NCBI RefSeq assembly: GCF_009805705.1 | Contig: NZ_VSMB01000009.1 | Coordinates: 124,001 to 188,000, forward strand | DNA from: Ruania rhizosphaerae | GTDB lineage: Bacteria > Actinomycetota > Actinomycetes > Actinomycetales > Beutenbergiaceae | Direction: 5' to 3' | DNA length: 64,000 bases | Shown here: positions 1 to 64,000 of the stretch, one piece after another | Layout: each line of letters begins with the position of its first letter | Position numbering within the stretch: position 1 is the first letter of the stretch | Program-made: the position numbers and the translations under genes | Notes under the pieces: model-generated | Seen by the model: the letters and a program-made list of their open reading frames with translations, nothing else | What the model was told of the DNA's origin: nothing | Database searches by the model: none

Positions 1-1
1 C

Positions 2-1258
2 GTCGATGCGCGTGCCTCCGCAGAGGTGACGGAGCTGCGCGAGCTCGGGGCCCAGATCGAAGCGGAGTCCTACGCGATCTCCGGGCAGACCTTCGCGCTG
101 AGTGCCCAGCCCCGCCTGCGGTGGCTCGCCAAGCACCTGCCGGAGATCTACGAGCGTATCGACGCGATCGAGATGCTCAGTGACTGGGTACTCACCCGGC
201 TCACCGGCGTCACGGTGAGCGAACCGACCAATGCCTGTACCAGCGGTATGTTCTCGCTCGAGGACAGGGCGTGGTCGGCGGAGATCGCGCGGATGTGCGG
301 CTTGCGAGACGACATCTTCCCGCGGGTGGTCGAGCCCGGGTCGATCGTCGGCGAGGTGACGGCGCGGGCCGCCGAGACCACGGGTCTCGCGGTGGGTACG
401 CCCGTCGTCGCCGGCGGCGGCGATGCGCAGCTGGCAGCACTGGCCCTGGGGGTGGTCGACCCCGGGCAGACCGCGATCTCAGGCGGGACCTTCTGGCAGC
501 AGATGGTCAACATCAGTGAGCTGCGGACTGATCCGCAGATGCGTATCCGCGTGGACTGCCATGCGATCCCGGGAGTGTGGCAGGCGGAGGGCATCGTCTT
601 CACACCCGGCCTGGCGGCACGGTGGTTCCGGGACGCATTCGGTGGACCGGAGAAGGAACGAGCCGCGCGAGAGGGCCGCGATCCCTACGACCTGCTGACC
701 GAGCGAGCCGGCCACGTCCCGCCCGGATCGCACGGCGTGATCCCGATCTTCTCCGACGTCATGAACTACGGGGCATGGATGCACGCAGCACCTTCGTTCC
801 TCAACCTCTCGCTGGACGTGGCGCGGTCCGGAACCGACGTGCTGTTCCGGGCCCTCATGGAGAACGCGGCCATCGTCACCCGCGGCAACCTGGGGGTGAT
901 CGCCTCCTTCACCGGAACCTCCTCCGACGAGGTGGTCTTCGCCAGCGGCGCGGCCAAGAGCCCGGTGTGGACGCAGATCGTCGCCGATGTGCTGCAGGTG
1001 CCGGTGCGAGTCCCGGTGGTGAAGGAGGCGACCGCGCTCGGTGCGGCCTTGTGCGCCGGTGCTGCGGTGGGATCGTTCGACGATCTCGCCTCCGCCGGCC
1101 GGTCGGTGGCGGCATGGGAGCGGGTGGTCGAACCGGACGTAGCGAACGCAGGCGTCTACGACGAGGCCTACGGACGTTGGCAGGCGGCCTATCCCGCGCA
1201 GCTGGAGCTCGCCCGGTCCGGCGTGACCGAGCCGATGTGGCGAGCCCCCGGAATCTGA
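2..1258 (+). CDS. lsrK-like: Autoinducer-2 kinase (LsrK)-like FGGY-family carbohydrate kinase, 5' truncated
   Basis: The reading frame is open from base 2, so the N-terminus lies outside the window; by comparison with LsrK (about 530 aa) roughly 110-120 residues are missing. The visible 419 residues match the LsrK pattern from memory along their whole length: VDARAS near the edge, a SGQTFAL segment, GGGDAQL, GGTFWQQ, the PIFSDVMNY and AAPSFLNLS segments, VVKEATALGAA, and a C-terminus ending WRAPGI. FGGY kinases phosphorylate sugars or sugar-like substrates with ATP in the cytosol. It heads a plus-strand run of six genes, with 31 bp to the SDR that follows. An LsrF-like thiolase and an LsrR-like regulator lie nearby, which supports assignment to the LsrK branch rather than xylulokinase or glycerol kinase. 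Whether the substrate is really AI-2 is not shown. Confidence 0.85.
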   Translation, partial: VDARASAEVTELRELGAQIEAESYAISGQTFALSAQPRLRWLAKHLPEIYERIDAIEMLSDWVLTRLTGVTVSEPTNACTSGMFSLEDRAWSAEIARMCGLRDDIFPRVVEPGSIVGEVTARAAETTGLAVGTPVVAGGGDAQLAALALGVVDPGQTAISGGTFWQQMVNISELRTDPQMRIRVDCHAIPGVWQAEGIVFTPGLAARWFRDAFGGPEKERAAREGRDPYDLLTERAGHVPPGSHGVIPIFSDVMNYGAWMHAAPSFLNLSLDVARSGTDVLFRALMENAAIVTRGNLGVIASFTGTSSDEVVFASGAAKSPVWTQIVADVLQVPVRVPVVKEATALGAALCAGAAVGSFDDLASAGRSVAAWERVVEPDVANAGVYDEAYGRWQAAYPAQLELARSGVTEPMWRAPGI

Positions 1259-1289
1259 CAAGACCTAAAGAACCTGAGAAGGAGCGAAC

Positions 1290-2060
1290 ATGGCAGCAGA
1301 GCTGGAAGGAATGGTCATCGCCGTCACCGGGACCTCCCGCGGCCTCGGCGAGGCCACGGCGAAGGTCCTCGCGACCAATGGTGCGAGCGTCGTAGCCGCG
1401 AGCCGGGACGAGGCGCTCCTGGACGACCTCACCGCGAGCATTCGCGATGTGGGCGGTTCGATCACACCCGTCCTGGCCGACGTCACCGACGAGGCACAGG
1501 TGGCCTCGATCGTCGAGCGCGCCGTGCAGGTGCACGGCCGGCTGGACGGCATGGTGAACAACGCCGGGGTGATCCGGGTCGACTCGGTGGAGCAGATGAG
1601 CGCCGACGACTGGGACGTCGTCAACAACGTGAACGTCAAGGGCGTGTTCTACGGCTGCAAGCACGCCGTCCGGCAGTTCCTCCAGCAGGGGACTTCGGGT
1701 GCGATCGTGAATGTCTCGTCCGTCTCGGCCCTCGTCGGCATGGCCGGTCAGCCTGCGTACGCCGCCTCGAAAGGGGCCGTCAACGCGTTGAGCCGACAGG
1801 TCGCCGTCGAGTATGCCGAGCGAGGGGTGCGCTGCAACGTCGTGGGCCCCGGGTCCATGGACGGCCAGATGTTCCGGCAGTACCTGGCCGGACAGGACGA
1901 TCCGGACGCCGCCGAGGCAGCCGTGCGGGCCGCGCACGCCATGAATCGCGTCGCCGATCCACGGGAGGTGGCCGAAGCGATCTCGTTCCTCCTCTCACCG
2001 CGCGCCTCCTTCATCACCGGTGCCGTGCTGCAGGTCGACGGCGGGCAGTCGGCGATGTGA
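1290..2060 (+). CDS. SDR family NAD(P)-dependent oxidoreductase
   Basis: Classical short-chain dehydrogenase of 256 aa. The cofactor motif TGTSRGLG is at residues 13-20, NNAG at 90-93, the catalytic serine in NVSS (141-144), and the Tyr157-x3-Lys161 pair in PAYAASK. A good Shine-Dalgarno (AAGGAG) stands about 7 nt before the ATG. It probably oxidises a sugar or polyol hydroxyl, or reduces the ketone, within the lsrK-like operon; the substrate cannot be read from sequence. It follows the kinase by 31 bp and precedes an aldo/keto reductase by 118 bp. One idea is that it supplies the dehydrogenase activity normally fused to RhaEW-type aldolases, since the aldolase encoded downstream lacks that domain. 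Confidence 0.9.
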   Translation: MAAELEGMVIAVTGTSRGLGEATAKVLATNGASVVAASRDEALLDDLTASIRDVGGSITPVLADVTDEAQVASIVERAVQVHGRLDGMVNNAGVIRVDSVEQMSADDWDVVNNVNVKGVFYGCKHAVRQFLQQGTSGAIVNVSSVSALVGMAGQPAYAASKGAVNALSRQVAVEYAERGVRCNVVGPGSMDGQMFRQYLAGQDDPDAAEAAVRAAHAMNRVADPREVAEAISFLLSPRASFITGAVLQVDGGQSAM

Positions 2061-2178
2061 GTCGGTGCCATCTGGTCCGGCGCCTGGAGGTGCCCGAGAG
2101 CGGGCGCCCCGGAGCCGGCCACGTGAGAACGCAGGACCGACGCGTGAGCGTCCCCAGATCCACCGAACAGGAGCATCG

Positions 2179-3135
2179 ATGACCGCCCAGGACCGCATTC
2201 TCAAGGGAACCGACCTCGCTACGGGCCCCTACATCCTCGGAACCATGGATTTCGGGGAGAAGATCGCACCCGAGACGGCAGCGCAGATCGTGCAGACGGC
2301 ACGCGAGGCCGGGATCACCATGTATGACACCTCGAATCACTATGTGAACGGGACCTCGGAGGAGGTGCTCGGTGAGATCGTCAAGCCCTTCCGAGACGAC
2401 ATCCTGATCACCACCAAGGCCGGCAGTCAGGGTGGTGAGCACCCGCTGGGCGCGGAGGTGATCCGGGCCGAGGTCGAGAAGTCGCTCGCACGCCTGCAGA
2501 CCGACCGGATCGACCTCTACCTCCTGCACCGGCCGGACTGGTCCACGCCGATCGAGGAAACCCTCGGGGTGTTGCACGAGCTCGTCGCCGAAGGCAAGAT
2601 CCGGCATCTCGGCCAGTCGAACTATGCCGCCTGGCAGATCGCCGACTTCATCCACCGCAGCGGTGACAAGCCGGCGCCGATCGTCTCCCAGCAGAGCTAC
2701 AACATGCTCGCCCGGCGCCTCGAGGAGGAGTACGCGGCCTGCGCTCAGGCCTTCGGCGTACCGACCGTGGTGTACAACCCGCTCGCGGGCGGACTGCTCA
2801 GCGGCAAGTACGACCTGAACGTCGAGCGGTCCGGAACCCGGTTCGAGAAGTCCTGGTGGAACAACACCTACTGGAACGAACCGCACTTCGCCGCCGTGGA
2901 GAAGTTCAAGGGCATCGCCGACTCCGCTGGCTGGACGCCTGCCGAGCTCGCACTGCGCTGGGTCAAGAACCAGCCCCTGGTCGATGCCGTACTGTTCGGA
3001 GCCACCAGCGTGGCCCAGCTCCAGGAGAACCTGCGCATCCTGGACGGTCCCGCTCCCAGCGCTGACATGCTCGAAGCGATCGACGAGGTCTGGTTCAGCA
3101 CGCTGCGCGGCCCCGCGATGGGGTACAACCGGTGA
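2179..3135 (+). CDS. Aldo/keto reductase
   Basis: 318-aa AKR-superfamily TIM-barrel oxidoreductase, NADP(H)-dependent by family. The catalytic tetrad is intact: Asp50 and Tyr55 in YDTSNHY, Lys80 in ITTKAG and His117 in YLLHRPD. The frame is open further upstream, but AGGAG sits 5 nt before the ATG at 2179 and homology begins there. It most resembles the MSMEG/YghZ-like aldo/keto reductases that act on small aldehydes or sugars. The stop overlaps the GTG of the next SDR (GTGA at 3132-3135), so the two are probably translationally coupled. Its substrate is presumably an aldehyde or ketose intermediate of the pathway; this is inference. Confidence 0.88.
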   Translation: MTAQDRILKGTDLATGPYILGTMDFGEKIAPETAAQIVQTAREAGITMYDTSNHYVNGTSEEVLGEIVKPFRDDILITTKAGSQGGEHPLGAEVIRAEVEKSLARLQTDRIDLYLLHRPDWSTPIEETLGVLHELVAEGKIRHLGQSNYAAWQIADFIHRSGDKPAPIVSQQSYNMLARRLEEEYAACAQAFGVPTVVYNPLAGGLLSGKYDLNVERSGTRFEKSWWNNTYWNEPHFAAVEKFKGIADSAGWTPAELALRWVKNQPLVDAVLFGATSVAQLQENLRILDGPAPSADMLEAIDEVWFSTLRGPAMGYNR

Positions 3136-3881
3136 CGAAGACAGCGATCGTCACCGGCGCGACGAAGGGTATCGGGCGGGCAACGGCCATCAAGCTCGCG
3201 CAGCAGGGTCACTGGGTGCTGGGCGTGGGGCGGGACCGCGCCGAAGGGGCGACGCTTCAGCGGGAGCTGGCCGAGCACTCCGGCGGCGTGTTCGCCGACA
3301 TCGATCTGACCGCGGACGATGCCGGGGCCAGGATCGTGGAGCGGGCCGTGGCCGAGACAGGCCGGGTCGACGTGCTCGTGAACAACGCCGGCGTCAACCT
3401 CCCGGCGCCGATCACCGAGGTCACGCCCGAGCTGCTGGATACGGTGCTGGGCCTGAACCTGCGGGCGGCGGTGCTGCTGAGCTCGGCGGCGATCGCGCAG
3501 ATGCGCACCTCCGGTGGCGGCGTGATCGTCAACGTCTCGAGTGAGGCGGGGGTGCTCGGTTTTCCCGGTCAGGTGGCCTACAACGTCTCCAAGGCCGGGC
3601 TGTCGATGCTCACCCGTTCGATCACCGCTGAGTGCGCCGAGCAGGGGATCCGGGCGGTCACCGTGAGTCCGGGCACCACATCGACCCCGCTCGTGGCCAA
3701 GCTCATCGACGACGCCCCCGACCGGCAGGCGATGATCGATGCCCTGCAGGACCGGCCCGCGGCCCGGTTGGGGCGCCCGGAGGAGATCGCCGAGGCCATC
3801 TGTTTCGCCGCCTCGGACGCCGTTTCCTATCTGACCGGCAGCGAGATCGTCATCGACGGCGGCCGCACGGCCGTCGGCTGA
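3132..3881 (+). CDS. SDR family NAD(P)-dependent oxidoreductase
   Basis: Second short-chain dehydrogenase of the locus, 249 aa. TGATKGIG is at residues 8-15, NNAG at 84-87, NVSSE around 134-138 and Tyr150-x3-Lys154 in VAYNVSK. The GTG start overlaps the stop of the preceding aldo/keto reductase by 4 bp, indicating translational coupling. The general architecture resembles FabG-type 3-oxoacyl reductases, but the catabolic context argues for a sugar or polyol substrate. It differs from the first SDR (1290-2060) along most of its length, so this is not a recent duplication. Confidence 0.9.
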   Translation: MTKTAIVTGATKGIGRATAIKLAQQGHWVLGVGRDRAEGATLQRELAEHSGGVFADIDLTADDAGARIVERAVAETGRVDVLVNNAGVNLPAPITEVTPELLDTVLGLNLRAAVLLSSAAIAQMRTSGGGVIVNVSSEAGVLGFPGQVAYNVSKAGLSMLTRSITAECAEQGIRAVTVSPGTTSTPLVAKLIDDAPDRQAMIDALQDRPAARLGRPEEIAEAICFAASDAVSYLTGSEIVIDGGRTAVG

Positions 3882-3906
3882 CCCCGGCGCGACCACAGGA
3901 GGACCG

Positions 3907-4899
3907 ATGGAACACGCAATGATCACCCCGTCCGGGATCCGCGTCTCGCGGTTGGCGTTCGGCACGATGCGCCTGGTGCCCGACGGCAACGACCCCGATA
4001 CCTGGCACGCGGGTGAACGGGCGCTGCACGCTGCCCTGGAAGCGGGAGTGGACGTCATCCACTCCAATTCTTCGTGGCCGACCTATCCGGCCACCTGCGC
4101 CATGCTCGCCCGCCATCCACGGCATCGCGATCTCAGCCACGTCATCAAGGTGGAGTCGCCCGACTACGACGACGGCGAGTTCGACCCGGCGGTGTTCCGT
4201 GGTCAGGTCGAGGCGGCGCTGCGCGCACTCGATGTCGAACGGATCGCCGTGGTCCAGCACCTCCAACGTGGGCCGCACTGCCCCAAGGAGATCGCCTACA
4301 GCGCGGCCGGGGACGAGCGCAGGCTCGCGGCGCTGCCCACGGTCGCCGACCAGGTGGCCGAGGTGGCGCAGGAGCTGCGCGAGGCGGGCAAGATCGGGGA
4401 GGTCGCCACCTTCCCGCACACAGTGGGGTTCGCCGAACGAGCGATCGATCAGGACGTCTACTCCGCCGTCGTGCACTTCTACTCCATCCTGGAACCGGAG
4501 ATGGTCCCACTCCTGGACGACCTCCGGGCGCGAGGGAAGTCGTTGATCGGATTGCGTCCGCTCACCCAGGGTCTGCTCACCCAGGCCCGCGCCGATCGGA
4601 GCCGCCTCACCGCCGCAGACAAGCGCACTCAGGAGCGGTACCTGCCGTGGTACGAGCGGCTGCGCGCGGTGGCTCCGTTGCTTGCCGGCCGCGACGAGTC
4701 CTGGACCAGTCTTGCCTTGCGATGGGCGTGGACCCACCCCGCCGTAGCGACACTGGCGGTCAGCATGAACACCGAGAACGAGGTGCGCGCGGCGCTGGCG
4801 GCGATGGAGGCCGGCCCGTTGGAGAGCGATCTGGTTGCCGCCGTGCATCGGGCGGTGTCAGAGCTTCCGCCGATCGGCAAGGAGACCCTGTTCGGCTGA
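3907..4899 (+). CDS. Divergent aldo/keto reductase family protein lacking the catalytic Asp/Tyr
   Basis: 330-aa protein with the AKR barrel pattern: N-terminal ISRLAFGT-like strand, a conserved Lys81 (VIKVES), His118 (VVQHLQ), and a C-terminal ALRWAWTHPAVATLAVS segment. In the loop that normally carries Asp-Thr-Ala-x-x-Tyr the sequence reads IHSNSSWPTY, so alignment puts His52 where the catalytic Asp belongs and Trp57 where the catalytic Tyr belongs. The fold looks intact but the usual proton donor is absent. It may be a non-redox AKR relative, use different chemistry, or bind ligand only. It lies 25 bp after the SDR stop, with an AGGAGG just upstream of the ATG, and is clearly part of the operon. 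Confidence 0.8.
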   Translation: MEHAMITPSGIRVSRLAFGTMRLVPDGNDPDTWHAGERALHAALEAGVDVIHSNSSWPTYPATCAMLARHPRHRDLSHVIKVESPDYDDGEFDPAVFRGQVEAALRALDVERIAVVQHLQRGPHCPKEIAYSAAGDERRLAALPTVADQVAEVAQELREAGKIGEVATFPHTVGFAERAIDQDVYSAVVHFYSILEPEMVPLLDDLRARGKSLIGLRPLTQGLLTQARADRSRLTAADKRTQERYLPWYERLRAVAPLLAGRDESWTSLALRWAWTHPAVATLAVSMNTENEVRAALAAMEAGPLESDLVAAVHRAVSELPPIGKETLFG

Positions 4900-4986
4900 C
4901 ACGCCGGCCGCTGAGTCACCTGCCTGCTGAGTCACCGGTCCACTGAGACGCAGCCGCGTACTGTCGCGGCGAGATGGAGGTAGAGG

Positions 4987-5880
4987 ATGCCGTCGACCGT
5001 GGCCGTGCTCGGGCTGGGAGCGATGGGGGTGCCGATGGCGCAGGCAATGGCTCCCACGCTGACCGTTCGCGCGTTCGATCCTGATCCTGGACGCCGTCGC
5101 CTCGCGCAGGAGCATGGCGTGTCGGTGCACGCCACGGCACGTGAGGCCGTGGCGGGCGCCGGGGTGGTGCTGCTGGCGGTCCGGGATGCATCTCAGGTCG
5201 AGCAGGTGCTCCTCGCCTCCGATCACGGTGTGCTCGAGGTACTCGAGCACGGTGCTGCCGTGGTCTTGACCTCGACCGTCGGGATCGACGCCGTACGAGA
5301 GCTGGACGAGGCGATGGCCCGATCCGGCGCACTGCTGGTGGATGCACCCGTCTCGGGCGGCCCGGTACGGGCCGGCGACGGTGACCTGGTGGTGCTGGTG
5401 GCGGGTTCACCGCAGGCTCGCGAGCGCGCCGGCAACGTGCTGTCGGCGATCGGATCCACGGTGACGGTCGTCGGCGACCGACCGGGCGATGGCCAGGCGC
5501 TGAAGACCGTGAACCAGCTGCTTTGCGGCGTGCACATCGCGGCGGCGGCCGAAGCGCTGGCTCTCGCCCGCCGGCTCGGTCTCGATCTGCGCCTCGCCCT
5601 CGACGCCCTCACTCAGGGTGCGGCGCACTCGTTCATGCTGCAGGACCGCGGCGAGCGGATGGTGCAGCTCGTCGAGGGAGCCGATCCGGAGGTGCTCAGC
5701 ACGGTCGGGATCTTCGTCAAGGATCTCAGCATCGTCGCGGAGGCGAGCAGGTCCGCGGCTGTTCCCACCCCGGTGGCCAGCGCGGCCGAGCACCTGTTCC
5801 GGATCGCCGCACGCATGGGTCAGGACAGGGCCGACGACTCCACCGTACTGAACACGCTGATCGACCCCAGCAGCCGCTAG
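4987..5880 (+). CDS. NAD(P)-dependent oxidoreductase, 3-hydroxyisobutyrate dehydrogenase family
   Basis: 297-aa beta-hydroxyacid dehydrogenase. The Rossmann motif GLGAMG is at 9-14, the substrate motif DAPVSGGP at 119-126, and the catalytic Lys173 in LKTVNQLLCG. The TVNQLLCGVHIAAAAEALALA stretch is reminiscent of L-threonate dehydrogenases (LtnD), making a four-carbon or similar sugar acid a reasonable guess. A strong Shine-Dalgarno (GGAGG, then AGAGG) precedes the ATG. It is the last gene of the plus-strand operon; its TAG overlaps the TAG of the convergent aldolase gene through a CTAG at 5877-5880. Alternative assignments are tartronate-semialdehyde or hydroxyisobutyrate dehydrogenase. Confidence 0.85.
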   Translation: MPSTVAVLGLGAMGVPMAQAMAPTLTVRAFDPDPGRRRLAQEHGVSVHATAREAVAGAGVVLLAVRDASQVEQVLLASDHGVLEVLEHGAAVVLTSTVGIDAVRELDEAMARSGALLVDAPVSGGPVRAGDGDLVVLVAGSPQARERAGNVLSAIGSTVTVVGDRPGDGQALKTVNQLLCGVHIAAAAEALALARRLGLDLRLALDALTQGAAHSFMLQDRGERMVQLVEGADPEVLSTVGIFVKDLSIVAEASRSAAVPTPVASAAEHLFRIAARMGQDRADDSTVLNTLIDPSSR

Positions 5881-7097
5881 TTGCGTAGCTTCGCCTGCTC
5901 CAGCTCCCAGTACTCGATATCGAAGGCGTCCGCCTCGGAGATGGTGCGGTAGCCACCGAGTCGTTCGGCGGCTTCGATGATGCGGATCGTGTGCCGGTAG
6001 ATGACTCGCGCGGCCTGCGCCTGCTCGGGTGTGCGGCCCACGCCGGCGATTCCGAAGGACGGATCGAGAACCACTCGTGGTGCCGGATCGAGCATGGTGA
6101 GCTGTTCGTCGCTACGGTCACGGTTGCGCTGGAAGTAGTCGGTGTACTGGGCAGCGAACCCGGCAACGTCCTCTCCCAGCAGCGGGGTGCGCTTGGTGCG
6201 GATCACATGCTCGAGGGTCGAGGGCCCGCGGCCCGTCACCTCCGCCAGGTCCGCCCGGGCGAGGAAGGCGTCGATCTCGGGGGAACGGACCGCCTCGGCC
6301 GTGAACGATCCGCCGATCTCGTCCTCGAGGCGGCCCACAAGCCGGTCCATGCGGGCCGAATCACCCGTGGTGAGCACTGTCTCATCCTCGTCGTCGACGA
6401 ACCGGATGCCGGTGCGCTCGGTGATCCACGCCGACGCACGCTCCACCAGATCCAGGTGGCGCCGGTAGGCACTGGCTGCGTCGTCGCCGAACGTGATCAG
6501 GCCGTGGTGCGTCAGCACGATGCCCTCGAACGCGGTGAGGTCGGTTTGCTCCATCAGCTCCCGGATGGCCTGGGCGAGTGTGAAGCCCGGCATCAGGTAC
6601 GGCAGCACGAGCACCCGCTTGCCGAGGGCGGACCGGATGTTCTCCGCGGCGTGCTCGGAGTTCGTCAAGGTGACGATTGCGTCGGCGTGTGTGTGCAGCA
6701 CGGACTCCTGCGGCAGCAGCGCGTGCAGCGGAGTCTCGATCGAGGGCGTGGGTGCCGCTGGATCGAGCAGGGCGGCGCGCAACCGCTGCAGCAGGTCGGC
6801 GTCGCTCATCGTCGGTGCGGAGAGCAGATCCAGCACGTCCTGGCGCCGGAGCGGCGCGAACCCGCCGGGACCGATGGTGCCCATGTCGTGCCCGGACGCC
6901 TTGACGCGCACGACGCCGTCGGAGGTGGCCGAGCTGTTGCCCCCTCCGTAGAGAACGAGGTACGGATCGGAGCCGAGCCGTCGGGAGGCGTGGATGCACT
7001 GCTCGAGTGCGTCCGGCCCCCCGACGGCGTCGCTCGCCCCGGGCGTGCGCCCTCCTGCCCGCGGTGCGGGTGTGGATGAGTCAGGGCTCATCGGCAC
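5877..7097 (-). CDS. Class II aldolase (RhaEW/YuxG-type aldolase domain without the SDR domain)
   Basis: 406-aa zinc-dependent class II aldolase/adducin-family protein. A glycine-rich phosphate site (YGGGNSS, 50-56), Glu121, the zinc pair His135-x-His137 in LHTHADA and the later histidine of LTHHGLI (near 198) are visible. Length and the C-terminal segment FDIEYWELEQAKLR match the first half of bifunctional rhamnulose-phosphate aldolase/alcohol dehydrogenases (about 690 aa), but the protein stops where the SDR domain would start. Free SDRs are encoded in the opposing operon. It should cleave a 1-phosphoketose into DHAP or a related fragment plus an aldehyde. GTG at 7097 or ATG at 7091 are both possible starts, 2 or 8 bp after the thiolase stop. 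Confidence 0.85.
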   Translation of the reverse strand: MPMSPDSSTPAPRAGGRTPGASDAVGGPDALEQCIHASRRLGSDPYLVLYGGGNSSATSDGVVRVKASGHDMGTIGPGGFAPLRRQDVLDLLSAPTMSDADLLQRLRAALLDPAAPTPSIETPLHALLPQESVLHTHADAIVTLTNSEHAAENIRSALGKRVLVLPYLMPGFTLAQAIRELMEQTDLTAFEGIVLTHHGLITFGDDAASAYRRHLDLVERASAWITERTGIRFVDDEDETVLTTGDSARMDRLVGRLEDEIGGSFTAEAVRSPEIDAFLARADLAEVTGRGPSTLEHVIRTKRTPLLGEDVAGFAAQYTDYFQRNRDRSDEQLTMLDPAPRVVLDPSFGIAGVGRTPEQAQAARVIYRHTIRIIEAAERLGGYRTISEADAFDIEYWELEQAKLRN

Positions 7098-7099
7098 TC

Positions 7100-7987
7100 T
7101 CAGTCCTCGGCTCCGCCGGAGAGATCGCGGTACTGCTCGTGGGCCTGAGCCGGGGTGAGATTCTCGTGCACGAGCGCACGCACCGCCGTCATCATGGCCA
7201 CCGGGTCGCGGCGCTGGAAGATGTTGCGGCCCATGTCGACCCCGGCGGCGCCGGCGTCCATCGCCCGGTGGGCCATTGTGAGTGCGTCGATCGCGGGCAA
7301 CGTCTTTCCGCCGGCCATGATCACCGGCACCGGGCAGGCGGCGGTGACCTCTTCGAAGCCCTCCTCGCAGTAGTAGGTCTTGACCAGCTGCGCGCCGAGC
7401 TCGGCGATCATCCGGGTGGCCAGGCCCAGGTAGCGGGAGTCACGGGTGAGCTCCTTGCCCACGGCGGTTACCCCGAGCACGGGGATCCCGAGCCGCATTC
7501 CGGCGTCGACGAGACGGGTCATGTTGTGCACCGACTGGGTCTCGTGCTGTCCACCGACGAAGACCTGCACGGCGACGGCGGCCGCGTCGATGCGGGCAGC
7601 GTCCTCCATGTCCATCGCGATGCGCTCGTCGGAGAGTTCGGAGAGGATGGACGGTCCGCCGGAGGCGCGCACCACGAGTGCGTTCTGGGAGGTGGCAGGG
7701 ATCACCGACCGGAGGATCCCCCGTGTGGCCATGAGGGCATTCGCCATCGGCGCGAGCGGGTTGATCGTGAGGTCGACGCGCTCGAGGCCGCGGGTCGGGC
7801 CCTGGAAGTACCCGTGATCGAAAGCCAGCATCACGGTGCGTGCGTCGGCCGGATCAAAGATCCGTGCCAGCCGGTGGCGCATTCCCCACTCGAGTCCGGC
7901 GCCTCCCTTCACCGGGAAGCCGTGCGACTCCTGCGGTGTGTCGGTGTGGAACTGCTTGGCGTCGATGTTGCCGTCCTTATCGGCCAT
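7100..7987 (-). CDS. lsrF-like: LsrF-like 3-hydroxy-5-phosphonooxypentane-2,4-dione thiolase / DhnA-type aldolase
   Basis: 295 aa, close in length and pattern to E. coli LsrF: FHTDTPQ near the start, [27 protein letters not shown], and the C-terminal [10 protein letters not shown] followed by PVAMM. The residues proposed as catalytic in LsrF fall at the same numbers here, His58 (FDHGY) and Lys203 (LVKTYY). In the AI-2 pathway LsrF transfers an acetyl group from phosphorylated 3-hydroxy-pentane-2,4-dione to CoA. Family relatives are class I DhnA-type aldolases, so a related aldol cleavage is possible. It is co-transcribed with the SorC regulator, cupin and class II aldolase. Confidence 0.88.
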
Positions 7988-8035
7988 GTCGTCTCCTGAC
8001 GTCGTCGTGTACGGGTCTCGGTCGTGGCGGGCGTG

Positions 8036-8428
8036 TCAGGGCTCGGTGCGCCCGGGAGCAAGCGCGGGCTCCGGATCGCCGGGCTTCCAGTCCACCTGCA
8101 CTCCGTCCTGAGGGTCGTACGGGGCCTTGATGAAGAGCGCCCGGAAGACGGTGTCACTGTTGTTGACGAAGTAGTGCTGCTCGCCAGGCTCGAGCTGGGC
8201 GACGTCACCGACGGTGAGCGTGTGAGAAGTGCGTCCGTCGACCCAGAGGGTGGCCTCGCCTTCGAGGACGTAAAAGCTCTCCTCGATCTGTGCGTGGTAA
8301 TGGTTGACGGCATCGTCACCGGGGCGCAGGCGGACGACTCCGACGTCCGTGCGGGGCCCCCGCGAGATGTAGCCCGGTCCGTACTCACCGAAGCGGTACG
8401 GGGCCTCCCTCATATCGATCAGACGCAT
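8036..8428 (-). CDS. Cupin domain-containing protein
   Basis: 130-aa single-domain cupin. Motif 1 is seen as His43-x-His45-x3-4-Glu49/50 followed by YVLEG, and motif 2 as GDVAQLEPGEQHYFVN with His85; these form the metal site of the double-stranded beta-helix. Such small cupins are often sugar isomerases, epimerases or dioxygenases, so in this locus it may isomerise a sugar-phosphate intermediate, perhaps taking the place of the unrelated LsrG. That role is inference. It lies 3 bp downstream of the regulator stop and 48 bp upstream of the LsrF-like gene on the same strand. Confidence 0.85.
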   Translation of the reverse strand: MRLIDMREAPYRFGEYGPGYISRGPRTDVGVVRLRPGDDAVNHYHAQIEESFYVLEGEATLWVDGRTSHTLTVGDVAQLEPGEQHYFVNNSDTVFRALFIKAPYDPQDGVQVDWKPGDPEPALAPGRTEP

Positions 8429-8431
8429 GAC

Positions 8432-9484
8432 TCATTCCCTTTCTGGTGGTGATGATCCGTTGGCGATGCGCTTGCTCGAGGCGAGTGCTCCCGGATCGAG
8501 CTCCCCTTGACGCTCCTCGACGAGCGCGAAGGCCACGCTCTCGGTGGTGATGAGCACATCCAGATAGCCGCCAGCGAGTGCCCCGCGGATCGCCTGCAGC
8601 TTGTCCTTGCCGCCCGCGGCCCCGATGACCATGTCGATCGACCGGAGGTCTTCGAGGTCGATGCCGATCCGGCTCTCATACGCCTCCAGCGGCACCGTGG
8701 TGCCATCGGCGTCGTAGAAGATGCTCAAGATGTCGCCGACGATTCCCAGGTCGGCGTACTCGCGCAGCTGGACCTCGTCGGCGTATCCGAACTGCGTCAA
8801 TGTGGGCGTGCCGACCACGGCGCCGATCCCGACCAGCGCGATATCGGCGTTGCGTGCCTTTCCGAGCACATCACCGACCCCGGGTTCGTGCCGGAGGGCT
8901 TCAGCGACGGCGGGGGAGGAGGTGAGTAGCGGTGTGGGGATCACGAAGTTGGTGATCTTGGAGCCGTTGGTGTTCTTGACGTTGCGCAACGTCGCGACGT
9001 ACGCGTCGACCCCGCCGGTCAGGGTGACCGTCTGCACGTCCTTCAGCGGCTCTGACGGGAGGAACTCGCAGGTGAGGTGAACTGTTTCGCCCCATCCCAT
9101 CCCGAGCACCGTTCCCGGCTGGAGGCGGTTCGCGAGGTACTGAGCTGCCGCCTGAGCGATCCGTGTGTTCGAGGCTGCTTGCGTCTCCACGACCTCGGGC
9201 AGGTCGGGTACGACGACGACGTCCTTGAGGTCGTAGAGGTCGACCAGTTCCCGTCCGACATGGAACGCAGGCAGGTAGGGGGAGTTGATGGTGAACGTGA
9301 CGATGCCTTCGCGGCGGGCACGGTCGAGCAGGCGCCCGGCGGATGCTCGCGAGATGCCGAAGACCTTCGCGATCTCGTCCTGAGTCATCTCGTCCACGTA
9401 GTAGTGCCATGCGGCACGGACGAGAACGTCGGTCTCGCTCCTGTCGGCGGAAGCCATGTCCTGGTGTCGTTTCCTATCTCTCAT
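8432..9484 (-). CDS. lsrR-like: SorC/DeoR-type sugar-binding transcriptional regulator (LsrR-like)
   Basis: 350-aa regulator. An N-terminal helix-turn-helix (MTQDEIAKVFGISRASAGRL, residues about 33-52) is followed by the SorC effector domain with TVLGMGWGETV, LTGGVD and IGAAGGKDKLQAIRGALAGG. Family members are tetrameric repressors relieved by a phosphorylated sugar, as LsrR by phospho-AI-2 and SorC, CggR and EryD by their sugar phosphates. It heads the minus-strand operon and probably controls both convergent operons. The ATG at 9457 (MASADRSE) is an alternative start with an AGGAAA further upstream. The palindrome at 9536-9551, about 50 bp upstream, is a candidate autoregulatory operator. 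Confidence 0.87.
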   Translation of the reverse strand: MRDRKRHQDMASADRSETDVLVRAAWHYYVDEMTQDEIAKVFGISRASAGRLLDRARREGIVTFTINSPYLPAFHVGRELVDLYDLKDVVVVPDLPEVVETQAASNTRIAQAAAQYLANRLQPGTVLGMGWGETVHLTCEFLPSEPLKDVQTVTLTGGVDAYVATLRNVKNTNGSKITNFVIPTPLLTSSPAVAEALRHEPGVGDVLGKARNADIALVGIGAVVGTPTLTQFGYADEVQLREYADLGIVGDILSIFYDADGTTVPLEAYESRIGIDLEDLRSIDMVIGAAGGKDKLQAIRGALAGGYLDVLITTESVAFALVEERQGELDPGALASSKRIANGSSPPERE

Positions 9485-9535
9485 AGCACGTCAGTCTGCA
9501 GGCTTCGGCGGTTTGCGTGGGCCTCCAACCCCTAT

Positions 9536-9551
9536 GTGAGCCGATGCTCAC
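9536..9551. promoter_or_regulatory. Candidate SorC-type operator (perfect inverted repeat)
   Basis: GTGAGC-CGAT-GCTCAC is a perfect 6-bp inverted repeat with a 4-nt spacer. A further GCTCACA half-site at 9565-9571 would pair with TGTGAGC at 9535-9541 in an alternative spacing. It sits in the 186-bp gap between the divergent SorC-type regulator and the alcohol dehydrogenase, where an autoregulatory site would be expected. Assignment to this regulator is by position only. Confidence 0.45.
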
Positions 9552-9670
9552 GTGCGTTGCATTCGCTCACACTAGAGGTGTGCGTGAGGGGCGTCAAGCA
9601 GTTGAGGGGTGATTTCCTGCACGGGGTCCGCCGCGTCTGTGTTGCCTCGACGCGCCACTAGGCTGGCGCG

Positions 9671-10699
9671 ATGACCGCCGCGACGATGCGCGCCAGCCTG
9701 CTGCTGGCACCTGAAGACCTGCAGATCCGTGACGTGCCGCGGCCCGAGCCACGGCCCGGGGACGTCCTCGTGCAGATCGAGCAGGTGGGCCTGTGTGGCT
9801 CCGATGTGCACTTCTTCCAGCATGGTCGGGTGGGGTCACTGGTCGTCACCGACCCCCTGATCCTCGGCCACGAGGCCGCCGGGGTGATCAGCGCCGTCGG
9901 GCCGGGCGTGGCGACCGGGCGCCTGGGGGAGCGGGTGGCGATCGAGCCGCAACGACACTGCCGGGAGTGCTCGTTCTGCCTGGACGGGCGGTACAACCTG
10001 TGCGAAGAGATGGAGTTTGCCTCCGCTCCGCCGGTGCACGGTGCGTTCGCCGAGTACATGGCCGTGCCGGCGATGTTCGCTCACCCGATCCCGGAGGCGA
10101 TGACGTTCGAGCAGGCTGCCTTGGCCGAGCCGCTGTCAGTCGGGCTGGCGGCGGTCCGCAAGGTACCGGTCACCGAGAATCGTGTCCTGGTCGCCGGGGG
10201 AGGGCCGATCGGCGTCTTGACGGCGGCTGTCGCCCGAGCGCACGGTGCACGCGAGGTGGTGCTCACCGACCCGATCCCAGCCAGACGGGAACTGGCGATG
10301 AAGCTCGGGGCGAGCTACGCCGTCGGGCCGGATGAACTCCCCGACCACGTGGGGCGGGGCTTCGAGGTGTTCATCGACACCTCCGGTGCGCCGCCGGCGA
10401 TCGACGCCGGACTGCACGCGCTGCGGCCGGGAGCCGATGCCGTGCTGCTGGGCATGGGGCACGACCGGATCGACCTGGACCTGTTCCGCGTGCAGTCCTA
10501 CGAACTGCACCTTCATGGGCTCTTCCGTTACACCCGCACCTGGCCCAGCGCGATCGACCTCATCGCGCGCGGAGTGGTGGACGTACAGCCGCTGATATCC
10601 GACCGCACCGGTCTGGCCGGGCTACCCGAGGCGATGCGCCGCAACGGCGACCCCGACGTGATGAAGATCCTGGTGAACCCCCGGCGTCACGACGCGTAG
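9671..10699 (+). CDS. Zinc-dependent medium-chain alcohol dehydrogenase (sorbitol/iditol dehydrogenase-like)
   Basis: 342-aa MDR protein. The catalytic zinc site is Cys42 (GLCGSD) with His67-Glu68 (GHE), and the structural zinc site is Cys97, Cys100, Cys103 and Cys111. A Rossmann motif (VAGGGPIG) lies near residue 175. The pattern is that of polyol dehydrogenases oxidising a sugar alcohol to a ketose with NAD+. There is no Shine-Dalgarno: TAGGCT at 9659-9664 stands 6 nt before the ATG, suggesting a leaderless transcript. The 3' end overlaps the convergent SRPBCC gene by 13 bp. A decayed paralogue of this gene is present at 52804-53194. Confidence 0.9.
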   Translation: MTAATMRASLLLAPEDLQIRDVPRPEPRPGDVLVQIEQVGLCGSDVHFFQHGRVGSLVVTDPLILGHEAAGVISAVGPGVATGRLGERVAIEPQRHCRECSFCLDGRYNLCEEMEFASAPPVHGAFAEYMAVPAMFAHPIPEAMTFEQAALAEPLSVGLAAVRKVPVTENRVLVAGGGPIGVLTAAVARAHGAREVVLTDPIPARRELAMKLGASYAVGPDELPDHVGRGFEVFIDTSGAPPAIDAGLHALRPGADAVLLGMGHDRIDLDLFRVQSYELHLHGLFRYTRTWPSAIDLIARGVVDVQPLISDRTGLAGLPEAMRRNGDPDVMKILVNPRRHDA

Positions 10700-11196
10700 T
10701 AGGCGGCTACCTGCTCCAGATTTGCCCAGGCACTCTCTACTGGCTCAGGGCTGCCGTCCGCCGCGAGCGTCAGTGCGTCGAGCATCACGTGCCAGCCGAC
10801 GGCGAACTCCGCCGCGGGCTCGGGCAGTACCTCGCGATGGGTGAGGGTCAGCAGTGTTCCTCCGTCGGCGGGCACGAGCGCCCACACAACCTCCGACTCC
10901 GGGACTCCCTCCCAGACCCAGCCGTGAATCAGGCACCCGGCTCCATCGGCAGCGGGAGGCTCGACCGTGGTCACCGTTCCGGTGGCGCTGCCTTCCTCCC
11001 CGAAGTCATAGCGGACGGCGGAGCCCACCTCTGGTTCGATCCGGCACCCGGGTAGCCACTGCTGCAGCAGGTCGGGCTCGGTGAGCCAGGCCCAGACCCG
11101 ATCCGGGCGGTGCGGAAGGTGGCGTTCGAAGCGGATGCGGAACGTGCCGTCCTCGCCGATGCCGAGAGTGCCGCGTGCGCTGTCGTTGCTTGTCAT
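10687..11196 (-). CDS. SRPBCC (AHSA1-like) domain protein
   Basis: 169-aa START/Bet v1-like helix-grip protein of the activator-of-Hsp90-homologue family. The N-terminal part reads FERHLPHRPDRVWAWLTEPDLLQQWLPG, and the segment GTLLTLTHREVL is typical of the second half. These proteins bind small hydrophobic ligands; the physiological role here is unknown. The frame is open upstream, but AAGGAG precedes the ATG at 11196 and homology starts there. The start overlaps the stop of the ArsR-type regulator by 4 bp (ATGA), the common ArsR-SRPBCC gene pair of actinobacteria, which implies co-regulation. Confidence 0.87.
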   Translation of the reverse strand: MTSNDSARGTLGIGEDGTFRIRFERHLPHRPDRVWAWLTEPDLLQQWLPGCRIEPEVGSAVRYDFGEEGSATGTVTTVEPPAADGAGCLIHGWVWEGVPESEVVWALVPADGGTLLTLTHREVLPEPAAEFAVGWHVMLDALTLAADGSPEPVESAWANLEQVAAYYAS

Positions 11197-11504
11197 CGTT
11201 CTCCTTCGCCTGAATCCATCGCCTCCGAGAGCCGGTCGAGCGCGGATGCCCATCGCACCCGCTGGGACTCGAGCCAGTCCTCGACCTCGGCTAGGGACTC
11301 CGTACGCAGGCTGTACCTGCGCTCGCGCCCTGCCGCCCGGACGTGCAGTACGCCCGCATCCACCAGCACGCCCAAGTGCTGGGAGATCGCTGGGCGCGAT
11401 ATCGAGAAGTGCGAGGCGATCTGCCCCGCGGTGCTCTCCCCGTCGCCGAGCAGTTCGACGATCGCTCGCCGGTGTGGTGCCCCCAGTGCCTCGAAGACGT
11501 CCAT
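11193..11504 (-). CDS. ArsR-family winged-helix transcriptional regulator
   Basis: 103 aa from the preferred ATG at 11504. The sequence starts MDVFEALGAPHRRAIVELL and carries the winged-helix recognition region FSISRPAISQHLGVLVDAGV followed by RERRYSL, as in the metal-independent ArsR regulators partnered with SRPBCC proteins. A longer frame reaches GTG/ATG-like starts up to 11540, but that extension runs through the 16-bp palindrome at 11513-11528, which is more likely the operator. No metal-binding CxC motif is visible. It is coupled to the downstream SRPBCC gene by a 4-bp overlap. Confidence 0.87.
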   Translation of the reverse strand: MDVFEALGAPHRRAIVELLGDGESTAGQIASHFSISRPAISQHLGVLVDAGVLHVRAAGRERRYSLRTESLAEVEDWLESQRVRWASALDRLSEAMDSGEGER

Positions 11505-11512
11505 GACTGTAT

Positions 11513-11528
11513 GTAAGCAATTGCTTAC
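11513..11528. promoter_or_regulatory. Perfect 16-bp palindrome, candidate ArsR-family operator
   Basis: GTAAGCAATTGCTTAC is a perfect palindrome centred between 11520 and 11521, ending 9 bp before the preferred ATG of the ArsR-type gene. It is conspicuously AT-rich against its surroundings. The position fits an autoregulatory operator covering the promoter or 5' UTR of the ArsR-SRPBCC operon. Confidence 0.65.
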
Positions 11529-11563
11529 GCGTTGTGTCAACGGGTCGCGGCCCGCGAGTGGTC

Positions 11564-11968
11564 CTATCGAGGTGCGCGCCCGAGGATCTGCATACCCGCC
11601 CGCTGAGCGGCGCGGCGGTCGAAGGTCATCGTCGCATCACATCCGTTCTCGGCCCCGACCTGGGCGATCACAGCGTCGGCCAGGTCTGCACCAGCGCGCA
11701 CCGGCGAGAGGGCCTTGCGCACGGTGTCCGCAGCCTCGACCATCAGTTCCTCTGAGCTGAGCAGCGCTTCGACGAACGCCACGCGGCGAGCCGCTGGGAA
11801 GGTGTACGCGGAGCTGAGGACCCACCATGTCTCCATCAGGACGATCAGGGAGATGAAGCCCCTGCGCTCCGACGTCAGGCGATCGACCAGTTCGTCGGCC
11901 AGCGCAGTCTGGGACTCGTCGTCCCGGACGACGTAGCGCACCAGAACGTTGGTATCGATACCGATCAT
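11564..11968 (-). CDS. vapC: PIN-domain ribonuclease toxin, VapC family
   Basis: 134-aa PIN-domain protein. The acidic metal-binding residues are all visible: Asp5 in GIDTNVLVRY, Glu46 in VLMETWWVL, Asp95/Asp98 in ADLADAV and Asp117 in TFD. VapC toxins cleave RNA, often tRNA or rRNA, when freed from their antitoxin. The start overlaps the stop of the AbrB-type antitoxin gene by 4 bp (ATGA at 11965-11968), the canonical vapBC arrangement. The complete catalytic set argues for an active toxin. Confidence 0.92.
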   Translation of the reverse strand: MIGIDTNVLVRYVVRDDESQTALADELVDRLTSERRGFISLIVLMETWWVLSSAYTFPAARRVAFVEALLSSEELMVEAADTVRKALSPVRAGADLADAVIAQVGAENGCDATMTFDRRAAQRAGMQILGRAPR

Positions 11969-12216
11969 GGAGTGCCGGCCGATTGTGAGGCGGATCTCGC
12001 GATAGCAGCGTCCATCTCCTCCAGGGTCACGACCCGCTTCGGCTGCCCGAAGAAGCCCTTGAGAGAGCGGACGGGTCGGGTTGCCGGGACGATCTCGTAG
12101 TTGCCGTCGGGTAGCTCGATGAACTCCACGCGATCGCCGGCGGCGAGGTGGAGTGAAGCCCGGACGGATGCGGGGATGGTGATCTGACCTTTGGACGTCA
12201 CGGTTGCGCTCGGCAT
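11965..12216 (-). CDS. vapB: AbrB/MazE/SpoVT-domain antitoxin, VapB family
   Basis: 83 aa with an N-terminal swapped-hairpin AbrB domain: TVTSKGQITIPASVRASLHLAAGDRVEF at residues about 5-33. The C-terminal part (SLKGFFGQP...LEEMDAAIA) is the segment that would wrap around and inhibit the toxin. It binds its own promoter in known systems. An AAGGTGAG lies just upstream of the ATG. It is translationally coupled to the PIN-domain toxin by a 4-bp overlap. Confidence 0.92.
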   Translation of the reverse strand: MPSATVTSKGQITIPASVRASLHLAAGDRVEFIELPDGNYEIVPATRPVRSLKGFFGQPKRVVTLEEMDAAIARSASQSAGTP

Positions 12217-12289
12217 GGACTCACCTTACCTGGGTTGGCTATTCCTGTGCAGTGGTAAGGCGTCACACTCATGGTGGATTGCCTGTCCG

Positions 12290-12313
12290 CTGACCGCCGC
12301 AGGCGGCGATCAG
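12290..12313 (-). terminator. GC-rich stem-loop at the end of the CNNM/CorC operon
   Basis: CTGA-C-CGCCG pairs with CGGCG-A-TCAG around a 4-nt loop, overlapping the stop codon of the downstream hemolysin-family gene. No U-tract follows, which is common in high-GC actinobacteria. The function as a terminator is inferred from position. Confidence 0.4.
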
Positions 12314-13341
12314 GCAGGTGCGGGAGCCGACTCCGTACCGCCGGGGAGTACCCGATGAAGGATGTCGGTGATGGTGACCACGCCCGCGAAGCGGTCGCCC
12401 TCCATCACCACTGCCAACTGCTCGCTCGTGCTGCGCATCCGCGCCAGCGCCTCGTGTACCGGGGTTGTAGTGGCCAGGGTGAGTGGTTCCCGGGCCAACT
12501 CGGCTGCGGGCCTGTCCTGAGGATCGAGCAGCGTGTCCCGCACGTGCACCACCCGGGGCGTGCCCGCGTCTCCATCGTAGACGAGGACCCGCAGGTGCCC
12601 GGTACGCACCGAGGCCTCGCGCACGTCCGCCACGGTCGCCTCGGGTGGGACGGCCGTGGGGATTGCGCCGGGCTTGAGGAGTGCCTGCACCTCCAGCGAC
12701 TCCAGTTCGATCGCACGGGAGATCTGGCTGCGGAAGGATGGCTCGATAGCTCCCACATCCGCCGAATGCTCGACCAGGTGGCGGATCGTGGCGGCGTCCT
12801 GCCCGCCGACTGCGGCCTGGTTCACCGGTGTCACACCCGCCGCCGAGACGAGGCGGTTGGCGATCGCGTTGATCCACATCAGCAGCGGGCGGAACACCCA
12901 CACGAAGGCCCGGGTCGGGAGGGCGATCGCCGTGGCGGAACCTTCCGGGTGCGCGATGGCCCAGGACTTCGGTGCCATCTCTCCCACCACGAGGTGCAGG
13001 AAGGTCACGACCAGCAGTGACAACGCGAAGGCGACCGTATCCGCCGTCCAGGTCGGCATACCCCACGCCTCGAACAGCGGGGTCATCCAGTGGTGGACTG
13101 CGGGTTTGGTGACGGCACCCAAGGCGAACGTGCAGGCGGTGATCCCCAGCTGGGCACCGGCGAGCATGACGGTCAGCTCGTTCACCGACCGGAGCGCCGC
13201 TCGCGCCGAACGGCTCGTGACCGCGGCCTCTTCCAGCCGGTGGCGGCGTGCACCCAGCAGTGAGAACTCGACGATCACGAACAGCGCGCTGAAGGCGATG
13301 ATCGCGATCGTGACCAGGGCAACGATGAGGGGATTCTCCAT
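12310..13341 (-). CDS. Hemolysin/CNNM (CorC-like) family transport protein, CBS domains
   Basis: 343-aa membrane protein. An N-terminal DUF21/CNNM transmembrane domain (residues about 1-180) includes the ion-site-like segments MLAGAQLGIT and VVGEMAPKSWAIAHPE. A C-terminal tandem CBS region (about 200-335) contains LRVLVYDG and FAGVVTITDIL. CNNM/CorC proteins handle magnesium or other divalent cations, coupled in some members to sodium. There is no C-terminal CorC_HlyC domain, unlike its upstream partner, so this is the shorter member of the pair. ATG and the upstream stop overlap by 1 bp (TGATG), so the two are translated as a coupled pair and may form a heteromer. Confidence 0.9.
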   Translation of the reverse strand: MENPLIVALVTIAIIAFSALFVIVEFSLLGARRHRLEEAAVTSRSARAALRSVNELTVMLAGAQLGITACTFALGAVTKPAVHHWMTPLFEAWGMPTWTADTVAFALSLLVVTFLHLVVGEMAPKSWAIAHPEGSATAIALPTRAFVWVFRPLLMWINAIANRLVSAAGVTPVNQAAVGGQDAATIRHLVEHSADVGAIEPSFRSQISRAIELESLEVQALLKPGAIPTAVPPEATVADVREASVRTGHLRVLVYDGDAGTPRVVHVRDTLLDPQDRPAAELAREPLTLATTTPVHEALARMRSTSEQLAVVMEGDRFAGVVTITDILHRVLPGGTESAPAPA

Positions 13342-14714
13342 CAGGACCCGGCCTCCTCGACCTCGGAACGATCATGAAGGTGCAGCTGCAGACGCACCGT
13401 CGACGGCACGTGTCGTTCGATCTCGAGCACCTGCGCCGTCAACGCGTGCTGGTCCGGTTCGTCGTCGGCCAGGTCGGCCGGGTCGATTGGAAGCACGACC
13501 TCCACGGACTCACCTGGTTCCAGCAGCTGGCCGTGCACGTCCAGCAGCAGTCCGGCGATCGTCTCGTAGTCGCCGCGTGGCAGGTCGTGGCCGATGGTGC
13601 GCTCGACCTCGTCGATGTGCACGTCACCGTCGAGCACCCAGCAGTCCTCGGACTCGATGCGGATCGTGGCCGGCTGCTCGTGATCGTGCTCATCGGTGAC
13701 CTCGCCGATGAGCTCCTCGGCCATGTCCTCCACGGTGAGGATGCCGGTGAATCCCCCGTACTCGTCGATCACGCACGCCAGCTCGTTCTTGGATCGGGTG
13801 AGTTCCGTGAGCGCGTCGGGCAGCATCATCGCGGTGGGGATCACCACGGGTTCGCGCATGAGGTTGGTGACCGGCGACTCGTCGGGCAGATCGGTGGCGA
13901 GCAGGTCGCTGAGCTGGACGACGCCGACCGCCTGGTCGCGATCGTCGACGACCGGGTAGCGGGTGTGGGCTTCGGCCATGCGCTCGCGCAGTTCGGCGAG
14001 CGTCAGATGGGCGGGCACGGCGGCGACCCGCGAGCGGGGGATCATGGCGTGTTCGACGTCCTGGTCGGGGAAGTCGAGAATCCGGTCGAGCAGGATCGAC
14101 AGCTCCTCCGGCAGGTGACCGCTCTCGCGGGAGTCGGCCACGATGTGCTCCAGGTCGTTCGGGGTGGCCGAGGAGTCGACATCGTGCACCGGCTCGATCC
14201 GGAACAGCCGCAGCAGGCCGTTCGCGGCATGGTCGAAGACGGTGATCAGCCACCCGAAGACGGCCAGGTAGATCGTCGTGGACCGCGCCAGCGCGAGCGC
14301 GAGCGGTTCCGCGTTGGCGATCGCGAGGTTCTTCGGGAACAGCTCACCGAAGATCATCTGCACCACGGTGGAGATCGCCAACGCGCCGATGGTGCCGATG
14401 GAGATCCCGACGGCGGCCGGTACCCCGACCCCGCCCAGCAGCTCACCCAGGGCGGTGCCCACCAACGGCTCGGCCACGTAGCCGATGAGCAGGCCGGTGA
14501 CCGTGATGCCCAACTGCGCACCGGAGAGCATGAACGACGTGCGCCGGGTGATGGTCAGTGCCCGGCCCGCGGCTGCGTCCCCGGCCTCGGCGCGTGCCCC
14601 GAGCCGGGAACGGTCCACCGACATGTAGGCGAACTCCTGAGCCACGAAGTAGCCGTTCGCAGCGATGATCGCCAGGATCACCAGGATCCCCAGCAGGAGC
14701 GTCAGGACGGTCAT
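13341..14714 (-). CDS. Hemolysin/CNNM (CorC-like) family transport protein with CBS and CorC_HlyC domains
   Basis: 457 aa from the ATG at 14714, where the membrane segment MTVLTLLLGILVILAIIAANG begins; the open frame extends to 14837 but without homology. Layout: DUF21/CNNM transmembrane domain (about 1-200, with MLSGAQLGITVTGLLIGYVAEP and IFGELFPKNLAI), two CBS domains (about 210-340, including VVDDRDQAVGVVQL and VIDEYGGFTGILTVEDM), and a CorC_HlyC domain (about 350-430). It is likely a divalent-cation transporter or a regulator of one at the cytoplasmic membrane. It overlaps the second CNNM gene by 1 bp. Confidence 0.9.
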   Translation of the reverse strand: MTVLTLLLGILVILAIIAANGYFVAQEFAYMSVDRSRLGARAEAGDAAAGRALTITRRTSFMLSGAQLGITVTGLLIGYVAEPLVGTALGELLGGVGVPAAVGISIGTIGALAISTVVQMIFGELFPKNLAIANAEPLALALARSTTIYLAVFGWLITVFDHAANGLLRLFRIEPVHDVDSSATPNDLEHIVADSRESGHLPEELSILLDRILDFPDQDVEHAMIPRSRVAAVPAHLTLAELRERMAEAHTRYPVVDDRDQAVGVVQLSDLLATDLPDESPVTNLMREPVVIPTAMMLPDALTELTRSKNELACVIDEYGGFTGILTVEDMAEELIGEVTDEHDHEQPATIRIESEDCWVLDGDVHIDEVERTIGHDLPRGDYETIAGLLLDVHGQLLEPGESVEVVLPIDPADLADDEPDQHALTAQVLEIERHVPSTVRLQLHLHDRSEVEEAGS

Positions 14715-14983
14715 GAATCCGCCCCGATCATGGACGGGGCAGTCAGGGTCGGTATGTGACAGGGGTCGGCCGGATCGGCCGAGGGACTGTCGTACTCCAT
14801 CGGAGGTGGGGCCTTTCGTGGGTCGTGGAGAAACCATCTTGCGTGATGGCGGCCTCGTTCGTCCAGCACGTACCTCCGGCTACGCTCGTGGCGTGCGCGA
14901 CGGCCAGCGTCAGCATGCCCGTGCCCTCGAGCAGATCGAACATGGCAGGTATTGCACAGGCCGGTCCCTCTACCGTCTCGCCC

Positions 14984-15439
14984 ATGATGATCGAACCGCA
15001 ACAGGTCCACTCAGAACCCTTCACCGTGCTGGGCCCGTCCATTCGTACGGACGGAGCCTCCTCAGCCCGGGACATCCCGGCGTTGTGGGCCTCCGTCATG
15101 GCCGACGACACTCTCGCACGCATCCCTGGGCGCCGCAGCGGTGACATCTACGCCGTCTACACGCACCTGGAGCACGCGGCGCGCAGCCGGGACGGCTGGT
15201 TCACCTTCCTCATCGGGGTGGCCGTCGATCCCTCGACGGCCATCGACGACGGCTTCACGGTGGTCTCTGTGCCTGCGTCGCCGCGGGTGCAGTTCCCGGT
15301 GCCCGACGGCGACCCCTCACGCGTTCTGGAGGCGTGGGAGCAGGCATGGGCGCACGACGATACGCTCAAGACGTTCATCTGTGAGTACGAGCACTACGGT
15401 GCCGACGGTTCGGTATCGGTGAATCTCGGTGTGCGGTGA
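14984..15439 (+). CDS. GyrI-like / effector-binding domain protein
   Basis: 151 aa from ATG at 14984 (or 14987). The opening FTVLGPSIRTD, the central GDIYAVYTHLE and GWFTFLIGVAV, and the C-terminal TLKTFICEYEHYG match the integron-cassette/AraC effector-binding (GyrI-like) family, which binds small molecules. A longer in-frame extension exists to 14756 but lacks homology. TTGCAC and TACCGT (14971-14976) lie at promoter spacing, with TACCGT 7 nt before the ATG and no Shine-Dalgarno, so the gene is probably leaderless. It begins a small cluster with a DUF1801 protein and an AraC regulator carrying a similar effector domain. Confidence 0.75.
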   Translation: MMIEPQQVHSEPFTVLGPSIRTDGASSARDIPALWASVMADDTLARIPGRRSGDIYAVYTHLEHAARSRDGWFTFLIGVAVDPSTAIDDGFTVVSVPASPRVQFPVPDGDPSRVLEAWEQAWAHDDTLKTFICEYEHYGADGSVSVNLGVR

Positions 15440-15451
15440 TCGGAGGACAGC

Positions 15452-15916
15452 ATGCCTGCTGATGGTGGCGCGAAGGGCCGTCCGGACATCCGTGGCAAGG
15501 AGGCTCATCATCTCGCGCACGAGGTGGCCGCGGCCTTCGACGCTGTGACCGATCCAGTGCGTGAGGTTCTGCTCGCCGTCCGCGAGGCTGTGTTCGCGAC
15601 CGCTGCGGAACTCCCGGAGACCGGTGGTGTTCGCGAGTACCTGGCCTGGGGGCAACCCGCCTACCGTCCCCGCCGAGACGGGGTTGGCGTGGCCGTCCGG
15701 CTCGGGGAACAGGCGGGTAGGCCGGCGATGTTCGTGCACTGCCGGACAACGCTGATCAGTGACTTCCGTTCGATGGCCGGGTATCTGGAGTTCGAGGGGC
15801 GGCGGGCCGTGCTGTTCGATCCGGTGAGACCATTGCCGCTCACCGAGCTTGCCGCCATGATCGAACGAGCCCTCACGTATCACCATCGGCAGGCGGCGGT
15901 GAGTTGGCCCACGTAG
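15452..15916 (+). CDS. DUF1801 domain-containing protein
   Basis: 154-aa protein with the YdhG-like pattern: VREYLAWGQPAYRP, MFVHCRTTLISDFRS and GRRAVLFDPVRPLPLTELAAMIERAL. Function is unknown; the family often neighbours regulators or GyrI-like proteins, as here. CGGAGGAC provides a strong Shine-Dalgarno before the ATG, and it follows the GyrI-like gene by 12 bp, so the two are probably co-transcribed. No catalytic motif is recognisable. Confidence 0.8.
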   Translation: MPADGGAKGRPDIRGKEAHHLAHEVAAAFDAVTDPVREVLLAVREAVFATAAELPETGGVREYLAWGQPAYRPRRDGVGVAVRLGEQAGRPAMFVHCRTTLISDFRSMAGYLEFEGRRAVLFDPVRPLPLTELAAMIERALTYHHRQAAVSWPT

Positions 15917-15946
15917 AACACGGGAAGGCACCGATAGGCGACAGCG

Positions 15947-16828
15947 ATGCAGAACCCGTGGATCGAGTACGAAGAACGGTTCGATGTGGTGCTCACCCAC
16001 ATCTACGATCACCTGGACGAGCCGCTCGACATGGTCCGGCTCGCGGAGGTCGCCGGGTTCTCACCGCGGCACTGGCACCGGGTCTTCGTCTCGGCGTTCG
16101 GGGAGTCGTTGCCTGCCCTGGTCAAGCGACTGCGCATCCAACTCGCGGTCTCGCTGCTGGTCTCCACGACCGCACCGATCCGTGAGATTGCCATGGAGTG
16201 CGGGTACCCGGACGTGCCCTCGTTCACCCGAGCGTTCCGAGCCACCACGGGAACCACACCGGCCGACTACCGACTCACCGGCGGGCATGCCGACCTGCGA
16301 GCTGCCCGCACGCACCACGATCCCGAGGCCTTCGCAGTCGAGATCCGGAACCTTCCCGAGATCGACTGTCTCGCCGTCCGCCACTACGGCTCGTACCTGC
16401 GGATCGACCGCGCGTTCCACGACCTACGGATCTGGCTCGCCGCCCACGGCTACGACTGGGCAGACGTCCAGATGTACGGCGTGTACCTCTCCGACCCGAC
16501 GCAGGCCGCCGAGGCAGACCTGGAGTCGATGGCGTGCGTGCCCCGCCCGGCAGGATTGACCGCTGAGCTGAGGCCACTCTCCCCAGACGCTGCCCCGATC
16601 GAACCGGTGACGATCCGCCCCGGTCCCTATGCCGTCCTCGAGCACGTCGGTGCGTACGCAGACATGCCGGACACCTACGCCTGGCTCTTCGGATGCTGGG
16701 TGCCGCACACGGGCCACCGTCTCGCTGACCACCCGGTGGTTGAGCGCTATCTCTCACGACCACAGGAGCACGGACCGACTACCAACACCACCGAGCTCCT
16801 GCTCCCGCTCGAGTGGGGGCGCGGGTAA
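15947..16828 (+). CDS. AraC-family transcriptional regulator with GyrI-like effector domain
   Basis: 293 aa. The N-terminal AraC DNA-binding domain holds two helix-turn-helix units (LAEVAGFSPRHWHRVF at about 28-43 and IREIAMECGYPDVPSFTRAF at about 79-98, followed by GTTPADYR). The C-terminal half (about 120-290) is a GyrI-like small-molecule-binding domain, as in Rob and BmrR-type multidrug sensors. Proteins of this layout typically activate stress or efflux genes upon ligand binding. It is third in a plus-strand cluster whose first gene encodes a free-standing effector-binding domain. Confidence 0.9.
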   Translation: MQNPWIEYEERFDVVLTHIYDHLDEPLDMVRLAEVAGFSPRHWHRVFVSAFGESLPALVKRLRIQLAVSLLVSTTAPIREIAMECGYPDVPSFTRAFRATTGTTPADYRLTGGHADLRAARTHHDPEAFAVEIRNLPEIDCLAVRHYGSYLRIDRAFHDLRIWLAAHGYDWADVQMYGVYLSDPTQAAEADLESMACVPRPAGLTAELRPLSPDAAPIEPVTIRPGPYAVLEHVGAYADMPDTYAWLFGCWVPHTGHRLADHPVVERYLSRPQEHGPTTNTTELLLPLEWGRG

Positions 16829-16912
16829 GAGCGGGTGGTGGCCTTCGGGCGATCCAGGTAGCGCTCCGGGCAGGAGTCAGGACGCTAGTAGGAAAGTGCG
16901 CGCGCCCGAGTC

Positions 16913-18259
16913 CTATCGCTCTGCGACTGCTCCGTCTTGGGAGGAGAGTGCGGTCGAACTGAGTGCTGGTTCAGGTTCTGATTCGGCTTCGCGTAGTCGC
17001 GGGGGTGGCGCGCTCCAGCTCTTCAGGTGCTGAACGACGTCCGCATAGAAGGTGTCGAGTAGATCGAGCACCGAGTCGATGAAGGAACCGCGGCCTCGTG
17101 CGACTTTCGTCCCCATCGGGGCAGAGTATGCGATTCGGAATGACCTGATCTCCTTCTTCGGGTCGATGACGAGGACCGAGGGATCGTCTCGAACGACACT
17201 GAGTAGCTCGGCAGCCCCTGGTCCGCGCGAGTTCGCTACGAGCGCTTCGATTCGCGTGTCTCCGGGAGCATTCTTCAATTGTCGAACGAGCCAGTTCACG
17301 CGTGTGGCCTGCCGTCCAGTACGCGGTGCGTCGATACTGATGTGCGCCGTGATCTGGCTAGCGCGTAGATCAGCGGTGAGGTGCACACTACCGACCGTTG
17401 CAGGAATCTTGACAGCGCCCGTCAGTTGGCCCGCTTCGGTCAGACTTCGAGTAAGGGCTTGGGTGCGAATCTGCGGATCGGCGCGTTCCTTTCTGCTCAG
17501 TCCTGGGACGATCTCGGTTCCCAACTGTCGCCCGAGTCGAAGGCATGCAAACCGGATCAGAGCATCGAACCGTGCGACAACATCAGGAACTGATGGGTCG
17601 GTTGCTCGTAGCGTTTGGGTGCGCACAGCGTTGCGTAGTGTCACCCAATGCTGGCCCATGTCCGAGAACTCCATCGCTCCCGACCGCGGGTGTTCGAGGT
17701 AGCGGATGAGTTCTCTGAGGATCCAGGCCTGTTCAGGGTCTGAGATGCCCTTGTGCTCGGCCTGCATCACTGCGGTGGAGAGGACGTAGGACCATGATCG
17801 GTGGTGGAGATCCACCTTCCGCAGTTTCCGTCCGTCAACCTTGGTCGGGTGCACACCGAACATCGGGGGTATCTCGTTCGAGATGGTGAGCAGAGCGTCG
17901 AAACGATGCTCGCGAGCGAGGTCGAGATATGCTTCGAGCTGTTCTGCGGCGAGTTCATTCTTTCCGGTTTTGACTTCGACGAGAGCCGTCCAGGTGGCCT
18001 TTCCTCGGCTCACGCGGATGAGGCCGTCCGGATAGATCTTCCTGTCTCCAATGTCGAAAGGTACTTCGATATAGGTTTCGACGTTTCCCGCCGGCGCACC
18101 CAGCGGCTTGAGTAGCGTCAGACCGAACTCCTTGACGATCGACATCACGGCTAGAAGGGCCGATGTTGCTCGTCGTTCTTGCTCATCTGCGCCTGAGATG
18201 CCCGATGTCGGAATCAAGCGGGCTTCGTGCCAACTCTCGGTCGCGTCTTCGTCAACCAT
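16913..18259 (-). CDS. Uncharacterised protein with PD-(D/E)XK-like N-terminal motif
   Basis: 448-aa protein of unknown function. The N-terminal third has YIEVPFDIGDRKIYPDGLIRV followed by ALVEVKTGKNEL, giving Asp78...Glu95-x-Lys97, the spacing of a PD-(D/E)XK nuclease core. I recall similar actinobacterial proteins annotated only as hypothetical or stress response. The C-terminal half has no motif I recognise. Base composition is visibly less GC-rich than its neighbours, and it stands alone between an AraC cluster and a phosphoesterase, suggesting transfer. Possible roles are a defence or DNA-repair nuclease, or a catalytically dead restriction-fold protein; only the motif spacing supports this. 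Confidence 0.7.
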   Translation of the reverse strand: MVDEDATESWHEARLIPTSGISGADEQERRATSALLAVMSIVKEFGLTLLKPLGAPAGNVETYIEVPFDIGDRKIYPDGLIRVSRGKATWTALVEVKTGKNELAAEQLEAYLDLAREHRFDALLTISNEIPPMFGVHPTKVDGRKLRKVDLHHRSWSYVLSTAVMQAEHKGISDPEQAWILRELIRYLEHPRSGAMEFSDMGQHWVTLRNAVRTQTLRATDPSVPDVVARFDALIRFACLRLGRQLGTEIVPGLSRKERADPQIRTQALTRSLTEAGQLTGAVKIPATVGSVHLTADLRASQITAHISIDAPRTGRQATRVNWLVRQLKNAPGDTRIEALVANSRGPGAAELLSVVRDDPSVLVIDPKKEIRSFRIAYSAPMGTKVARGRGSFIDSVLDLLDTFYADVVQHLKSWSAPPPRLREAESEPEPALSSTALSSQDGAVAER

Positions 18260-18334
18260 AGGAACCCCCGTCGCGTTCGATGCTGGGACCCTACCGGTTT
18301 GACGATCGTCTGTCGCGGGTTGTCGTGCGCTGAG

Positions 18335-18381
18335 CGCTGGGTTCCTCGGCGTTCGAGGCCTCGATGCCGAGGAACCCAGCG
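18335..18381 (-). terminator. Long perfect stem-loop downstream of the metallophosphoesterase gene
   Basis: Two perfect 16-nt arms (18335-18350 and 18366-18381, CGCTGGGTTCCTCGGC and its complement) flank a 15-nt loop that itself holds the palindrome CGAGGCCTCG. It lies 32 bp past the stop of the minus-strand phosphoesterase gene and before the next minus-strand start, so it is the likely terminator. No clear U-tract is present. Confidence 0.7.
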
Positions 18382-18413
18382 TTCGGCCGGGGGACGGGCC
18401 GGTTGCGAGGAGA

Positions 18414-20336
18414 TCAGTTCCGGTGGGCGTTGCCCCGGCAGGAGTTGTCCGCCACGACCTCGCCGTCGGCGGTCAGCTCCAGGGTCACGACGTCGTCGTA
18501 AACGCGCCGCTCGGTGCCGGTGACGTTGTACTCGGCGTCCATCAACGGGAACAGGTAGACCGGGGTCAGGGTCAGCTCGGACCCGCACCGGGTGCGCTGC
18601 AGATCCATCTGCAGGTGGCCGTAGTGGAGGCCACCGTCGACGAGCTGTGGGTTGCCGTTGGCGTCGTTCTCCCACAACTCTGGTTCGTCGACCGAGGCCG
18701 ACCACTCGGAATGGGTGTTGAAGCGGATCGGCTCGTAGCTGCCGGCCTCGGTCTCGTACAACTGCTCACCGCGAAGTCCATCGGCGGCCACGCCCACGTC
18801 GTACACCTGGATGCCGACGCCATCTCCGTCGGAGTCGACGAAGGACCGCTCGAACATCTCGTCGTGTCCGCTGATCACGGCGGCCACCCCGTACTCCTCG
18901 AACATCGGGGTGTAGGCCCGCATCGCGACGCCGGACTGGTTGTCCGCGAACTCGTGGTTGGGCGGGGTGCCGTGCACACCGCTGGAGTAGGCGGCGTGGT
19001 GGAACTGCACGATCACCACCTGACCCTGCGCACGCGCCTCGGCCAGCTGAGCCTCGGCCCACTCCCACTGCGCGCTGCCCTCACCCAGGTCCGGCAGGTC
19101 CGACTCGCTCGCGTCGGCGCCGTAGACGTCGGCGAACGCCTCGCCGTACTCCTCGGCGGTGAACGATCCCTGCGTGTCGGTCGACATGCGCTCGGGAGTC
19201 AGATTGGTGTCGTCGCCGGAGAACACCTCACCGGAGAGCGTGCCGGTGGCCGTGTTCTCGTCGGGCAGGCCGTTGGTGGAGTCGAGGGTGAGGATCGTGA
19301 CCGGGCCGTGGTCGAGCCGGTAGTAGGAGTCCCGGACCTGCGGGTTCGCCGGGTCGCCCGGTGTGACCATGTAGTCGAGGTACCGGTTGCGGGAGACCAC
19401 CACCGGTGTGCGGTCCTCCGGCGTGCCGTATCCACCACTGATGCTGGCGTAGGTCTCCCAGTTGCCCAGCGCCGTCACGAGGGGAACGTTGGAGGCGAGA
19501 TCACTGGAGTCGCCGGCAAAGTGCCGCCAGAACTCGTCCCAAGCCGGCTGGTAGCCCGAACCTTGCACCAGGTCGCCGGCGATCAGCATCAGGTCCGGGT
19601 CCTGCTCGGCGATGGTGGCGATGTTGGCGTCGAGGGCGTCGGCCTGGTTCATCGGATAGCGCACTAGCTCCTCGCCGTAGCGCACGGCGGTTCCGTAGCG
19701 CTCAGCCCACAGGGAGTCGATGGCTGGGCGGTCGGCTGACCCGTCGGCGAGTCCGGCCCAGGCTGTCTCCCACTCGCGGTGCTCGCTCCGTCCCGCCGGC
19801 TCGGTCTCGGTGTCCGAGAAGGCCATCAGCCGCACGTGGTTCCACCGGTCAGCGTCGGGAGCCGTGGTGAACGTGGCACTGTGCTCCACGCCGTCCTGGT
19901 CGACGGTGTACCGGTAGGTCTTGCCCGCCATCAGCCCGTCGATCTCGACCACGTGCTGGTAGTTGTTGTCCGAGAACAGCCACGAGCCCTGGTCGAGTCC
20001 GTCGATGCCTTGCGCGAGCTCAGCATCGGAGTACTCCATCAGGTCCAGGTACTGCGGGTCGCTGGTGAAGGTCTCCCGTCCGATACCGGGGCCGTTGACG
20101 GTCACCGTGCCGGAGGTCTCCAGCTCGCTGATCCACACGAGTGTCATGGCCTCCGACGACGGCGCCTGCAGATAGGGCAGTACGCGGAAGCCTGGCTGTG
20201 GTTCCACCGGTGAACTACCGGTGGAGGGCAGTGGGGTCATGGGCTGCGTCCCGCCGGGCGGAGCGGCGACCGCCGGCGCGGCCAGGGCAGTGGTAGCGGA
20301 CAGAGCGAGCAGGATCGGGGCGATCTTTCGGCGCAT
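18414..20336 (-). CDS. Secreted metallophosphoesterase with purple-acid-phosphatase-like N-terminal domain
   Basis: 640 aa from ATG at 20336 (GGGAG upstream); the frame runs further but the signal peptide (RRKIAPILLALSATTALAAPAVAA) starts here. Residues about 50-160 resemble the fibronectin-like domain of purple acid phosphatases (RVLPYLQAPSSEAMTLVW). The calcineurin-like core follows with LMAFSDTE, LIAGDLVQG, TALGNWETY, VQFHHAAYSSG and VISGHDEMF. Two motif positions deviate: DTE rather than DxH and GNWE rather than GNHE. A C-terminal cysteine pair may be disulphide-linked outside the cell. It probably hydrolyses extracellular phosphoesters; activity is uncertain because of these substitutions. 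Confidence 0.85.
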   Translation of the reverse strand: MRRKIAPILLALSATTALAAPAVAAPPGGTQPMTPLPSTGSSPVEPQPGFRVLPYLQAPSSEAMTLVWISELETSGTVTVNGPGIGRETFTSDPQYLDLMEYSDAELAQGIDGLDQGSWLFSDNNYQHVVEIDGLMAGKTYRYTVDQDGVEHSATFTTAPDADRWNHVRLMAFSDTETEPAGRSEHREWETAWAGLADGSADRPAIDSLWAERYGTAVRYGEELVRYPMNQADALDANIATIAEQDPDLMLIAGDLVQGSGYQPAWDEFWRHFAGDSSDLASNVPLVTALGNWETYASISGGYGTPEDRTPVVVSRNRYLDYMVTPGDPANPQVRDSYYRLDHGPVTILTLDSTNGLPDENTATGTLSGEVFSGDDTNLTPERMSTDTQGSFTAEEYGEAFADVYGADASESDLPDLGEGSAQWEWAEAQLAEARAQGQVVIVQFHHAAYSSGVHGTPPNHEFADNQSGVAMRAYTPMFEEYGVAAVISGHDEMFERSFVDSDGDGVGIQVYDVGVAADGLRGEQLYETEAGSYEPIRFNTHSEWSASVDEPELWENDANGNPQLVDGGLHYGHLQMDLQRTRCGSELTLTPVYLFPLMDAEYNVTGTERRVYDDVVTLELTADGEVVADNSCRGNAHRN

Positions 20337-20503
20337 GAGTGACTCCCGGGTAGTGCGCGTACCAGTCGTCGGAGCACGACGTGAGACCACTATGGCGCAG
20401 AGATGATCATCCCGGGTAGGGGTGAATCGGAACCGATGGCGGGCTTCCGCGGCGAGCGTTGCATAGCTAGCATGACCCGGACGGGGCATGCGGAGGGGGA
20501 GCG

Positions 20504-21148
20504 ATGATGACGGTGACCTGGCGGCGGTCGATGGCGGCTGTGGCAGTTGCGGGTGCGATGACGGCCGGGTGCGCCAGCACGCCGCCGATGGTGCAGCCCG
20601 TGACCGACGTCCCGACAGCACCGAGCAGCGACGCGCCGGCTGAGCCAACGAGCGTGGACGACGAGTCGAGCGAAGGCGCCGGTTCGCAGGCTTCGGAGAC
20701 TGCCGGGGGAGCGGGCCAGGTGGCGGAGCTGGTGACTCCCGCCGCGGATTTCGATCCGTGCAGTGTGCTCTCGGCCGCTGACGTGAGTGAAGCCATCGGG
20801 ATCGACGTCCCGCAGGGCGAGTCCCATGAGGTGATGGGGACCTACCAGTGCAGGTTCACCGACTCCGAGGATTCGGGAGTCTCGGTGCAGTGGGTGCCAT
20901 TCGCAGGAGGCTTCGACGGAGCCCTCACCGTGCTCGAGAACACCTTCGACATCACTGGCGACGTGGAGCCGGTAGACATCGCCGGAGCCGGTGACGCCGT
21001 GAGAGTCCCCATCGCCTTCGGTCCGGCGATCGGTGAGGTGGTCTACGCCCGTGTCCAGGGCGGCTACTTCCAAGTCATGACGTTGACCGAGACGGGCCCG
21101 ACGGACGCCGTCCCGGTCACGACACTCACCCTCGAGCGCGTGCCGTAG
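20504..21148 (+). CDS. DUF3558-like lipoprotein
   Basis: 214 aa. An N-terminal signal with lipobox (AGAMTAGCAS, Cys near residue 23) is followed by a Ser/Thr/Ala/Pro-rich linker to about residue 75. A compact domain then begins FDPCSVLSAADVSEAIG and contains YQCRF, the two-cysteine pattern of DUF3558 actinobacterial lipoproteins. It should be anchored on the outer face of the membrane; function is unknown. GGGGGAG gives a strong ribosome-binding site before ATG at 20504 or the next ATG at 20507. It is divergent from the phosphoesterase gene, with a 167-bp shared upstream region. Confidence 0.82.
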   Translation: MMTVTWRRSMAAVAVAGAMTAGCASTPPMVQPVTDVPTAPSSDAPAEPTSVDDESSEGAGSQASETAGGAGQVAELVTPAADFDPCSVLSAADVSEAIGIDVPQGESHEVMGTYQCRFTDSEDSGVSVQWVPFAGGFDGALTVLENTFDITGDVEPVDIAGAGDAVRVPIAFGPAIGEVVYARVQGGYFQVMTLTETGPTDAVPVTTLTLERVP

Positions 21149-21212
21149 GCCAGCGTGGATCGATACGGGGACGAACGCCCGGCGGGGCCAGGACGGTCTC
21201 CGAGGACGCTCC

Positions 21213-22391
21213 CTATGTCGCAGCTCGCAGACGTGGAGCTGGTTTCACCGCCAGGTGGGGGTAGGCGGCTTCTCGCCCCTGGAAGGCGAGCACGTCGGGA
21301 TTGCGAATGTGGCCACCGGCGATCTCCGTCGCCCGGGTGATCGTCTCACTGGCGGCCCAGGCGCTCGGCCCTTCCATCACGGTGCGCAGGAACGGCAGCA
21401 GCGCCTCGCTGTTCTCCCAGGTGGCGGACTCCCACAGGTGGGACGGGGAGTGGTCGACGGCGTAATAGTGCACGTTGTCGCCGACGGTGAACATCGGGTC
21501 CGCGAACGATGTCGCCCGGGCCCAGCTGAATCCCATCCCCTCGTCGCAGGAAACGTCCACGACGATGCTGCCGGGTCGGAACGCGCCCAGGTCCTCCTCG
21601 CGCAGATAGGTGAGCGGGGCCAACGGGTCCTGCAGCGTGCAGTTGACCACGATGTCGCTCTCCGCCAGGAACGGGGCGAGCGGCACCCGGCCCTTCTCAC
21701 TGATGACGTAGCGGGGATGGGTGGGGTCGTCGTCATGGTCGAGTTGGAGGATCCGCACCGAGGGGATCGGCGATCCGACGGCGGCGACCTCCCGGTTCGT
21801 CAGCACCCGTACGTCGTGGATGCCCTGCGCGTGCAGTGCGGTCACGGCCCCGCGAGCCGTCGCACCGAAACCGATGACGACGGCGCGCAGCCACCTGCCG
21901 TAGTTGCCGGTGAGTCCGCGCAGTTGCAGTGCGTGCAGTATCGAGGAGTACCCCGCCAACTCATTGTTCTTGTGGAACACGTGGAGGCCGAAGCCGCCGT
22001 CGTGCTTCCAGTGGTTCATGGCCTCGAATGCGATCAGGGTGAGATTCTTGTCGATAGCCAACTGGGTGAGGCCAGCATCCTGCACGCAGTGCGGCCACCC
22101 CCACAGCACCTGGCCCTCGCGGACGTCCGCGAGGTCACTCAGTTGCGGTTTGGGCAGCACCACCACGTTCGCCGAGGCGATCACCTCGGCGCGCGGGCGC
22201 ACTGCGGCCACAGACTCGGCCAAGACCTCGTCCGTGACCCCGAATCGCTCGCCGTAGCCCGACTCGAGCACGATGCGGGCGCGCAGCTCGGAGTCGATCC
22301 GCTCCAGGTGTGCGGGGTGCAGGGCGAGACGGCGTTCGTCCGTCTTGGCCGAGGTTCCGAGAACTCCGAGGGTGAGAAGGTCCGCGGCCAC
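21213..22391 (-). CDS. Alanine dehydrogenase/PNT-family oxidoreductase, possibly N5-(carboxyethyl)ornithine synthase
   Basis: 392 aa from GTG at 22391. The N-terminal domain reads LTLGVLGTSAKTDERRLALHP, the family's ligand-binding entry, and GFGATARGAVTAL near the middle is a Rossmann dinucleotide motif. DVSCDEGMGFSWARATSF and HYYAVDHSPSHLWESAT are typical of the AlaDH-like branch that includes N5-(carboxyethyl)ornithine synthase, so a reductive amination or opine-type reaction with NAD(P)H is likely. It starts 2 bp after the stop of the 44-aa lysine-rich protein gene and is probably co-translated with it. Plain alanine dehydrogenase is less likely from the overall length and divergence. Confidence 0.8.
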   Translation of the reverse strand: MAADLLTLGVLGTSAKTDERRLALHPAHLERIDSELRARIVLESGYGERFGVTDEVLAESVAAVRPRAEVIASANVVVLPKPQLSDLADVREGQVLWGWPHCVQDAGLTQLAIDKNLTLIAFEAMNHWKHDGGFGLHVFHKNNELAGYSSILHALQLRGLTGNYGRWLRAVVIGFGATARGAVTALHAQGIHDVRVLTNREVAAVGSPIPSVRILQLDHDDDPTHPRYVISEKGRVPLAPFLAESDIVVNCTLQDPLAPLTYLREEDLGAFRPGSIVVDVSCDEGMGFSWARATSFADPMFTVGDNVHYYAVDHSPSHLWESATWENSEALLPFLRTVMEGPSAWAASETITRATEIAGGHIRNPDVLAFQGREAAYPHLAVKPAPRLRAAT

Positions 22392-22393
22392 TC

Positions 22394-22528
22394 TCAGTGC
22401 TTCTTCTTGGCGACGACGCTCTCGACGGCGCTGGCGTGCTCGGCGTTCTTGGCCCGCTTGTCCGCCTTGTCGGCGCGCTTTTCCTTGAGGGACTTTCCGG
22501 CCTTCTTGGCATTGGACTTGTTGTTCAT
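22394..22528 (-). CDS. Small lysine-rich protein, 44 aa
   Basis: ATG at 22528 opens a 44-codon frame ending TGA at 22394. The product begins MNNKSNAKKAGKSLKEKRAD, contains repeated DKADKRAKN-type blocks, and ends VVAKKKH; about one third of residues are lysine or arginine, interspersed with alanine, so a long basic helix is expected. GGGAG lies 7 nt before the ATG. The stop is 2 bp before the GTG of the AlaDH/PNT-family gene. I recall similar short Lys/Ala-rich proteins in other actinobacteria, with no known role; nucleic-acid or ribosome association is a guess. Confidence 0.75.
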   Translation of the reverse strand: MNNKSNAKKAGKSLKEKRADKADKRAKNAEHASAVESVVAKKKH

Positions 22529-22669
22529 CGTGGAACTCCCTCGTCACCGGACCAAAAGGTGGTCCATGTGCTGACACTACGCCCTGGATGCGCTGGCGCC
22601 TCATTCGCCATCGGGTGGGTGAGGGTCGGCGGGATAGGCTGACCGAACCATCCCGATGAAAGGCCCGCC

Positions 22670-22894
22670 GTGATCAAGAAGCCTGTGCTGGCAGTGGTCG
22701 GCGTGATCGCCGTGCTGATCGGGGCGGTGTGGGCAGGTCAAGGCATCGGTCTGCTGCCCGGCAGCTCGATGACCGGGGACCCGACCTGGCTGGTGATCGG
22801 TTCCATCACGCTCGCCCTGGGCGTGGTGCTCGTGGTCCTCAGCACCCGTGGGCGTTCCTGGCGCAACCCGAACGGCCCGCCTGGACAACACTGA
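22670..22894 (+). CDS. Small membrane protein, 74 aa
   Basis: Two predicted transmembrane helices, VLAVVGVIAVLIGAVWAGQG (about 6-25) and WLVIGSITLALGVVLVVLS (about 40-58), are joined by a short loop and followed by a basic tail RGRSWRNPNGPPGQH. Such short two-helix proteins are common in actinobacteria and lack assigned functions. GTG start with a weak GAAAGG upstream. It stands alone between the Lys-rich/AlaDH operon (divergent) and the flavin oxidoreductase fusion gene (convergent). Confidence 0.75.
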   Translation: MIKKPVLAVVGVIAVLIGAVWAGQGIGLLPGSSMTGDPTWLVIGSITLALGVVLVVLSTRGRSWRNPNGPPGQH

Positions 22895-22951
22895 CAGCCC
22901 TGACAGCCCTGACAGCACCGGCGTGCCGCGTGCACCTTGGCCAGTACCAGC

Positions 22952-25207
22952 TCAACTGATCGGGAAGTTCCCCGAGAACACGTTCTCCGGATCCCAGCGC
23001 CGCTTCAGCTCCCGCAGCCGCGGCAGATTCGTCCCGAAGGCAGCCTCCAGCAGGTCCGGCCGCGCGGTGACGTCGGCGGTGTCGAAGGAGAGATACAGCC
23101 CTTCGCCATGCCCGACCATCTCACTGTCCCAGAGCTCGTCCAGGCGTTGCTGGTTCGCCCCCATCGCACTGAGCAGGAAGTTCTGGCTGCGGTGCGGGTA
23201 CGCCGTCTCCTCGGGCGCCAGGTCGTGCGAGGCGCCGCCGGTGGCGCGGATCTGCAGGAAGTAGGCGACCCCGGAGCCGGCCACCCGTGCGAACGCTTCG
23301 GCGGCCTCATGGAGATGCGTCACCAGCGTCGACCGCACTGCCGGCGAACCGCCCCCGGAGTGGTTCCGGTCCCCGACCCGCACCACCTGCGCATACGGCA
23401 GCTGATAGGCCTGATGCCCCAGTAGCGGCCCGGCGTCGGCAAGCCTCTCCAGCTGCTGTACCGCCAGCTCGGTGTCGCTGCTGGCGATCACAGTCATCAG
23501 CTGCGCCATCGCCGGCTGCCCGCGACGGGCGGGGGAGAGGATCAGGAAGCTCGTCAGCTCGCGTGGGGCGGCCTCCACGGCGGCACCCCAGCGCTGCAGC
23601 AGCCCAGCCGTATCGGTGGCATCCAGTGACATCTGGGAGAACACCACATCCCCGAGCGGCATCGGTTCGATATCCACCGAGGTGACCACCCCGAGATTGC
23701 CACCCGCGCCGCGCAGACCCCAGAACAGGTCGGCGTTCTCCTCGGGTGAGGCGTGCAGGATCTCACCGGACGCCGTCACCACCTCGGCCGCCCGCACCCG
23801 GTCGATGGTGAGCCCGAAGGCGCGCCCGAGCAGCCCCACCCCACCGGTGGTCGCCAGACCGCCCACACCCACGCCGCCGTAGTCGCCGGAACTGATCGCC
23901 AGCCCGTGCGGCGTGAGCGTCTCGGCCACCTGAGCCCACGTGGCACCGGCTCCAGCACGCACGAGCCCTGACTCCAGCACCTCCACCGAACTGAAGCTGC
24001 GAAGATCGAGCACCAGTCCGCCGTCGTTGGTGGAACGCCCGCTGATGCCGTGACCGCCCGAGCGCACCCCGAGCGGTACCTCCTGCTCACGCGCGAAGCT
24101 CAGGCCCTGCGCCACCTCCTGCGCTGTGCGGGGAAGCAGGATCAGCCCGGGTGAACCGGACCGCAGGTAGTTGTGCTGCATCCCCGCATACGCCCGGTCA
24201 CCCGGCTCGACGGCGGTCGCCGCCAGTTCTGCCGGCAGCCCGTCGTAGTCGATCCCCTCGCGGCGCTTGGCCAGGGCCGCCCGTCCGCGTTGCGCGGAGG
24301 CGGGTGTGGTGCCCCGCAGGGCACGCTCCTTGCCGACGGCGTCCCTCACCGCGGGTGCGATCTGCTCGCCGAACGTCTGGATCAGTTCCGGATCGTCGCT
24401 GCCGAGGATGAAGGTGCCGATGCCGTCGGCCAGTGCGAGGGCGGTCAATTCCTCGATCCACTGTTCCACCGGTCCGTTCAAGTAGCCCTGCGAGCTGGGG
24501 GAGACGGTGCCGTTGATGTTCAGCAACCGGCGGATCTCGGCGGGGTGACGGCCGGCCTGCTCGGCGGCGGCGTCGATGGTGGCGTTGCCTCGGGCGAGGT
24601 CGCCGTCCTTCAGGTAGGCCAGTGACGGCAGCCAGCCGTCGGCCGCGGTGGCGACCAGTCGCAGCATCCGCGGCTTGTAGGCGCCGAGCCAGATCGGCAC
24701 CTGAGCGCGCGGTGCCGGGCCGCGCTTGGCTCCGGTGAGGCGGTAGTGCTCACCCTCGGTGCGCAACGGGCGCGGGCTGGTGGTGTCCCACAGCTCGCGG
24801 ATCACCTCGATCGCCTCGGTCAGGGCGTCGACTGCTTCGCCCGGGGTGCGGCGCGGGGTGCCGAGTGCCTCGATCGCGTCCCAGAAGGCCCCGGCGCCGA
24901 GGCCGAGCGCGGCGCGGCCACCGGAGAGTAGATCGAGCGAGGCGAGCGACTTCGCCAGTACCGCGGGAGGTCGCAGCGGCAGGTTGAGCACGTTCCCGGC
25001 AAGCGTGATGCGCTCGGTCTGGGCGGCCGCCCACGTCAGCAGCGTCCAGGTGTCGAGGAAACTCGGCTGGTAGGGGTGATCCTGAAACGTGGCCAGGTCG
25101 AGGCCCACCTGCTCGGTGAGCTGGGCCAGGGCCACCGGGCGTTGCGGATCGCCGGCCGCAGGGGTGAGGAAGGTGCCGAAAGTCAGGTCGTGGCCGTAGT
25201 CAGGCAT
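22952..25207 (-). CDS. Fusion of LLM-class (F420-type) oxidoreductase and FAD-linked oxidase (berberine-bridge type)
   Basis: 751-aa two-domain protein. Residues about 1-300 are a luciferase-like monooxygenase fold (FGTFLTPAAG, ITLAGNVLNLPLRPPAVLAKSLASLD, GRAALGLGAGAF). Residues about 330-751 are a PCMH-type FAD-binding oxidase: LPRTAQEVAQGL, RSGGHGISG with His386 for covalent 8-alpha linkage, GDYGGVGVGGLATTGGVGLLGR, LFWGLRGAGGNLGVVTS, and a C-terminal RWDPENVFSGNFPI. The cysteine that makes a second FAD link in bicovalent enzymes is absent (SSGDYGGVG), so single attachment is expected. Joining two flavin or deazaflavin domains suggests coupled oxidation steps or channelling. The substrate is unknown. 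Confidence 0.9.
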   Translation of the reverse strand: MPDYGHDLTFGTFLTPAAGDPQRPVALAQLTEQVGLDLATFQDHPYQPSFLDTWTLLTWAAAQTERITLAGNVLNLPLRPPAVLAKSLASLDLLSGGRAALGLGAGAFWDAIEALGTPRRTPGEAVDALTEAIEVIRELWDTTSPRPLRTEGEHYRLTGAKRGPAPRAQVPIWLGAYKPRMLRLVATAADGWLPSLAYLKDGDLARGNATIDAAAEQAGRHPAEIRRLLNINGTVSPSSQGYLNGPVEQWIEELTALALADGIGTFILGSDDPELIQTFGEQIAPAVRDAVGKERALRGTTPASAQRGRAALAKRREGIDYDGLPAELAATAVEPGDRAYAGMQHNYLRSGSPGLILLPRTAQEVAQGLSFAREQEVPLGVRSGGHGISGRSTNDGGLVLDLRSFSSVEVLESGLVRAGAGATWAQVAETLTPHGLAISSGDYGGVGVGGLATTGGVGLLGRAFGLTIDRVRAAEVVTASGEILHASPEENADLFWGLRGAGGNLGVVTSVDIEPMPLGDVVFSQMSLDATDTAGLLQRWGAAVEAAPRELTSFLILSPARRGQPAMAQLMTVIASSDTELAVQQLERLADAGPLLGHQAYQLPYAQVVRVGDRNHSGGGSPAVRSTLVTHLHEAAEAFARVAGSGVAYFLQIRATGGASHDLAPEETAYPHRSQNFLLSAMGANQQRLDELWDSEMVGHGEGLYLSFDTADVTARPDLLEAAFGTNLPRLRELKRRWDPENVFSGNFPIS

Positions 25208-25376
25208 GGGTCCTCGCGTGATGTTGAAAGTTGGACTTCATAGGGGTCAACGCGAGATCTGCATGGTTGTTCCCGCGGATCGTTGTCGGAGCGACACGAC
25301 CGCCTCGCTGTGCGGCATCATGCTGCGTGGCTGCACGCATCTGTGTCGATCGCGTCAGGCCGGCCGTGTGATCTCG

Positions 25377-26138
25377 CTACCGGTCCAACTCCAGCCGTGA
25401 CCACGAGCGCACGGTGAGGGCCACCGCGATCCCCGCCAACGCCCCGACGAGGGCCAGTTGCGGCGCCGTGACCGCGCTCGGATCGAGCGCCCACAGCGCC
25501 GGTGCGGCGACGGGGAACCAGGCGCCCACCCCCGCAACCGCCATCACCTGGCCGCAGACGACCAGGCCGATCGTGGCGGCGATACCGGGAAGCAGTCCCC
25601 GCCCCAGCGTCGCTGCCCACGCCGCCGGGAAGGCGACCAGCCCGGTGAGCGCCGTCAGCACCAGCTGGCGCGCCAGCGCCGCGAGCTCTGGCTCATGGGG
25701 CATCCCGTAGCCGAGAGCCACGCCGACGACAGCCAGGACGGCCGTGATCACCAGTGCCACCGCGAGTACCCAGGCGAGGTAGACCGCGAACTTCGCGAGC
25801 ATGATGGCCGGCCGTGCCACCGGAAGAGCGAACATGCTGGTGATCGTGCCCTCGCCGAACTCGCGCCCGACCAGCCAGCTCAGGACGACACCGAAGGCGA
25901 TCAGCGCGCCTGCTGCGGTGATCTGAGCGACGAGGCCGACCATCCGGGCCCATCCGTCAAGCGCGGCGAGCGGGCCGAGCTGGGCGGTCACGTTCGTGTT
26001 GCCGGAACGGACGCCGAGCTCGAGACCGACCGTGAGCGCCACAAGTCCGAGTACGAGGATGATCGTGGTGGCGCCCAGCACCCGGGAGGCGACAGCCTTG
26101 CGAAGCTCGACCTCGACGGCGATCAGGAGCCCGTTCAC
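25377..26138 (-). CDS. ABC transporter permease (ABC-2 type)
   Basis: 253-aa integral membrane protein with about six hydrophobic segments, including ILVLGLVALTVGLELGV, ALIAFGVVLSWLVGREFGEGTI and VITAVLAVVGVALGYG. The GREFGEGTITSMFALPVARP segment is characteristic of ABC-2 permeases of the export or bacitracin-resistance type. It overlaps the ATP-binding gene by 4 bp (ATGA) and is the last gene of a TetR-ATPase-permease operon. Drug or peptide export is the likely role. Confidence 0.87.
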   Translation of the reverse strand: MNGLLIAVEVELRKAVASRVLGATTIILVLGLVALTVGLELGVRSGNTNVTAQLGPLAALDGWARMVGLVAQITAAGALIAFGVVLSWLVGREFGEGTITSMFALPVARPAIMLAKFAVYLAWVLAVALVITAVLAVVGVALGYGMPHEPELAALARQLVLTALTGLVAFPAAWAATLGRGLLPGIAATIGLVVCGQVMAVAGVGAWFPVAAPALWALDPSAVTAPQLALVGALAGIAVALTVRSWSRLELDR

Positions 26139-26917
26139 GCTGCCTCCTCTGCTGCTGCGCGTCGTTCGTCGTCGGCGTGGACCAGGGCGAAGAAGGCACG
26201 CTCGAGGTCCACGCCGCCCGGGTCCAGGGTGCCGATGATGCGGCCGTTGTTCAGCACGGTGATGCGATCGGCGATCCGGGCAACCTCGTCGAGATGGTGG
26301 CTGGAGACGAGGATCCCTGCCCCCTCGCCGGCGCGGCGGCGTAGCGACTCGCGCAGCAGGATTACACCGGCAGGGTCGAGAGCGTTGCTCGGCTCGTCAA
26401 GAACGATGACCCGGGGCTCGTGCACCAGTGCGGCCGCGAGGCCGACGCGCTGCCGATTGCCGAGTGAGAGCCGCCCGGCGCGGACACCGGCGTAGCGCTC
26501 CAGGCCCAGCTCTGCGAGCACCTGCTCGACCGCGGCGCCCGCACGAACGCGGGCGATCCCGTGCAGGCGGGCAGCGAGCAGCACGTTCTGCCGCCCGGTC
26601 AATTCGCCGTAGGCGAGAGGGTGTTCCACCAGGTGGCCGACCTCTCGCCATTCGTGCGGTCCTGCGTCGGCGATGGCGACGTCACGGATGCGGACCTGGC
26701 CGGCGTCCGGCCGCAACATTCCAAGCAGTACCCGCATCAGCGTGGACTTGCCGGCTCCGTTCAGACCGACCAAGGCGTGAATCTGCCCGGTGCCCACCGC
26801 GAGGTCGATGTCATGCACACCGGCACCACCCCCGGCGAACACTCGGCTCACGCCGGCCGCCTGGAGTGGCACGGTGTGGAGGCGTTCGGTCGGCGCGAGC
26901 TGGCGGCGTGGCGTCAT
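26135..26917 (-). CDS. ABC transporter ATP-binding protein
   Basis: 260 aa from ATG at 26917. Walker A is GLNGAGKST (about 47-55). The signature motif is degenerate, SLGNRQRVGLA in place of LSGGQ. Walker B is VIVLDEPSNALDP and the switch histidine lies in SSHHLDEV. This variant signature is often seen in DrrA/BcrA-like exporters. The start overlaps the TetR gene stop by 4 bp and the stop overlaps the permease start by 4 bp. It supplies the nucleotide-binding subunit of the exporter. Confidence 0.9.
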   Translation of the reverse strand: MTPRRQLAPTERLHTVPLQAAGVSRVFAGGGAGVHDIDLAVGTGQIHALVGLNGAGKSTLMRVLLGMLRPDAGQVRIRDVAIADAGPHEWREVGHLVEHPLAYGELTGRQNVLLAARLHGIARVRAGAAVEQVLAELGLERYAGVRAGRLSLGNRQRVGLAAALVHEPRVIVLDEPSNALDPAGVILLRESLRRRAGEGAGILVSSHHLDEVARIADRITVLNNGRIIGTLDPGGVDLERAFFALVHADDERRAAAEEAA

Positions 26918-27477
26918 GGGGTGTCGCCGTCCAGCACGTCTAGGGCGCTCACGATGGCTTCGCCCAGCGTTCCGTCGTCGGTCTCTGCCCAGTCCAGGAG
27001 TGCTGCCGTGAGTGCGGCCAGCAGTGCCGCTGCGGCGATACGCGCATCCCGGCCGCTCGCCCCGCCGCCGATCAGGGCGTGCGCGATCGCATCCTCCGTG
27101 GCGCGAGTCCCGGCGTGCATCGCGGCAATCAGGCTCGGCGTGCTCGCGACGATCCGCACCCGCCGCCGAACGTCTCCGGTCTCGGGTTCCGGCAGGCGAG
27201 CCCAGGCCGTGCGGACCCCGGCACTGGCGCGGGCCAGGGGAGGCATGGACGCCGGCTGAGCCGCCACCACCTCCGCGATCGCCGGGTCGTACGGGTCGCC
27301 GGTGACCAGTTGATCTTTGGTCGGGAAGTGGCGGAACAGAGTCATCTCGCTGACCCCCGCAGCAGCCGCGATCTGTACCGTGGTTGTGGCCTCGAACCCG
27401 TGCTGCTCGAAGAGGTCGAGTGCACATGCGGCCAAGCGGGCCCGGGTCCGTGCAGCCCGGTCGGTAGCGTTCCTCAC
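26914..27477 (-). CDS. TetR-family transcriptional regulator
   Basis: 187 aa. The N-terminal helix-turn-helix domain ALDLFEQHGFEATTTVQIAAAAGVSEMTLFRHFPTKDQL is a clean TetR_N match. The C-terminal domain (about 70-187) is variable, alanine-rich and ligand-binding by family. GTG start with AGGGG just upstream. It heads a three-gene operon with an ABC exporter and is preceded by a palindrome at 27484-27500, so it is probably an autoregulated repressor of the exporter. Confidence 0.9.
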   Translation of the reverse strand: MRNATDRAARTRARLAACALDLFEQHGFEATTTVQIAAAAGVSEMTLFRHFPTKDQLVTGDPYDPAIAEVVAAQPASMPPLARASAGVRTAWARLPEPETGDVRRRVRIVASTPSLIAAMHAGTRATEDAIAHALIGGGASGRDARIAAAALLAALTAALLDWAETDDGTLGEAIVSALDVLDGDTP

Positions 27478-27483
27478 CCCTGA

Positions 27484-27500
27484 ATGTTAGTCACTAACAT
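27484..27500. promoter_or_regulatory. Candidate TetR operator
   Basis: ATGTTAGT-C-ACTAACAT is a 17-bp palindrome with perfect 8-bp arms, 7-23 bp upstream of the TetR start. The TTAGT/ACTAA core is typical of TetR sites that govern ABC exporters. Confidence 0.72.
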
Positions 27501-27566
27501 GCGGTGGTCGCTAGGTGCAGCCTCCACCGGGGGTGGGCCCGCACCCCGGAGTACTGCGTCCGCGAC

Positions 27567-28262
27567 TCACGCCGCCACGGTTCCTGCCGGCTCCTCGATG
27601 CGCCCATCGCGCATCCGCACGGTCCGGTCCGCGGTGGTGAGGGTGGAGGCGTCGTGGGAGACCAGCAGCGTGGCCGCTCCCAGCTCGCGTGCCAGCTGGG
27701 TGATCAGCTCGACCACCTGGGTGCCGCGCTCGTGGTCGAGCGCCGACGTGGGTTCGTCCACCAGCAGGACCTCGGGGCGGCCCACCAGTGCACGCGCGAT
27801 CGCCACCCGCTGGCGTTGCCCGCCGGAGAGCTGGGCAGGGCGCTTGTGCCGGTGGTCGGCCACCCCGACGGCCGCCAGCAACTCAAGCGCGCGCGAGCGC
27901 ACGCTTGCGGGCCGCCGGCCACGGAGGTGGGCGTGCAACTCGAGCTGCTCGAGAGCGGTGAGCGAGCCGAGCAACTGCGGCGACTGGAACACCATGCCGA
28001 TCCGGTTCAGGCGCTCGCGGGTGGCCCGTGCTGCGGGTGTCGCGGAGGTGAAGACCTGCTCGCCACCGAAGCGAACCACCCCATGGTCGGGCGCCGTCAG
28101 CCCGGCAGCGACGGCCAGCAGGCTGGACTTCCCGGATCCGGACGGGCCGAGCAACGCGGTGGTGCTGCCCGCGGGAACGGTCAGGTCCACATCGTCGACG
28201 GCGGTCAGTGAGCTCTCCCCGTCCGGGTAGGTCAGCGTGAGGTGCTCCAGGTGCAGGTCCAT
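27567..28262 (-). CDS. ABC transporter ATP-binding protein (LolD/MacB type)
   Basis: 231 aa from ATG at 28262, preceded by GGGAGA. Walker A is LLGPSGSGKSSLL (about 37-49), Q-loop MVFQSPQLL, signature QLSGGQRQRVAIARAL, Walker B VLLVDEPTSALD and switch histidine SHD. The overall pattern is that of the LolD/MacB family, which pairs with FtsX-like permeases, and such a permease is encoded 85 bp upstream on the same strand. Together they would form an exporter or mechanotransmission ABC complex. The neighbouring two-component system may control it. Confidence 0.92.
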   Translation of the reverse strand: MDLHLEHLTLTYPDGESSLTAVDDVDLTVPAGSTTALLGPSGSGKSSLLAVAAGLTAPDHGVVRFGGEQVFTSATPAARATRERLNRIGMVFQSPQLLGSLTALEQLELHAHLRGRRPASVRSRALELLAAVGVADHRHKRPAQLSGGQRQRVAIARALVGRPEVLLVDEPTSALDHERGTQVVELITQLARELGAATLLVSHDASTLTTADRTVRMRDGRIEEPAGTVAA

Positions 28263-28347
28263 GGCGTTCTCCCTCGTCAATGGTGTGGAGCCGAGTGGCT
28301 CGGGGCTGGGCGGTTGGGATAGTCGGGTGGGTATCGGCGCGCCCGTG

Positions 28348-29433
28348 TCAGCGGGCAGCGAGGGCGGCGTGCGGGTCGATGCCGGTGATGCGAGCCACCG
28401 ATACACCGGCTCCGAGCAGGCCCAGCACGATCAGGCCCGCAGCCGGCACCAGCGTGGTGCCGGCGGTGAGCGCGACGGGTACCGTCCCTGGCAGTAGCGC
28501 CGCACCGCCCGCGGCCAGACCCGTGCCCAGCGCCACCCCGCCCACCAGCAAGAGGGCGGCCTGCCCGAGGGCGTCGCGCAGCAGATAGGCGGTGGACGCG
28601 CCGAGCGCCTTGAGCACGGCGATCTCGCCGGAGCGGCTGATGGTCCAGACGCTGAAGAAGGCTCCGACCACCAGTGCCGAGATCACCAGCAGGAACGCCT
28701 GCATCGTGGTCAGTGAGGTGTTCTCGCCGGCGAACGAGGACACCGCTGAGCGAGCGTCGGCCCGGGTGAGCGTGGTGGTGCCGTTCTCGTTGTCGGCGGC
28801 AGCGAGATCGGCGTCGCTGGCTCCGCTCGTGGTGAGTGCGACGACGGTCGCCACAGGCTCGTCGCCGTCGGCGCCCCGTGCACCGATCGCCTGCCAGTCC
28901 TCCAGGCTCGTCCAGACTGCGGGTGTGTGGGCAAAGGACGCATCCGAGTCCGCGACAGCCGCGACGGTGAGTTCCCGGCCGCCCAGTGTCACGGTCTCTC
29001 CCGTGCCGATGCGCAGATCCTCGGCCGCGCCGGTACTCAGCAGGACCGTCCCCGGAGTGACACGCTGCGGCGCCAGAGCCGAGCCCGGGATCACGCCCAG
29101 GGTCGTCACCGAGGCGGTGGTGCCGGCCGACTCTGCCCGGGTGGTGGCCACGCCCAGGGGCTCTGCTGTCTGCACTCCCGGCAACTGCGCCCACTCCTCC
29201 CACACACCAGCAGTGACCTGGGAGGCTGTGAATGCGGGGGAGTCACCCGGGGCCGGCATCGAGAAGACCAGCCGGTCGGCTGGGAGTTCGGTCACCGCAG
29301 AGGTCGATTCGCGCGCCAGCCCTTCGGTCAGCGATGCCAGGAACGTCACGAGGAAGGTGATCAACACGATCACGACCGACATCAGGACGAACCGGCCACG
29401 AGCATTCTTCAGATCGCGTAGCGCGACAAACAC
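28348..29433 (-). CDS. FtsX-like (MacB-type) ABC transporter permease
   Basis: 361 aa from GTG at 29433, chosen because GGAGG stands 7 nt upstream; the open frame continues well beyond but antisense to the sensor kinase gene. One N-terminal helix (VLMSVVIVLITFLVTFLASL) is followed by a large extracellular domain (about 50-235) and three C-terminal helices (LLVISALVVGAFFSVWTI, LLLVGGVALGTGLAAGGAAL, LVPAAGLIVLGLLGAG). This is the MacB/FtsX topology. GEIAVLKALGAS is the conserved cytoplasmic coupling segment. It works with the downstream ATPase. Confidence 0.9.
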   Translation of the reverse strand: MFVALRDLKNARGRFVLMSVVIVLITFLVTFLASLTEGLARESTSAVTELPADRLVFSMPAPGDSPAFTASQVTAGVWEEWAQLPGVQTAEPLGVATTRAESAGTTASVTTLGVIPGSALAPQRVTPGTVLLSTGAAEDLRIGTGETVTLGGRELTVAAVADSDASFAHTPAVWTSLEDWQAIGARGADGDEPVATVVALTTSGASDADLAAADNENGTTTLTRADARSAVSSFAGENTSLTTMQAFLLVISALVVGAFFSVWTISRSGEIAVLKALGASTAYLLRDALGQAALLLVGGVALGTGLAAGGAALLPGTVPVALTAGTTLVPAAGLIVLGLLGAGVSVARITGIDPHAALAAR

Positions 29434-29592
29434 GGGATACCTCCACGGGGCTGAGCTGGCACTGCCTCCAGCATTGGTGCCTTCCCCCGCGCGATCATCG
29501 GGATCCGGGGTGATCCTGCCGAGCGGAAGGGTGGTCCCGGAGATCAACCATTCGGATGATGCATGGCCGCTGTGCCCGGCTACCGTGGACGG

Positions 29593-30831
29593 GTGACCCA
29601 CCTTCGGTCGCTCTCGGCGGCACGCGGACTCATCCTCGGTCTGGACGTGCTGCTCGCGACCCTCCTCGTTGTCGCGGTGCTGCTGGCTCCGCTCCCGGTC
29701 AGGTGGCTGGTGATGGCGGTCTCTGCGGCCCTTGTGGGCGTGTATGTGTGGGGCCGGATCACGGTGCGGGTGCACGAGCGATCCGTGGACAGTCCGCGGG
29801 GAGCATGGCGGCCGGATGGCGTGTGGATCATCGCGCTGCTGGTGCTGTGGGTGGGGTTGCTGTGGCTCTCCCCGGCAGCGTTGTGGATCGCGTTCCCGTT
29901 CATGCTGCTGCAGATGCATGTGCTCGGTCCCCACCGTGGTGTGCTGGCGGTGGCCGTGACGACGGTCGTCGCCGTGGCGGACGGGGTGCTGGTGCAGGCT
30001 GGCGCCGACGATGCCTGGACCGGCTACGTGCTGGGACCTGCGCTCGGTGCCGGGGTCGCCGTCGGGGTGGTCCTCGGGATCGAGGCGTTCATCCGCGAAT
30101 CCCAGGGACGCCAGCGCACGGTCGAGGAACTGACGCGCGCCCGCGAGCACCTGGCTCAGGCCGAACGGGCACGTGCGGTGACCGACGAACGCGCCCGCCT
30201 GGCCCGCGACATCCACGACACTCTCGCCCAGTCCCTCTCCGCGATCGAGCTGCTGCTGAGGTCGGCCGAGACCAGCGTCGGCAGCGACGACGAGCGCGCC
30301 CGCTCCCGCATCGCCCAAGCGCGCGACGCGGCGCGGGAGAGTCTCGCCGAGGCACGCCGCGTCGTCCACGACCTCACTCCGCCAGACCTGGACGGGAACA
30401 CTCTGCTCGACGCGCTACGGAGGGTGGCCGACCACATGGCGAACTCCCCGGCAGCAGGGCAGGGACGCCGTCGGGAGCTGACCGTGACCGTGCACGCCAC
30501 GGGACCGGCGCGCCGGCTGCCGGTGCCGGTGGAGACCGCGCTGCTGCGGATCGCCCAGTCCGCACTCGCCAACGTGTCCGAACATGCTGACGCTGAGCGG
30601 GCCCGGCTGACCCTGAGCTACCAGCCCGGCAGCGTCACCCTCCACGTGGTCGACGACGGCCGCGGATTCGACCCGGCGGCAGTTCCGGAACGGGGCGAAC
30701 GGGGATTCGGGATCGCAGCGATCGGCTCACGCGTGCACGAACTCGGTGGCACCCTCACCCTCGAGACCGCCCCGGGCGAGGGGACTGCGCTGGCAGCCAC
30801 AGTGCCGGCGCCATGGACGGAGGAGCCATGA
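29593..30831 (+). CDS. Sensor histidine kinase, NarL/DesK type
   Basis: 412 aa from GTG at 29593; an ATG at 29563 would add 10 residues. Four or five transmembrane helices fill residues about 10-165, followed by a HisKA_3 dimerisation domain with ARDIHDTLAQSLSAIEL (His208 phosphorylated) and a HATPase_c domain with NVSEHADAERA, VVDDGRGFDP, RGFGIAAI and GTLTLETAPGEGT. No large extracellular sensor is present, so it probably senses the membrane or the adjacent ABC complex. TACCGT 6 nt before the GTG and the absence of a Shine-Dalgarno suggest a leaderless start. Divergent from the FtsX-like permease and coupled to the response regulator by an ATGA overlap. Confidence 0.9.
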   Translation: MTHLRSLSAARGLILGLDVLLATLLVVAVLLAPLPVRWLVMAVSAALVGVYVWGRITVRVHERSVDSPRGAWRPDGVWIIALLVLWVGLLWLSPAALWIAFPFMLLQMHVLGPHRGVLAVAVTTVVAVADGVLVQAGADDAWTGYVLGPALGAGVAVGVVLGIEAFIRESQGRQRTVEELTRAREHLAQAERARAVTDERARLARDIHDTLAQSLSAIELLLRSAETSVGSDDERARSRIAQARDAARESLAEARRVVHDLTPPDLDGNTLLDALRRVADHMANSPAAGQGRRRELTVTVHATGPARRLPVPVETALLRIAQSALANVSEHADAERARLTLSYQPGSVTLHVVDDGRGFDPAAVPERGERGFGIAAIGSRVHELGGTLTLETAPGEGTALAATVPAPWTEEP

Positions 30832-31448
30832 TCGACGTCGTTCTCGCCGACGACCACCCGGTGGTGCGCACCGGTCTGCGTGCCGTGGTCGATGACCAGC
30901 CCGATATGCAGGTGGTGCACGAGGTCTCCACCGCTGAGGATCTCCTGCAGTGGCTCGAGCACGAGGGACGCGCTGACGTGATTCTGCTTGACCTCCGGTT
31001 CGGTGACGGGCGGATGAGTGGTGCGACGGCGACCGGCACCATCGTGGGGCGGTATCGGATTCCCGTGCTCGTGGTGACCACCTACGGCACCGACGCCGAC
31101 ATCCTCGCCGCCATCGGCGCCGGTGCGACCGGGTACCTGCTCAAGGACGCCCCGACGGAGGAGCTGGCGCGGGCGATCCGCTCTGCGGCCGCCGGGGAAG
31201 TGGCGCTCGGGGCAGACGTTCAGCGGCGCCTGCTCGGCCGGGTGCGTGCCCCGGCCGAGCACCTCAGCGCCCGCGAGCTGGAGGTGCTGCGCCTGGTGGC
31301 GGCGGGCCGCTCGAACGATGCGATCGCCCGGGAGCTGTTCGTCTCCGTGGCCACGGTGAAGTCGCACCTGGCGCACATCAACACCAGGCTGGGCACCACC
31401 TCACGTGGGGCAGCGGTGGCCCTCGCCCGGGACCGCGGGATGCTGTGA
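30828..31448 (+). CDS. NarL/LuxR-family response regulator
   Basis: 206 aa from ATG at 30828, which overlaps the kinase stop (ATGA) and has GGAGGAG just upstream. Receiver domain: acidic pair in LADDHP, phosphoacceptor Asp55 in ILLDLRF, and the conserved Lys in YLLKDAP. The LuxR helix-turn-helix occupies about 145-200 (LSARELEVLRLVAAGRSNDAIARELFVSVATVKSHLAHI). It pairs with the preceding kinase. The divergent FtsX-like ABC exporter genes are the obvious target. Confidence 0.93.
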   Translation: MIDVVLADDHPVVRTGLRAVVDDQPDMQVVHEVSTAEDLLQWLEHEGRADVILLDLRFGDGRMSGATATGTIVGRYRIPVLVVTTYGTDADILAAIGAGATGYLLKDAPTEELARAIRSAAAGEVALGADVQRRLLGRVRAPAEHLSARELEVLRLVAAGRSNDAIARELFVSVATVKSHLAHINTRLGTTSRGAAVALARDRGML

Positions 31449-31469
31449 TCTCCGTGGATGTGGTGGCGC

Positions 31470-31772
31470 TCAGCCGAAGATCTGCATCACGGTGAGGTCG
31501 TCGTAGCGGGCGAGGAGAGTGTCGCCGTCGTACACCTCGGTCCGGTCCGGGAACACGCGCGCCTCCCGGATGATCCCGCTGCCCTGCAGGTGTTCCTCGC
31601 GGGCCGGGGGAGTGCTGCCATCGTCGACGTGGAAAACGACCAGCGAGCCCGGGCCGCCCTTGTCCGGCGGCAGCGGGCTCATCGTGTCCCACCCGCCATA
31701 GCTCACACCGAGGCGCTCGCACAGTGTCGCGACGAACGGGCTGGGAGGCGGTGCGGCGGTCATCGGTCCCAT
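31470..31772 (-). CDS. Hypothetical protein, about 100 aa
   Basis: 100 aa from ATG at 31772, or 97 aa from ATG at 31763. The sequence has FVATLCERLGVSYGGWDTMSPLPPDKGGPGSLVVFHVDDG and ends RYDDLTVMQIFG. No motif, signal peptide or membrane segment is recognisable. It lies head-to-tail after the lipoprotein gene on the same strand, with a 61-bp gap, and converges with the response regulator. Codon-position bias favours this strand over the overlapping alternatives. Confidence 0.55.
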   Translation of the reverse strand: MGPMTAAPPPSPFVATLCERLGVSYGGWDTMSPLPPDKGGPGSLVVFHVDDGSTPPAREEHLQGSGIIREARVFPDRTEVYDGDTLLARYDDLTVMQIFG

Positions 31773-31833
31773 GCTCTCATTCCGAACTGCCGTCCGACAT
31801 CGAGGGTCACCGAGAAGGTTGGGGAGGCGTTCG

Positions 31834-32190
31834 TCAGTCCTGGCGCGGGTCGGGGAACTGCACCACAGAGGAGGTGCCGTCGCTGGAGTCCACACGGTGC
31901 ACCCCGCTGCCGGCGGCCACCATCGCCGCGGCCACGCAGTCACCCACCACCACCCCGGGCACCTGCCCGCCTTCGGCGAGCACGAACGGTTCGCATTCCT
32001 CGATTCCCGACGGCGCAGGTTCCTCACTCTCGGAGGGTTCCGGTGCCTCCGTGGTCGCCACAGGTGAGCTCTCGCCGGGCGAGGCCGAGGCGGTCGGCTC
32101 AGGGACGCCGTCCGTGGGTTCGCCGGTACAACCGGCGAGCAGGGCAACGATGATGGCGGCAAGCAGCGCGGTGGCTGGACGCGCGTTCAC
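31834..32190 (-). CDS. Putative lipoprotein
   Basis: 118 aa. The signal peptide (ALLAAIIVALLAGC) ends in a lipobox with Cys near residue 21, followed by a Thr/Pro/Glu/Ser-rich linker to about residue 60 and a small domain with two cysteines (EECEPF and VVGDCVAAAMV) that may form a disulphide. Function is unknown. GTG start at 32190 with TACGAT 8 nt upstream and no Shine-Dalgarno, a leaderless arrangement. The 202 bp upstream of it, to the DeoR gene, hold no other gene that I can see. Confidence 0.68.
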   Translation of the reverse strand: MNARPATALLAAIIVALLAGCTGEPTDGVPEPTASASPGESSPVATTEAPEPSESEEPAPSGIEECEPFVLAEGGQVPGVVVGDCVAAAMVAAGSGVHRVDSSDGTSSVVQFPDPRQD

Positions 32191-32385
32191 GAGCCATGAT
32201 CGTAGCCGCAGGTCACGAGCGCCGGGGGCGAGCGGACATCATCGATCGATCACCGCGATCCACCACTGCTCGAGCTCAGGAGGCCTTCGGCGTCGCGTGC
32301 TCGCTTGGCGTCCAGGTGGTTCCGCCCGCGCCATGAGTCCTGATCACGAGCACGACCTTGGGCTGCCCCGGGTCATCTGGCGTCA

Positions 32386-32400
32386 CCGCCTGTCAGGCGG
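32386..32400 (-). terminator. Short palindromic stem at the deoR-type gene end
   Basis: CCGCCTG-T-CAGGCGG forms perfect 7-bp arms overlapping the stop codon of the DeoR-type gene. It could act as a minimal terminator, though the one-base loop means the real hairpin would open a few pairs. Low certainty. Confidence 0.3.
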
Positions 32401-33205
32401 GGGAGGCGTTGTGCACCACGATGCCGAGCTCGTCGAACATCGTGCGGAGGGCCTCCGGCGGGGCGGCGTCGGAGACCAGATCGTCGGCAGCGCTCAACGG
32501 TGCGACGAGGGCGAACTGGGGTCGGTTGAACTTGGTGGAGTCGGCCACCACGATCACACGAGTCGAACGCTTGATGAGGTGACGCATCATGCCGGCCTCG
32601 CCCAGATTGCTGACGGAGAAGCCTTCGCTGGTGATGCCACCAACACCGATCACGGCCGTGTCGAAGTGCACCGTGCCCGGGTCTCCGAGGTCCGGGAAGG
32701 AAGCCTGGCCGACGGTGACCTGGGAGGAGAAGCGCACGTCCCCGCCGAAGATGTAGAGGTTCCTCACCGCGTGTGTGGGTACCTCGAACGGGATGCTGAG
32801 ATTGTTGGTCGCGATGGTGAGGTCTCGATGATCGCTGAGGTTCCGAGCCACCGCTAGCGTGGTCGTTCCGCCGTTGAACGCGACGACGCCCCCGTTGGGG
32901 ATGAGCCCAGCGGCGAATGATCCGATGCGCTTCTTCTCGGACTCCTGCAACTGCTGACGGATCCGAAGCTCCCGGTCCGGGCTGGTGATCACGGAGTTTG
33001 CGATGGCCCCTCCTCGAGTGCGGCTCAGGAGTCCGTCCTTGTGCAGCTCGATGAGATCTCGGCGCACCGTATCCGGGGATACGTCGAACTCTTCTGCAAT
33101 CTCGTGCACGCTGGCTTGGCGCATCGACTCGATGAAGTCCACGATGCGCCCCCGACGCACGGCGGGCAGTTCCGCTCCGCCAGATTCGGCGGTTTCCTCG
33201 CTCAT
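32393..33205 (-). CDS. DeoR/GlpR-family transcriptional regulator
   Basis: 270 aa from ATG at 33205, preceded by GGGAGGA. The N-terminal helix-turn-helix VHEIAEEFDVSPDTVRRDLIELHKDGLLSRTRGGAI is a textbook DeoR motif. The sugar-phosphate-sensing DeoRC domain has VAFNGGTTTLAVARNL, VIGVGGITSEGFSVSN, EAGMMRHLI and RVIVVADSTKFNR. It is divergent from a sugar ABC operon that includes an aldolase and sugar kinase, so it is the likely repressor, induced by a phosphorylated intermediate of that pathway. Confidence 0.92.
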   Translation of the reverse strand: MSEETAESGGAELPAVRRGRIVDFIESMRQASVHEIAEEFDVSPDTVRRDLIELHKDGLLSRTRGGAIANSVITSPDRELRIRQQLQESEKKRIGSFAAGLIPNGGVVAFNGGTTTLAVARNLSDHRDLTIATNNLSIPFEVPTHAVRNLYIFGGDVRFSSQVTVGQASFPDLGDPGTVHFDTAVIGVGGITSEGFSVSNLGEAGMMRHLIKRSTRVIVVADSTKFNRPQFALVAPLSAADDLVSDAAPPEALRTMFDELGIVVHNASPA

Positions 33206-33336
33206 TCGTCCTCCCAGGGTCGGTCGTCCACACGGCTGGCACCGGCAACGTATCGCGCTCAGACGCCGTGTGCAGGCACCCGATCGCATGGACATGTCGC
33301 GCTATGCCCTGCCTAATGAAGCCGACTCTTGCAGAG

Positions 33337-33356
33337 AGTTGCAGAGTTGTGCAACT
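33337..33356. promoter_or_regulatory. Candidate DeoR operator in the divergent promoter region
   Basis: AGTTGC and GCAACT form 6-bp inverted arms with an 8-nt spacer. The same stretch also holds two TTGCAGAG direct repeats (33329-33336 and 33339-33346). It lies in the 249-bp gap between the DeoR-type gene and the sugar-binding protein gene, otherwise free of genes. The assignment is positional. Confidence 0.4.
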
Positions 33357-33454
33357 ATCGACCTCGTGCTTCGGCAGAAGCATGCACGTTCCCTGGAATC
33401 CCTGATCCGTCACAGCAGACGGCTCACGGGTCGGTAGAAGTACCTGGAGGACTG

Positions 33455-34759
33455 ATGAACAGTGCTGTTCGCTCACGCACCACGCTCCGCTCTCGGAGCG
33501 TCCAGACCGCCGTCGCAGCTGTTGCTGTCGGCGCACTCGCAGCCGGATGCAGCAGTGCCGGTGGCGAGGTCGACGGCGGAGACGACGACGGTCAGGTCAC
33601 GATCGAGTTCATGCAATGGTGGGAGCCGGAGCTTCCCGATGGCGCTTTGGCAGGGCTGATCGAGCAGTTCGAGGAGGAGAACCCTGACATCAACGTCGAA
33701 CTGTTGTCAGGTCCGTTCGCCTCGATCAAGGACCAGGTGATCGCTGGCTCCGCCTCCGGGACCATGCCGGATGTGCTGGGACTCGCCGGCTCGTGGGTTC
33801 ACGACTTCGCCACGCAAGGATCGATCGCCAACCTCACCGATGTGATGACGGAGTACGGCTACGACGACTCCCAGCTGGGAGCGCAGGTCCGGGTGGACGG
33901 CTCGGCCTACTCCATTCCCGTGGTCAACTTCGCCTACCCGATGTTCATCAACAATGAGTTGATGGAGGAGGCCGGCGCCGAGGTGCCGACCACACGCAGC
34001 GAGTTCGTGCAGGTCGCTCAGCAGGTCACCGACGCTACGGACGCCTCCGGCTTCGTCGCCGCGCTCGGCCTGGAGCAGCCCAACGGCATCCAGATCGACA
34101 TCATGCCCTGGAACTGGGCATCAGGCGGCACCATGCTCACTGACGACGGTGGCCCAGCAGCTGACAACGAGGACGTCCACGAGACGGTGGCGTTCATCAA
34201 GGAGCTGTGGGACGCAGGTGTCATGGCGCCGGGCGGGCTGACCATGGCCGAGCAGGACAAGGTCGAGGAGTTCACCAACGGGCGGGTAGCGATGATGGTC
34301 TCCTCGCTCGCGCACATCAATCTCATCCGCGAGAACAGCCCGGAGCTGGATTTCTCCGTCGTCCCGATGCCAGTGGTGGACGGGTACACGGGCGAATCCG
34401 GTGTGCGGTACGCGGAATGGGGCATCGGGATGTCGGCCAACACCGAGCACCCGGAGGAATCCTGGAAGCTGATCGAGTTCATCATGAGTGAGGACGCCAA
34501 CGGCGAACTGAGCGGCTTCGCCAACGGCTTCCCGGGCAATGCGAACGTCACGCCGGACCTCACGGATGCGGACCCCGTGTTCCAGGACGCCTTCGAGATC
34601 TGGCAGGCGGGCTACCCCGCCAGCGAGTTCACCGGCCTTCCGCTGGCAGACGAGCTGATGCGCATCTTCGACCAGGAACTGCAGCACGTGCTTGCCGAGG
34701 ACAAACCGATCGACGAGGCGATGTCCGCGGTGCAGCAGGAGTGGTCGGGAACCTTCTAG
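33455..34759 (+). CDS. Sugar ABC transporter substrate-binding lipoprotein (family 1)
   Basis: 434 aa from ATG at 33455 with CTGGAGG upstream. A basic N-terminus, hydrophobic core and lipobox ALAAGCSS anchor it to the membrane. The mature protein has the family-1 extracellular-binding pattern: VTIEFMQWWEPE, FEEENPDINVELLSGPFASIKDQVIAG, MPDVLGLAGSW, and FTNGRVAMMVSS. It captures a mono- or oligosaccharide and delivers it to the two permeases downstream. The ATPase subunit is not encoded here; a shared MsiK-like ATPase elsewhere is usual in actinobacteria. A pair of stem-loops follows the gene. Confidence 0.92.
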   Translation: MNSAVRSRTTLRSRSVQTAVAAVAVGALAAGCSSAGGEVDGGDDDGQVTIEFMQWWEPELPDGALAGLIEQFEEENPDINVELLSGPFASIKDQVIAGSASGTMPDVLGLAGSWVHDFATQGSIANLTDVMTEYGYDDSQLGAQVRVDGSAYSIPVVNFAYPMFINNELMEEAGAEVPTTRSEFVQVAQQVTDATDASGFVAALGLEQPNGIQIDIMPWNWASGGTMLTDDGGPAADNEDVHETVAFIKELWDAGVMAPGGLTMAEQDKVEEFTNGRVAMMVSSLAHINLIRENSPELDFSVVPMPVVDGYTGESGVRYAEWGIGMSANTEHPEESWKLIEFIMSEDANGELSGFANGFPGNANVTPDLTDADPVFQDAFEIWQAGYPASEFTGLPLADELMRIFDQELQHVLAEDKPIDEAMSAVQQEWSGTF

Positions 34760-34767
34760 TCCTCGGT

Positions 34768-34825
34768 GCCACCGCACACGTGCACCGTCCGCGGTGGCGC
34801 GGGTGAGTTTCCCGCCTGCGCCACC
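34768..34825 (+). promoter_or_regulatory. Two mutually exclusive stem-loops between binding-protein and permease genes
   Basis: GCCACCGC (34768-34775) can pair with GCGGTGGC (34791-34798). GGTGGCGC (34793-34800) can instead pair with GCGCCACC (34818-34825), extended by GGG/CCC inside. The middle arm is shared, so only one stem forms at a time. In sugar ABC operons such a structure usually lowers permease expression relative to the binding protein, by partial termination or RNA 3' protection. Switching is inference. Confidence 0.5.
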
Positions 34826-34860
34826 CACTCCCTCTACTTCTCGCTACGAAGGGGTTCGTC

Positions 34861-35751
34861 TTGACCTCGCTGCGACACTCCCGCGGCAACGCGGCCACTG
34901 CCTACGCCTATCTGTCCCCGACGCTCGTCCTGCTCGCCGTGCTGATGGCCCTCCCGATCGGGATGGTGATCTGGTACTCCCTGCAGAACAACGTCATCAC
35001 CAATGCCAACCCGCAGCTGGTGGGCTTGCAGCACTACATCGACATTCTCGCCGACTCCCAGTTCCACGCGGCGCTGCGGAACACGACAGTCTTCGTCCTC
35101 GCCTCGGTGGGTGCCCACCTGGTGCTCGGGCTGGCCTTCGCGACGCTGCTGAACACGCCGCTGCTGCCGAACCGGATCAAGACCGTGTTCCGCACGATCT
35201 TCGTTCTTCCCTGGCTGCTCACGGTCGCCATCGTCGCCATCCTGTGGCGGCTGATCCTCAATCCGAGTGGGGTGTTCAACTACGTCCTGACGACCGTCGG
35301 GGTGCTCGACGCGCCGAAGGAATGGCTGGGCGATCCGGCCCTGGCCCTCTTCGCCGTGACGCTGATGAACATCTGGTATGGCTACCCCTTCTTCATGGTC
35401 AGCCTGTTGGCGGGCCTGCAGGGCATCTCCGCCGACCTCTACGAAGCTGCCTCAGTCGATGGTGCCGGCCCGATCCGCAGATTCGCCTCGATCACCGTTC
35501 CGCAGCTGCGGCCGATCATCATCTCGATGACGTTGCTCGACCTGATCTGGACTTCCCATCAGTTCGCGCTCATCTGGATGAGCACGGGCGGCGGCCCGCT
35601 GGACCGCACCGAGCTGCTGTCCACCTACACCTACAAACTCGCCTTCTCGCAGTACATGTTCTCGACGGCGTCCGCCAGCGCAGTGTTCTTCCTGCTCATC
35701 TCCGCGCTGCTCGCCTACGCCTACGTCCGCCACCAGAAGGCGAGGGACTGA
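34861..35751 (+). CDS. Sugar ABC transporter permease (MalF type)
   Basis: 296-aa inner-membrane protein with six predicted helices, starting at TTG 34861 with GAAGGGG upstream. The cytoplasmic EAA loop reads YEAASVDGAGPIRRFASITVPQLRP, which docks to the ATPase. The N-terminal AYAYLSPTLVLLAVLMALPIGMVIWYSL is the first helix pair typical of MalF/UgpA-like subunits. It forms a heterodimeric pore with the next gene's product. TTG is an uncommon start; no better in-frame ATG lies close. Confidence 0.92.
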   Translation: MTSLRHSRGNAATAYAYLSPTLVLLAVLMALPIGMVIWYSLQNNVITNANPQLVGLQHYIDILADSQFHAALRNTTVFVLASVGAHLVLGLAFATLLNTPLLPNRIKTVFRTIFVLPWLLTVAIVAILWRLILNPSGVFNYVLTTVGVLDAPKEWLGDPALALFAVTLMNIWYGYPFFMVSLLAGLQGISADLYEAASVDGAGPIRRFASITVPQLRPIIISMTLLDLIWTSHQFALIWMSTGGGPLDRTELLSTYTYKLAFSQYMFSTASASAVFFLLISALLAYAYVRHQKARD

Positions 35752-35753
35752 CC

Positions 35754-36662
35754 ATGGCCACCCCCACCCTGCCCAGACAGCGCGACCGCGTCGCCACGGC
35801 TGCGCCTGCCGTTGTCCGTGGGCTGACAACCCGGCAGCGACGCCGGATCGCCCTGGTGCTCACCGTGACCGGCCTCGTTCTCGGGGCCACATTCGCGGGG
35901 GCCCCGATCCTGTGGATGCTCCTGTCGGCGCTGAAATCCAACTCCGAGATCTTCGCCTACCCGCCGAGCCTGCTCTCCGACAACCCCTCGATCCAGCCGT
36001 TCATCGGCATCCTGCAGGACCCGCGGCAACTGCGGTTCTTCCTCAACTCCTACGTCGTGGCGCTCTCGGTCGTGGCCCTGACGCTCCTGGTGGCTGTTCA
36101 CGCCGCCTACGCGTTCAGCCGCTACGAGTTCCCGGGCAAGCACCTCATGAATGTCGTGGTGATCTCGGTCCAGGCCGTGCCACCGGTCACCTTGCTCATC
36201 CCGTACTTCGGGCTGATGGTGGCGCTGGGACTGTACAACTCCTACGCGGGCCTGATCTTGACCTACATCGTCTTCACGCTCTCGTACGCGATCATCATGA
36301 TGACCGGGTACTTCAACACCCTTCCGCGTGAGCTCGACGAGGCTGCGCGCGTGGACGGCACCTCCTCCTTCGGCGCCTTGTGGCGCATCCTCATCCCGAT
36401 CTCGCTACCAGGGATGGTCTCGGTGGGGATGTACACCTTCATGATCGCCTGGAACGAGTACCTGTTCGCCCTGACACTCACCCGCACCGATGACATGCGC
36501 ACGGTGCCCATCGGGATCCAGCTGCTCATGGGACAGCACTCCTACGACTGGAACCAGATGATGGCGATGAGCGTGCTCGGCTCGCTGCCGGTGATCGTGT
36601 TGTTCGTGTTCTTCCAACGATTCTTCATCGGCGGAATGACGTCCGGATCTGTCAAGCACTGA
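35754..36662 (+). CDS. Sugar ABC transporter permease (MalG type)
   Basis: 302 aa from ATG at 35754, 2 bp after the stop of the first permease and preceded by GAGGGA. Six helices; the EAA loop is LDEAARVDGTSSFGALWRILIPISLPG. The C-terminal FFQRFFIGGMTSGSVK is the standard MalG-type ending. The open frame extends far upstream but antihomologously. Partner of the MalF-type permease in the same operon. Confidence 0.92.
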   Translation: MATPTLPRQRDRVATAAPAVVRGLTTRQRRRIALVLTVTGLVLGATFAGAPILWMLLSALKSNSEIFAYPPSLLSDNPSIQPFIGILQDPRQLRFFLNSYVVALSVVALTLLVAVHAAYAFSRYEFPGKHLMNVVVISVQAVPPVTLLIPYFGLMVALGLYNSYAGLILTYIVFTLSYAIIMMTGYFNTLPRELDEAARVDGTSSFGALWRILIPISLPGMVSVGMYTFMIAWNEYLFALTLTRTDDMRTVPIGIQLLMGQHSYDWNQMMAMSVLGSLPVIVLFVFFQRFFIGGMTSGSVKH

Positions 36663-36690
36663 AACTCACCTATCGAGAGGAACACTCCAG

Positions 36691-37557
36691 ATGACACTCA
36701 TCACGGGTGCGCAGATCCTTGCGCCCGCCAGCGACCAGGGATTCGCTGTCCCGGCGCTCAACCTGTCCGACTACGGCATGCTGATGGCCGCCTTCGAGGT
36801 CTGCGAAGAGCTCAAGTCTCCGCTGATGGTGGCCCTCGGGCCCAAAGAAGGAAACTGGATCGGCCCCGACTTCATCCCTGCTGTGCTCTCCCGCGCCGCT
36901 CGCAGCAACGTTCCGACCGTCCTGCACTGGGATCACGGTGCCACGCTGGGAGAGGCCGTTCGCGCGATCAAGCTGGGCTACACCTCAGTCATGATCGACG
37001 CATCCCTCGAACCGTTCGAGCGCAACGTCGAGATCACCGCACGGGTGGTCGAGGTGGCTCACGCCGCCGGGGTCTCGGTCGAGGGAGAGCTGGGCACCAT
37101 CGGCAAGACCGCTGGGGCAGATGAGGGCGGAACCGATGACATCCTCTACACCGAGCCGTCAGAGGCCGTGGAATTCGCCGAGCGGACCGGGGTGGACTCG
37201 CTGGCGATCGCGATCGGCACCCGGCACGGGATCTACCCGAAGACGCTCAAGCCAGAACTGCGGCTCGGCCTGCTCGACTCGATCGATGCAGTCGTGGACG
37301 TTCCCCTGGTGCTGCACGGAGGGTCGGACAACCCCGATGGCGAGATCCGTGACGCATGCGGCCGCGGCATCAACAAGGTGAATATCTCCTCCGACGTCAA
37401 GCGCGCCTTCTACGATGCCATGCGCGAGGTGCTCGCAGACACTTCCCTGTTGGATCCCCGGCTCATCGTGCCCGGTGCGATGGAGGCTGTGAAGGATCTG
37501 GTACGTCACAAGATCGACCTGTTCGGCTCGGCCGGGACGATCCACTACTACGACTGA
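36691..37557 (+). CDS. Class II ketose-bisphosphate aldolase (FbaA/KbaY/GatY family)
   Basis: 288-aa zinc-dependent class II aldolase. The N-terminal FAVPALNLSDYGMLMAAFEVCEEL, the catalytic/zinc region LHWDHGATLGEAVRAIKLGYTSVMIDAS, VEGELGTIG, the zinc-histidine region IAIGTRHGIYP and LVLHGGSDNP are all present. It should split a ketose 1-phosphate or 1,6-bisphosphate into DHAP and an aldehyde. GAGAGGAAC lies upstream of the ATG. Its position after an ABC importer and before a sugar kinase homologue argues for a dedicated catabolic rather than glycolytic role. Confidence 0.92.
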   Translation: MTLITGAQILAPASDQGFAVPALNLSDYGMLMAAFEVCEELKSPLMVALGPKEGNWIGPDFIPAVLSRAARSNVPTVLHWDHGATLGEAVRAIKLGYTSVMIDASLEPFERNVEITARVVEVAHAAGVSVEGELGTIGKTAGADEGGTDDILYTEPSEAVEFAERTGVDSLAIAIGTRHGIYPKTLKPELRLGLLDSIDAVVDVPLVLHGGSDNPDGEIRDACGRGINKVNISSDVKRAFYDAMREVLADTSLLDPRLIVPGAMEAVKDLVRHKIDLFGSAGTIHYYD

Positions 37558-37573
37558 GAACAGGAAGGCGAGG

Positions 37574-38830
37574 ATGGTGCGGACAGTATCGAGGATCTCA
37601 GCGCCCGCCAGCGTGCCGTGGTTGGACCGTTACAGCGAGCTGGTTGAGAACCGCTCCGATCTCCTCGACCGGTGCGGACCGATCGTGGCTGGATTCTCAG
37701 CGACCACTGACGCGCTGCACCACGTCGACGCGGCCGGACTGGCGCGCCTGCTCGCCGCCTCCGGCTCGACCCCGTCGCTCGCCGAAGGGGTGTCCACCCT
37801 GCAGGACTGGCTGCGGGCGGGCCGGGATGGGGAGTTGTTCATCGATGACGTGGCGGCCGAACCCGCGCTGGAGGCCATTCTCGGACCTCCCGCGCGGGTC
37901 CAGTGCGGCGGAACGTCCATCCAGGCGTCCTGGAGCTGGTCCGAGCTCGGACTGAACCCGCTGCTGGCTCTGCGCAACCGCAGCGCCCGCCAGTTGCGCG
38001 CCACCCCCGACGGCGTCCGACTCGCCGTTGAGGGCGGTACGGTGCCCGCCGGTTCTGTCGACGCCGAGCCGGGCGTGCCAGTGCCGTCCAACCATGTGCT
38101 GGAGTTGGCGCGCGGACTGAGCGCCGACGACGTTCACGTCACCCGGTCCAGCCGGATCACGGTGGTCATGGCCCGCAAGCAGCTGCAGCTGGACGAGCAC
38201 TTCCTGCAACGTTCGGCTGAGCTGGTGCGCGGGGGCGTGGGACTGGTCTCCGGCCTCAACGGACTGGCCAGCGCCTCCAGTGCGGATGTTCTCGGGGTCG
38301 TCGCCGGCGCGGCGGCCGCGTGGCGGGAGGCCGGTGCCCGGCTGGTGCACCTTGAGCTCGCGGAGTACGCCCGGCCGGGAGAGCTCGGGCGGGTGATGAG
38401 ACTCCTCGGTCCACACGTGCACTCCGTCGGTATGAACGGAGGCGAGCTGACCAGGTTGGTCGGTGCCGGCGATCCGGCGAAAGCAGCAGCGCAATTCGCT
38501 ACGGCATTCGGCCTGCGCCGGGTGGTCGTGCACGCTGACAGGTGGGCCATGAGCGTGCACCGCGGCGATCCTGCGACCGAGGAGCTCGCCCTCGCCGCCG
38601 GGAGCCTGGCGGCGGCCAACCGGGCTGAGGAGGGGCGGCCACGAGCGCAGTGGCGGGTACCAGCGGAGGCGAGCTTCGCCGTCGAGATTCCCGACGCGGT
38701 CTCGAAGGTCGAGGGGTATCGCGTGAGTGTGGTGGCTACCCCGTACCTGACCCAACCACGCTCGACAATCGGACTTGGCGATACGTTCGTCAGCGGTGAC
38801 CTGCTGATTCAAGGCGGCACCGATGCCTGA
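37574..38830 (+). CDS. ADP-dependent glucokinase/phosphofructokinase family protein
   Basis: 418 aa. Family features, from memory of archaeal ADP-GK/PFK: an early VAGFSATTDALHHVD, the CGGTSIQASW segment, a VHSVGMNGGELTRL motif matching the NEqEL-type motif, and near the C-terminus STIGLGDTFVSGD with the catalytic Asp at about 403. These kinases belong to the ribokinase fold but use ADP as phosphoryl donor and are mostly archaeal or animal. Here it lies 16 bp after a class II aldolase gene, so it probably phosphorylates the ketose or ketose phosphate that the aldolase cleaves. Donor specificity is not proven by sequence; ATP use is possible. Confidence 0.8.
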   Translation: MVRTVSRISAPASVPWLDRYSELVENRSDLLDRCGPIVAGFSATTDALHHVDAAGLARLLAASGSTPSLAEGVSTLQDWLRAGRDGELFIDDVAAEPALEAILGPPARVQCGGTSIQASWSWSELGLNPLLALRNRSARQLRATPDGVRLAVEGGTVPAGSVDAEPGVPVPSNHVLELARGLSADDVHVTRSSRITVVMARKQLQLDEHFLQRSAELVRGGVGLVSGLNGLASASSADVLGVVAGAAAAWREAGARLVHLELAEYARPGELGRVMRLLGPHVHSVGMNGGELTRLVGAGDPAKAAAQFATAFGLRRVVVHADRWAMSVHRGDPATEELALAAGSLAAANRAEEGRPRAQWRVPAEASFAVEIPDAVSKVEGYRVSVVATPYLTQPRSTIGLGDTFVSGDLLIQGGTDA

Positions 38831-38849
38831 CCACTCTCGAGGAGAACAG

Positions 38850-39608
38850 ATGCAACAGCACCACACCCTGGCCGGCCGCCGCGTCATCGTCACCGGGGGA
38901 GGAGTCGGGATCGGGCTCGGTATCGCCCGGCGCTTCGCCCGCGCCGGGGCGCAGGTGGCGATCACCACGCACTCCCGGCCCGTGCAGGAGGTCATCGACG
39001 CGCTCGCGGCGGAGGGCGTGGACGTGATCGGGACCCAGCTCGATGCCCGAAGCAGTGCTGAGGTTGATCGGGTCGTCGACGATCTCACGGCCCAGCTCGG
39101 TGGCCTGGACGTGCTGGTCAACAACGCCGGGGGACTGGTGGCGCGGCACCCGGTCGCGCAGATGCCGGACGAACTCTGGGAGCAGGTGATGACGTTGAAC
39201 GTCACGTCGGTCTTCTACGCCAGTCGCGCGGCACTGCGCCACCTCAGTGAGGGCGGACGGATCCTGACGATCTCCTCACTGGCCGGTAAGAACGGTGGCG
39301 GGAACGGGTCGGCCGCCTACGCGACGGCCAAGGCTGCGTTGGACGGCTTCACCCGGGCGCTGGCCAAGGAGGTCGCCCCGCAGGGGATCGCCGTGAACGC
39401 GATCGCTCCGGGACTGATCCTGGACACCCCCTTCCACGAGACCTTCACACCCGTGGAGGCGCAGCGGCAGCAGATCGCCGGGATCCCCGTGGGCCGGGCA
39501 GGCTATCCGGACGACGTCGCGGCGGCGGCCGAGTTCTACGCCCGGGCAGACTCCGGGTTCACGACCGGGACCTCACTGGACCTCAACGGCGGCGCGTACT
39601 TCTCCTAG
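38850..39608 (+). CDS. SDR family oxidoreductase
   Basis: 252 aa from ATG at 38850 with GAGGAGAAC upstream; an earlier ATG at 38823 overlaps the kinase stop but lacks a ribosome-binding site. TGGGVGIGLG cofactor motif near the N-terminus, NNAGG, ISSLAGKNGGGNGSAAYATAKAAL with the Tyr-x3-Lys pair, and a C-terminal TTGTSLDLNGGAYFS. It may oxidise a sugar alcohol to the ketose handled by the kinase and aldolase. It is the last gene of the DeoR-linked operon. A fragment matching its C-terminus lies at 53939-54016. Confidence 0.9.
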   Translation: MQQHHTLAGRRVIVTGGGVGIGLGIARRFARAGAQVAITTHSRPVQEVIDALAAEGVDVIGTQLDARSSAEVDRVVDDLTAQLGGLDVLVNNAGGLVARHPVAQMPDELWEQVMTLNVTSVFYASRAALRHLSEGGRILTISSLAGKNGGGNGSAAYATAKAALDGFTRALAKEVAPQGIAVNAIAPGLILDTPFHETFTPVEAQRQQIAGIPVGRAGYPDDVAAAAEFYARADSGFTTGTSLDLNGGAYFS

Positions 39609-39646
39609 CGGAGACCGTCCGTTGCCGGTTCCCGCATGCCCACCGC

Positions 39647-40405
39647 TCAGATGTGGACGGTGACCTCACCCGCATCGCGCAGCTCGGTGATGATCGTGTT
39701 CACCCCGGCGCTCTGCTGCTCGCTCATGGCCTGCTGGGCGATCTGGTCGCGGGCCTCCTCGAACGGCGGGATGTCCTCCTCGGTGGCGCCCTGCGCCTGC
39801 GCCTGCTCGACGAGAGTGTCGTACTGGGCGCGCAATTCGTCCTCGGAGGGCTCGCTGACCTCCACCTCGGACTCGACGAACGCGTTGACAGCGAACTGGT
39901 CGGCGGCGTCCTGGCGGATGTCTTCCTCACTCATTCCCTGTTCGACGAGCGCGTCGACCACCTCGTCTGCTGAGCCAAGGCCGTTCTGAGCGGCGACGTC
40001 CTCGAGGGTGGCGGTGACGTCCTCTTCACCGGCCTCGATCCCGGCGTCCGCGGCGGCCTGGGTGAGCAGCAGGTTGTTGACGAGCTGGTCAAGGGTCTGC
40101 TGCTGGAGCTGGGCCTGGTCGACCTGCTGGCCGGTCTGCTGCTGAGACATCGCTGCCTGCTGCAACTGGCTCTCATAGCTGGAGAAGAACTCGTCACGAT
40201 CGATCTCTTCGCCGTTGACCTCGGCGACGACCTCGGGGAAGTCCTCGGGCTCCGGTGCCTCAGCGCCGGTGTCCGGGTCGGCGGGGGCCTCGGTGCCGGA
40301 CTCGGTGGGGCTCTCGGTCGCGTCCGGCTCGTCTTCGGACGAGCAGCCGGTCAGCGCCACGGCGGCGGCCAGGGTCAGGGCGGCCAGGGCGGACTTGCGC
40401 GGCAT
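39647..40405 (-). CDS. SurA N-terminal domain lipoprotein (chaperone-like)
   Basis: 252 aa from ATG at 40405, preceded by AAGGAG. Lipoprotein signal with lipobox AVALTGCSS, an acidic Ser/Glu/Pro-rich linker (about 25-55), then a SurA_N-like helical domain: VVAEVNGEEIDRDEFFSSYESQLQQA, LVNNLLLTQAAADAGI and PFEEARDQIAQQ. Glutamine is unusually abundant around residues 75-100. No parvulin PPIase domain is present, so a holdase-type chaperone for secreted proteins is more likely than an isomerase. It is monocistronic and convergent with the SDR gene. Confidence 0.85.
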   Translation of the reverse strand: MPRKSALAALTLAAAVALTGCSSEDEPDATESPTESGTEAPADPDTGAEAPEPEDFPEVVAEVNGEEIDRDEFFSSYESQLQQAAMSQQQTGQQVDQAQLQQQTLDQLVNNLLLTQAAADAGIEAGEEDVTATLEDVAAQNGLGSADEVVDALVEQGMSEEDIRQDAADQFAVNAFVESEVEVSEPSEDELRAQYDTLVEQAQAQGATEEDIPPFEEARDQIAQQAMSEQQSAGVNTIITELRDAGEVTVHI

Positions 40406-40551
40406 GGGGACTCCTTGCGGGTTGGTGCCGTACCCCTTGACGGTACCTGGTCGATCTGGGCGTGATGTCCTCAGGCCGTTCGCCCCCTGCGTACGGAGCC
40501 ACCTCGCCAGGTCGGCGTGACCCACCAGCAGCGGCAGTTCCCGGGTGGTCG

Positions 40552-40577
40552 GGGCACGGGGCGATCAGCCCGTGCCC
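40552..40577 (-). terminator. Stem-loop at the 3' end of the GntR-type gene
   Basis: GGGCACGGG and CCCGTGCCC form perfect 9-bp arms around an 8-nt loop, and the gene's TGA falls inside the loop. A compact GC-rich hairpin at this position is a likely terminator even without a U-tract. Confidence 0.6.
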
Positions 40578-41236
40578 TCCACCTGGGCAAGAACACGGTC
40601 ACGAGCGTGGGCCAGGTGGGCGATGAGTGCCGAGCGAGCGCGATCCTCGTCCCCGGCGTTGATCGCGGCCATGATCTCCTCGTGCTCTCCCACCACCGTG
40701 GTGGGAGTGGTGCGGCGGTGCGCCGCGTACTGACCCATCGTCAGGTGGATCTCGCCGGAGATCATCTCGTACATCCGTGACAGCCGTTCGCTGCTGAGGC
40801 CCTCGACCAGGCCCCAGTGGAAGGCAATATCGGCCTGGACCTGTTCGGCGAAGTCCTCCCGGGCGGCCGCCTGCACCATCACCGCCTGGGCTTTCGTCAT
40901 CTGCTCGGGCAGGTGAGCGGTGCGTGCCAAGTGCGACGTGGCGGCTGCTTCGAAAGTCTCCCGGCTGAAGAACAGGTCCTGGATCTCGGCGGCCGAGAGT
41001 TGCGGGACCACAGCCGACTTGTGGGCCACGCGCCGGAGCAGGCCGAGTCCGGTCAGGCGTTCCAGGCAGGACTTCGCCGTCGGGCGGGCCACCCCGTACT
41101 CGTCGGCCACGCGCTGTTCGGTGACCCGTTCACCCGGCGGGATCTCGCCGTTGATGATCCGGGCGCGCAGGGACTCGAAGAGTGCCTCCGTCAGTGACGC
41201 GGGCCCGAGCTTGATCTGACTGCTACTCGTCGACAC
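40565..41236 (-). CDS. GntR-family transcriptional regulator (FCD domain)
   Basis: 223 aa. The winged-helix GntR domain occupies about 15-80: LFESLRARIINGEIPPGERVTEQRVADEYGVARPTAKSCLERL. The helical FCD ligand-binding domain follows, with DLFFSRETFEAAATSHLA and a metal-type His pattern (DIAFHWGLVEGL, HEEIMAAI). FCD regulators usually sense carboxylates or sugar acids. GTG start with AGGAAGG about 10 nt upstream. It neighbours the hydroxypyruvate-isomerase-like gene and the glycosidase/transport locus, which it probably controls. Confidence 0.9.
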   Translation of the reverse strand: MSTSSSQIKLGPASLTEALFESLRARIINGEIPPGERVTEQRVADEYGVARPTAKSCLERLTGLGLLRRVAHKSAVVPQLSAAEIQDLFFSRETFEAAATSHLARTAHLPEQMTKAQAVMVQAAAREDFAEQVQADIAFHWGLVEGLSSERLSRMYEMISGEIHLTMGQYAAHRRTTPTTVVGEHEEIMAAINAGDEDRARSALIAHLAHARDRVLAQVEGTG

Positions 41237-41351
41237 TCCTCATCCTTCCTGGGCACGGGGGCCGATCGCGACGGCGCTGTCAGGAGTTCTGCCTGTCATG
41301 TCGTCTTGTCGGTGCCGCATGATCGACTGACATCATGACAGTTCATGGCCG

Positions 41352-42161
41352 TCACCGTCCCGCCGATGGTGTGAGCCAGTCCAGCGTGTCCGTCGTGGCA
41401 CGGGTCGGCTTGTACTCGGCCGCGACCGTCCCCCGGTAACCGCCCTCGTGCAGGGCGGCAGCGATCGCCGTGAAGTCCAGGTCGCCCGAGCCGGGCTCGC
41501 CGCGACCGGGGGAGTCGGCGAGCTGCACATGACCGATCTCGGCGGCACGCTGCCGGGCCACAGCGGCCACATCGACACCGTTCATGCCCAGGTGGAACGA
41601 GTCGAACAGCAGTGCCAGCCGCGGTGAGCCGACCTCCTCGATCAGCGCGGCCACGTCCTGGTCATCGTGCAGCGGGTAGGAACCGTTCAGCCCGCGGGCC
41701 AGCGGCTCCACCAGGATGGTGCCGTCGATCTCGGCCACCGCCTCGGCGGCCCGTCGATAGGCCCCGACGGCGTGGGCACGCTGGGCCTGCTCCTCGCCCT
41801 CGTCAGGTTGTCCGTAGAGCAGGTTGAAGCTGCGCACGCCGGTGGCGCGTGCCAAGCGCAGGAGTGCGTCCGTCGAACGATCGAGCTCCTCGGCGCGTTC
41901 GGGCCGGCAGGTCACTCCGCGCTCGCCGCCGGGCATGTCGCCGGCGTAGAAGTTCAGGCCGATCAGCTGCACGCCGGCGTCGGCGATCCGCGCGGCGACT
42001 TCGTCCACGCGGTCGTTGCCCGGGTGCGGCTCGGTGAACGGCCACCAGCTCTCCACCGTGCGGAAGCCGGCGTCGGCTGCTGCCTGGAAGCGGTCGAGGT
42101 AGGGGACCTCCGTGAACAGGAGGGACACATTGGCGCTGACGTCGTAGTCGTAATACTGCAT
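41352..42161 (-). CDS. hyi-like: Hydroxypyruvate isomerase-like sugar phosphate isomerase/epimerase
   Basis: 269-aa TIM barrel of the AP-endonuclease 2/xylose-isomerase-like superfamily. Pattern: ANVSLLFTEVPYLDRFQAAADAGFRTVESWWPF at the start, LIGLNFYAGDMPGGERG, the metal residues Glu in ILVEPL, Asp/His in LLFDSFHLGMNG, and Glu in VAAEYKP. These match hydroxypyruvate isomerase (Hyi), which interconverts hydroxypyruvate and tartronate semialdehyde. The presence of a tartronate-semialdehyde reductase and glycerate kinase in the divergent operon supports the assignment. It is transcribed away from that operon across a 71-bp gap. Confidence 0.87.
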   Translation of the reverse strand: MQYYDYDVSANVSLLFTEVPYLDRFQAAADAGFRTVESWWPFTEPHPGNDRVDEVAARIADAGVQLIGLNFYAGDMPGGERGVTCRPERAEELDRSTDALLRLARATGVRSFNLLYGQPDEGEEQAQRAHAVGAYRRAAEAVAEIDGTILVEPLARGLNGSYPLHDDQDVAALIEEVGSPRLALLFDSFHLGMNGVDVAAVARQRAAEIGHVQLADSPGRGEPGSGDLDFTAIAAALHEGGYRGTVAAEYKPTRATTDTLDWLTPSAGR

Positions 42162-42178
42162 GGGTTCACCTTGCCATA

Positions 42179-42207
42179 GTTATGCTCGACATGTAAGCAT
42201 GTATAAC
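42179..42207. promoter_or_regulatory. Divergent promoter with candidate GntR operator
   Basis: Within the 71-bp gap between the Hyi-like and glycosidase-like genes, GTTAT (42179) and ATAAC (42207) form outer arms around ACATG-TAAG-CATGT (42189-42202). CATGTA is also directly repeated with 8-bp period. The 8-mer GACATGTA (42188-42195) recurs at 47317-47324 before the binding-protein gene. AT-rich sites like this suit a GntR/FCD regulator, but binding is inferred. Confidence 0.5.
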
Positions 42208-42232
42208 AATCAGCGACGATCGGAGAACAGCG

Positions 42233-44353
42233 GTGACGCTCACGCACGCACAACCCAGCGAGGCCATCGGCCTGCGAGCCCCGGACTGGTACCGCGGTGC
42301 CACCCGATGGACGCAGCTGACTTTCACGGACGACGATCCGGCCACCCTGGACGTGGATTTCTGGATCGACGTCATGCGCCGGTCCGCCTCGAACGCGCTG
42401 TGCCTGAGCGCCGGCGGCTACATGGCCTTCTACCCCACCCAGATCCCGTGGCACCACCGCAGCGCCTTCCTCGGTGACACCGACCCCTTCGGTGCACTCG
42501 TGGAGGGTGCTCGTTCGCTGGGCATGCACGTGATGGCCCGGGTGGACCCGCACGCGATCCACCAGGACGCCGCCGACGCCCACCCCGAGTGGCTGGCCCG
42601 GGACGAGGACGGCCAGCCGATTCCCCACAGCTCGGTGCCGGGCCTGTGGTGGACCGACCCGTTCAGCAGCTACCACACCGAGTTCACCACCGACGTGGCC
42701 CGCGAGATCGTGCGCGAGTACGACGTCGACGCCGTGTTCGCCAACCGGTGGGACGGCCCCCGGGTGGTCTCCCACACCGAGGCGACGGCGCAGCGCTTCA
42801 CTGCCGACACCGGCCTCGCGCTGCCGCGGGTCGCGAATCTGGATGACCCGGCCTGGCCGGCCTATGCCGCCTGGCACAGCCGTCGCCTCAGCGAACTCGT
42901 GGTGCTCTGGGACGACGCCGTGCGCGAGATCAAACCGCACGTGCGATTCATCCCCAACCGCGGCGCGGCACTGACCCGCGATCTCGTGCCGGAGCTGGTC
43001 GATGACCGCTACCCGATGTTCTTCGTCGACAAGCAAGGCCGCTCCGATCTGGAACCGGCCTGGACGCCCGGCCGGATCGGCAAGCGCACGCGCGGGCTCT
43101 ACCCGGACCGCCCGGTCGCGCTGATCACCTCGGTCGGACCGGAGAGCCACGAGTTGCGCTGGAAGGACTCCGTGGCCGACCCGGAGGAGACCAAGGCCCT
43201 CGTAGTCGACGGCTTCGCCCAGGGCGCGCTGCCCTGGTTCACCAAGTTCAAGGCTGAGAACTTCGACGATCGCTGGGTGCAGCCGATCGTGGACGCCTAC
43301 CGGCTGCACGAGCGCTGCGAGCCCGTGATCGGGCGGCTGCGGTACACCGCCGAGGTGGCCATCCTGGACAGCCGGGGCCCCGCCGGGCGCACCCCGTGGA
43401 CGCCGTCGCCGGGCCAGGGGGCCCACGAGGACGGCGTCTACCAGGCCCTGGTGGAGGCGCGGATCCCGTTCGAGTACGTGGCCGACGAGGCGCTCAGTGC
43501 CGACCGGCTGGCCGGTATCCGGGTGCTGGTGCTGCCGGCCACTCCCGAGCTCCCCCCGGAGCAGGTGCGCGTGATCGAGGAGTTCGTGGCCGCCGGCGGC
43601 AGCGTCGTGGCGGCTCATGACTCCAGCGTGCGGGGGCCGGCCGGCTCCCGGGAACTCGCCCTCGGTGACGTGTTCGGCGTCCGGCTGCGCCAGGACGTGC
43701 GGGGCCCGCTGAAGAACAAGTACATGGCGATCACCGCCGACCACCCACTGACCGCCGGCTACGAGGGCGCCCAGCGGATCGTGGCCGGATCGCTGGTGCT
43801 CGGCGTTGAGCAGATCCCCACCGCCGACGGCGTCACGGTGCCGTTCCGGTTCGTTCCGGACTACCCCGACCTGCCGATGGAGGAGGTCTACCCGCGCGAG
43901 GAGCCCAGCGAGCCTGCCGTCATCGCCCGCGAGCACGCCTCCGGCGGGCGCACCGTCTACGTGGCCTTCAATGTCGGGGAGATCTACTGGGAGGCGCTGC
44001 AGTCCGACCACGGACGACTGATCGCGGGCGCCGTCCGCTGGGCGCTGGGCGAGACACCCCGCGTGCAGGTCGACGGGCGTGGCCTGGTCGACCTCGCCGT
44101 CCAGGAGGGGGAGCGCGAACTCGCCGTCAACGTGGTCAACCTAACCAACCCGATGGCGATGCGCGGCCAGGCGCACGAGTTGATCCCGCTCACCGGCCAG
44201 AGCGTGCGAGTGCGTCTGCCCGAGGGCGTGCAAGACGCTCGGGCGCGCCTCGTCGTCACCGGAGAGGACGTTCCGGTGAGCGTGAGCGACGGGTATGCCG
44301 AGGTTGCCCTGCCCGCCATCGACCACCTCGAGGTGGTCCACCTGACCTGGTAA
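42233..44353 (+). CDS. Putative glycoside hydrolase (GHL6 / beta-galactosidase trimerisation type)
   Basis: 706 aa, no signal peptide, so cytosolic. Residues about 15-370 form a TIM-barrel-like region: LCLSAGGYMAFYPTQIPWHH, LGMHVMARVDPHAIH, HPEWLARDEDGQP, VDAVFANRWDGPR. A beta-galactosidase-trimerisation-like Rossmann domain follows (about 390-590; VLVLPATPELPPEQVRVIEEFVAAGGSVVAAHD), then a C-terminal beta domain. I assign it to the hypothetical glycosyl hydrolase 6 group, close to GH42-like enzymes. It probably cleaves an imported glycoside. It lacks the Cys cluster seen in its paralogue at 45328-47310. GTG start with GGAG upstream. Confidence 0.75.
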   Translation: MTLTHAQPSEAIGLRAPDWYRGATRWTQLTFTDDDPATLDVDFWIDVMRRSASNALCLSAGGYMAFYPTQIPWHHRSAFLGDTDPFGALVEGARSLGMHVMARVDPHAIHQDAADAHPEWLARDEDGQPIPHSSVPGLWWTDPFSSYHTEFTTDVAREIVREYDVDAVFANRWDGPRVVSHTEATAQRFTADTGLALPRVANLDDPAWPAYAAWHSRRLSELVVLWDDAVREIKPHVRFIPNRGAALTRDLVPELVDDRYPMFFVDKQGRSDLEPAWTPGRIGKRTRGLYPDRPVALITSVGPESHELRWKDSVADPEETKALVVDGFAQGALPWFTKFKAENFDDRWVQPIVDAYRLHERCEPVIGRLRYTAEVAILDSRGPAGRTPWTPSPGQGAHEDGVYQALVEARIPFEYVADEALSADRLAGIRVLVLPATPELPPEQVRVIEEFVAAGGSVVAAHDSSVRGPAGSRELALGDVFGVRLRQDVRGPLKNKYMAITADHPLTAGYEGAQRIVAGSLVLGVEQIPTADGVTVPFRFVPDYPDLPMEEVYPREEPSEPAVIAREHASGGRTVYVAFNVGEIYWEALQSDHGRLIAGAVRWALGETPRVQVDGRGLVDLAVQEGERELAVNVVNLTNPMAMRGQAHELIPLTGQSVRVRLPEGVQDARARLVVTGEDVPVSVSDGYAEVALPAIDHLEVVHLTW

Positions 44354-44359
44354 GACGTC

Positions 44360-44383
44360 GGGCCGCCGGTGTGCCGGCGGCCC
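44360..44383 (+). terminator. Perfect GC stem-loop after the first glycosidase gene
   Basis: GGGCCGCCGG-TGTG-CCGGCGGCCC has 10 perfect pairs and a 4-nt loop, 7 bp after the stop. It could terminate part of the transcripts or protect the upstream message. The following gene has its own strong Shine-Dalgarno, so read-through is likely. Confidence 0.6.
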
Positions 44384-44461
44384 GGTCTGCCTGAACTGCA
44401 AGCCCCGGACCGGGGCACGACCACAACCGTGCGGACGCTGTCTGCGCGAAAGGAGGATCTC

Positions 44462-45331
44462 GTGCGAATCGGATTCATCGGACTCGGAGTCATGGGCGTA
44501 CCGATGGCGCTCAACCTCATCAACGCCGGACACTCACTCACCGTGCACCGCGTCAAGGAACGCTCGCAGGGCCTCGTCGACGCCGGCGCCACCCCGGCCG
44601 GCTCGGCCGCCGACGTCGCCCGGGCCTCGGAGGTGGTGATCCTGATGCTCCCGGACACCCCCGACGTCGAGCACGTACTCACCGCCGACGACGGCGTCCT
44701 CGCCGGCCTGGCGCCCGGCACCCTCGTGATCGACATGAGCTCGATCTCCCCGGTGGCCACGCGCACCCTCGCCGAGCAGGTCGAGGCTGCCGGCGGCGCG
44801 TACGTCGACGCCCCCGTCTCCGGCGGTGAGGTGGGCGCCCGCGACGGCGCTCTGACCATCTTCGTCGGCGGCACTGAGGAGGCCGTCGAGCGGGCGATGC
44901 CACTGCTGGAGGTGATGGGCAAGACCATCACCCACCTCGGGCCCGCCGGCTCCGGCCAGGCGACCAAGGTGGTCAACCAGATCATCGTCGGCCTCACCAT
45001 CGAGGCCGTCGCCGAGGGCCTGGCCGTCGCCGAGGCTTCCGGCATCGACCCCGCCGCGGTGCGCGAGGCGCTCTCGGGCGGCTTCGCCTCCTCGCGCATC
45101 CTGGAGATGCACGGCAAGCGGATGGTGGAGCGCACCTTCGACCCCGGCTTCCGCATGCGACTGCACCGCAAGGACCTCGGCCTGGCGCTCGCGGCCGCCG
45201 AGCACCACGGCACCTCGGTGCCCGGCGTACAGGCCGTCGCCGCGCAGATGGACGCCGCGATCGCGCGCGACTGGGCCGAGCTGGACCACTCCGCGCTGTT
45301 CCGGCTGCTCACCGAGGAGCCCACCTCGTGA
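44462..45331 (+). CDS. glxR/garR-like: 2-hydroxy-3-oxopropionate (tartronate semialdehyde) reductase-like dehydrogenase
   Basis: 289-aa beta-hydroxyacid dehydrogenase from GTG at 44462, preceded by a near-perfect AAAGGAGG. Rossmann motif GLGVMG at 7-12, DAPVSGGEVGARDG (about 116-129) in the substrate loop, catalytic Lys169 in QATKVVNQIIVG. The GARDGALTIFVGG wording is typical of tartronate-semialdehyde reductases. It would reduce tartronate semialdehyde to D-glycerate, between the Hyi-like isomerase and the glycerate kinase at 51575. Its stop overlaps the GTG of the second glycosidase gene (GTGA). Confidence 0.88.
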   Translation: MRIGFIGLGVMGVPMALNLINAGHSLTVHRVKERSQGLVDAGATPAGSAADVARASEVVILMLPDTPDVEHVLTADDGVLAGLAPGTLVIDMSSISPVATRTLAEQVEAAGGAYVDAPVSGGEVGARDGALTIFVGGTEEAVERAMPLLEVMGKTITHLGPAGSGQATKVVNQIIVGLTIEAVAEGLAVAEASGIDPAAVREALSGGFASSRILEMHGKRMVERTFDPGFRMRLHRKDLGLALAAAEHHGTSVPGVQAVAAQMDAAIARDWAELDHSALFRLLTEEPTS

Positions 45332-47310
45332 GCGAGCCCTGGTGGCACACTCCGTTCCGGACCTTTCAGACCAACCTGCGGGAGATCGACGCCGGGCTGG
45401 ACGTCGAGGCCACACTCGATGCCATCGAGGACTACGGCGCCGACACCTGGTTGCTCAGCGTGGGCGGCATCATCGCCAACTACCCGAGTGAGTTGGACTG
45501 TCAGAGCGTCAACCCGGTCTTGGCCGAACGCGACTCCGGCGATCTGATCGGGGATGCGGTGGCGGCGGCCCGAGCACGCGGTATCCGGGTGCTCGGCCGG
45601 ATGGACTTCTCCAAGATCGACGCCCGCCGGGCCGAGGCGAACCCGCAGTGGTGCTTCGTCAGCCCCGACGGCGAGCCACAGATCTACAACGGCTACCGCA
45701 GCGTCTGCCCGAGTGGTGAGTACTACCAGAGCAAGTCCTTCGATGTGATCAGCGAGGTGCTCGCTCGCTTCGACCTGGCCGGGTTCTTCTTCAACTGGAT
45801 GTCCTTCAACGAGCACGACTACAGCCGGCGCTACTGGGGTGTGTGCCACTGCGAGCCCTGCCTGGTGGGGTTCCGCGAGTTCGCGCCCGGGGTCGAGCAC
45901 CCTCGCGACCCTGGATCGCCGGGCTATCAGACCTGGCAGCGGTTCGCTGCCGGGGTGCTCGATGACCTGACCGCCAGGATGCGGGCGCACGTGCGCGAAC
46001 TCGCACCCGACGCCGGCCTGATCCTCGGCAACCGGGCCGACATCACCTTCCACGAGGCGAACAACGCCGTCGGGCGCCCGCTGTGGCATCACGCCACCGC
46101 GGAGTCGGTCAGTGCGGCACGCTCGGGGGACCCGGCCCGGCCGGTGTTCGTCAACGCCGTCAGTTTCGTGGACATGCCCTACCGCTGGGCCGGTGAGGAC
46201 CCTCACCATCTCGGCCAGTACCTGCTGCAGGCCATTGCCCACGGCGCCCAGCCCTCCACCTACATCATGGGTGTCCCGGCCGACAGCCCCTTCGAGGCGC
46301 TGGACGTGGGCCGGCAGATCACGCGGTTCCATCGCGAGCATGCCGACGTCTACGCCGGTCTGGCCTCCACGGCGCGGGTCGCGCTGGTGCGCACCCGGGC
46401 CACCGACGAGGCCGCGCGCCGCACCTCGGAGTTCCGGGGGTGCTACCTCAGCCTGATCGAACGGCATGTGCCCTTCGATGTGATCCGGCAGGACCGCCTG
46501 GATCAGGTGGCCGCCGACAGGTACGACCTCGTGGTGATTCCCGACGGCGGAGCCTTGCGCTCCGAGGAGGTGTCCGCCCTGGAGGGGGTGCTGGCCGCCG
46601 GTGGCACCGTGGCGCTGACCGGGGATTCGGGCTGGTTCGAGGGCGCGTTGCAGTTCGCCGATGACGTGGCCACCCAGAAGGCGGTCTTCGCTACTGAGGA
46701 GTCGGTGCGCTCGCTGCACCTGCCCCTGGGTGAGCGTGAGGGAGACCTGACCCCCGCCGTCGGGGGATTCGCTGTGCTCGAACCCGGGCCGCAAGCCCGC
46801 TCGGGCTGGCACGCCTGGGGCCGGGCGCTGTACGGCCCGCCGGAGAAGTGCTACGGGCACGACCGGACGTCTCACCCCGGCTGGCTCAGTGCCGATGTGG
46901 GCTCCGGGCGGCTGCTGGTGCTGCCCTGGCGTCCGGGGCTGGTCTATCGCGAGATCGGGCTGTCGCGGGTGCGCGACGCCTGGGTGGAGCTGGCGCTGGC
47001 GGAGACCACGGCAACTGGCAGCCTAAGAATCGGCACCGATCTGCCCGAGCAGGTCCAGATCGTGCCCGGGCGAAGCTCTACCGGCGCTGTGATCCACCTA
47101 CTGAACCGATCCGGTGATGCGCCGCAGCGGTTCATCTCCCCGCTGCCGATCGCACCCGGCACGCTGCGTCTGCGGCTCGAGCGCGACCCGGTGGCAGTGC
47201 GCGCTCTGGTGACCGGGGTGGACCTGGACTGGACCCGGGAGGGGGATGAGGTGGTGGTCCACACCCCACAGATCGACACGTTCGAGGTGCTTTCGCTCAC
47301 GAACACATAA
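45328..47310 (+). CDS. Putative glycoside hydrolase (GHL6 / beta-galactosidase trimerisation type), second paralogue
   Basis: 660 aa, cytosolic. The N-terminal barrel region has TWLLSVGGIIANYPSELDCQSVNP, IRVLGRMDFSKID, and FFFNWMSFNEHDYSRRYWGVCHCEPCLVGF; the CHCEPC cluster is characteristic of GHL6 proteins and may bind zinc. The trimerisation-like domain follows (YDLVVIPDGGALRSEEVSALEGVLAAGGTVALTG). It shares layout with the 706-aa protein but is clearly diverged, so the two may act on different linkages or as a heteromer. GTG start overlaps the reductase stop by 4 bp. Confidence 0.75.
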   Translation: MSEPWWHTPFRTFQTNLREIDAGLDVEATLDAIEDYGADTWLLSVGGIIANYPSELDCQSVNPVLAERDSGDLIGDAVAAARARGIRVLGRMDFSKIDARRAEANPQWCFVSPDGEPQIYNGYRSVCPSGEYYQSKSFDVISEVLARFDLAGFFFNWMSFNEHDYSRRYWGVCHCEPCLVGFREFAPGVEHPRDPGSPGYQTWQRFAAGVLDDLTARMRAHVRELAPDAGLILGNRADITFHEANNAVGRPLWHHATAESVSAARSGDPARPVFVNAVSFVDMPYRWAGEDPHHLGQYLLQAIAHGAQPSTYIMGVPADSPFEALDVGRQITRFHREHADVYAGLASTARVALVRTRATDEAARRTSEFRGCYLSLIERHVPFDVIRQDRLDQVAADRYDLVVIPDGGALRSEEVSALEGVLAAGGTVALTGDSGWFEGALQFADDVATQKAVFATEESVRSLHLPLGEREGDLTPAVGGFAVLEPGPQARSGWHAWGRALYGPPEKCYGHDRTSHPGWLSADVGSGRLLVLPWRPGLVYREIGLSRVRDAWVELALAETTATGSLRIGTDLPEQVQIVPGRSSTGAVIHLLNRSGDAPQRFISPLPIAPGTLRLRLERDPVAVRALVTGVDLDWTREGDEVVVHTPQIDTFEVLSLTNT

Positions 47311-47316
47311 CAACGA

Positions 47317-47345
47317 GACATGTACTATTGACATACAATCTGGCT
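47317..47345 (+). promoter_or_regulatory. Internal promoter and candidate GntR site before the binding-protein gene
   Basis: GACATGTA (47317-47324) repeats the motif of the divergent promoter at 42188-42195. TTGACA at 47328-47333 is a perfect -35 box, with CAGAGT 17 bp downstream as a weak -10. This implies separate transcription of the importer genes under the same regulator, and argues against a translation start at 47328. Confidence 0.5.
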
Positions 47346-47405
47346 GAAGTCAGAGTGGCTATGGCCGATGAAGCCCACTTCTCTTCCAACGACGGGAGCA
47401 CCACG

Positions 47406-48710
47406 ATGCGAGAATTCAACCGACGCACTCTTCTGATGGCCGCCGCAGGTATGGCCGGCGGAGGCGCACTGGCCGGCTGCAGCGGCGTAGGCGGCGGTAG
47501 CGGCGGTGGCGGCGATGACGCCTCCGGCTCCGTGCGCTACGCCTTCTGGGGCAACAACGTGCGGATGGAGAACTACCAGGACGCCTTCGACCGGATGATG
47601 GAGATCAACCCGGACGTGACTCTGGAGACGGAGTTCGCCGAGTACAACGCGTTCCAGGAGCGGATGACCACACAGATGGCGGCCGGGAACGTGGCGGACA
47701 TCTTCTGGATCCCCTCGGCGTCCGTGATGAGTTACTACGCGAACGACCTGTACCGGCCGCTCAGCGACGTCTCCACCCTCGACCTGTCCGACTTCAGCGA
47801 GCAGGACCTGCGCGACTTCGAACTCGCGGGTGAGCACAACACGATGCCGCACGGGATCTTCGTGCCGGTGCTGCGCAGCAACGTCACCCTCGCCGAGGAA
47901 GACGGCATCACGATCCCGGAGAACTGGACCTGGGACGAGCTGGCCGAGTTCGCCCGCGACTACGCCAACAACAGCCCCGATGACCGGTTCGCGCTGCCCT
48001 TCAACGCCTCCCACGACCTCACGTTCGAGGCCTGGCTGCGCCAGCGGGGCGAGCAGTTGTGGACCGAGGACGGGCAGATCGGCTTCACCGAGGACGGTCT
48101 GGCGAGCTGGGTCGACTGGTGGGAGCAGTTGCGCGCGGCCGGAGCGACCCCCGAGCCCGGCGCGCAGGATGGCGTCGAGCCCAGCTGGGAGGACATCGGC
48201 GACCGCACGCTGTTGTGGACCGGTAACTCCAACCACATCGTCGACGATGCCACCACGTTCCCGGACCAGCAGTTCGCGCTGCACCACATGCCGGAAGCGG
48301 CCGACGCCCCGGCCGGTCACCAGTTCCTCTACTTCCCACGGATGGCCATCTACCAGGGCGTCAGCGATGAGCAGGCCGAGCTCGCCGGTCAGGTGATGAC
48401 GTTCTGCACCTCGAACTCGGAGATCCACGAGTACGTGGGCCTGACGATGGGTGCCCCGGTCAACCCGCGCGTTGCCGAGGAGGTGCGCGACTTCGCCAGT
48501 GACTACGAGCTGCAGATGCTCGACGTGGTCACGGAGGATCGCGAGATCGAGCGCACGCCCCGCTACGAAGCGCCTCCGGGCACGAACACCTGGCGCACCG
48601 AGATGACGCGCATGCTCGAGCAGGTCACCCTCGGGGACGTCAGCGTCTCCCAGGGCGCGGCCGACCTGATCGCCGAAATCAACACCGGCATCGAACGCGC
48701 AGCGGACTGA
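47406..48710 (+). CDS. Sugar ABC transporter substrate-binding lipoprotein, Tat-type signal
   Basis: 434 aa from ATG at 47406 (GGGAG upstream). The N-terminus has twin arginines (NRRTLLMAAAGMAGGGALAGC) running into a lipobox, so export is probably by Tat with lipid anchoring. A Gly/Ser linker leads into a family-1 solute-binding domain (VRYAFWGNNVRMENYQDAFDRMMEINPDVTLETEF, TTQMAAGNVADIFWIPSASV). It should bind the glycoside handled by the two glycosidases. Its own promoter and candidate regulator site lie directly upstream. Confidence 0.92.
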   Translation: MREFNRRTLLMAAAGMAGGGALAGCSGVGGGSGGGGDDASGSVRYAFWGNNVRMENYQDAFDRMMEINPDVTLETEFAEYNAFQERMTTQMAAGNVADIFWIPSASVMSYYANDLYRPLSDVSTLDLSDFSEQDLRDFELAGEHNTMPHGIFVPVLRSNVTLAEEDGITIPENWTWDELAEFARDYANNSPDDRFALPFNASHDLTFEAWLRQRGEQLWTEDGQIGFTEDGLASWVDWWEQLRAAGATPEPGAQDGVEPSWEDIGDRTLLWTGNSNHIVDDATTFPDQQFALHHMPEAADAPAGHQFLYFPRMAIYQGVSDEQAELAGQVMTFCTSNSEIHEYVGLTMGAPVNPRVAEEVRDFASDYELQMLDVVTEDREIERTPRYEAPPGTNTWRTEMTRMLEQVTLGDVSVSQGAADLIAEINTGIERAAD

Positions 48711-48714
48711 CTTG

Positions 48715-49647
48715 ATGGCTGACACTCGCACACCCGCACGGCCGCCGGGCACCCGGCGGCCGAAGGCGGGCAAACTGACTCGCCAGGATGGCGCAGCGCA
48801 CGTGTTCATGGCGCCGTGGTTGATCGGCCTGGTCGCGATCACGGCATTGCCGATGTTCGCCTCGCTGTACCTGGCCTTCACCGACTACAACATCCTCTCG
48901 AGCCCCACCTGGGTGGGCACGGAGAACTTCGAGCGGATGGCCGGTGATGACCGGTTCTGGAGTGCGGCGTGGGTCACGGTCACCTACGTGCTTGTCTCCG
49001 TGCCGCTCCAGCTCGCCTTCGCCCTGGCGCTCGCGATGGTTCTGGACAAGGGCCTGAGGGGGCTGGCGATCTACCGCAGCGCCTACTACCTGCCCTCGTT
49101 GCTGGGAACCAGTGTGGCGGTGGCGGTGCTGTGGAAGCAGATCTTCGGCTACGACGGGCTCGTCAACCAAGCGCTCGGCCTGATCGGGATCGAGGGGCAG
49201 AACTGGTTGCAGAACCCGGATACGGCGCTCGGCACCCTGATCGTGCTGAACGTGTGGACGTTCGGTTCACCGATGGTGATCTTCCTGGCCGGACTGCGCC
49301 AGATCCCGGAGGAGCTGTATGAGGCCTCCCGGGTGGATGGCGCCTCGATTGTGCGCCAGTTCGCCTCGATCACCATCCCGCTGCTCACGCCGATCATCTT
49401 CTTCAATCTCATTTTGCAGACGATCGGTTCGTTCCAGGCGTTCACGCAGGCGCACGTGATCAGTAGCGGTACCGGCGGTCCCGTGGACTCCACGCTCTTC
49501 TACACGCTCTACATCTACCAGCAGGCCTTCGTGAACTTCGATATGGGATATGCCTCCGCCCTGGCGTGGGTGCTGATGGTGGTCATCGCGATCATCACGG
49601 CCGTGCATTTCACCCTCTCGAAGCGCTGGGTCTTCTACGGAGACTGA
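48715..49647 (+). CDS. Sugar ABC transporter permease (MalF type)
   Basis: 310 aa from ATG at 48715 (a TTG at 48712 is also possible). Cytosolic basic N-terminus, then six helices beginning HVFMAPWLIGLVAITALPMFASLYLAF. The EAA loop reads LYEASRVDGASIVRQFASITIPLLTP. It lies 4 bp after the binding-protein gene and 1 bp before the next permease gene, so the three are tightly coupled. It forms one half of the importer pore; the ATPase is not encoded nearby. Confidence 0.92.
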   Translation: MADTRTPARPPGTRRPKAGKLTRQDGAAHVFMAPWLIGLVAITALPMFASLYLAFTDYNILSSPTWVGTENFERMAGDDRFWSAAWVTVTYVLVSVPLQLAFALALAMVLDKGLRGLAIYRSAYYLPSLLGTSVAVAVLWKQIFGYDGLVNQALGLIGIEGQNWLQNPDTALGTLIVLNVWTFGSPMVIFLAGLRQIPEELYEASRVDGASIVRQFASITIPLLTPIIFFNLILQTIGSFQAFTQAHVISSGTGGPVDSTLFYTLYIYQQAFVNFDMGYASALAWVLMVVIAIITAVHFTLSKRWVFYGD

Positions 49648-49648
49648 C

Positions 49649-50563
49649 ATGACCGCTCCCACACTCGACTCCCCACGCTCCCCGAGCCCCCACGGCGATC
49701 CGCCGGAGCGGACCGTGCTTCCCTCGGTACGCCGGGTCCGGCGGCGCAACAGTATCCTGCGGCACTCCGGTCTCATCCTGTTCGGGCTCCTCATGCTGTA
49801 TCCCTTGGCCTGGATGGCGGTGAGTGCCTTCAAGCCCGGGTACCTCGTGCTGACCGACCCGAGCCTGATCCCCACCGAGCTCACCCTGGAGAACTTCCGG
49901 AACGGGTGGTACGTCGGGAACCTCTCGTTCCTGGTGTTCTTCGGCAACTCGTTCGTGGTGGCCGGCAGCGCGATCATCGGCAACCTGGTCTCGTGCTCGC
50001 TGACCGCCTATGCGTTGGCGCGGATGAACTTCCGGGCGCGCAAGGTCTACTTCGCGATCGTGCTGGCCTCGGTGATGCTGCCGATGCACGCCACGATGAT
50101 TCCGCAGTACATCATCTTCTCCGAGCTGGGTCTGGTGAACACCTTCATCCCGCTGGTGCTGCCGAAGTTCCTCGCCACTGATGCGTTCTTCATCTTCTTG
50201 ATGGTGCAGTTCATCCGCGGCATCCCGCGTGAGCTTGACCAGGCCGCGTTCGTGGATGGTGCCGGACCGTTCCGCACCTTCTGGTACATCATCCTGCCGC
50301 TGATGAAGCCTGCGCTGATCACGGCGACGATCTTCACCTTCATCTGGACCTGGAACGACTTCTTCGGCCAACTGATCTACCTCACCGACACCTCGGTGTA
50401 CACGGTGCCGATCGCGCTGAACGCACTGGTGGACTCGCAATCGAACCAGGGCGTGGGCACGCTGATGGCCATGTCGCTGCTCTCGCTGGTGCCGATCCTG
50501 TGCTTCTTCGCCTTCGCGCAGAAGTACCTGATCCGCGGGATCGCGACCACGGGCCTGAAGTGA
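49649..50563 (+). CDS. Sugar ABC transporter permease (MalG type)
   Basis: 304 aa with six helices after a proline-rich basic N-terminus. The EAA loop is LDQAAFVDGAGPFRTFWYIILPLMKPA and the C-terminus is AQKYLIRGIATTGLK, the usual MalG-type ending. It follows the MalF-type gene by 1 bp. Its stop overlaps the GTG of the D-2-hydroxyacid dehydrogenase gene (GTGA at 50560-50563), joining transport and catabolism in one transcript. Confidence 0.92.
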   Translation: MTAPTLDSPRSPSPHGDPPERTVLPSVRRVRRRNSILRHSGLILFGLLMLYPLAWMAVSAFKPGYLVLTDPSLIPTELTLENFRNGWYVGNLSFLVFFGNSFVVAGSAIIGNLVSCSLTAYALARMNFRARKVYFAIVLASVMLPMHATMIPQYIIFSELGLVNTFIPLVLPKFLATDAFFIFLMVQFIRGIPRELDQAAFVDGAGPFRTFWYIILPLMKPALITATIFTFIWTWNDFFGQLIYLTDTSVYTVPIALNALVDSQSNQGVGTLMAMSLLSLVPILCFFAFAQKYLIRGIATTGLK

Positions 50564-51585
50564 CTGGGCGTGACGAGACGGGGCCCGACGTGAGCGGTGA
50601 CGTGAGCGGCCCTGATGCGAGCGGTGCACTGCTGGTCACGGCTGCCTCCGGAATTGACGTGGCACAGGTGCAGGCCGCGGCCGGTCAGCGCCCGGTGTAC
50701 CGGACGGAATCCCTGTTGCCAGATGCGGTGCGCGCCGCCGGCGCCGACCCGGGGCACGTCTCCGCGGTGCTCGGGGCCAGGCCCGCAAATGACCTCTCGG
50801 GCCTGCCGGCACTGCGCTGGGTGCACAGCGGGGCCGCCGGGGTGGATGGGTGGCTCAGTGCCGGCGCCCCGCCGGAGCATGTGGTGCTGACCTCGGCGGT
50901 GGGCAACGGGGCGATCCCGCTCGCCGAGCACGCCCTGATGCTGATGCTGATGCTCAGCCGGGATGCGCCGCGGTGGTTCGCCGCGCAGCAGCGTCATGTG
51001 TGGGACCGCTTCACCCACGGTGAGCTCGCCGGATCGACGCTCGGCATCATCGGCTACGGCAACAGCGGCCGCGATCTGGCACGGAAGGCGCAGGCGTGCC
51101 ACATGAGCGTGCAGGCAGTGCGCCGTGGTGCGAGCGAGGCCGAGGAGGTCGATGACGCCGGGGTGCGAGTCTTCCGCGGCCGGGCAGGACTGGAGCAGGT
51201 TCTCGCCACCAGCGATCACGTGGTGGTGACCGCGCCGTGGACCCCGCAGACGCAGGACCTGATCGGCGGTGCTGAGCTGGCGATGATGAAGCCGACGGCG
51301 TTCTTGATCGTGATCTCGCGCGGCGGGATCGTCAGTGAGGAACCGTTGATCGAGGCGTTGCGTGCGGGCGCGATCGCCGGAGCGGGCCTGGACGCGCACG
51401 CCACCGAGCCGCTGCCCGCCTCGAGCCCGCTGTGGGACCTGGAGAACGTCATCGTCACCCCGCACAACGGCGCCACCACCGCTGCGACGGCCCGGCGCGG
51501 CACCGAGATCATGCTCGACAACGTCGCCCGCTGGGCTCGCGGCGAGGAGTTGCGCAACGTCGTCGACCGGGCCCATGGCTACTGA
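50560..51585 (+). CDS. D-2-hydroxyacid dehydrogenase (glyoxylate/hydroxypyruvate reductase-like)
   Basis: 341 aa from GTG at 50560; GTGs at 50590 and 50602 are alternatives since the first 15-20 residues are low complexity. Rossmann motif GIIGYGNSGRDLA, catalytic Arg in VISRGGIVSEEPLI, Glu in ATEPLP and His in VTPHNGA are all present. By family it reduces a 2-oxoacid such as hydroxypyruvate or glyoxylate with NAD(P)H. Together with the Hyi-like isomerase and tartronate-semialdehyde reductase this gives two routes from hydroxypyruvate to glycerate. It overlaps the glycerate kinase start by 11 bp. Confidence 0.88.
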   Translation: MTGRDETGPDVSGDVSGPDASGALLVTAASGIDVAQVQAAAGQRPVYRTESLLPDAVRAAGADPGHVSAVLGARPANDLSGLPALRWVHSGAAGVDGWLSAGAPPEHVVLTSAVGNGAIPLAEHALMLMLMLSRDAPRWFAAQQRHVWDRFTHGELAGSTLGIIGYGNSGRDLARKAQACHMSVQAVRRGASEAEEVDDAGVRVFRGRAGLEQVLATSDHVVVTAPWTPQTQDLIGGAELAMMKPTAFLIVISRGGIVSEEPLIEALRAGAIAGAGLDAHATEPLPASSPLWDLENVIVTPHNGATTAATARRGTEIMLDNVARWARGEELRNVVDRAHGY

Positions 51586-52765
51586 CCGCAGCGCAGGGCC
51601 GCAGCGCGTGCTGGTGGCCCCGGACAAGTTCAAGGGCACCCTCACCGGCCCGCAGGCGGCCCAGGCCATCGCCGACGGCGTTCATGGCGCTCTCCCGCAC
51701 GCGCAGGTACGAGAGCTCGTCATCGCCGACGGCGGGGAGGGCACCGTCGATGCCGCCCTGAGTGCGGGGGCACAGGCCCGCACCGCCACGGTCACCGGGC
51801 CGCTCGGGGGCTCGGTCCACGCACGGTGGGCGATGGACGAGGGCACGGCCGTGATCGAGCTCGCGGCCGCCAGTGGGCTGCAGCTGGTCACGCCCTCACC
51901 GGCCATCGCCCTGGCGTCGACCAGCCGCGGGACCGGTGAGCTCATAGCCGCAGCGTTGGATTCGGGTGCGAAGGAGATCCTCCTCGGTCTCGGTGGCTCG
52001 GCGTGTACTGACGGGGGAGCAGGTCTCCTGAGGGCGCTCGGAGCCCGGTTCCTGGCCGCGGACGGTCAGCAGCTTCCGGACGGTGGGGGAGCGCTGGGGG
52101 CCCTGGACCGCGTGGATGTGAGCTCGCTGGACCCGCGGCTGCGGCACGTGCCGATCACAGTGGCCGCCGATGTGCGCACGCCACTGCTCGGACCATCGGG
52201 CGCTGCTTCAGTGTTCGGACCCCAGAAGGGGGCCGGACCGGCGCAGGTGGCCCAGCTGGAACGCGGACTGGCAGTGCTGGCCCAGTGCTTGCGAACGGCC
52301 ACCGGCCGGGACGCGGCGGCGCTGGACTGGGGCGGCGCCGCTGGCGGGTGCGCAGGCGGGCTGCACGCGGCTCTCGGGGCCCAGTTCCGGCCCGGTCTGG
52401 AGGTGGTGGCCGAGCTCGTCGGCCTGAGTGCCCAGTTGCGCCGGGTAGATCTGGTCGTGGTGGGCGAGGGCAGCCTGGACGAGCAGTCGCTGCAGGGCAA
52501 GGCACCGGTGGCGGTCGCCCGGCGGGCACGGGTGGTGGGGGTTCCCGTGCTCGCCGTGGCCGGACGAGTGGCGGTGGACAGGGCGGCGCTCGCCGCCACG
52601 GGAATCGTCGGCCACGCCGCGGCGAGCGAGCATGCGCCCTCGCCCGCAGACGCAATGGGCCCGCGGGCGGGGCACTGGGTGAGCGTGGCTGCCGAACACG
52701 CGGTCCGTGCATGGCTAGCCGGTGCGCCGGTGCGAGAGGGTGGCCGCTCAGCCGACTCGATCTAG
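51575..52765 (+). CDS. glxK-like: Glycerate kinase (GlxK/GarK family)
   Basis: 396 aa from ATG at 51575. Highly recognisable: VLVAPDKFKGTLTGPQAAQAIADG at the N-terminus, VIADGGEGTVDA, LGGSACTDGGAGLLRALGARF, and VVGEGSLDEQSLQGKAPVAVARRA. It phosphorylates D-glycerate to 2-phosphoglycerate with ATP, feeding lower glycolysis. It is the last intact gene of the GntR-linked operon and gives the pathway its end point. The open frame extends upstream to 51362 inside the dehydrogenase gene, without homology. Confidence 0.93.
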   Translation: MATDRSAGPQRVLVAPDKFKGTLTGPQAAQAIADGVHGALPHAQVRELVIADGGEGTVDAALSAGAQARTATVTGPLGGSVHARWAMDEGTAVIELAAASGLQLVTPSPAIALASTSRGTGELIAAALDSGAKEILLGLGGSACTDGGAGLLRALGARFLAADGQQLPDGGGALGALDRVDVSSLDPRLRHVPITVAADVRTPLLGPSGAASVFGPQKGAGPAQVAQLERGLAVLAQCLRTATGRDAAALDWGGAAGGCAGGLHAALGAQFRPGLEVVAELVGLSAQLRRVDLVVVGEGSLDEQSLQGKAPVAVARRARVVGVPVLAVAGRVAVDRAALAATGIVGHAAASEHAPSPADAMGPRAGHWVSVAAEHAVRAWLAGAPVREGGRSADSI

Positions 52766-52803
52766 GTCAGGCGTCATTGTCGACCGCCACCGTTCCACCC
52801 ACC

Positions 52804-53194
52804 ATGCGCGCCAGCCTGCTGATCGCGCCGGAGCAGCTGGAGGTCCGTGAGATCCCCACGCCCGAACCGCGCCCGGGGGATATGGTGGTGCGGATCGAAC
52901 AGGTGGGCTTGTGCGGATCGGATGTGCACTTCTTCACCCATGACCGGGTCGGCTTACTCGTGGTGACCGGACCGCTGATACTCGGCCACGAGGCCGGCGG
53001 CGTGATCGCTGCGGTCGGAGCTGGTGTGCCCGAGGGTCGGCTGGTGGCCGGTGGCGATCGATCTGATCGGCCGTGCCGTGGTGAATGTTGATCTGTTGAT
53101 CTCCGATCGCACCGACCTGGGCGGTCTACCGCAGGCGATGCGCCGCAACGGCGATCCCCAGGTGATGAAGGTCCTGATCAACCCGCAACAGTAG
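52804..53194 (+). pseudogene. Internally deleted zinc alcohol dehydrogenase (paralogue of the gene at 9671)
   Basis: ATG at 52804 opens a frame strongly matching the first 85 or so residues of the intact MDR enzyme (MRASLLIAPEQLEVREIPTP, GLCGSDVHFF, ILGHEAGG). It then jumps into another frame that encodes its last 50 residues (WPVAIDLIGR, LISDRTDLGGLPQAMRRNGD, ending NPQQ and TAG at 53192). Around 205 codons, including the structural zinc site and Rossmann domain, are gone, and the two parts are out of frame. The junction lies near 53040-53050, where both halves could share a short CTGG. It sits 39 bp after the glycerate kinase gene, so it was probably once part of that operon. Confidence 0.88.
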
Positions 53195-53229
53195 CGAGGC
53201 AGTGCCGCTGAGCACATAGGCTCCTGGTT

Positions 53230-53841
53230 GTGACTGGAGGTGGCCGGGGGACTCCGCCGCTGGTGCGCCGTAGCCCGCCGGCGATCGCCGGCTACTCCCT
53301 GACAGCGTTCGTGGTGCCCCTGCTGATCGTCGCCCTAGCCCTGGGCCCACCGATCCTGCTCGGATCCGAGGGCGTGCTGGACCCGCGCGGAGCTGGGATC
53401 ATCTACGCCGCCGCGGTGGCGCTGTGCGCGGCGCCTATCCTGCGCCTGTGCACCTATGAGCTCACACTGACGCTGGACACGACGACGCAGGTGCTCACCG
53501 TGGATCGCCGATTCATGTGGGGACACCGGGTGCGGGAGGTGCCGGTGGGCCAGGTGGAGCGCTGGTACCTGCTGGACAGCATGGGCATCGTGGCGCTGCG
53601 CCTCGGTACGGATCGACCGGTGCGACTGTGGCTGCACACCCCGCAGAGCTCGCCGAACCGGCGCCCGCGTTCGGTCGAACTCACCGTCGCCTGGTTGCAG
53701 GATGTGCTGGGCGAGCGGCGCGATGTCGCCCGCGAGCCCGCGGCGTCGCGGCGGGCCAAGCGGCTGCTCATCTCGAGTGTGCTCGCCGGCGTGGTGCTCG
53801 TCGGCGGCGGGTTCGGGTCGCTCCTGGTGGCGCTGATCTGA
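53230..53841 (+). CDS. Hypothetical membrane protein, 203 aa
   Basis: Three predicted transmembrane helices: YSLTAFVVPLLIVALALGPPILLG and GIIYAAAVALCAAPILRL in the first 80 residues, and LLISSVLAGVVLVGGGFGSLLVALI at the C-terminus. Between them is a cytosolic or exported beta-rich segment (TLDTTTQVLTVDRRFMWGHRVREVPVGQVERWYLL) that resembles PH-like domains of actinobacterial membrane proteins. No catalytic motif. GTG start with TAGGCT 7 nt upstream and no Shine-Dalgarno suggests a leaderless transcript. It lies between two pseudogene fragments, so it was probably inserted into, or left behind by, a decaying cluster. Confidence 0.7.
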   Translation: MTGGGRGTPPLVRRSPPAIAGYSLTAFVVPLLIVALALGPPILLGSEGVLDPRGAGIIYAAAVALCAAPILRLCTYELTLTLDTTTQVLTVDRRFMWGHRVREVPVGQVERWYLLDSMGIVALRLGTDRPVRLWLHTPQSSPNRRPRSVELTVAWLQDVLGERRDVAREPAASRRAKRLLISSVLAGVVLVGGGFGSLLVALI

Positions 53842-53938
53842 ACGCTGCGGCCGAACTGTGTGACGATCGTGGCTCATTACACATCGTTGCTGGTCACCTG
53901 CTCCAGGCTCACCCATGCGGCATCCACGGCGTCGATCC

Positions 53939-54016
53939 GAGCACGACGCACGGGCCGATTTGGGGTTCGCCACCGGCACCTCACTCGACCTCAACGGGGG
54001 CACATACTTCTCCTGA
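53939..54016 (+). pseudogene. C-terminal remnant of an SDR gene (paralogue of the gene at 38850)
   Basis: Reading from GAG at 53939 gives EHDARADLGFATGTSLDLNGGTYFS and a stop at 54014-54016. This matches the last residues of the intact SDR at 38850-39608 (ARADSGFTTGTSLDLNGGAYFS) almost residue for residue. Upstream the similarity becomes frameshifted and is soon lost, and there is no start codon. It is therefore the tail of a deleted dehydrogenase gene. Confidence 0.8.
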
Positions 54017-54050
54017 TCCTCGGCCGTGCTGCTAGGTAGGATCTGGATCC

Positions 54051-54581
54051 GTGATCCCTCAACGTCGCCAGAACTTCTCGTTCCTCGTTGCTGCGCCGGT
54101 TGCTCTGGCCGCGGTCTTCACGGTCTCGGCGTGCTCAGGCGGCGGGGAACAGTTGGCACTCGGTACCGAAGCACCCCTTGAGGCCGAGGAACCGCTCGTG
54201 GTCGAATTCGCCGTGCTCTCCGCCACTGAGTCGAGCGTTGAGGAGAGCGGTCTCACAGGCATCTTCGGTACTGAATTGGACGGTGTGCCGTGGCTGGTGG
54301 GATACCGACTTGACCTCACCGAAGGCTCGCGCGAGGACTTCTCGTGGGACGCCGTCAGCGATCTGTCCAACTCCGCCTGGGTGGCTGACACGGGGAGAAC
54401 GGAACTTCAGGGAAGCGGCCCCGGCGGTACCGCGGCTGCCGAGATTCCGTGCGCTGAGCAAGGCACGGAGGTCGTCGACCCGGTACTGATGTACGGCTGC
54501 CAGGTTTTCGTCGTCCCCGAGGGGCAGAGCATCGAGTCGATCACAGTGACCGACGTCGGCACCTGGGCCGTCGAGGACTGA
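54051..54581 (+). CDS. Putative lipoprotein, 176 aa
   Basis: Signal peptide with lipobox (LAAVFTVSACSGGG, Cys near residue 28), an acidic linker, then a beta-rich domain containing VVEFAVLSATESSVEESGLTGIF, DLTEGSREDFSWDAVSDL and two cysteines (IPCAEQG and MYGCQVFVVP). Function unknown; secreted and membrane-anchored. GTG start at 54051 with TAGGAT 8 nt upstream and no Shine-Dalgarno points to a leaderless start. Single gene between the SDR remnant and the region preceding the Jet operon. Confidence 0.7.
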   Translation: MIPQRRQNFSFLVAAPVALAAVFTVSACSGGGEQLALGTEAPLEAEEPLVVEFAVLSATESSVEESGLTGIFGTELDGVPWLVGYRLDLTEGSREDFSWDAVSDLSNSAWVADTGRTELQGSGPGGTAAAEIPCAEQGTEVVDPVLMYGCQVFVVPEGQSIESITVTDVGTWAVED

Positions 54582-54797
54582 CCGCCTGCGCAGCCGGCCT
54601 CGTTCACCGGACGCCGCGAGTCTTCGCTGCATCGGGGCCTATCGCGTTGAGGAAGGGACCGCTTCAGGAAACGCCGGCCGGTCCGCGGAGTTCTCTCGTG
54701 GCGTTCTCGCGTGACGGATTGCCTGCTGACAGGTCGTATCAATGGCGGACCGCTGCACACCTATGGGGCAACGGCCAGAGGAAGGGCGGGAGACACG

Positions 54798-54902
54798 ATG
54801 TGGACTGACTCAACGTGGGGCGTGCTGGTGCTGCGGCTGGCAGTACTGGCGGGCATGACGGCGTTGCTGACGGCCAACCTGTTGCGCGACGTCGGGATCT
54901 GA
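54798..54902 (+). CDS. Small hydrophobic protein, 34 aa
   Basis: ATG at 54798 with GGGAGA upstream opens a 34-codon frame. The product is MWTDSTWGVLVLRLAVLAGM followed by TALLTANLLRDVGI, essentially a single transmembrane helix with a charged end. It stops 52 bp before jetA. The good ribosome-binding site and helix make it a credible small membrane protein, but no relative is known to me. The preceding 216 bp show no other gene. Confidence 0.45.
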   Translation: MWTDSTWGVLVLRLAVLAGMTALLTANLLRDVGI

Positions 54903-54954
54903 ACGGCCCCAGCCGGCATCAGTCCGCCACGGCCGAGCCCATAGACTGGACGCG

Positions 54955-56427
54955 ATGACTCACTCGCGCGCTGCGGGCGCCTATCAGCGCGCCGTCCTGG
55001 CCTTTCGCAACCCCACGCTCGACCTCCTGCACGGCCGGTACGCACCCTTCGTCGTCGCGACTCTTTCGCTCGTCTTCACGGCCGAGCGCACCGCGGTCGC
55101 GATCAGCGACGCGCACGTCGAGGTCGCTGAGATCGTCGACGAGCTGCGGGCAGCCGGCTACGACGAGGACGAACGCAGCCTGCCCGCCGGAAACGGTCGC
55201 GAGATCTGCCGGTACTGGGTGCGGGTGGGTTGGCTCGTGCCGCAGATCAAGGACGACGTCGAGGTGTACCGCCTCTCGGCGCAGGCGGTGGGCGCCCTCG
55301 AGATCGCCGGACGCGCGGGCGGCGGCCGTGCCCGCGTGTCGCGCTCGCGGGTGCGCACGTTGCTCGACTCGATCGACACTCTCGCGCGCGACGCCGAGGC
55401 CGATCCGGAGAAGCGCCGGGCCCGGTTGCTGGCCGAGCGCGACGCCATCGACGCCGAGCTCGCCCGCCTCGAGGAGGACCAGTTCGAGCCGGCCGACGAC
55501 GAGCAGCTGCTCGAAGAGGCCGAGAACGTCCTCCACCTCACCCGCGAGCTCCCGGCGGACTTCTCCCGCGTCGCAGAGTCGATCGCCGCCATGCAGCGCG
55601 ATGTGGTGGCCGATCTGCGCCGGGATGTGCGCCCGACCGGGGAGGTGCTGCGCGAGTACCTCGAACGAGGGCAGCACATCATGCAGTCCACCCCCGAGGG
55701 CCGCGCCTTCTCCGGTGCGTTGCGGCTCATCGGAGACCCTGAGCGCATCGACCAGCTCACTGACCAGCTCCACCGTCTGCTCGTGCAGCCGTTCGCCCGG
55801 CTCATGGCGCGCGACCAGCAGATCGAGCTCGGAGCGATCGCCCGGCGCGTCGAACAGGGGGTGGAGGAGGTGCTCACCGCACAGCGGCGCGCTTCGCACG
55901 TGATCACCTCCCAGGTGCGCACCCACGACCCGGTCCGTGACCGCGAGGTCGACGATCTGCTCCGTGGCGCGATGTCCGCGCTGCAGGAGTGGACCCGGCA
56001 CGCCGGGCCGGCGCAGAAGGCCGAACCGCTTCGCGGCTTCCCCGTGGCCCACGTGGCGGACCTGCGTCGCTCCCTCAGCGATCCGAGCCCACCCCGTGTA
56101 CCCGCCTCGCTGACTGCCAGTGACGACGACCCCGAGTTCATCGGCGACGACAGCCGGGCCTGGGGTGGCCCGGCCTATCCCGAGCTCGAGGCGTACGCGG
56201 CGACCCTCGGTCCGGAGTTCGACCTCGCCACCGCCTTCGCCAGCGCATCCGAGGCGACCCGGCGCCCCGTCGATCTCGTGGGACTGCTGGAGATCGCCCA
56301 CCGCCGCGGCATGACCGAGAATGATGAGCTGTCCGTCGTCGAGGCACGGCGGCCCGACGGTACGACGCGCCGATTCGCCTTCGGAGCCGTCACCGCCCGA
56401 ACCGTGGAGGACCTAGCCGATGACTGA
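54955..56427 (+). CDS. jetA: Wadjet system subunit JetA / MksF-like, DUF3375 domain
   Basis: 490-aa DUF3375 protein. Characteristic stretches: [27 protein letters not shown] near the start, [11 protein letters not shown], long helical region about 140-330, and [21 protein letters not shown] near the end. In Wadjet complexes JetA is the kleisin, bridging the two heads of the SMC-like JetC. TAGACT 7 nt before the ATG without a Shine-Dalgarno suggests a leaderless transcript starting the operon. It overlaps jetB by 8 bp. Function would be recognition and extrusion of circular plasmid DNA, if a nuclease partner exists. Confidence 0.9.
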
Positions 56428-57136
56428 CCTTGAGGTGACCACCGAAGACCCGTTCATCACCCCCGTGGCGATGGAGGACGACCCCGACGCCACCTTCCCC
56501 GGTGACCGCGGCGTGCTGGACCCTGCCGTGCGCCGGGTCCTCGTGCGCCTGCTGCAACGGCGGTTCCTGCTCGCCGACCGCAACAAGGAGGACTGGGCCG
56601 TCCTGATGGACAACCACCAGGTGGTCGAGTCACGTCTGCACGATGTGTTCGTGCGCCTCATCGTCGACGTCGAACGTGGCGTTGCGTACAAGCAGCAGGT
56701 CCGCTCGGATGACCTCGAGGTGCCGATCCTGTTGCGGGATGAGCCGTACTCGCAGGCCGAGACGCTCGTGCTCGTCTACCTGCGCACGGTGTACCAGCGC
56801 GAATCGACGGCGGGGGAGCGGTCCGCTCGCGTGGATGTGGAGGAGGTCGAGCAGACCGTCCTCACCTACTTCCCGGACACTGACGGCGACATCGCCCGCC
56901 GCCAGCGCGCCGTCCGGGCGGCTCTGGCTCGCCTGCGCCAGGACGGCATCGTCGAGGAAGAGTCCGAAGGGCGTTACCTCATCAGCCCGCTCGTGGAGAT
57001 CGTGCTCAGTGCCGACAAACTGCGCGAGCTCACCGACTGGTTGCGCGACCAGGCCGGACTCGAGCAGATCGAGGCTGACCAGACCGAACCGGACCAAACT
57101 CAGCCCGACGACCCCCAGCCGGAGACCGCCTCGTGA
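56420..57136 (+). CDS. jetB: Wadjet system subunit JetB / MksE-like, DUF4194 domain
   Basis: 238-aa DUF4194 protein, the KITE (winged-helix) subunit. Visible features include [69 protein letters not shown] and a C-terminal winged-helix-like [29 protein letters not shown] repetitive acidic/Gln/Pro tail ([16 protein letters not shown]) closes it. It overlaps jetA by 8 bp and jetC by 4 bp, so stoichiometric translation is expected. JetB binds JetA in the complex. Confidence 0.9.
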
Positions 57137-60100
57137 CCATGCTCGACACCCTCTTCGGGATGATCCCTGCCACCAGCCGTGGCCAGCAATGGGTCGCCGA
57201 CGAGTTCCAACTGGTCAACTGGGGCGGCTACGAGGGCGCCCACCGACTGAAGCTCTCACCCGAGGCCACACTGCTCGTCGGCGGCTCCGGATCCGGCAAA
57301 TCGACCCTCATGGACGCCTACATCGCGCTCATGATGCCGCACACCACCCCGTTCAACGGCGCTTCCAACGGTGGCGTGACGGGCCGGCCGCGCGGTCAGG
57401 ACCAGCGCAACATCGTCTCCTACGGTCGCGGCAAGATCGATGAGTCCCGCACAGAGGACGGCACCCAGGTGCGCGTGCTGCGCGGCGACGGTGAGGACAC
57501 CTGGACCGCCGTCGCGGTGACCTGGATCGACCACGACGGGTCCCGGTTCACCGCCGTGCGCGCCTGGTACATCCCCGCCGGCGCGCGCCTCGTCGACGAC
57601 ACCGTGAAGGTTCGCGCCACCACGGACGGCGAGTTCGACCTGAGCTCGCTGGAGTCCGCGGCGATGCACCGGCTCTCCGATGCGGCCGTGGCCGCGACTG
57701 GCCTCGACACGGTGCATACGGACCGGGAGTTCACCGCCCGGCTGCACTCGGTTCTCGGGATCGGCGCCGCCGGTGCCGGCCACAAGGCGATGAGCCTGCT
57801 CGCCCGCATCCAGGCCGGCCAGCAGATCACCACCGTCGACGAGCTGTACAAGCGCATGGTCCTCGAAGAGCCCGAGACGCTCACCACGGCCGATGCTGTG
57901 GTGAGTCACTTCGACGAGCTCGAGAGCACCCGTGAGCGGATGGTGACCGCGCGCAAGCAGGTGCGCACATTGGAGCCCATCCGGGAGATGAAAGCACGCA
58001 TCGAGGCCTCGGCAGACCGCTTGCGCCTCATCGACGAGGTCGGGCGCTTCACCGACCCGGAATCTCCCGCCACGTTGTGGCGTGCGCAGAAGCGCCTCGG
58101 TCTGCTGCGGGACGTCGAATCGGAACTGCAGTCACGCAAACGTGCCGCCGATGACACCGCCCGTGCGGCACGGGTGCAGGTGGATGCCGCCGAACAGCAG
58201 CGCGATGCGCTCGCGGAACTGCTGCGTGCAGCAGGTGGTGACCGATTGGTGACGGCGGAGCGAGAGTTGCGTAGTGCCGAGCGCCACGCCGAGGAGGTCG
58301 CCCGAGAACGTGAGCGTTTCGATCAGATCCTCGACAGGGTCGGCGTCACCGCCGAGACCGCCAAGCAGTTCGAGTCACTCGTTGCGCGGGCGCGGGAGAG
58401 TCTGGATGATCCGCGGGCGAAGGACACCGCGCGTGAGGCCTGGGCTGCGGCCAGGCAGCGCACCGGCGAGATCGACCAGGAGTTGCGCGAGCTGGAGGCA
58501 GAGGCGGCGCAGGCAGGGGAGCACGACGGCGCGATCCCGACTCCACAGCACGAGGCTCGCCTGCTGCTCGCCGAGGCCGCCGGGCTCGAGCTGGCGGACC
58601 TGCCGTTCGTCGGGGAGCTCATCGAGGTGCGTACCGAGTTCGAACCGTGGCGTGAGGCCTTCAACCTTGCCCTCGGCGGTTTCGCGACGACCCTGCTGAT
58701 CGACCAGGCGCACCTCGACCGGTTCCGCCGGGCGATCGACAGCGTGCCGACCCGCGTGCGGCTGCGCTATGAAGGGGTGCACACCGGTTCGCCGCGGCTG
58801 CCGGAGCTCGATCCACGGCGCATGCCCGGGCGCCTCGAGTTCCGCGAGTCACCGTTCACCGGGTGGTTGCAGGACCGCCTCGATCAGCGATTCGGATTCC
58901 TGTGCGTGGACACCGCGGCCGAGCTGACCCGCCACGACATGGCGATGACCATCTCGGGGCAGATCTCTCAGGGTGCCCGCGGCGCGCACGGTGGGCACGG
59001 GCGCCGCAACGTGCTCGGTTTCTCCAACCACCGCCGTCTCGACGAGTTGTCGGCGGCGATCGCCGACGCGCGGACCCGCCGCACGGCCGCACTTGAAGCG
59101 CAGCAGCAGGCAGCCCAGGCGCTGGACGACCTCGACGCACGGCACACCGCCTACGGCAAGATCGTGGAGCTGACCTGGACGCAGGTCGACAGTGCATCCG
59201 CCGACGCCGAGCGGGATCGGTGGGCTGGGCTGATCGACGACATCTCGACGGGCAACCCCGAGATCACGAAGCTGCAGCGCCAGCTCGCCGAGGTGAAGTC
59301 CACACTGTCGAAGCTGATGACCTCGGCCGCCCGCGCCGATGGTGAGGTGGAACGACTCGGGGAGCAGTGGGCCCACATCACCGACCAGGTCGATGACGCC
59401 CAGCTCCTGCTCGATCGTGCCGAACGCGCCGAGCACACGCTGACCGAGGACCAGTCCGGGTATCTGGAGGAGCGGTTCGCGGTGGTCGCCCCGGTTGAGG
59501 GGGCGAGCCGGACGCACGAGCTCGAGCGTTTCGATCTCGCTCTGGAGAATGCCTCACGCCTGCTGGCTGAGGACCAGTTGGCCGCGCAGACGACGCTCTC
59601 GGAGCAGCGCGACGCCCTGCAGCGCACGTTCGAGTCGTTCCTCGAGAGCTGGCCGAACCCGAATCTTCGCGCCGACCCCGACAGCTCCTACGGTGACTTC
59701 GAGCGAATCCTCACCGACCTCGAGACCAGCGGCCTGCATGAGTTGGAGGCCGAGTGGAAGGACAGCCTGCTGCAACTGTCGGGCAACGACCTCACCAACC
59801 TCGACTCGGCGCTCGGGCGGGCGTTGCGGGAGATCCGCGACCGGATCCAGCCGATCAACCAGATCATGGCCGACCTTCCGTTCTATGACGATGCGCATCG
59901 CCTGCAGATCGCCGCACGCGAGACCTCCTCCGAGGCGCGCCGTCGCTTCCGCCGCGAGCTGCGCGAGGTGCGCGGGCTCATCGACAGTGCCGAGACCGAC
60001 GCCGATCGGGAAGCCGTGTATGGCCGGATGGCGCGGCTGATCGCACGGATGCGGCGCTCGGCTCCCGATTTCGCCGAGCTCGTCGATGTGCGCAACCACG

Positions 60101-60483
60101 TGCGGATCAGTGCGGAGAAGATCCATGCCGACACGGGAGAGCACGCAGCGCTGTACGACCACATCGGCGAGAAGTCCGGTGGTGAGTCGCAGGAGCTGAT
60201 TGCGTTCATCGTCGGTGCGGCGCTGCGCTACCAGCTCGGGGACCCCGACTCCGAACGGCCGCGTTACGCGCCGGTCTTCCTCGACGAGGCGCTGATCAAG
60301 GCCGACGCGCACTTCACGAAGCGGGCGATCGGGGCATGGCGGGGGCTGGGCTTCCAGCTCATCATCGGTGCGCCGAACGACAAGTACAGCGCGATCGAGC
60401 CCCACGTCGATGTGGAGTACGACATTCTCAAGGACACGCGCGGCCGGTCCTGGGCGAAGCCGAAGGTGGCGCTGAGCGGGTGA
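57133..60483 (+). CDS. jetC: Wadjet system subunit JetC / MksB-like SMC ATPase
   Basis: 1116-aa SMC-like ATPase (SbcC/MukB group). Walker A is [15 protein letters not shown] (about 49-63). A coiled coil (about 290-460) leads to a hinge-like globular region and a second coiled coil (about 640-900). The signature [13 protein letters not shown] is near 1012 and Walker [11 protein letters not shown] near 1050. It powers DNA loop extrusion in Wadjet or Mks condensin complexes. GTG at 57133 overlaps the jetB stop; ATG at 57139 is an alternative. Its own stop overlaps a GTG that would begin jetD, but that frame closes after 27 codons. Confidence 0.92.
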
Positions 60484-60563
60484 GCACCCTCCGTCTGCGG
60501 ACATCCGCCGACGTCGGCGCGGACGCTCCTCCTGCCTGCCGGCCGGGGCTTCAGGGCAACTGA
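60480..60563 (+). pseudogene. jetD (remnant): Apparent 5' stub of jetD (27 codons)
   Basis: GTG at 60480 overlaps the jetC stop exactly as jetD starts do in complete operons. The peptide starts [16 protein letters not shown] and ends at a TGA at 60561-60563. The opening resembles the LRTPADV-type N-terminus of DUF3322/JetD proteins, from memory. JetD is normally about 390 aa with a Toprim catalytic domain, and nothing in the following 100 bp looks like the rest of it. Deletion of most of jetD is the simplest reading; a chance ORF is the alternative. Confidence 0.5.
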
Positions 60564-60670
60564 CGAGGGAGCACCCAGAACACGGGCAATGACCGAGTCG
60601 GACCCGACGTGCCCTGTGGGGTCATGCCGAGGACGAGATTCAGCGCAGGACGTGCTCGATGGTGGTGGCC

Positions 60671-61693
60671 TCAGCGAGGCGGTCGACCCAGGTGTCGAGC
60701 TGGTCGGGGGTGGCGCCCTGGATGCGGGCGGTTTGCTCGGGGGGTGAGGGGGCCGAACTGAGCAGCGAGCACGCGGCTCAGCATGACTGCTGCGCCTTCG
60801 GCGCGGCCTTTCGCGACTCCCTGGGCAACTCCTTGGGCGACCCCTTCGGCGACGCCTTCTGCGCGTCCTCGTTCGAGTGTGGTGGACATGTAGGCCTCCT
60901 GTGCATCGGGTCCCAGGTCTTCGAAGAACTGGCGCACCTGCGCCGGTGGAGTATCACTGACCTGGTAGGCGTACTCCATGATAATCGCGAACATCTGATC
61001 CGCCCGGGTTCGCACCAGCTCCACCACATCCGGGGTGAAGTCCTCCAGCACCTGAGCCAGGTGTTCCTGCCGGGGAGCGAACCGGAGCATCGCCAACGCC
61101 AGCCTGGCCGCTGGAGTCAACGGCGCCGCCAGCAACTCCTCCACCTCCACGCTGGTCAGATCCTGGAGCACGAACTGATGCCGGGGCAGGAATGAGCCGA
61201 GTGCTTGCTCGGAGGTAGCGTCGTACAGCCCGTCCATGGACGTGGGCGTGTTCCACCGGCGCCGGCCTTGATAGACCACCACCGGGAGGATCGGCGGCAG
61301 CGTCCTTGCCGCCGCCCCGGGACCCGTGCGGCGTGGTTGGTGCGGGTCGTCGGACTCGGCGCCGACGTCGAGGTGGCGCCACCAGATCCGGGTGACGTAG
61401 TCCATCACTCGCAACGCCATCAACGGGTCCGGGCTGGACTGGTGCTCGACCAGCACATACACCAGTACGGGGTCACCGTTGAGCCGGGTGGAGAACAGCA
61501 GGTCGGTGTGGCGCTGACGCATCTCCTCGTCCACGAAGTTGCCCGGCTCCAGTCGCAGCCCGCCCAGGTCCAGTCCTCCCGTGATCTTCGCCGGCAGCAC
61601 CGAGGCCAGCACCGACGCCGCATTCGCCGGCACCCCTACCACCGCTCGGAACATCGCATCATGCGGGTTCGGAGTCTCGCTTCTCCTTGCCAT
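60671..61693 (-). CDS. Rpn-family PD-(D/E)XK recombination-promoting nuclease, frameshifted near the 3' end
   Basis: 340 aa from ATG at 61693. The N-terminal Rpn/YhgA-like nuclease core has PHDAMFRAVVG, Asp64 (HTDLLF) and Glu83-x-Gln85 in VYVLVEHQSSPD, followed by ALRVMDYVTRIW and LPVVVYQG. A tandem helical stretch EGVAEGVAQGVAQGVAKGRAEG precedes the end. After FGPLTP the frame shifts at a run of six G (60739-60744); the other frame continues EQTARIQGATPDQLDTWVDR to a stop at 60640, the expected C-terminus. TACCGT 6 nt before the ATG suggests leaderless expression. These proteins are Rpn DNA endonucleases linked to mobile DNA and phage defence. Confidence 0.85.
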   Translation of the reverse strand: MARRSETPNPHDAMFRAVVGVPANAASVLASVLPAKITGGLDLGGLRLEPGNFVDEEMRQRHTDLLFSTRLNGDPVLVYVLVEHQSSPDPLMALRVMDYVTRIWWRHLDVGAESDDPHQPRRTGPGAAARTLPPILPVVVYQGRRRWNTPTSMDGLYDATSEQALGSFLPRHQFVLQDLTSVEVEELLAAPLTPAARLALAMLRFAPRQEHLAQVLEDFTPDVVELVRTRADQMFAIIMEYAYQVSDTPPAQVRQFFEDLGPDAQEAYMSTTLERGRAEGVAEGVAQGVAQGVAKGRAEGAAVMLSRVLAAQFGPLTPRANRPHPGRHPRPARHLGRPPR

Positions 61694-61804
61694 TCGTGCA
61701 CGGTAGAGGCCGCGACCCCACCCCGTCGGACTCACCCCAGGGGGTTGTGAACAATCCGCCATCGGGGTGCCATCTCGCCCTCGGGCATGCGCAACCAGCA
61801 CCGC

Positions 61805-61860
61805 CGAGGGTTGGCTGAGTGTCGAAATCCTGCGGATCGACGACACTCAGGCCACCCTCG
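61805..61860. repeat. Near-perfect 20-nt inverted repeat in the rpn-lacI intergenic region
   Basis: Arms 61805-61824 and 61841-61860 match at 18 of 20 positions (core CTGAGTGTCG / CGACACTCAG) around a 16-nt loop. It lies between divergent genes, so it is not an ordinary terminator. The whole 316-bp gap (61694-62009) otherwise holds only the lacI promoter and operators. Confidence 0.6.
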
Positions 61861-61943
61861 TGAGCAGGGACGACTCAGTCCTTCCCACCCGATCCGCGCG
61901 TGAGGCCCAACGATCCGCCTTGCCCACCCCCAATTCTCCGTGC

Positions 61944-61981
61944 TACCGTCCTGGAATCGTTTCCAATGGAATCGTTTCCAA
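61944..61981 (+). promoter_or_regulatory. LacI-family promoter with two contiguous 15-bp operators
   Basis: TGGAATCGTTTCCAA occurs twice head to tail with no gap (61952-61966 and 61967-61981). Each copy is a near-palindrome TGGAAtCGtTTCCA with the central CG typical of LacI/GalR operators. TACCGT at 61944-61949 is a plausible -10 box, placing the transcript start within the first operator. Autoregulation of the LacI-type gene 29 bp downstream is the obvious reading. Confidence 0.75.
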
Positions 61982-62009
61982 TGTTGTGGATGAAACCCGG
62001 AGGCACCAG

Positions 62010-63053
62010 ATGGGCCGAGTCACCATCGCTGATGTGGCCAAGCGGGCGGGCGTCTCGCTCGCCTCCACCTCGCGCGCCCTCAATGGCCAGGTGGCCAGCG
62101 CCGCCACGGTGGAGAAGGTCCGCGCCGCTGCCGCCGAGCTCGGCTACATCCCGGACTCGGCCGCCCGCAGCCTGCGCACGCGTCGCACCGGTCAGCTCGC
62201 CTTCGCGGTCGCCGACATCGGCAACCCGGTCTACGTGGAGATGATGCGCGAGATCGAGTCCGTGGTCGCCGCCGAGGACTACCGCCTGGTGGTCTCCCGC
62301 ACCGGTGACGCCGACGCGACCGTCGAGCTCGTCCGCGACCTCAACCGCGGCTACGTCGACGGCCTCATCCTCTCCCCGCTGCGCGTGACCGACGCCCTCG
62401 TGGCCGCGCTCGAGGCCTCCACCGTGCCCGCCGTCGTCATCGGACGCCTGCCCGACGGCGCCGGTGTGGACACCGTGATGGCCGACTCCGAAGGGGGAGT
62501 GGCCCTCGCCGTCGAGCACCTCGTGACCGGCGGGGCCCGCCGCATCGCCTTCCTCAACGGCCCCGTCGACACCACGCCGGGACGGTTCCGCCACGCCGGC
62601 TTCCTGCGTGCGGTGGCCGAGAGGAACGACCTCGTCAGTGCCGAATACTCTGCGGAGGACTTCACGATCGAGGCCGGGTACGCCGCTGCCACGGAGATCT
62701 TTGAGAACGCCGACACCCCCTGGGATGCCGTGATCGCCGTGAACGACCTGGTCGGCATCGGCATCATGCACGCCGCTGCCACCCGCGGCATCTCCGTCCC
62801 TCAGGATCTCGCCGTGGTCGGCATCGACAACACCTCCCTCACCGAGGTCAGCCACCCGGGCCTGACCAGTGTGGACCTCGGCTCCACCCGTCGTGGCCGC
62901 AAGGCTGCCCAGCTGCTGCTGGCCCGGATGGAGGACCCCGAGCTGGCGCCCCGCGCGGTGCGTGTGCCGCCTTCACTGCAGGTGCGTGGATCCACGACGG
63001 CGCAGCCCACCTCGGTCAGCAGGTTCGCCTCGGGTGAGGGGAGGCCACGGTGA
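62010..63053 (+). CDS. LacI-family transcriptional regulator
   Basis: 347 aa from ATG at 62010 with GGAGG 8 nt upstream; the open frame continues to 61767 through the operators, without homology. N-terminal helix-turn-helix and hinge VTIADVAKRAGVSLASTSRALNGQ...PDSAARSLRTRRTG, then a periplasmic-binding-protein-like effector domain (VADIGNPVYVEMMREIE, GYVDGLILSP, RRIAFLNGP, AVIAVNDLVGIGIMHAA, VVGIDNTSL, TSVDLGSTRRGRKAAQLLL). It probably represses the sugar ABC operon that follows, being released by the imported sugar. Stop overlaps the permease GTG. Confidence 0.93.
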   Translation: MGRVTIADVAKRAGVSLASTSRALNGQVASAATVEKVRAAAAELGYIPDSAARSLRTRRTGQLAFAVADIGNPVYVEMMREIESVVAAEDYRLVVSRTGDADATVELVRDLNRGYVDGLILSPLRVTDALVAALEASTVPAVVIGRLPDGAGVDTVMADSEGGVALAVEHLVTGGARRIAFLNGPVDTTPGRFRHAGFLRAVAERNDLVSAEYSAEDFTIEAGYAAATEIFENADTPWDAVIAVNDLVGIGIMHAAATRGISVPQDLAVVGIDNTSLTEVSHPGLTSVDLGSTRRGRKAAQLLLARMEDPELAPRAVRVPPSLQVRGSTTAQPTSVSRFASGEGRPR

Positions 63054-64000
63054 GCGCACCTGCTCCAGCCCTGGCTCCGCCGTCGGGCGGCTCACCCCGC
63101 CGGAAGGCGGGCCTGGGCCCCCGGCAGAAAGCCGAACGCCGCGAGGCCATCGCCCTGGTGATCCCTGCCCTACTGCCGATCATCGTGTTCTCGATGATCC
63201 CGCTGCTGGCGGGCGTCTACCTCGGGTTCACCAACGCCACCCTGGCGCGCAATGCCGAGATCGAGTTCATCGGCTTCGACAACTTCGTCCAACTCGCCCA
63301 AGACAAGCAGTTCTGGGACTCCTTCGGCATCGGCCTGGTGTGGGCCGGGTCGGTGGCTGCGCTCACCGGGATGAGTGCGATCGCGCTGGCGCTGCTGCTG
63401 AACTCCAAGCTGCGCTTCAAGTCCCTCACCCGGATCATCGTGCTCATTCCATGGGCGATGCCGCCGGTGGTGACCGGGATCCTCTGGCGGATGATCTACG
63501 ACGTCAACTCCGGGCCGCTGAACGCGGCCCTGGGATGGTTCGGCATCGACAAGGTGAACTGGCTCGGCGACTTCTCCACCGCGTTGCCGGCAGTGATCGT
63601 GGTGGGCATCTGGTCCGGACTGCCGCAGACCACGGTGCTGCTGCTGGCCGGGATGCAGTCCATCCCGGGGGAGCTACACGAGGCCGCCGCACTGGACGGG
63701 GCGAACGGGGCGCGCCGGTTCTGGCACGTGACGCTTCCGGGCCTGGCGCCGGTGCTGATCGCCATCACCAGCATCGACTTCATCTGGAACTTCAACGACT
63801 TCGGCATCGTCTACGTGCTCACCGAGGGCGGACCGGGCGGCCGGACCATGATCCCGCCGCTGTTCACCTACCTGGAGGCGTTCCGCAACCGCGAGATCGG
63901 CTACGCCTCGGCGATGGGTGACGTGCTGGTCCTGGCGATCCTGCTGATCCTGAGCATCTACCTGGTGAACCAATTCCGGCAGAACAAGGAGGGTCGCTCA
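63050..64000 (+). CDS. Sugar ABC transporter permease (MalF type), 3' truncated by window edge
   Basis: GTG at 63050 overlaps the LacI stop (GTGA) and the frame stays open for 317 codons to the right edge. After a Pro/Ala/Arg-rich cytosolic N-terminus come helices starting EAIALVIPALLPIIVFSMIPLLAGVYLGF. The EAA loop is ELHEAAALDGANGARRFWHVTLPGLAP and the visible end is ILLILSIYLVNQFRQNKEGRS, so the protein is nearly complete. It resembles trehalose/maltose-type ThuF permeases. No binding protein precedes it; the rest of the importer presumably lies downstream. Confidence 0.9.
   Translation, partial: MSAPAPALAPPSGGSPRRKAGLGPRQKAERREAIALVIPALLPIIVFSMIPLLAGVYLGFTNATLARNAEIEFIGFDNFVQLAQDKQFWDSFGIGLVWAGSVAALTGMSAIALALLLNSKLRFKSLTRIIVLIPWAMPPVVTGILWRMIYDVNSGPLNAALGWFGIDKVNWLGDFSTALPAVIVVGIWSGLPQTTVLLLAGMQSIPGELHEAAALDGANGARRFWHVTLPGLAPVLIAITSIDFIWNFNDFGIVYVLTEGGPGGRTMIPPLFTYLEAFRNREIGYASAMGDVLVLAILLILSIYLVNQFRQNKEGRS

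Follow-up and report, generated by a model that had tools for sequence, protein, structure and literature searches.

In the anti-plasmid Wadjet systems of type I (JetABCD; MksBEFG, EptABCD), as described in PMC10586767, JetABC senses the shape and size of DNA with the use of ATP, loop extrusion being the proposed means, and JetD cuts. The same source suggests that MukBEF and MksBEF stem from a Wadjet-like defence system and presents MksBEF of Pseudomonas aeruginosa as a JetD-less condensin of the Wadjet group, likely derived by loss of JetD. PMC7617805 describes MukBEF as JetD-less, along with ‘several other Wadjet group members’, and catalogues operons with and without MksG in Data S1. The studied actinobacterial relative, MksBEFG of Corynebacterium glutamicum, has MksG and, according to PMC7083940, makes no contribution to chromosome folding. 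JetABC without JetD is already known as a kind of system; the interesting part is its recurrence in actinomycetes, a pattern of which no description was found in openly licensed papers.

One such locus lies in the window, i.e. the whole stretch of 64,000 nucleotides of the Ruania rhizosphaerae genome that was analysed (contig NZ_VSMB01000009.1, positions 124,001 to 188,000). The reading favoured here, with somewhat better than even confidence, is that of an intact, selectively maintained JetABC that was already JetD-less before three or more species of the genus diverged and whose likeliest role is that of an accessory condensin-like DNA organiser.

The jetABC operon

The operon consists of three open frames on the plus strand: jetA, encoding the kleisin subunit (DUF3375; MukF/MksF-like; 54955..56427, 490 aa), jetB, encoding the KITE subunit (DUF4194; MukE/MksE-like; 56420..57136, 238 aa), and jetC, encoding the SMC ATPase (MukB/MksB-like; 57133..60483, 1116 aa). 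The canonical order, with overlaps of 8 bp between jetA and jetB and 4 bp between jetB and jetC, had been recognized in an earlier sequence-only reading, the coordinates and overlaps of which are exact. The best PADLOC models are those of type I for all three subunits, JetA1 (E 8.6e-208), JetB1 (E 4.5e-109) and JetC1 (E given as 0, 1651.8 bits), and Pfam agrees, with PF11855 (DUF3375, 2.1e-109) for JetA, PF13835 (DUF4194, 4e-41) for JetB, and AAA_29 together with SbcC_Walker_B for JetC; against the Pfam MukB model, JetC scores only marginally, at 24.3 bits with a cut-off of 23. The solved structures closest in sequence are PDB chains named JetA, JetB and JetC, with 8dk1_A the best for JetA. 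Thus, the kleisin, KITE and SMC subunits of a Wadjet are encoded together. Upstream, at approximately 52804-53050, between a glycerate kinase gene and the genes that precede jetA, lies only an N-terminal piece of a zinc-dependent dehydrogenase (NCBIfam matches span approximately 60-90 residues).

JetC carries the Walker A motif, the signature KSGGESQ and the Walker B motif PVFLDEA. The Walker A lysine, the signature serine, and the aspartate and glutamate of Walker B are kept in all JetC rows, 87 of 87 JetD-less and 33 of 33 JetD-bearing. All three genes are under purifying selection: the dN/dS values (Nei-Gojobori) against two sister species (G004 and G005, respectively) are 0.034 and 0.115 for jetA, 0.140 and 0.155 for jetB, and 0.084 and 0.109 for jetC. 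The same genome encodes SMC (912.8 bits) and ScpA, and therefore JetABC does not replace them.

JetD in the genome and among relatives

A profile search of the whole assembly (4,426,037 bases, or 4.43 Mb, in 43 contigs, listed as 100% complete) yielded zero matches to PF09983 (JetD_C) and zero to PF11795 (DUF3322), both of which matched C. glutamicum, the positive control. Accordingly, a JetD with DUF3322 and the PF09983 Toprim domain was found neither in the operon nor in the genome; the sequence-only reading, which saw no jetD after jetC and proposed such a search, was right on this point. What the locus does encode are homologues of MksB, MksF and MksE, in which the ATPase residues are intact, whereas MksG is missing. 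With JetD neither adjacent nor detected in the genome, plasmid cleavage as described for Wadjet would not be expected here.

A JetC match is present in 20 of 59 genomes (the window's own and 58 relatives) and in three of the eight genomes of the genus, namely the window's and those of the two sister species, with JetC identities to the window of 97% (G004) and 94% (G005). In both sister species jetA, jetB and jetC are present, the next gene is again the convergent one of Rpn type, and the locus has no jetD. No JetD match exists anywhere in the G005 genome, and the single one in the G004 genome adjoins a second JetC (L021), 29% identical.

Several further arrangements were seen among these genomes. 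In another member of the genus, which has no JetC match, a partial JetD_C match falls in a 184-aa frame (L037, G003), with no jetC-like sequence in the surrounding 3.3 kb. Two genomes (G051 and G034) hold JetC-like genes (L008 and L009) that are 29% identical to that of the window, with no JetD in either genome and no JetB found when the JetB of the window was used as the query; they are possibly another JetD-less lineage. In each of two others (G046, with L013 and L022, and G028, with L014 and L023), a JetC system without JetD coexists with one that has it, a natural test for cross-talk between the two.

The wider sample of relatives, obtained by scanning the genomes of named species, comprised the best 80 of 357 loci. 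JetB could be detected at all 80, JetA at 77 and JetD at 18, leaving 62 with no JetD; three of the latter (L069, L080 and L099) are uninformative, with less than 150 bp after jetC, and were removed from the count, so that 59 of the 77 informative loci are JetD-less. The count of JetD-bearing loci includes L052, in which jetD is in two pieces, and L104, although the overlap frame of the latter closes after 22 codons. JetD-less relatives include Microbacterium, Leucobacter, Corynebacterium, Tessaracoccus, Nocardioides, Gulosibacter and Actinomyces, and 13 of the 18 JetD-bearing ones are, by their record titles, Actinomadura, Nocardia and Actinoplanes.

The absence typically extends to the genome. 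Among the 47 genomes chosen for a JetD-less locus (48 were searched in all), 40 have no PF09983 match; the other seven comprise six with strong JetD_C matches, in all of which another jetC-like gene adjoins the JetD, and one with a short, weak match (G459). Further members of the class gave the same result, with no match in 17 of 19 genomes that have a JetD-less locus. Within one further genus (that of G426, 59 genomes sampled), JetC is matched in 39 genomes, some of these matches being distant, and JetD in nine; seven of the 39 JetC-matching genomes have a JetD match and 32 do not.

In Microbacterium helvum (L052, 12835-14312), the similarity to JetD beside jetC is split between two pieces that lie in different frames; here, in contrast to the window, JetD may have decayed recently.

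History of JetD in the JetC tree

In a FastTree phylogeny of 120 JetC rows (33 with JetD and 87 without), the JetD label changes 14 times, with at least 12 of the changes forced by supported branches, and the window falls within a set of 23 rows (support 99), none of which has JetD. The long branches flagged for this tree belong mostly to the outgroup; L106, a member of the 23-row set, was flagged too, as was a long join at the root of the 88-row clade. A mixture-model tree of 58 near-clade rows, with no long end branches listed, requires seven changes, all seven forced, and places the window within a wholly JetD-less set of 18 rows, again with support 99. The JetD-less state of the window hence probably dates to the ancestor of the wider JetD-less set. 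Repeated loss of JetD is favoured over gain because distant lineages have an adjacent JetD and L052 has it in pieces, a preference that goes beyond parsimony, which alone cannot separate the two.

Two other origins were considered. Horizontal transfer of the three-gene unit, to which L059 and L066 gave occasion, is not shown, given that their flanks are approximately 91-92% identical too. A plasmid-borne origin was rejected: the 14 plasmid records with a JetC match are all below 60% identity, with the top one at 40.1%.

Subunit columns and the JetB N-terminus

In Wadjet, the IFDR motif at the N-terminus of JetB contacts JetD, as reported in PMC10586767. PDB alignments gave no clear match over this stretch of the window's JetB. 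The N-terminal motif around FxGDxGxL (residues 25-33, window 56492-56518) is kept in the JetD-less rows, D29 being invariant across 114 rows and G31 shared by 111 of them, JetD present or not, so that a partner of JetB may still exist there. Position 25, a threonine in the window, is leucine in 29 of 30 JetD-bearing and 50 of 84 JetD-less rows (116 rows aligned, with the misaligned L071 and L119 excluded).

Columns that are conserved with JetD and relaxed without it number three of 215 in JetB, position 25 included, one of 1111 in JetC and nine of 489 in JetA, and the reverse pattern is shown by one, nine and nine columns, respectively; column 546 of JetC, with a change from F to Y, gives a sharper contrast than position 25 of JetB. 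An independent-pairs test of position 25 against the JetD state reached no significance (median p 1). In the near clade, six of the eight changes at this position occur at wholly JetD-less forks, and no claim is made on it because wholly JetD-less branches already hold 11.44 of the 16.07 units of near-clade branch length.

A probable condensin-like role and possible non-cutting plasmid control

The favoured reading implies the following mechanism. JetC dimers, joined by the JetA kleisin and the JetB KITE subunit, would spend ATP to load onto DNA and extrude loops, as in Wadjet; with no JetD at hand, the encounter would end in release of the DNA rather than its cleavage. The net role would be that of a condensin-like accessory beside the housekeeping SMC complex, as in the case of MksBEF, a possibility raised already in the sequence-only reading and supported by the present data. 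Three observations count against it. The patchy presence of the locus, in three of the eight genomes of the genus, is more in keeping with an accessory or defence trait than with a core condensin, and the lack of a chromosome-folding role of the C. glutamicum MksBEFG speaks against a chromosomal organiser, although MksG is present there. The third is the N-terminal motif of JetB, whose retention in JetD-less rows leaves room for a partner.

The first two of these observations lend some weight to the alternative that survives best, namely that JetABC still recognizes small circular DNA and controls it without cutting, through silencing, compaction or mis-segregation. Any JetC match at all is found in only 67 of 394 genomes of the class, in line with the patchiness within the genus, and PMC7083940 reports that the C. 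glutamicum complex targets plasmids rather than the chromosome. However, in Bacillus subtilis none of the four subunits, JetD among them, was dispensable according to PMC10586767, and deletion of mksG in C. glutamicum is described in PMC10123090 as having the same plasmid effect as deletion of mksB or mksF. The genomic neighbourhoods do not help this alternative either: no recurring defence gene was found beside the JetD-less loci among the PADLOC and Pfam families listed. Control of plasmids without cutting is, on balance, unlikely though worth keeping in view, and the condensin-like accessory remains the first choice.

The comparison of neighbourhoods covered 117 genes next to JetD-less loci (one on each side, from a rough gene caller) and 67 next to JetD-bearing loci (at most two on each side), so that the sampling is unequal and any defence-island difference between the two kinds of loci is suggestive only. 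The neighbours of JetD-bearing loci match 35 PADLOC families, of which the 25 listed have one member each and include type I and type IV restriction enzymes as well as Cas3g and Cas7g; those of JetD-less loci match 26 families, of which the 25 listed have at most two members each, among them SspH, mad8, helicase-type models (DpdF, BrxHI) and singles. In Pfam, searched with the JetD-less neighbours only, no family listed occurs in more than five of the 117.

Neighbouring genes and the question of a substitute nuclease

Another possibility, also raised in the sequence-only reading, is that a nuclease encoded elsewhere stands in for JetD. The obvious candidate is the convergent Rpn/YhgA-like gene (Transposase_31; 60671..61846, minus strand, a 391-aa frame; Pfam PF04754, 8.8e-43), which we take to be of the PD-(D/E)XK type and which is the neighbour of jetC in each of the three species of the genus where the locus was seen. 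Its core is 86-88% identical to those of the sister species, but the gene is on the opposite strand, its C-terminal part is here in a different frame from theirs, the family has five members in this genome, the neighbour of jetC being one, and no such gene occurs at any of the 80 relatives' loci (best 80 of 357). It was judged to be genus-local and not a part of the system. Nor does any other neighbour stand out. When frames up to 5 kb away from the 62 loci without JetD are compared, the largest similarity cluster takes in 26 loci, scattered over both sides and both strands, which is read as compositional noise, and the second-largest of the 25 clusters listed spans five loci; only five of the 59 JetD-less loci have a called gene on the same strand that begins no more than 50 bp from jetC. 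With no widely shared neighbour family among the clusters listed, the borrowing of another nuclease finds no support and is improbable.

The frame after jetC

Slightly less probable still is a JetD that is present, very divergent or relocated, and was missed. The search did rest on sequence profiles and the assembly is in 43 contigs, but the two Pfam domains found nothing genome-wide, a profile built from 40 JetD rows (of which L030 duplicates L007) and applied to the window alone reached a best E of only 0.068, and the PF09983 search detected JetD in five of five JetD-bearing genomes among the further class members.

The sequence-only reading had taken the frame that opens in the GTGA of the jetC stop and closes after 27 codons (60480..60563, plus strand) as a stub of jetD. 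The position and the closure of the frame were read correctly; the stub itself did not hold up. All 20 JetD-bearing near rows have an ATGA or GTGA junction at the end of jetC, but so do 16 of the 66 JetD-less ones, a set that takes in the window and the sister species (GTGA in 14, ATGA in two, another sequence in 50). JetD N-termini could be obtained from the overlap in 18 of the 20 JetD-bearing near rows (the frame closes early in L070 and L114). Against these 18, the frame of the window scores 22, compared with 38-119 for the JetD-bearing rows themselves (leave-one-out), and shuffled DNA reaches that score in 33% of 2000 trials (P = 0.33), so that alignment with the jetD starts of relatives is no better than that of shuffled DNA. 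The equivalent frame in both sister species has a different sequence, 18 codons long, with scores of 16 and 14 (P 0.75 and 0.9). Only five of the 66 frames (L076, L060, L093, L065 and L095) have P < 0.05, approximately the chance level, in this test, which covered the frame at the jetC stop codon. The tblastn matches that resembled remnants were disregarded: most fell on the end of jetC, where JetD frames that had not been trimmed matched it, and a few extended past jetC, at weak E-values. Judging from these comparisons, 60480-60563 is an ordinary short frame with no recognisable remnant of jetD.

Neither a jetD remnant after jetC nor a JetD-bearing close relative was found, and what had been named in advance as speaking against recent loss, namely relatives with jetABC, the same downstream sequence and no jetD, is largely what the two sister species show. 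A recent deletion of jetD that left the operon a decaying remnant, suggested by the canonical gene order with the GTGA junction and by decay elsewhere in the family (the two pieces of jetD in M. helvum), is already contradicted and most improbable, given sister species at 94-97% JetC identity that also have no jetD, purifying selection on jetA, jetB and jetC, a frame at 60480 with no similarity to JetD and a surrounding set of rows that is JetD-less throughout.

Implications and comparison with known systems

For the actinomycetes at large, chances are about even that loss of JetD is both recurrent and stable, with JetABC kept as a nuclease-free DNA motor that has a selected function of its own. 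If so, these loci would form a natural series of defence machines turned into DNA organisers or non-cutting plasmid controllers. Closely related JetC with and without JetD, down to a single genus (L100 and L104, both Cellulomonas), provide a natural comparison for the conversion from defence to organiser and would allow the loop-extruding core to be studied apart from cleavage. On the practical side, annotation from JetA, JetB and JetC alone would probably overcall anti-plasmid defence in actinomycetes.

Compared with Wadjet type I, the locus has the same JetA, JetB and JetC in the same order, with overlapping frames and intact ATPase residues, whereas the JetD nuclease was found neither at the locus nor in the genome. 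With MksBEF of P. aeruginosa it shares the three subunits, the absence of JetD and the presence of a housekeeping SMC; it differs in belonging to another lineage and in that its chromosomal role is putative. Enterobacterial MukBEF is likewise a Wadjet-group SMC complex without MksG/JetD, as described in PMC7617805, but according to PMC10586767 MukBEF apparently replaced Smc-ScpAB, whereas in R. rhizosphaerae SMC and ScpA are both present beside JetABC.
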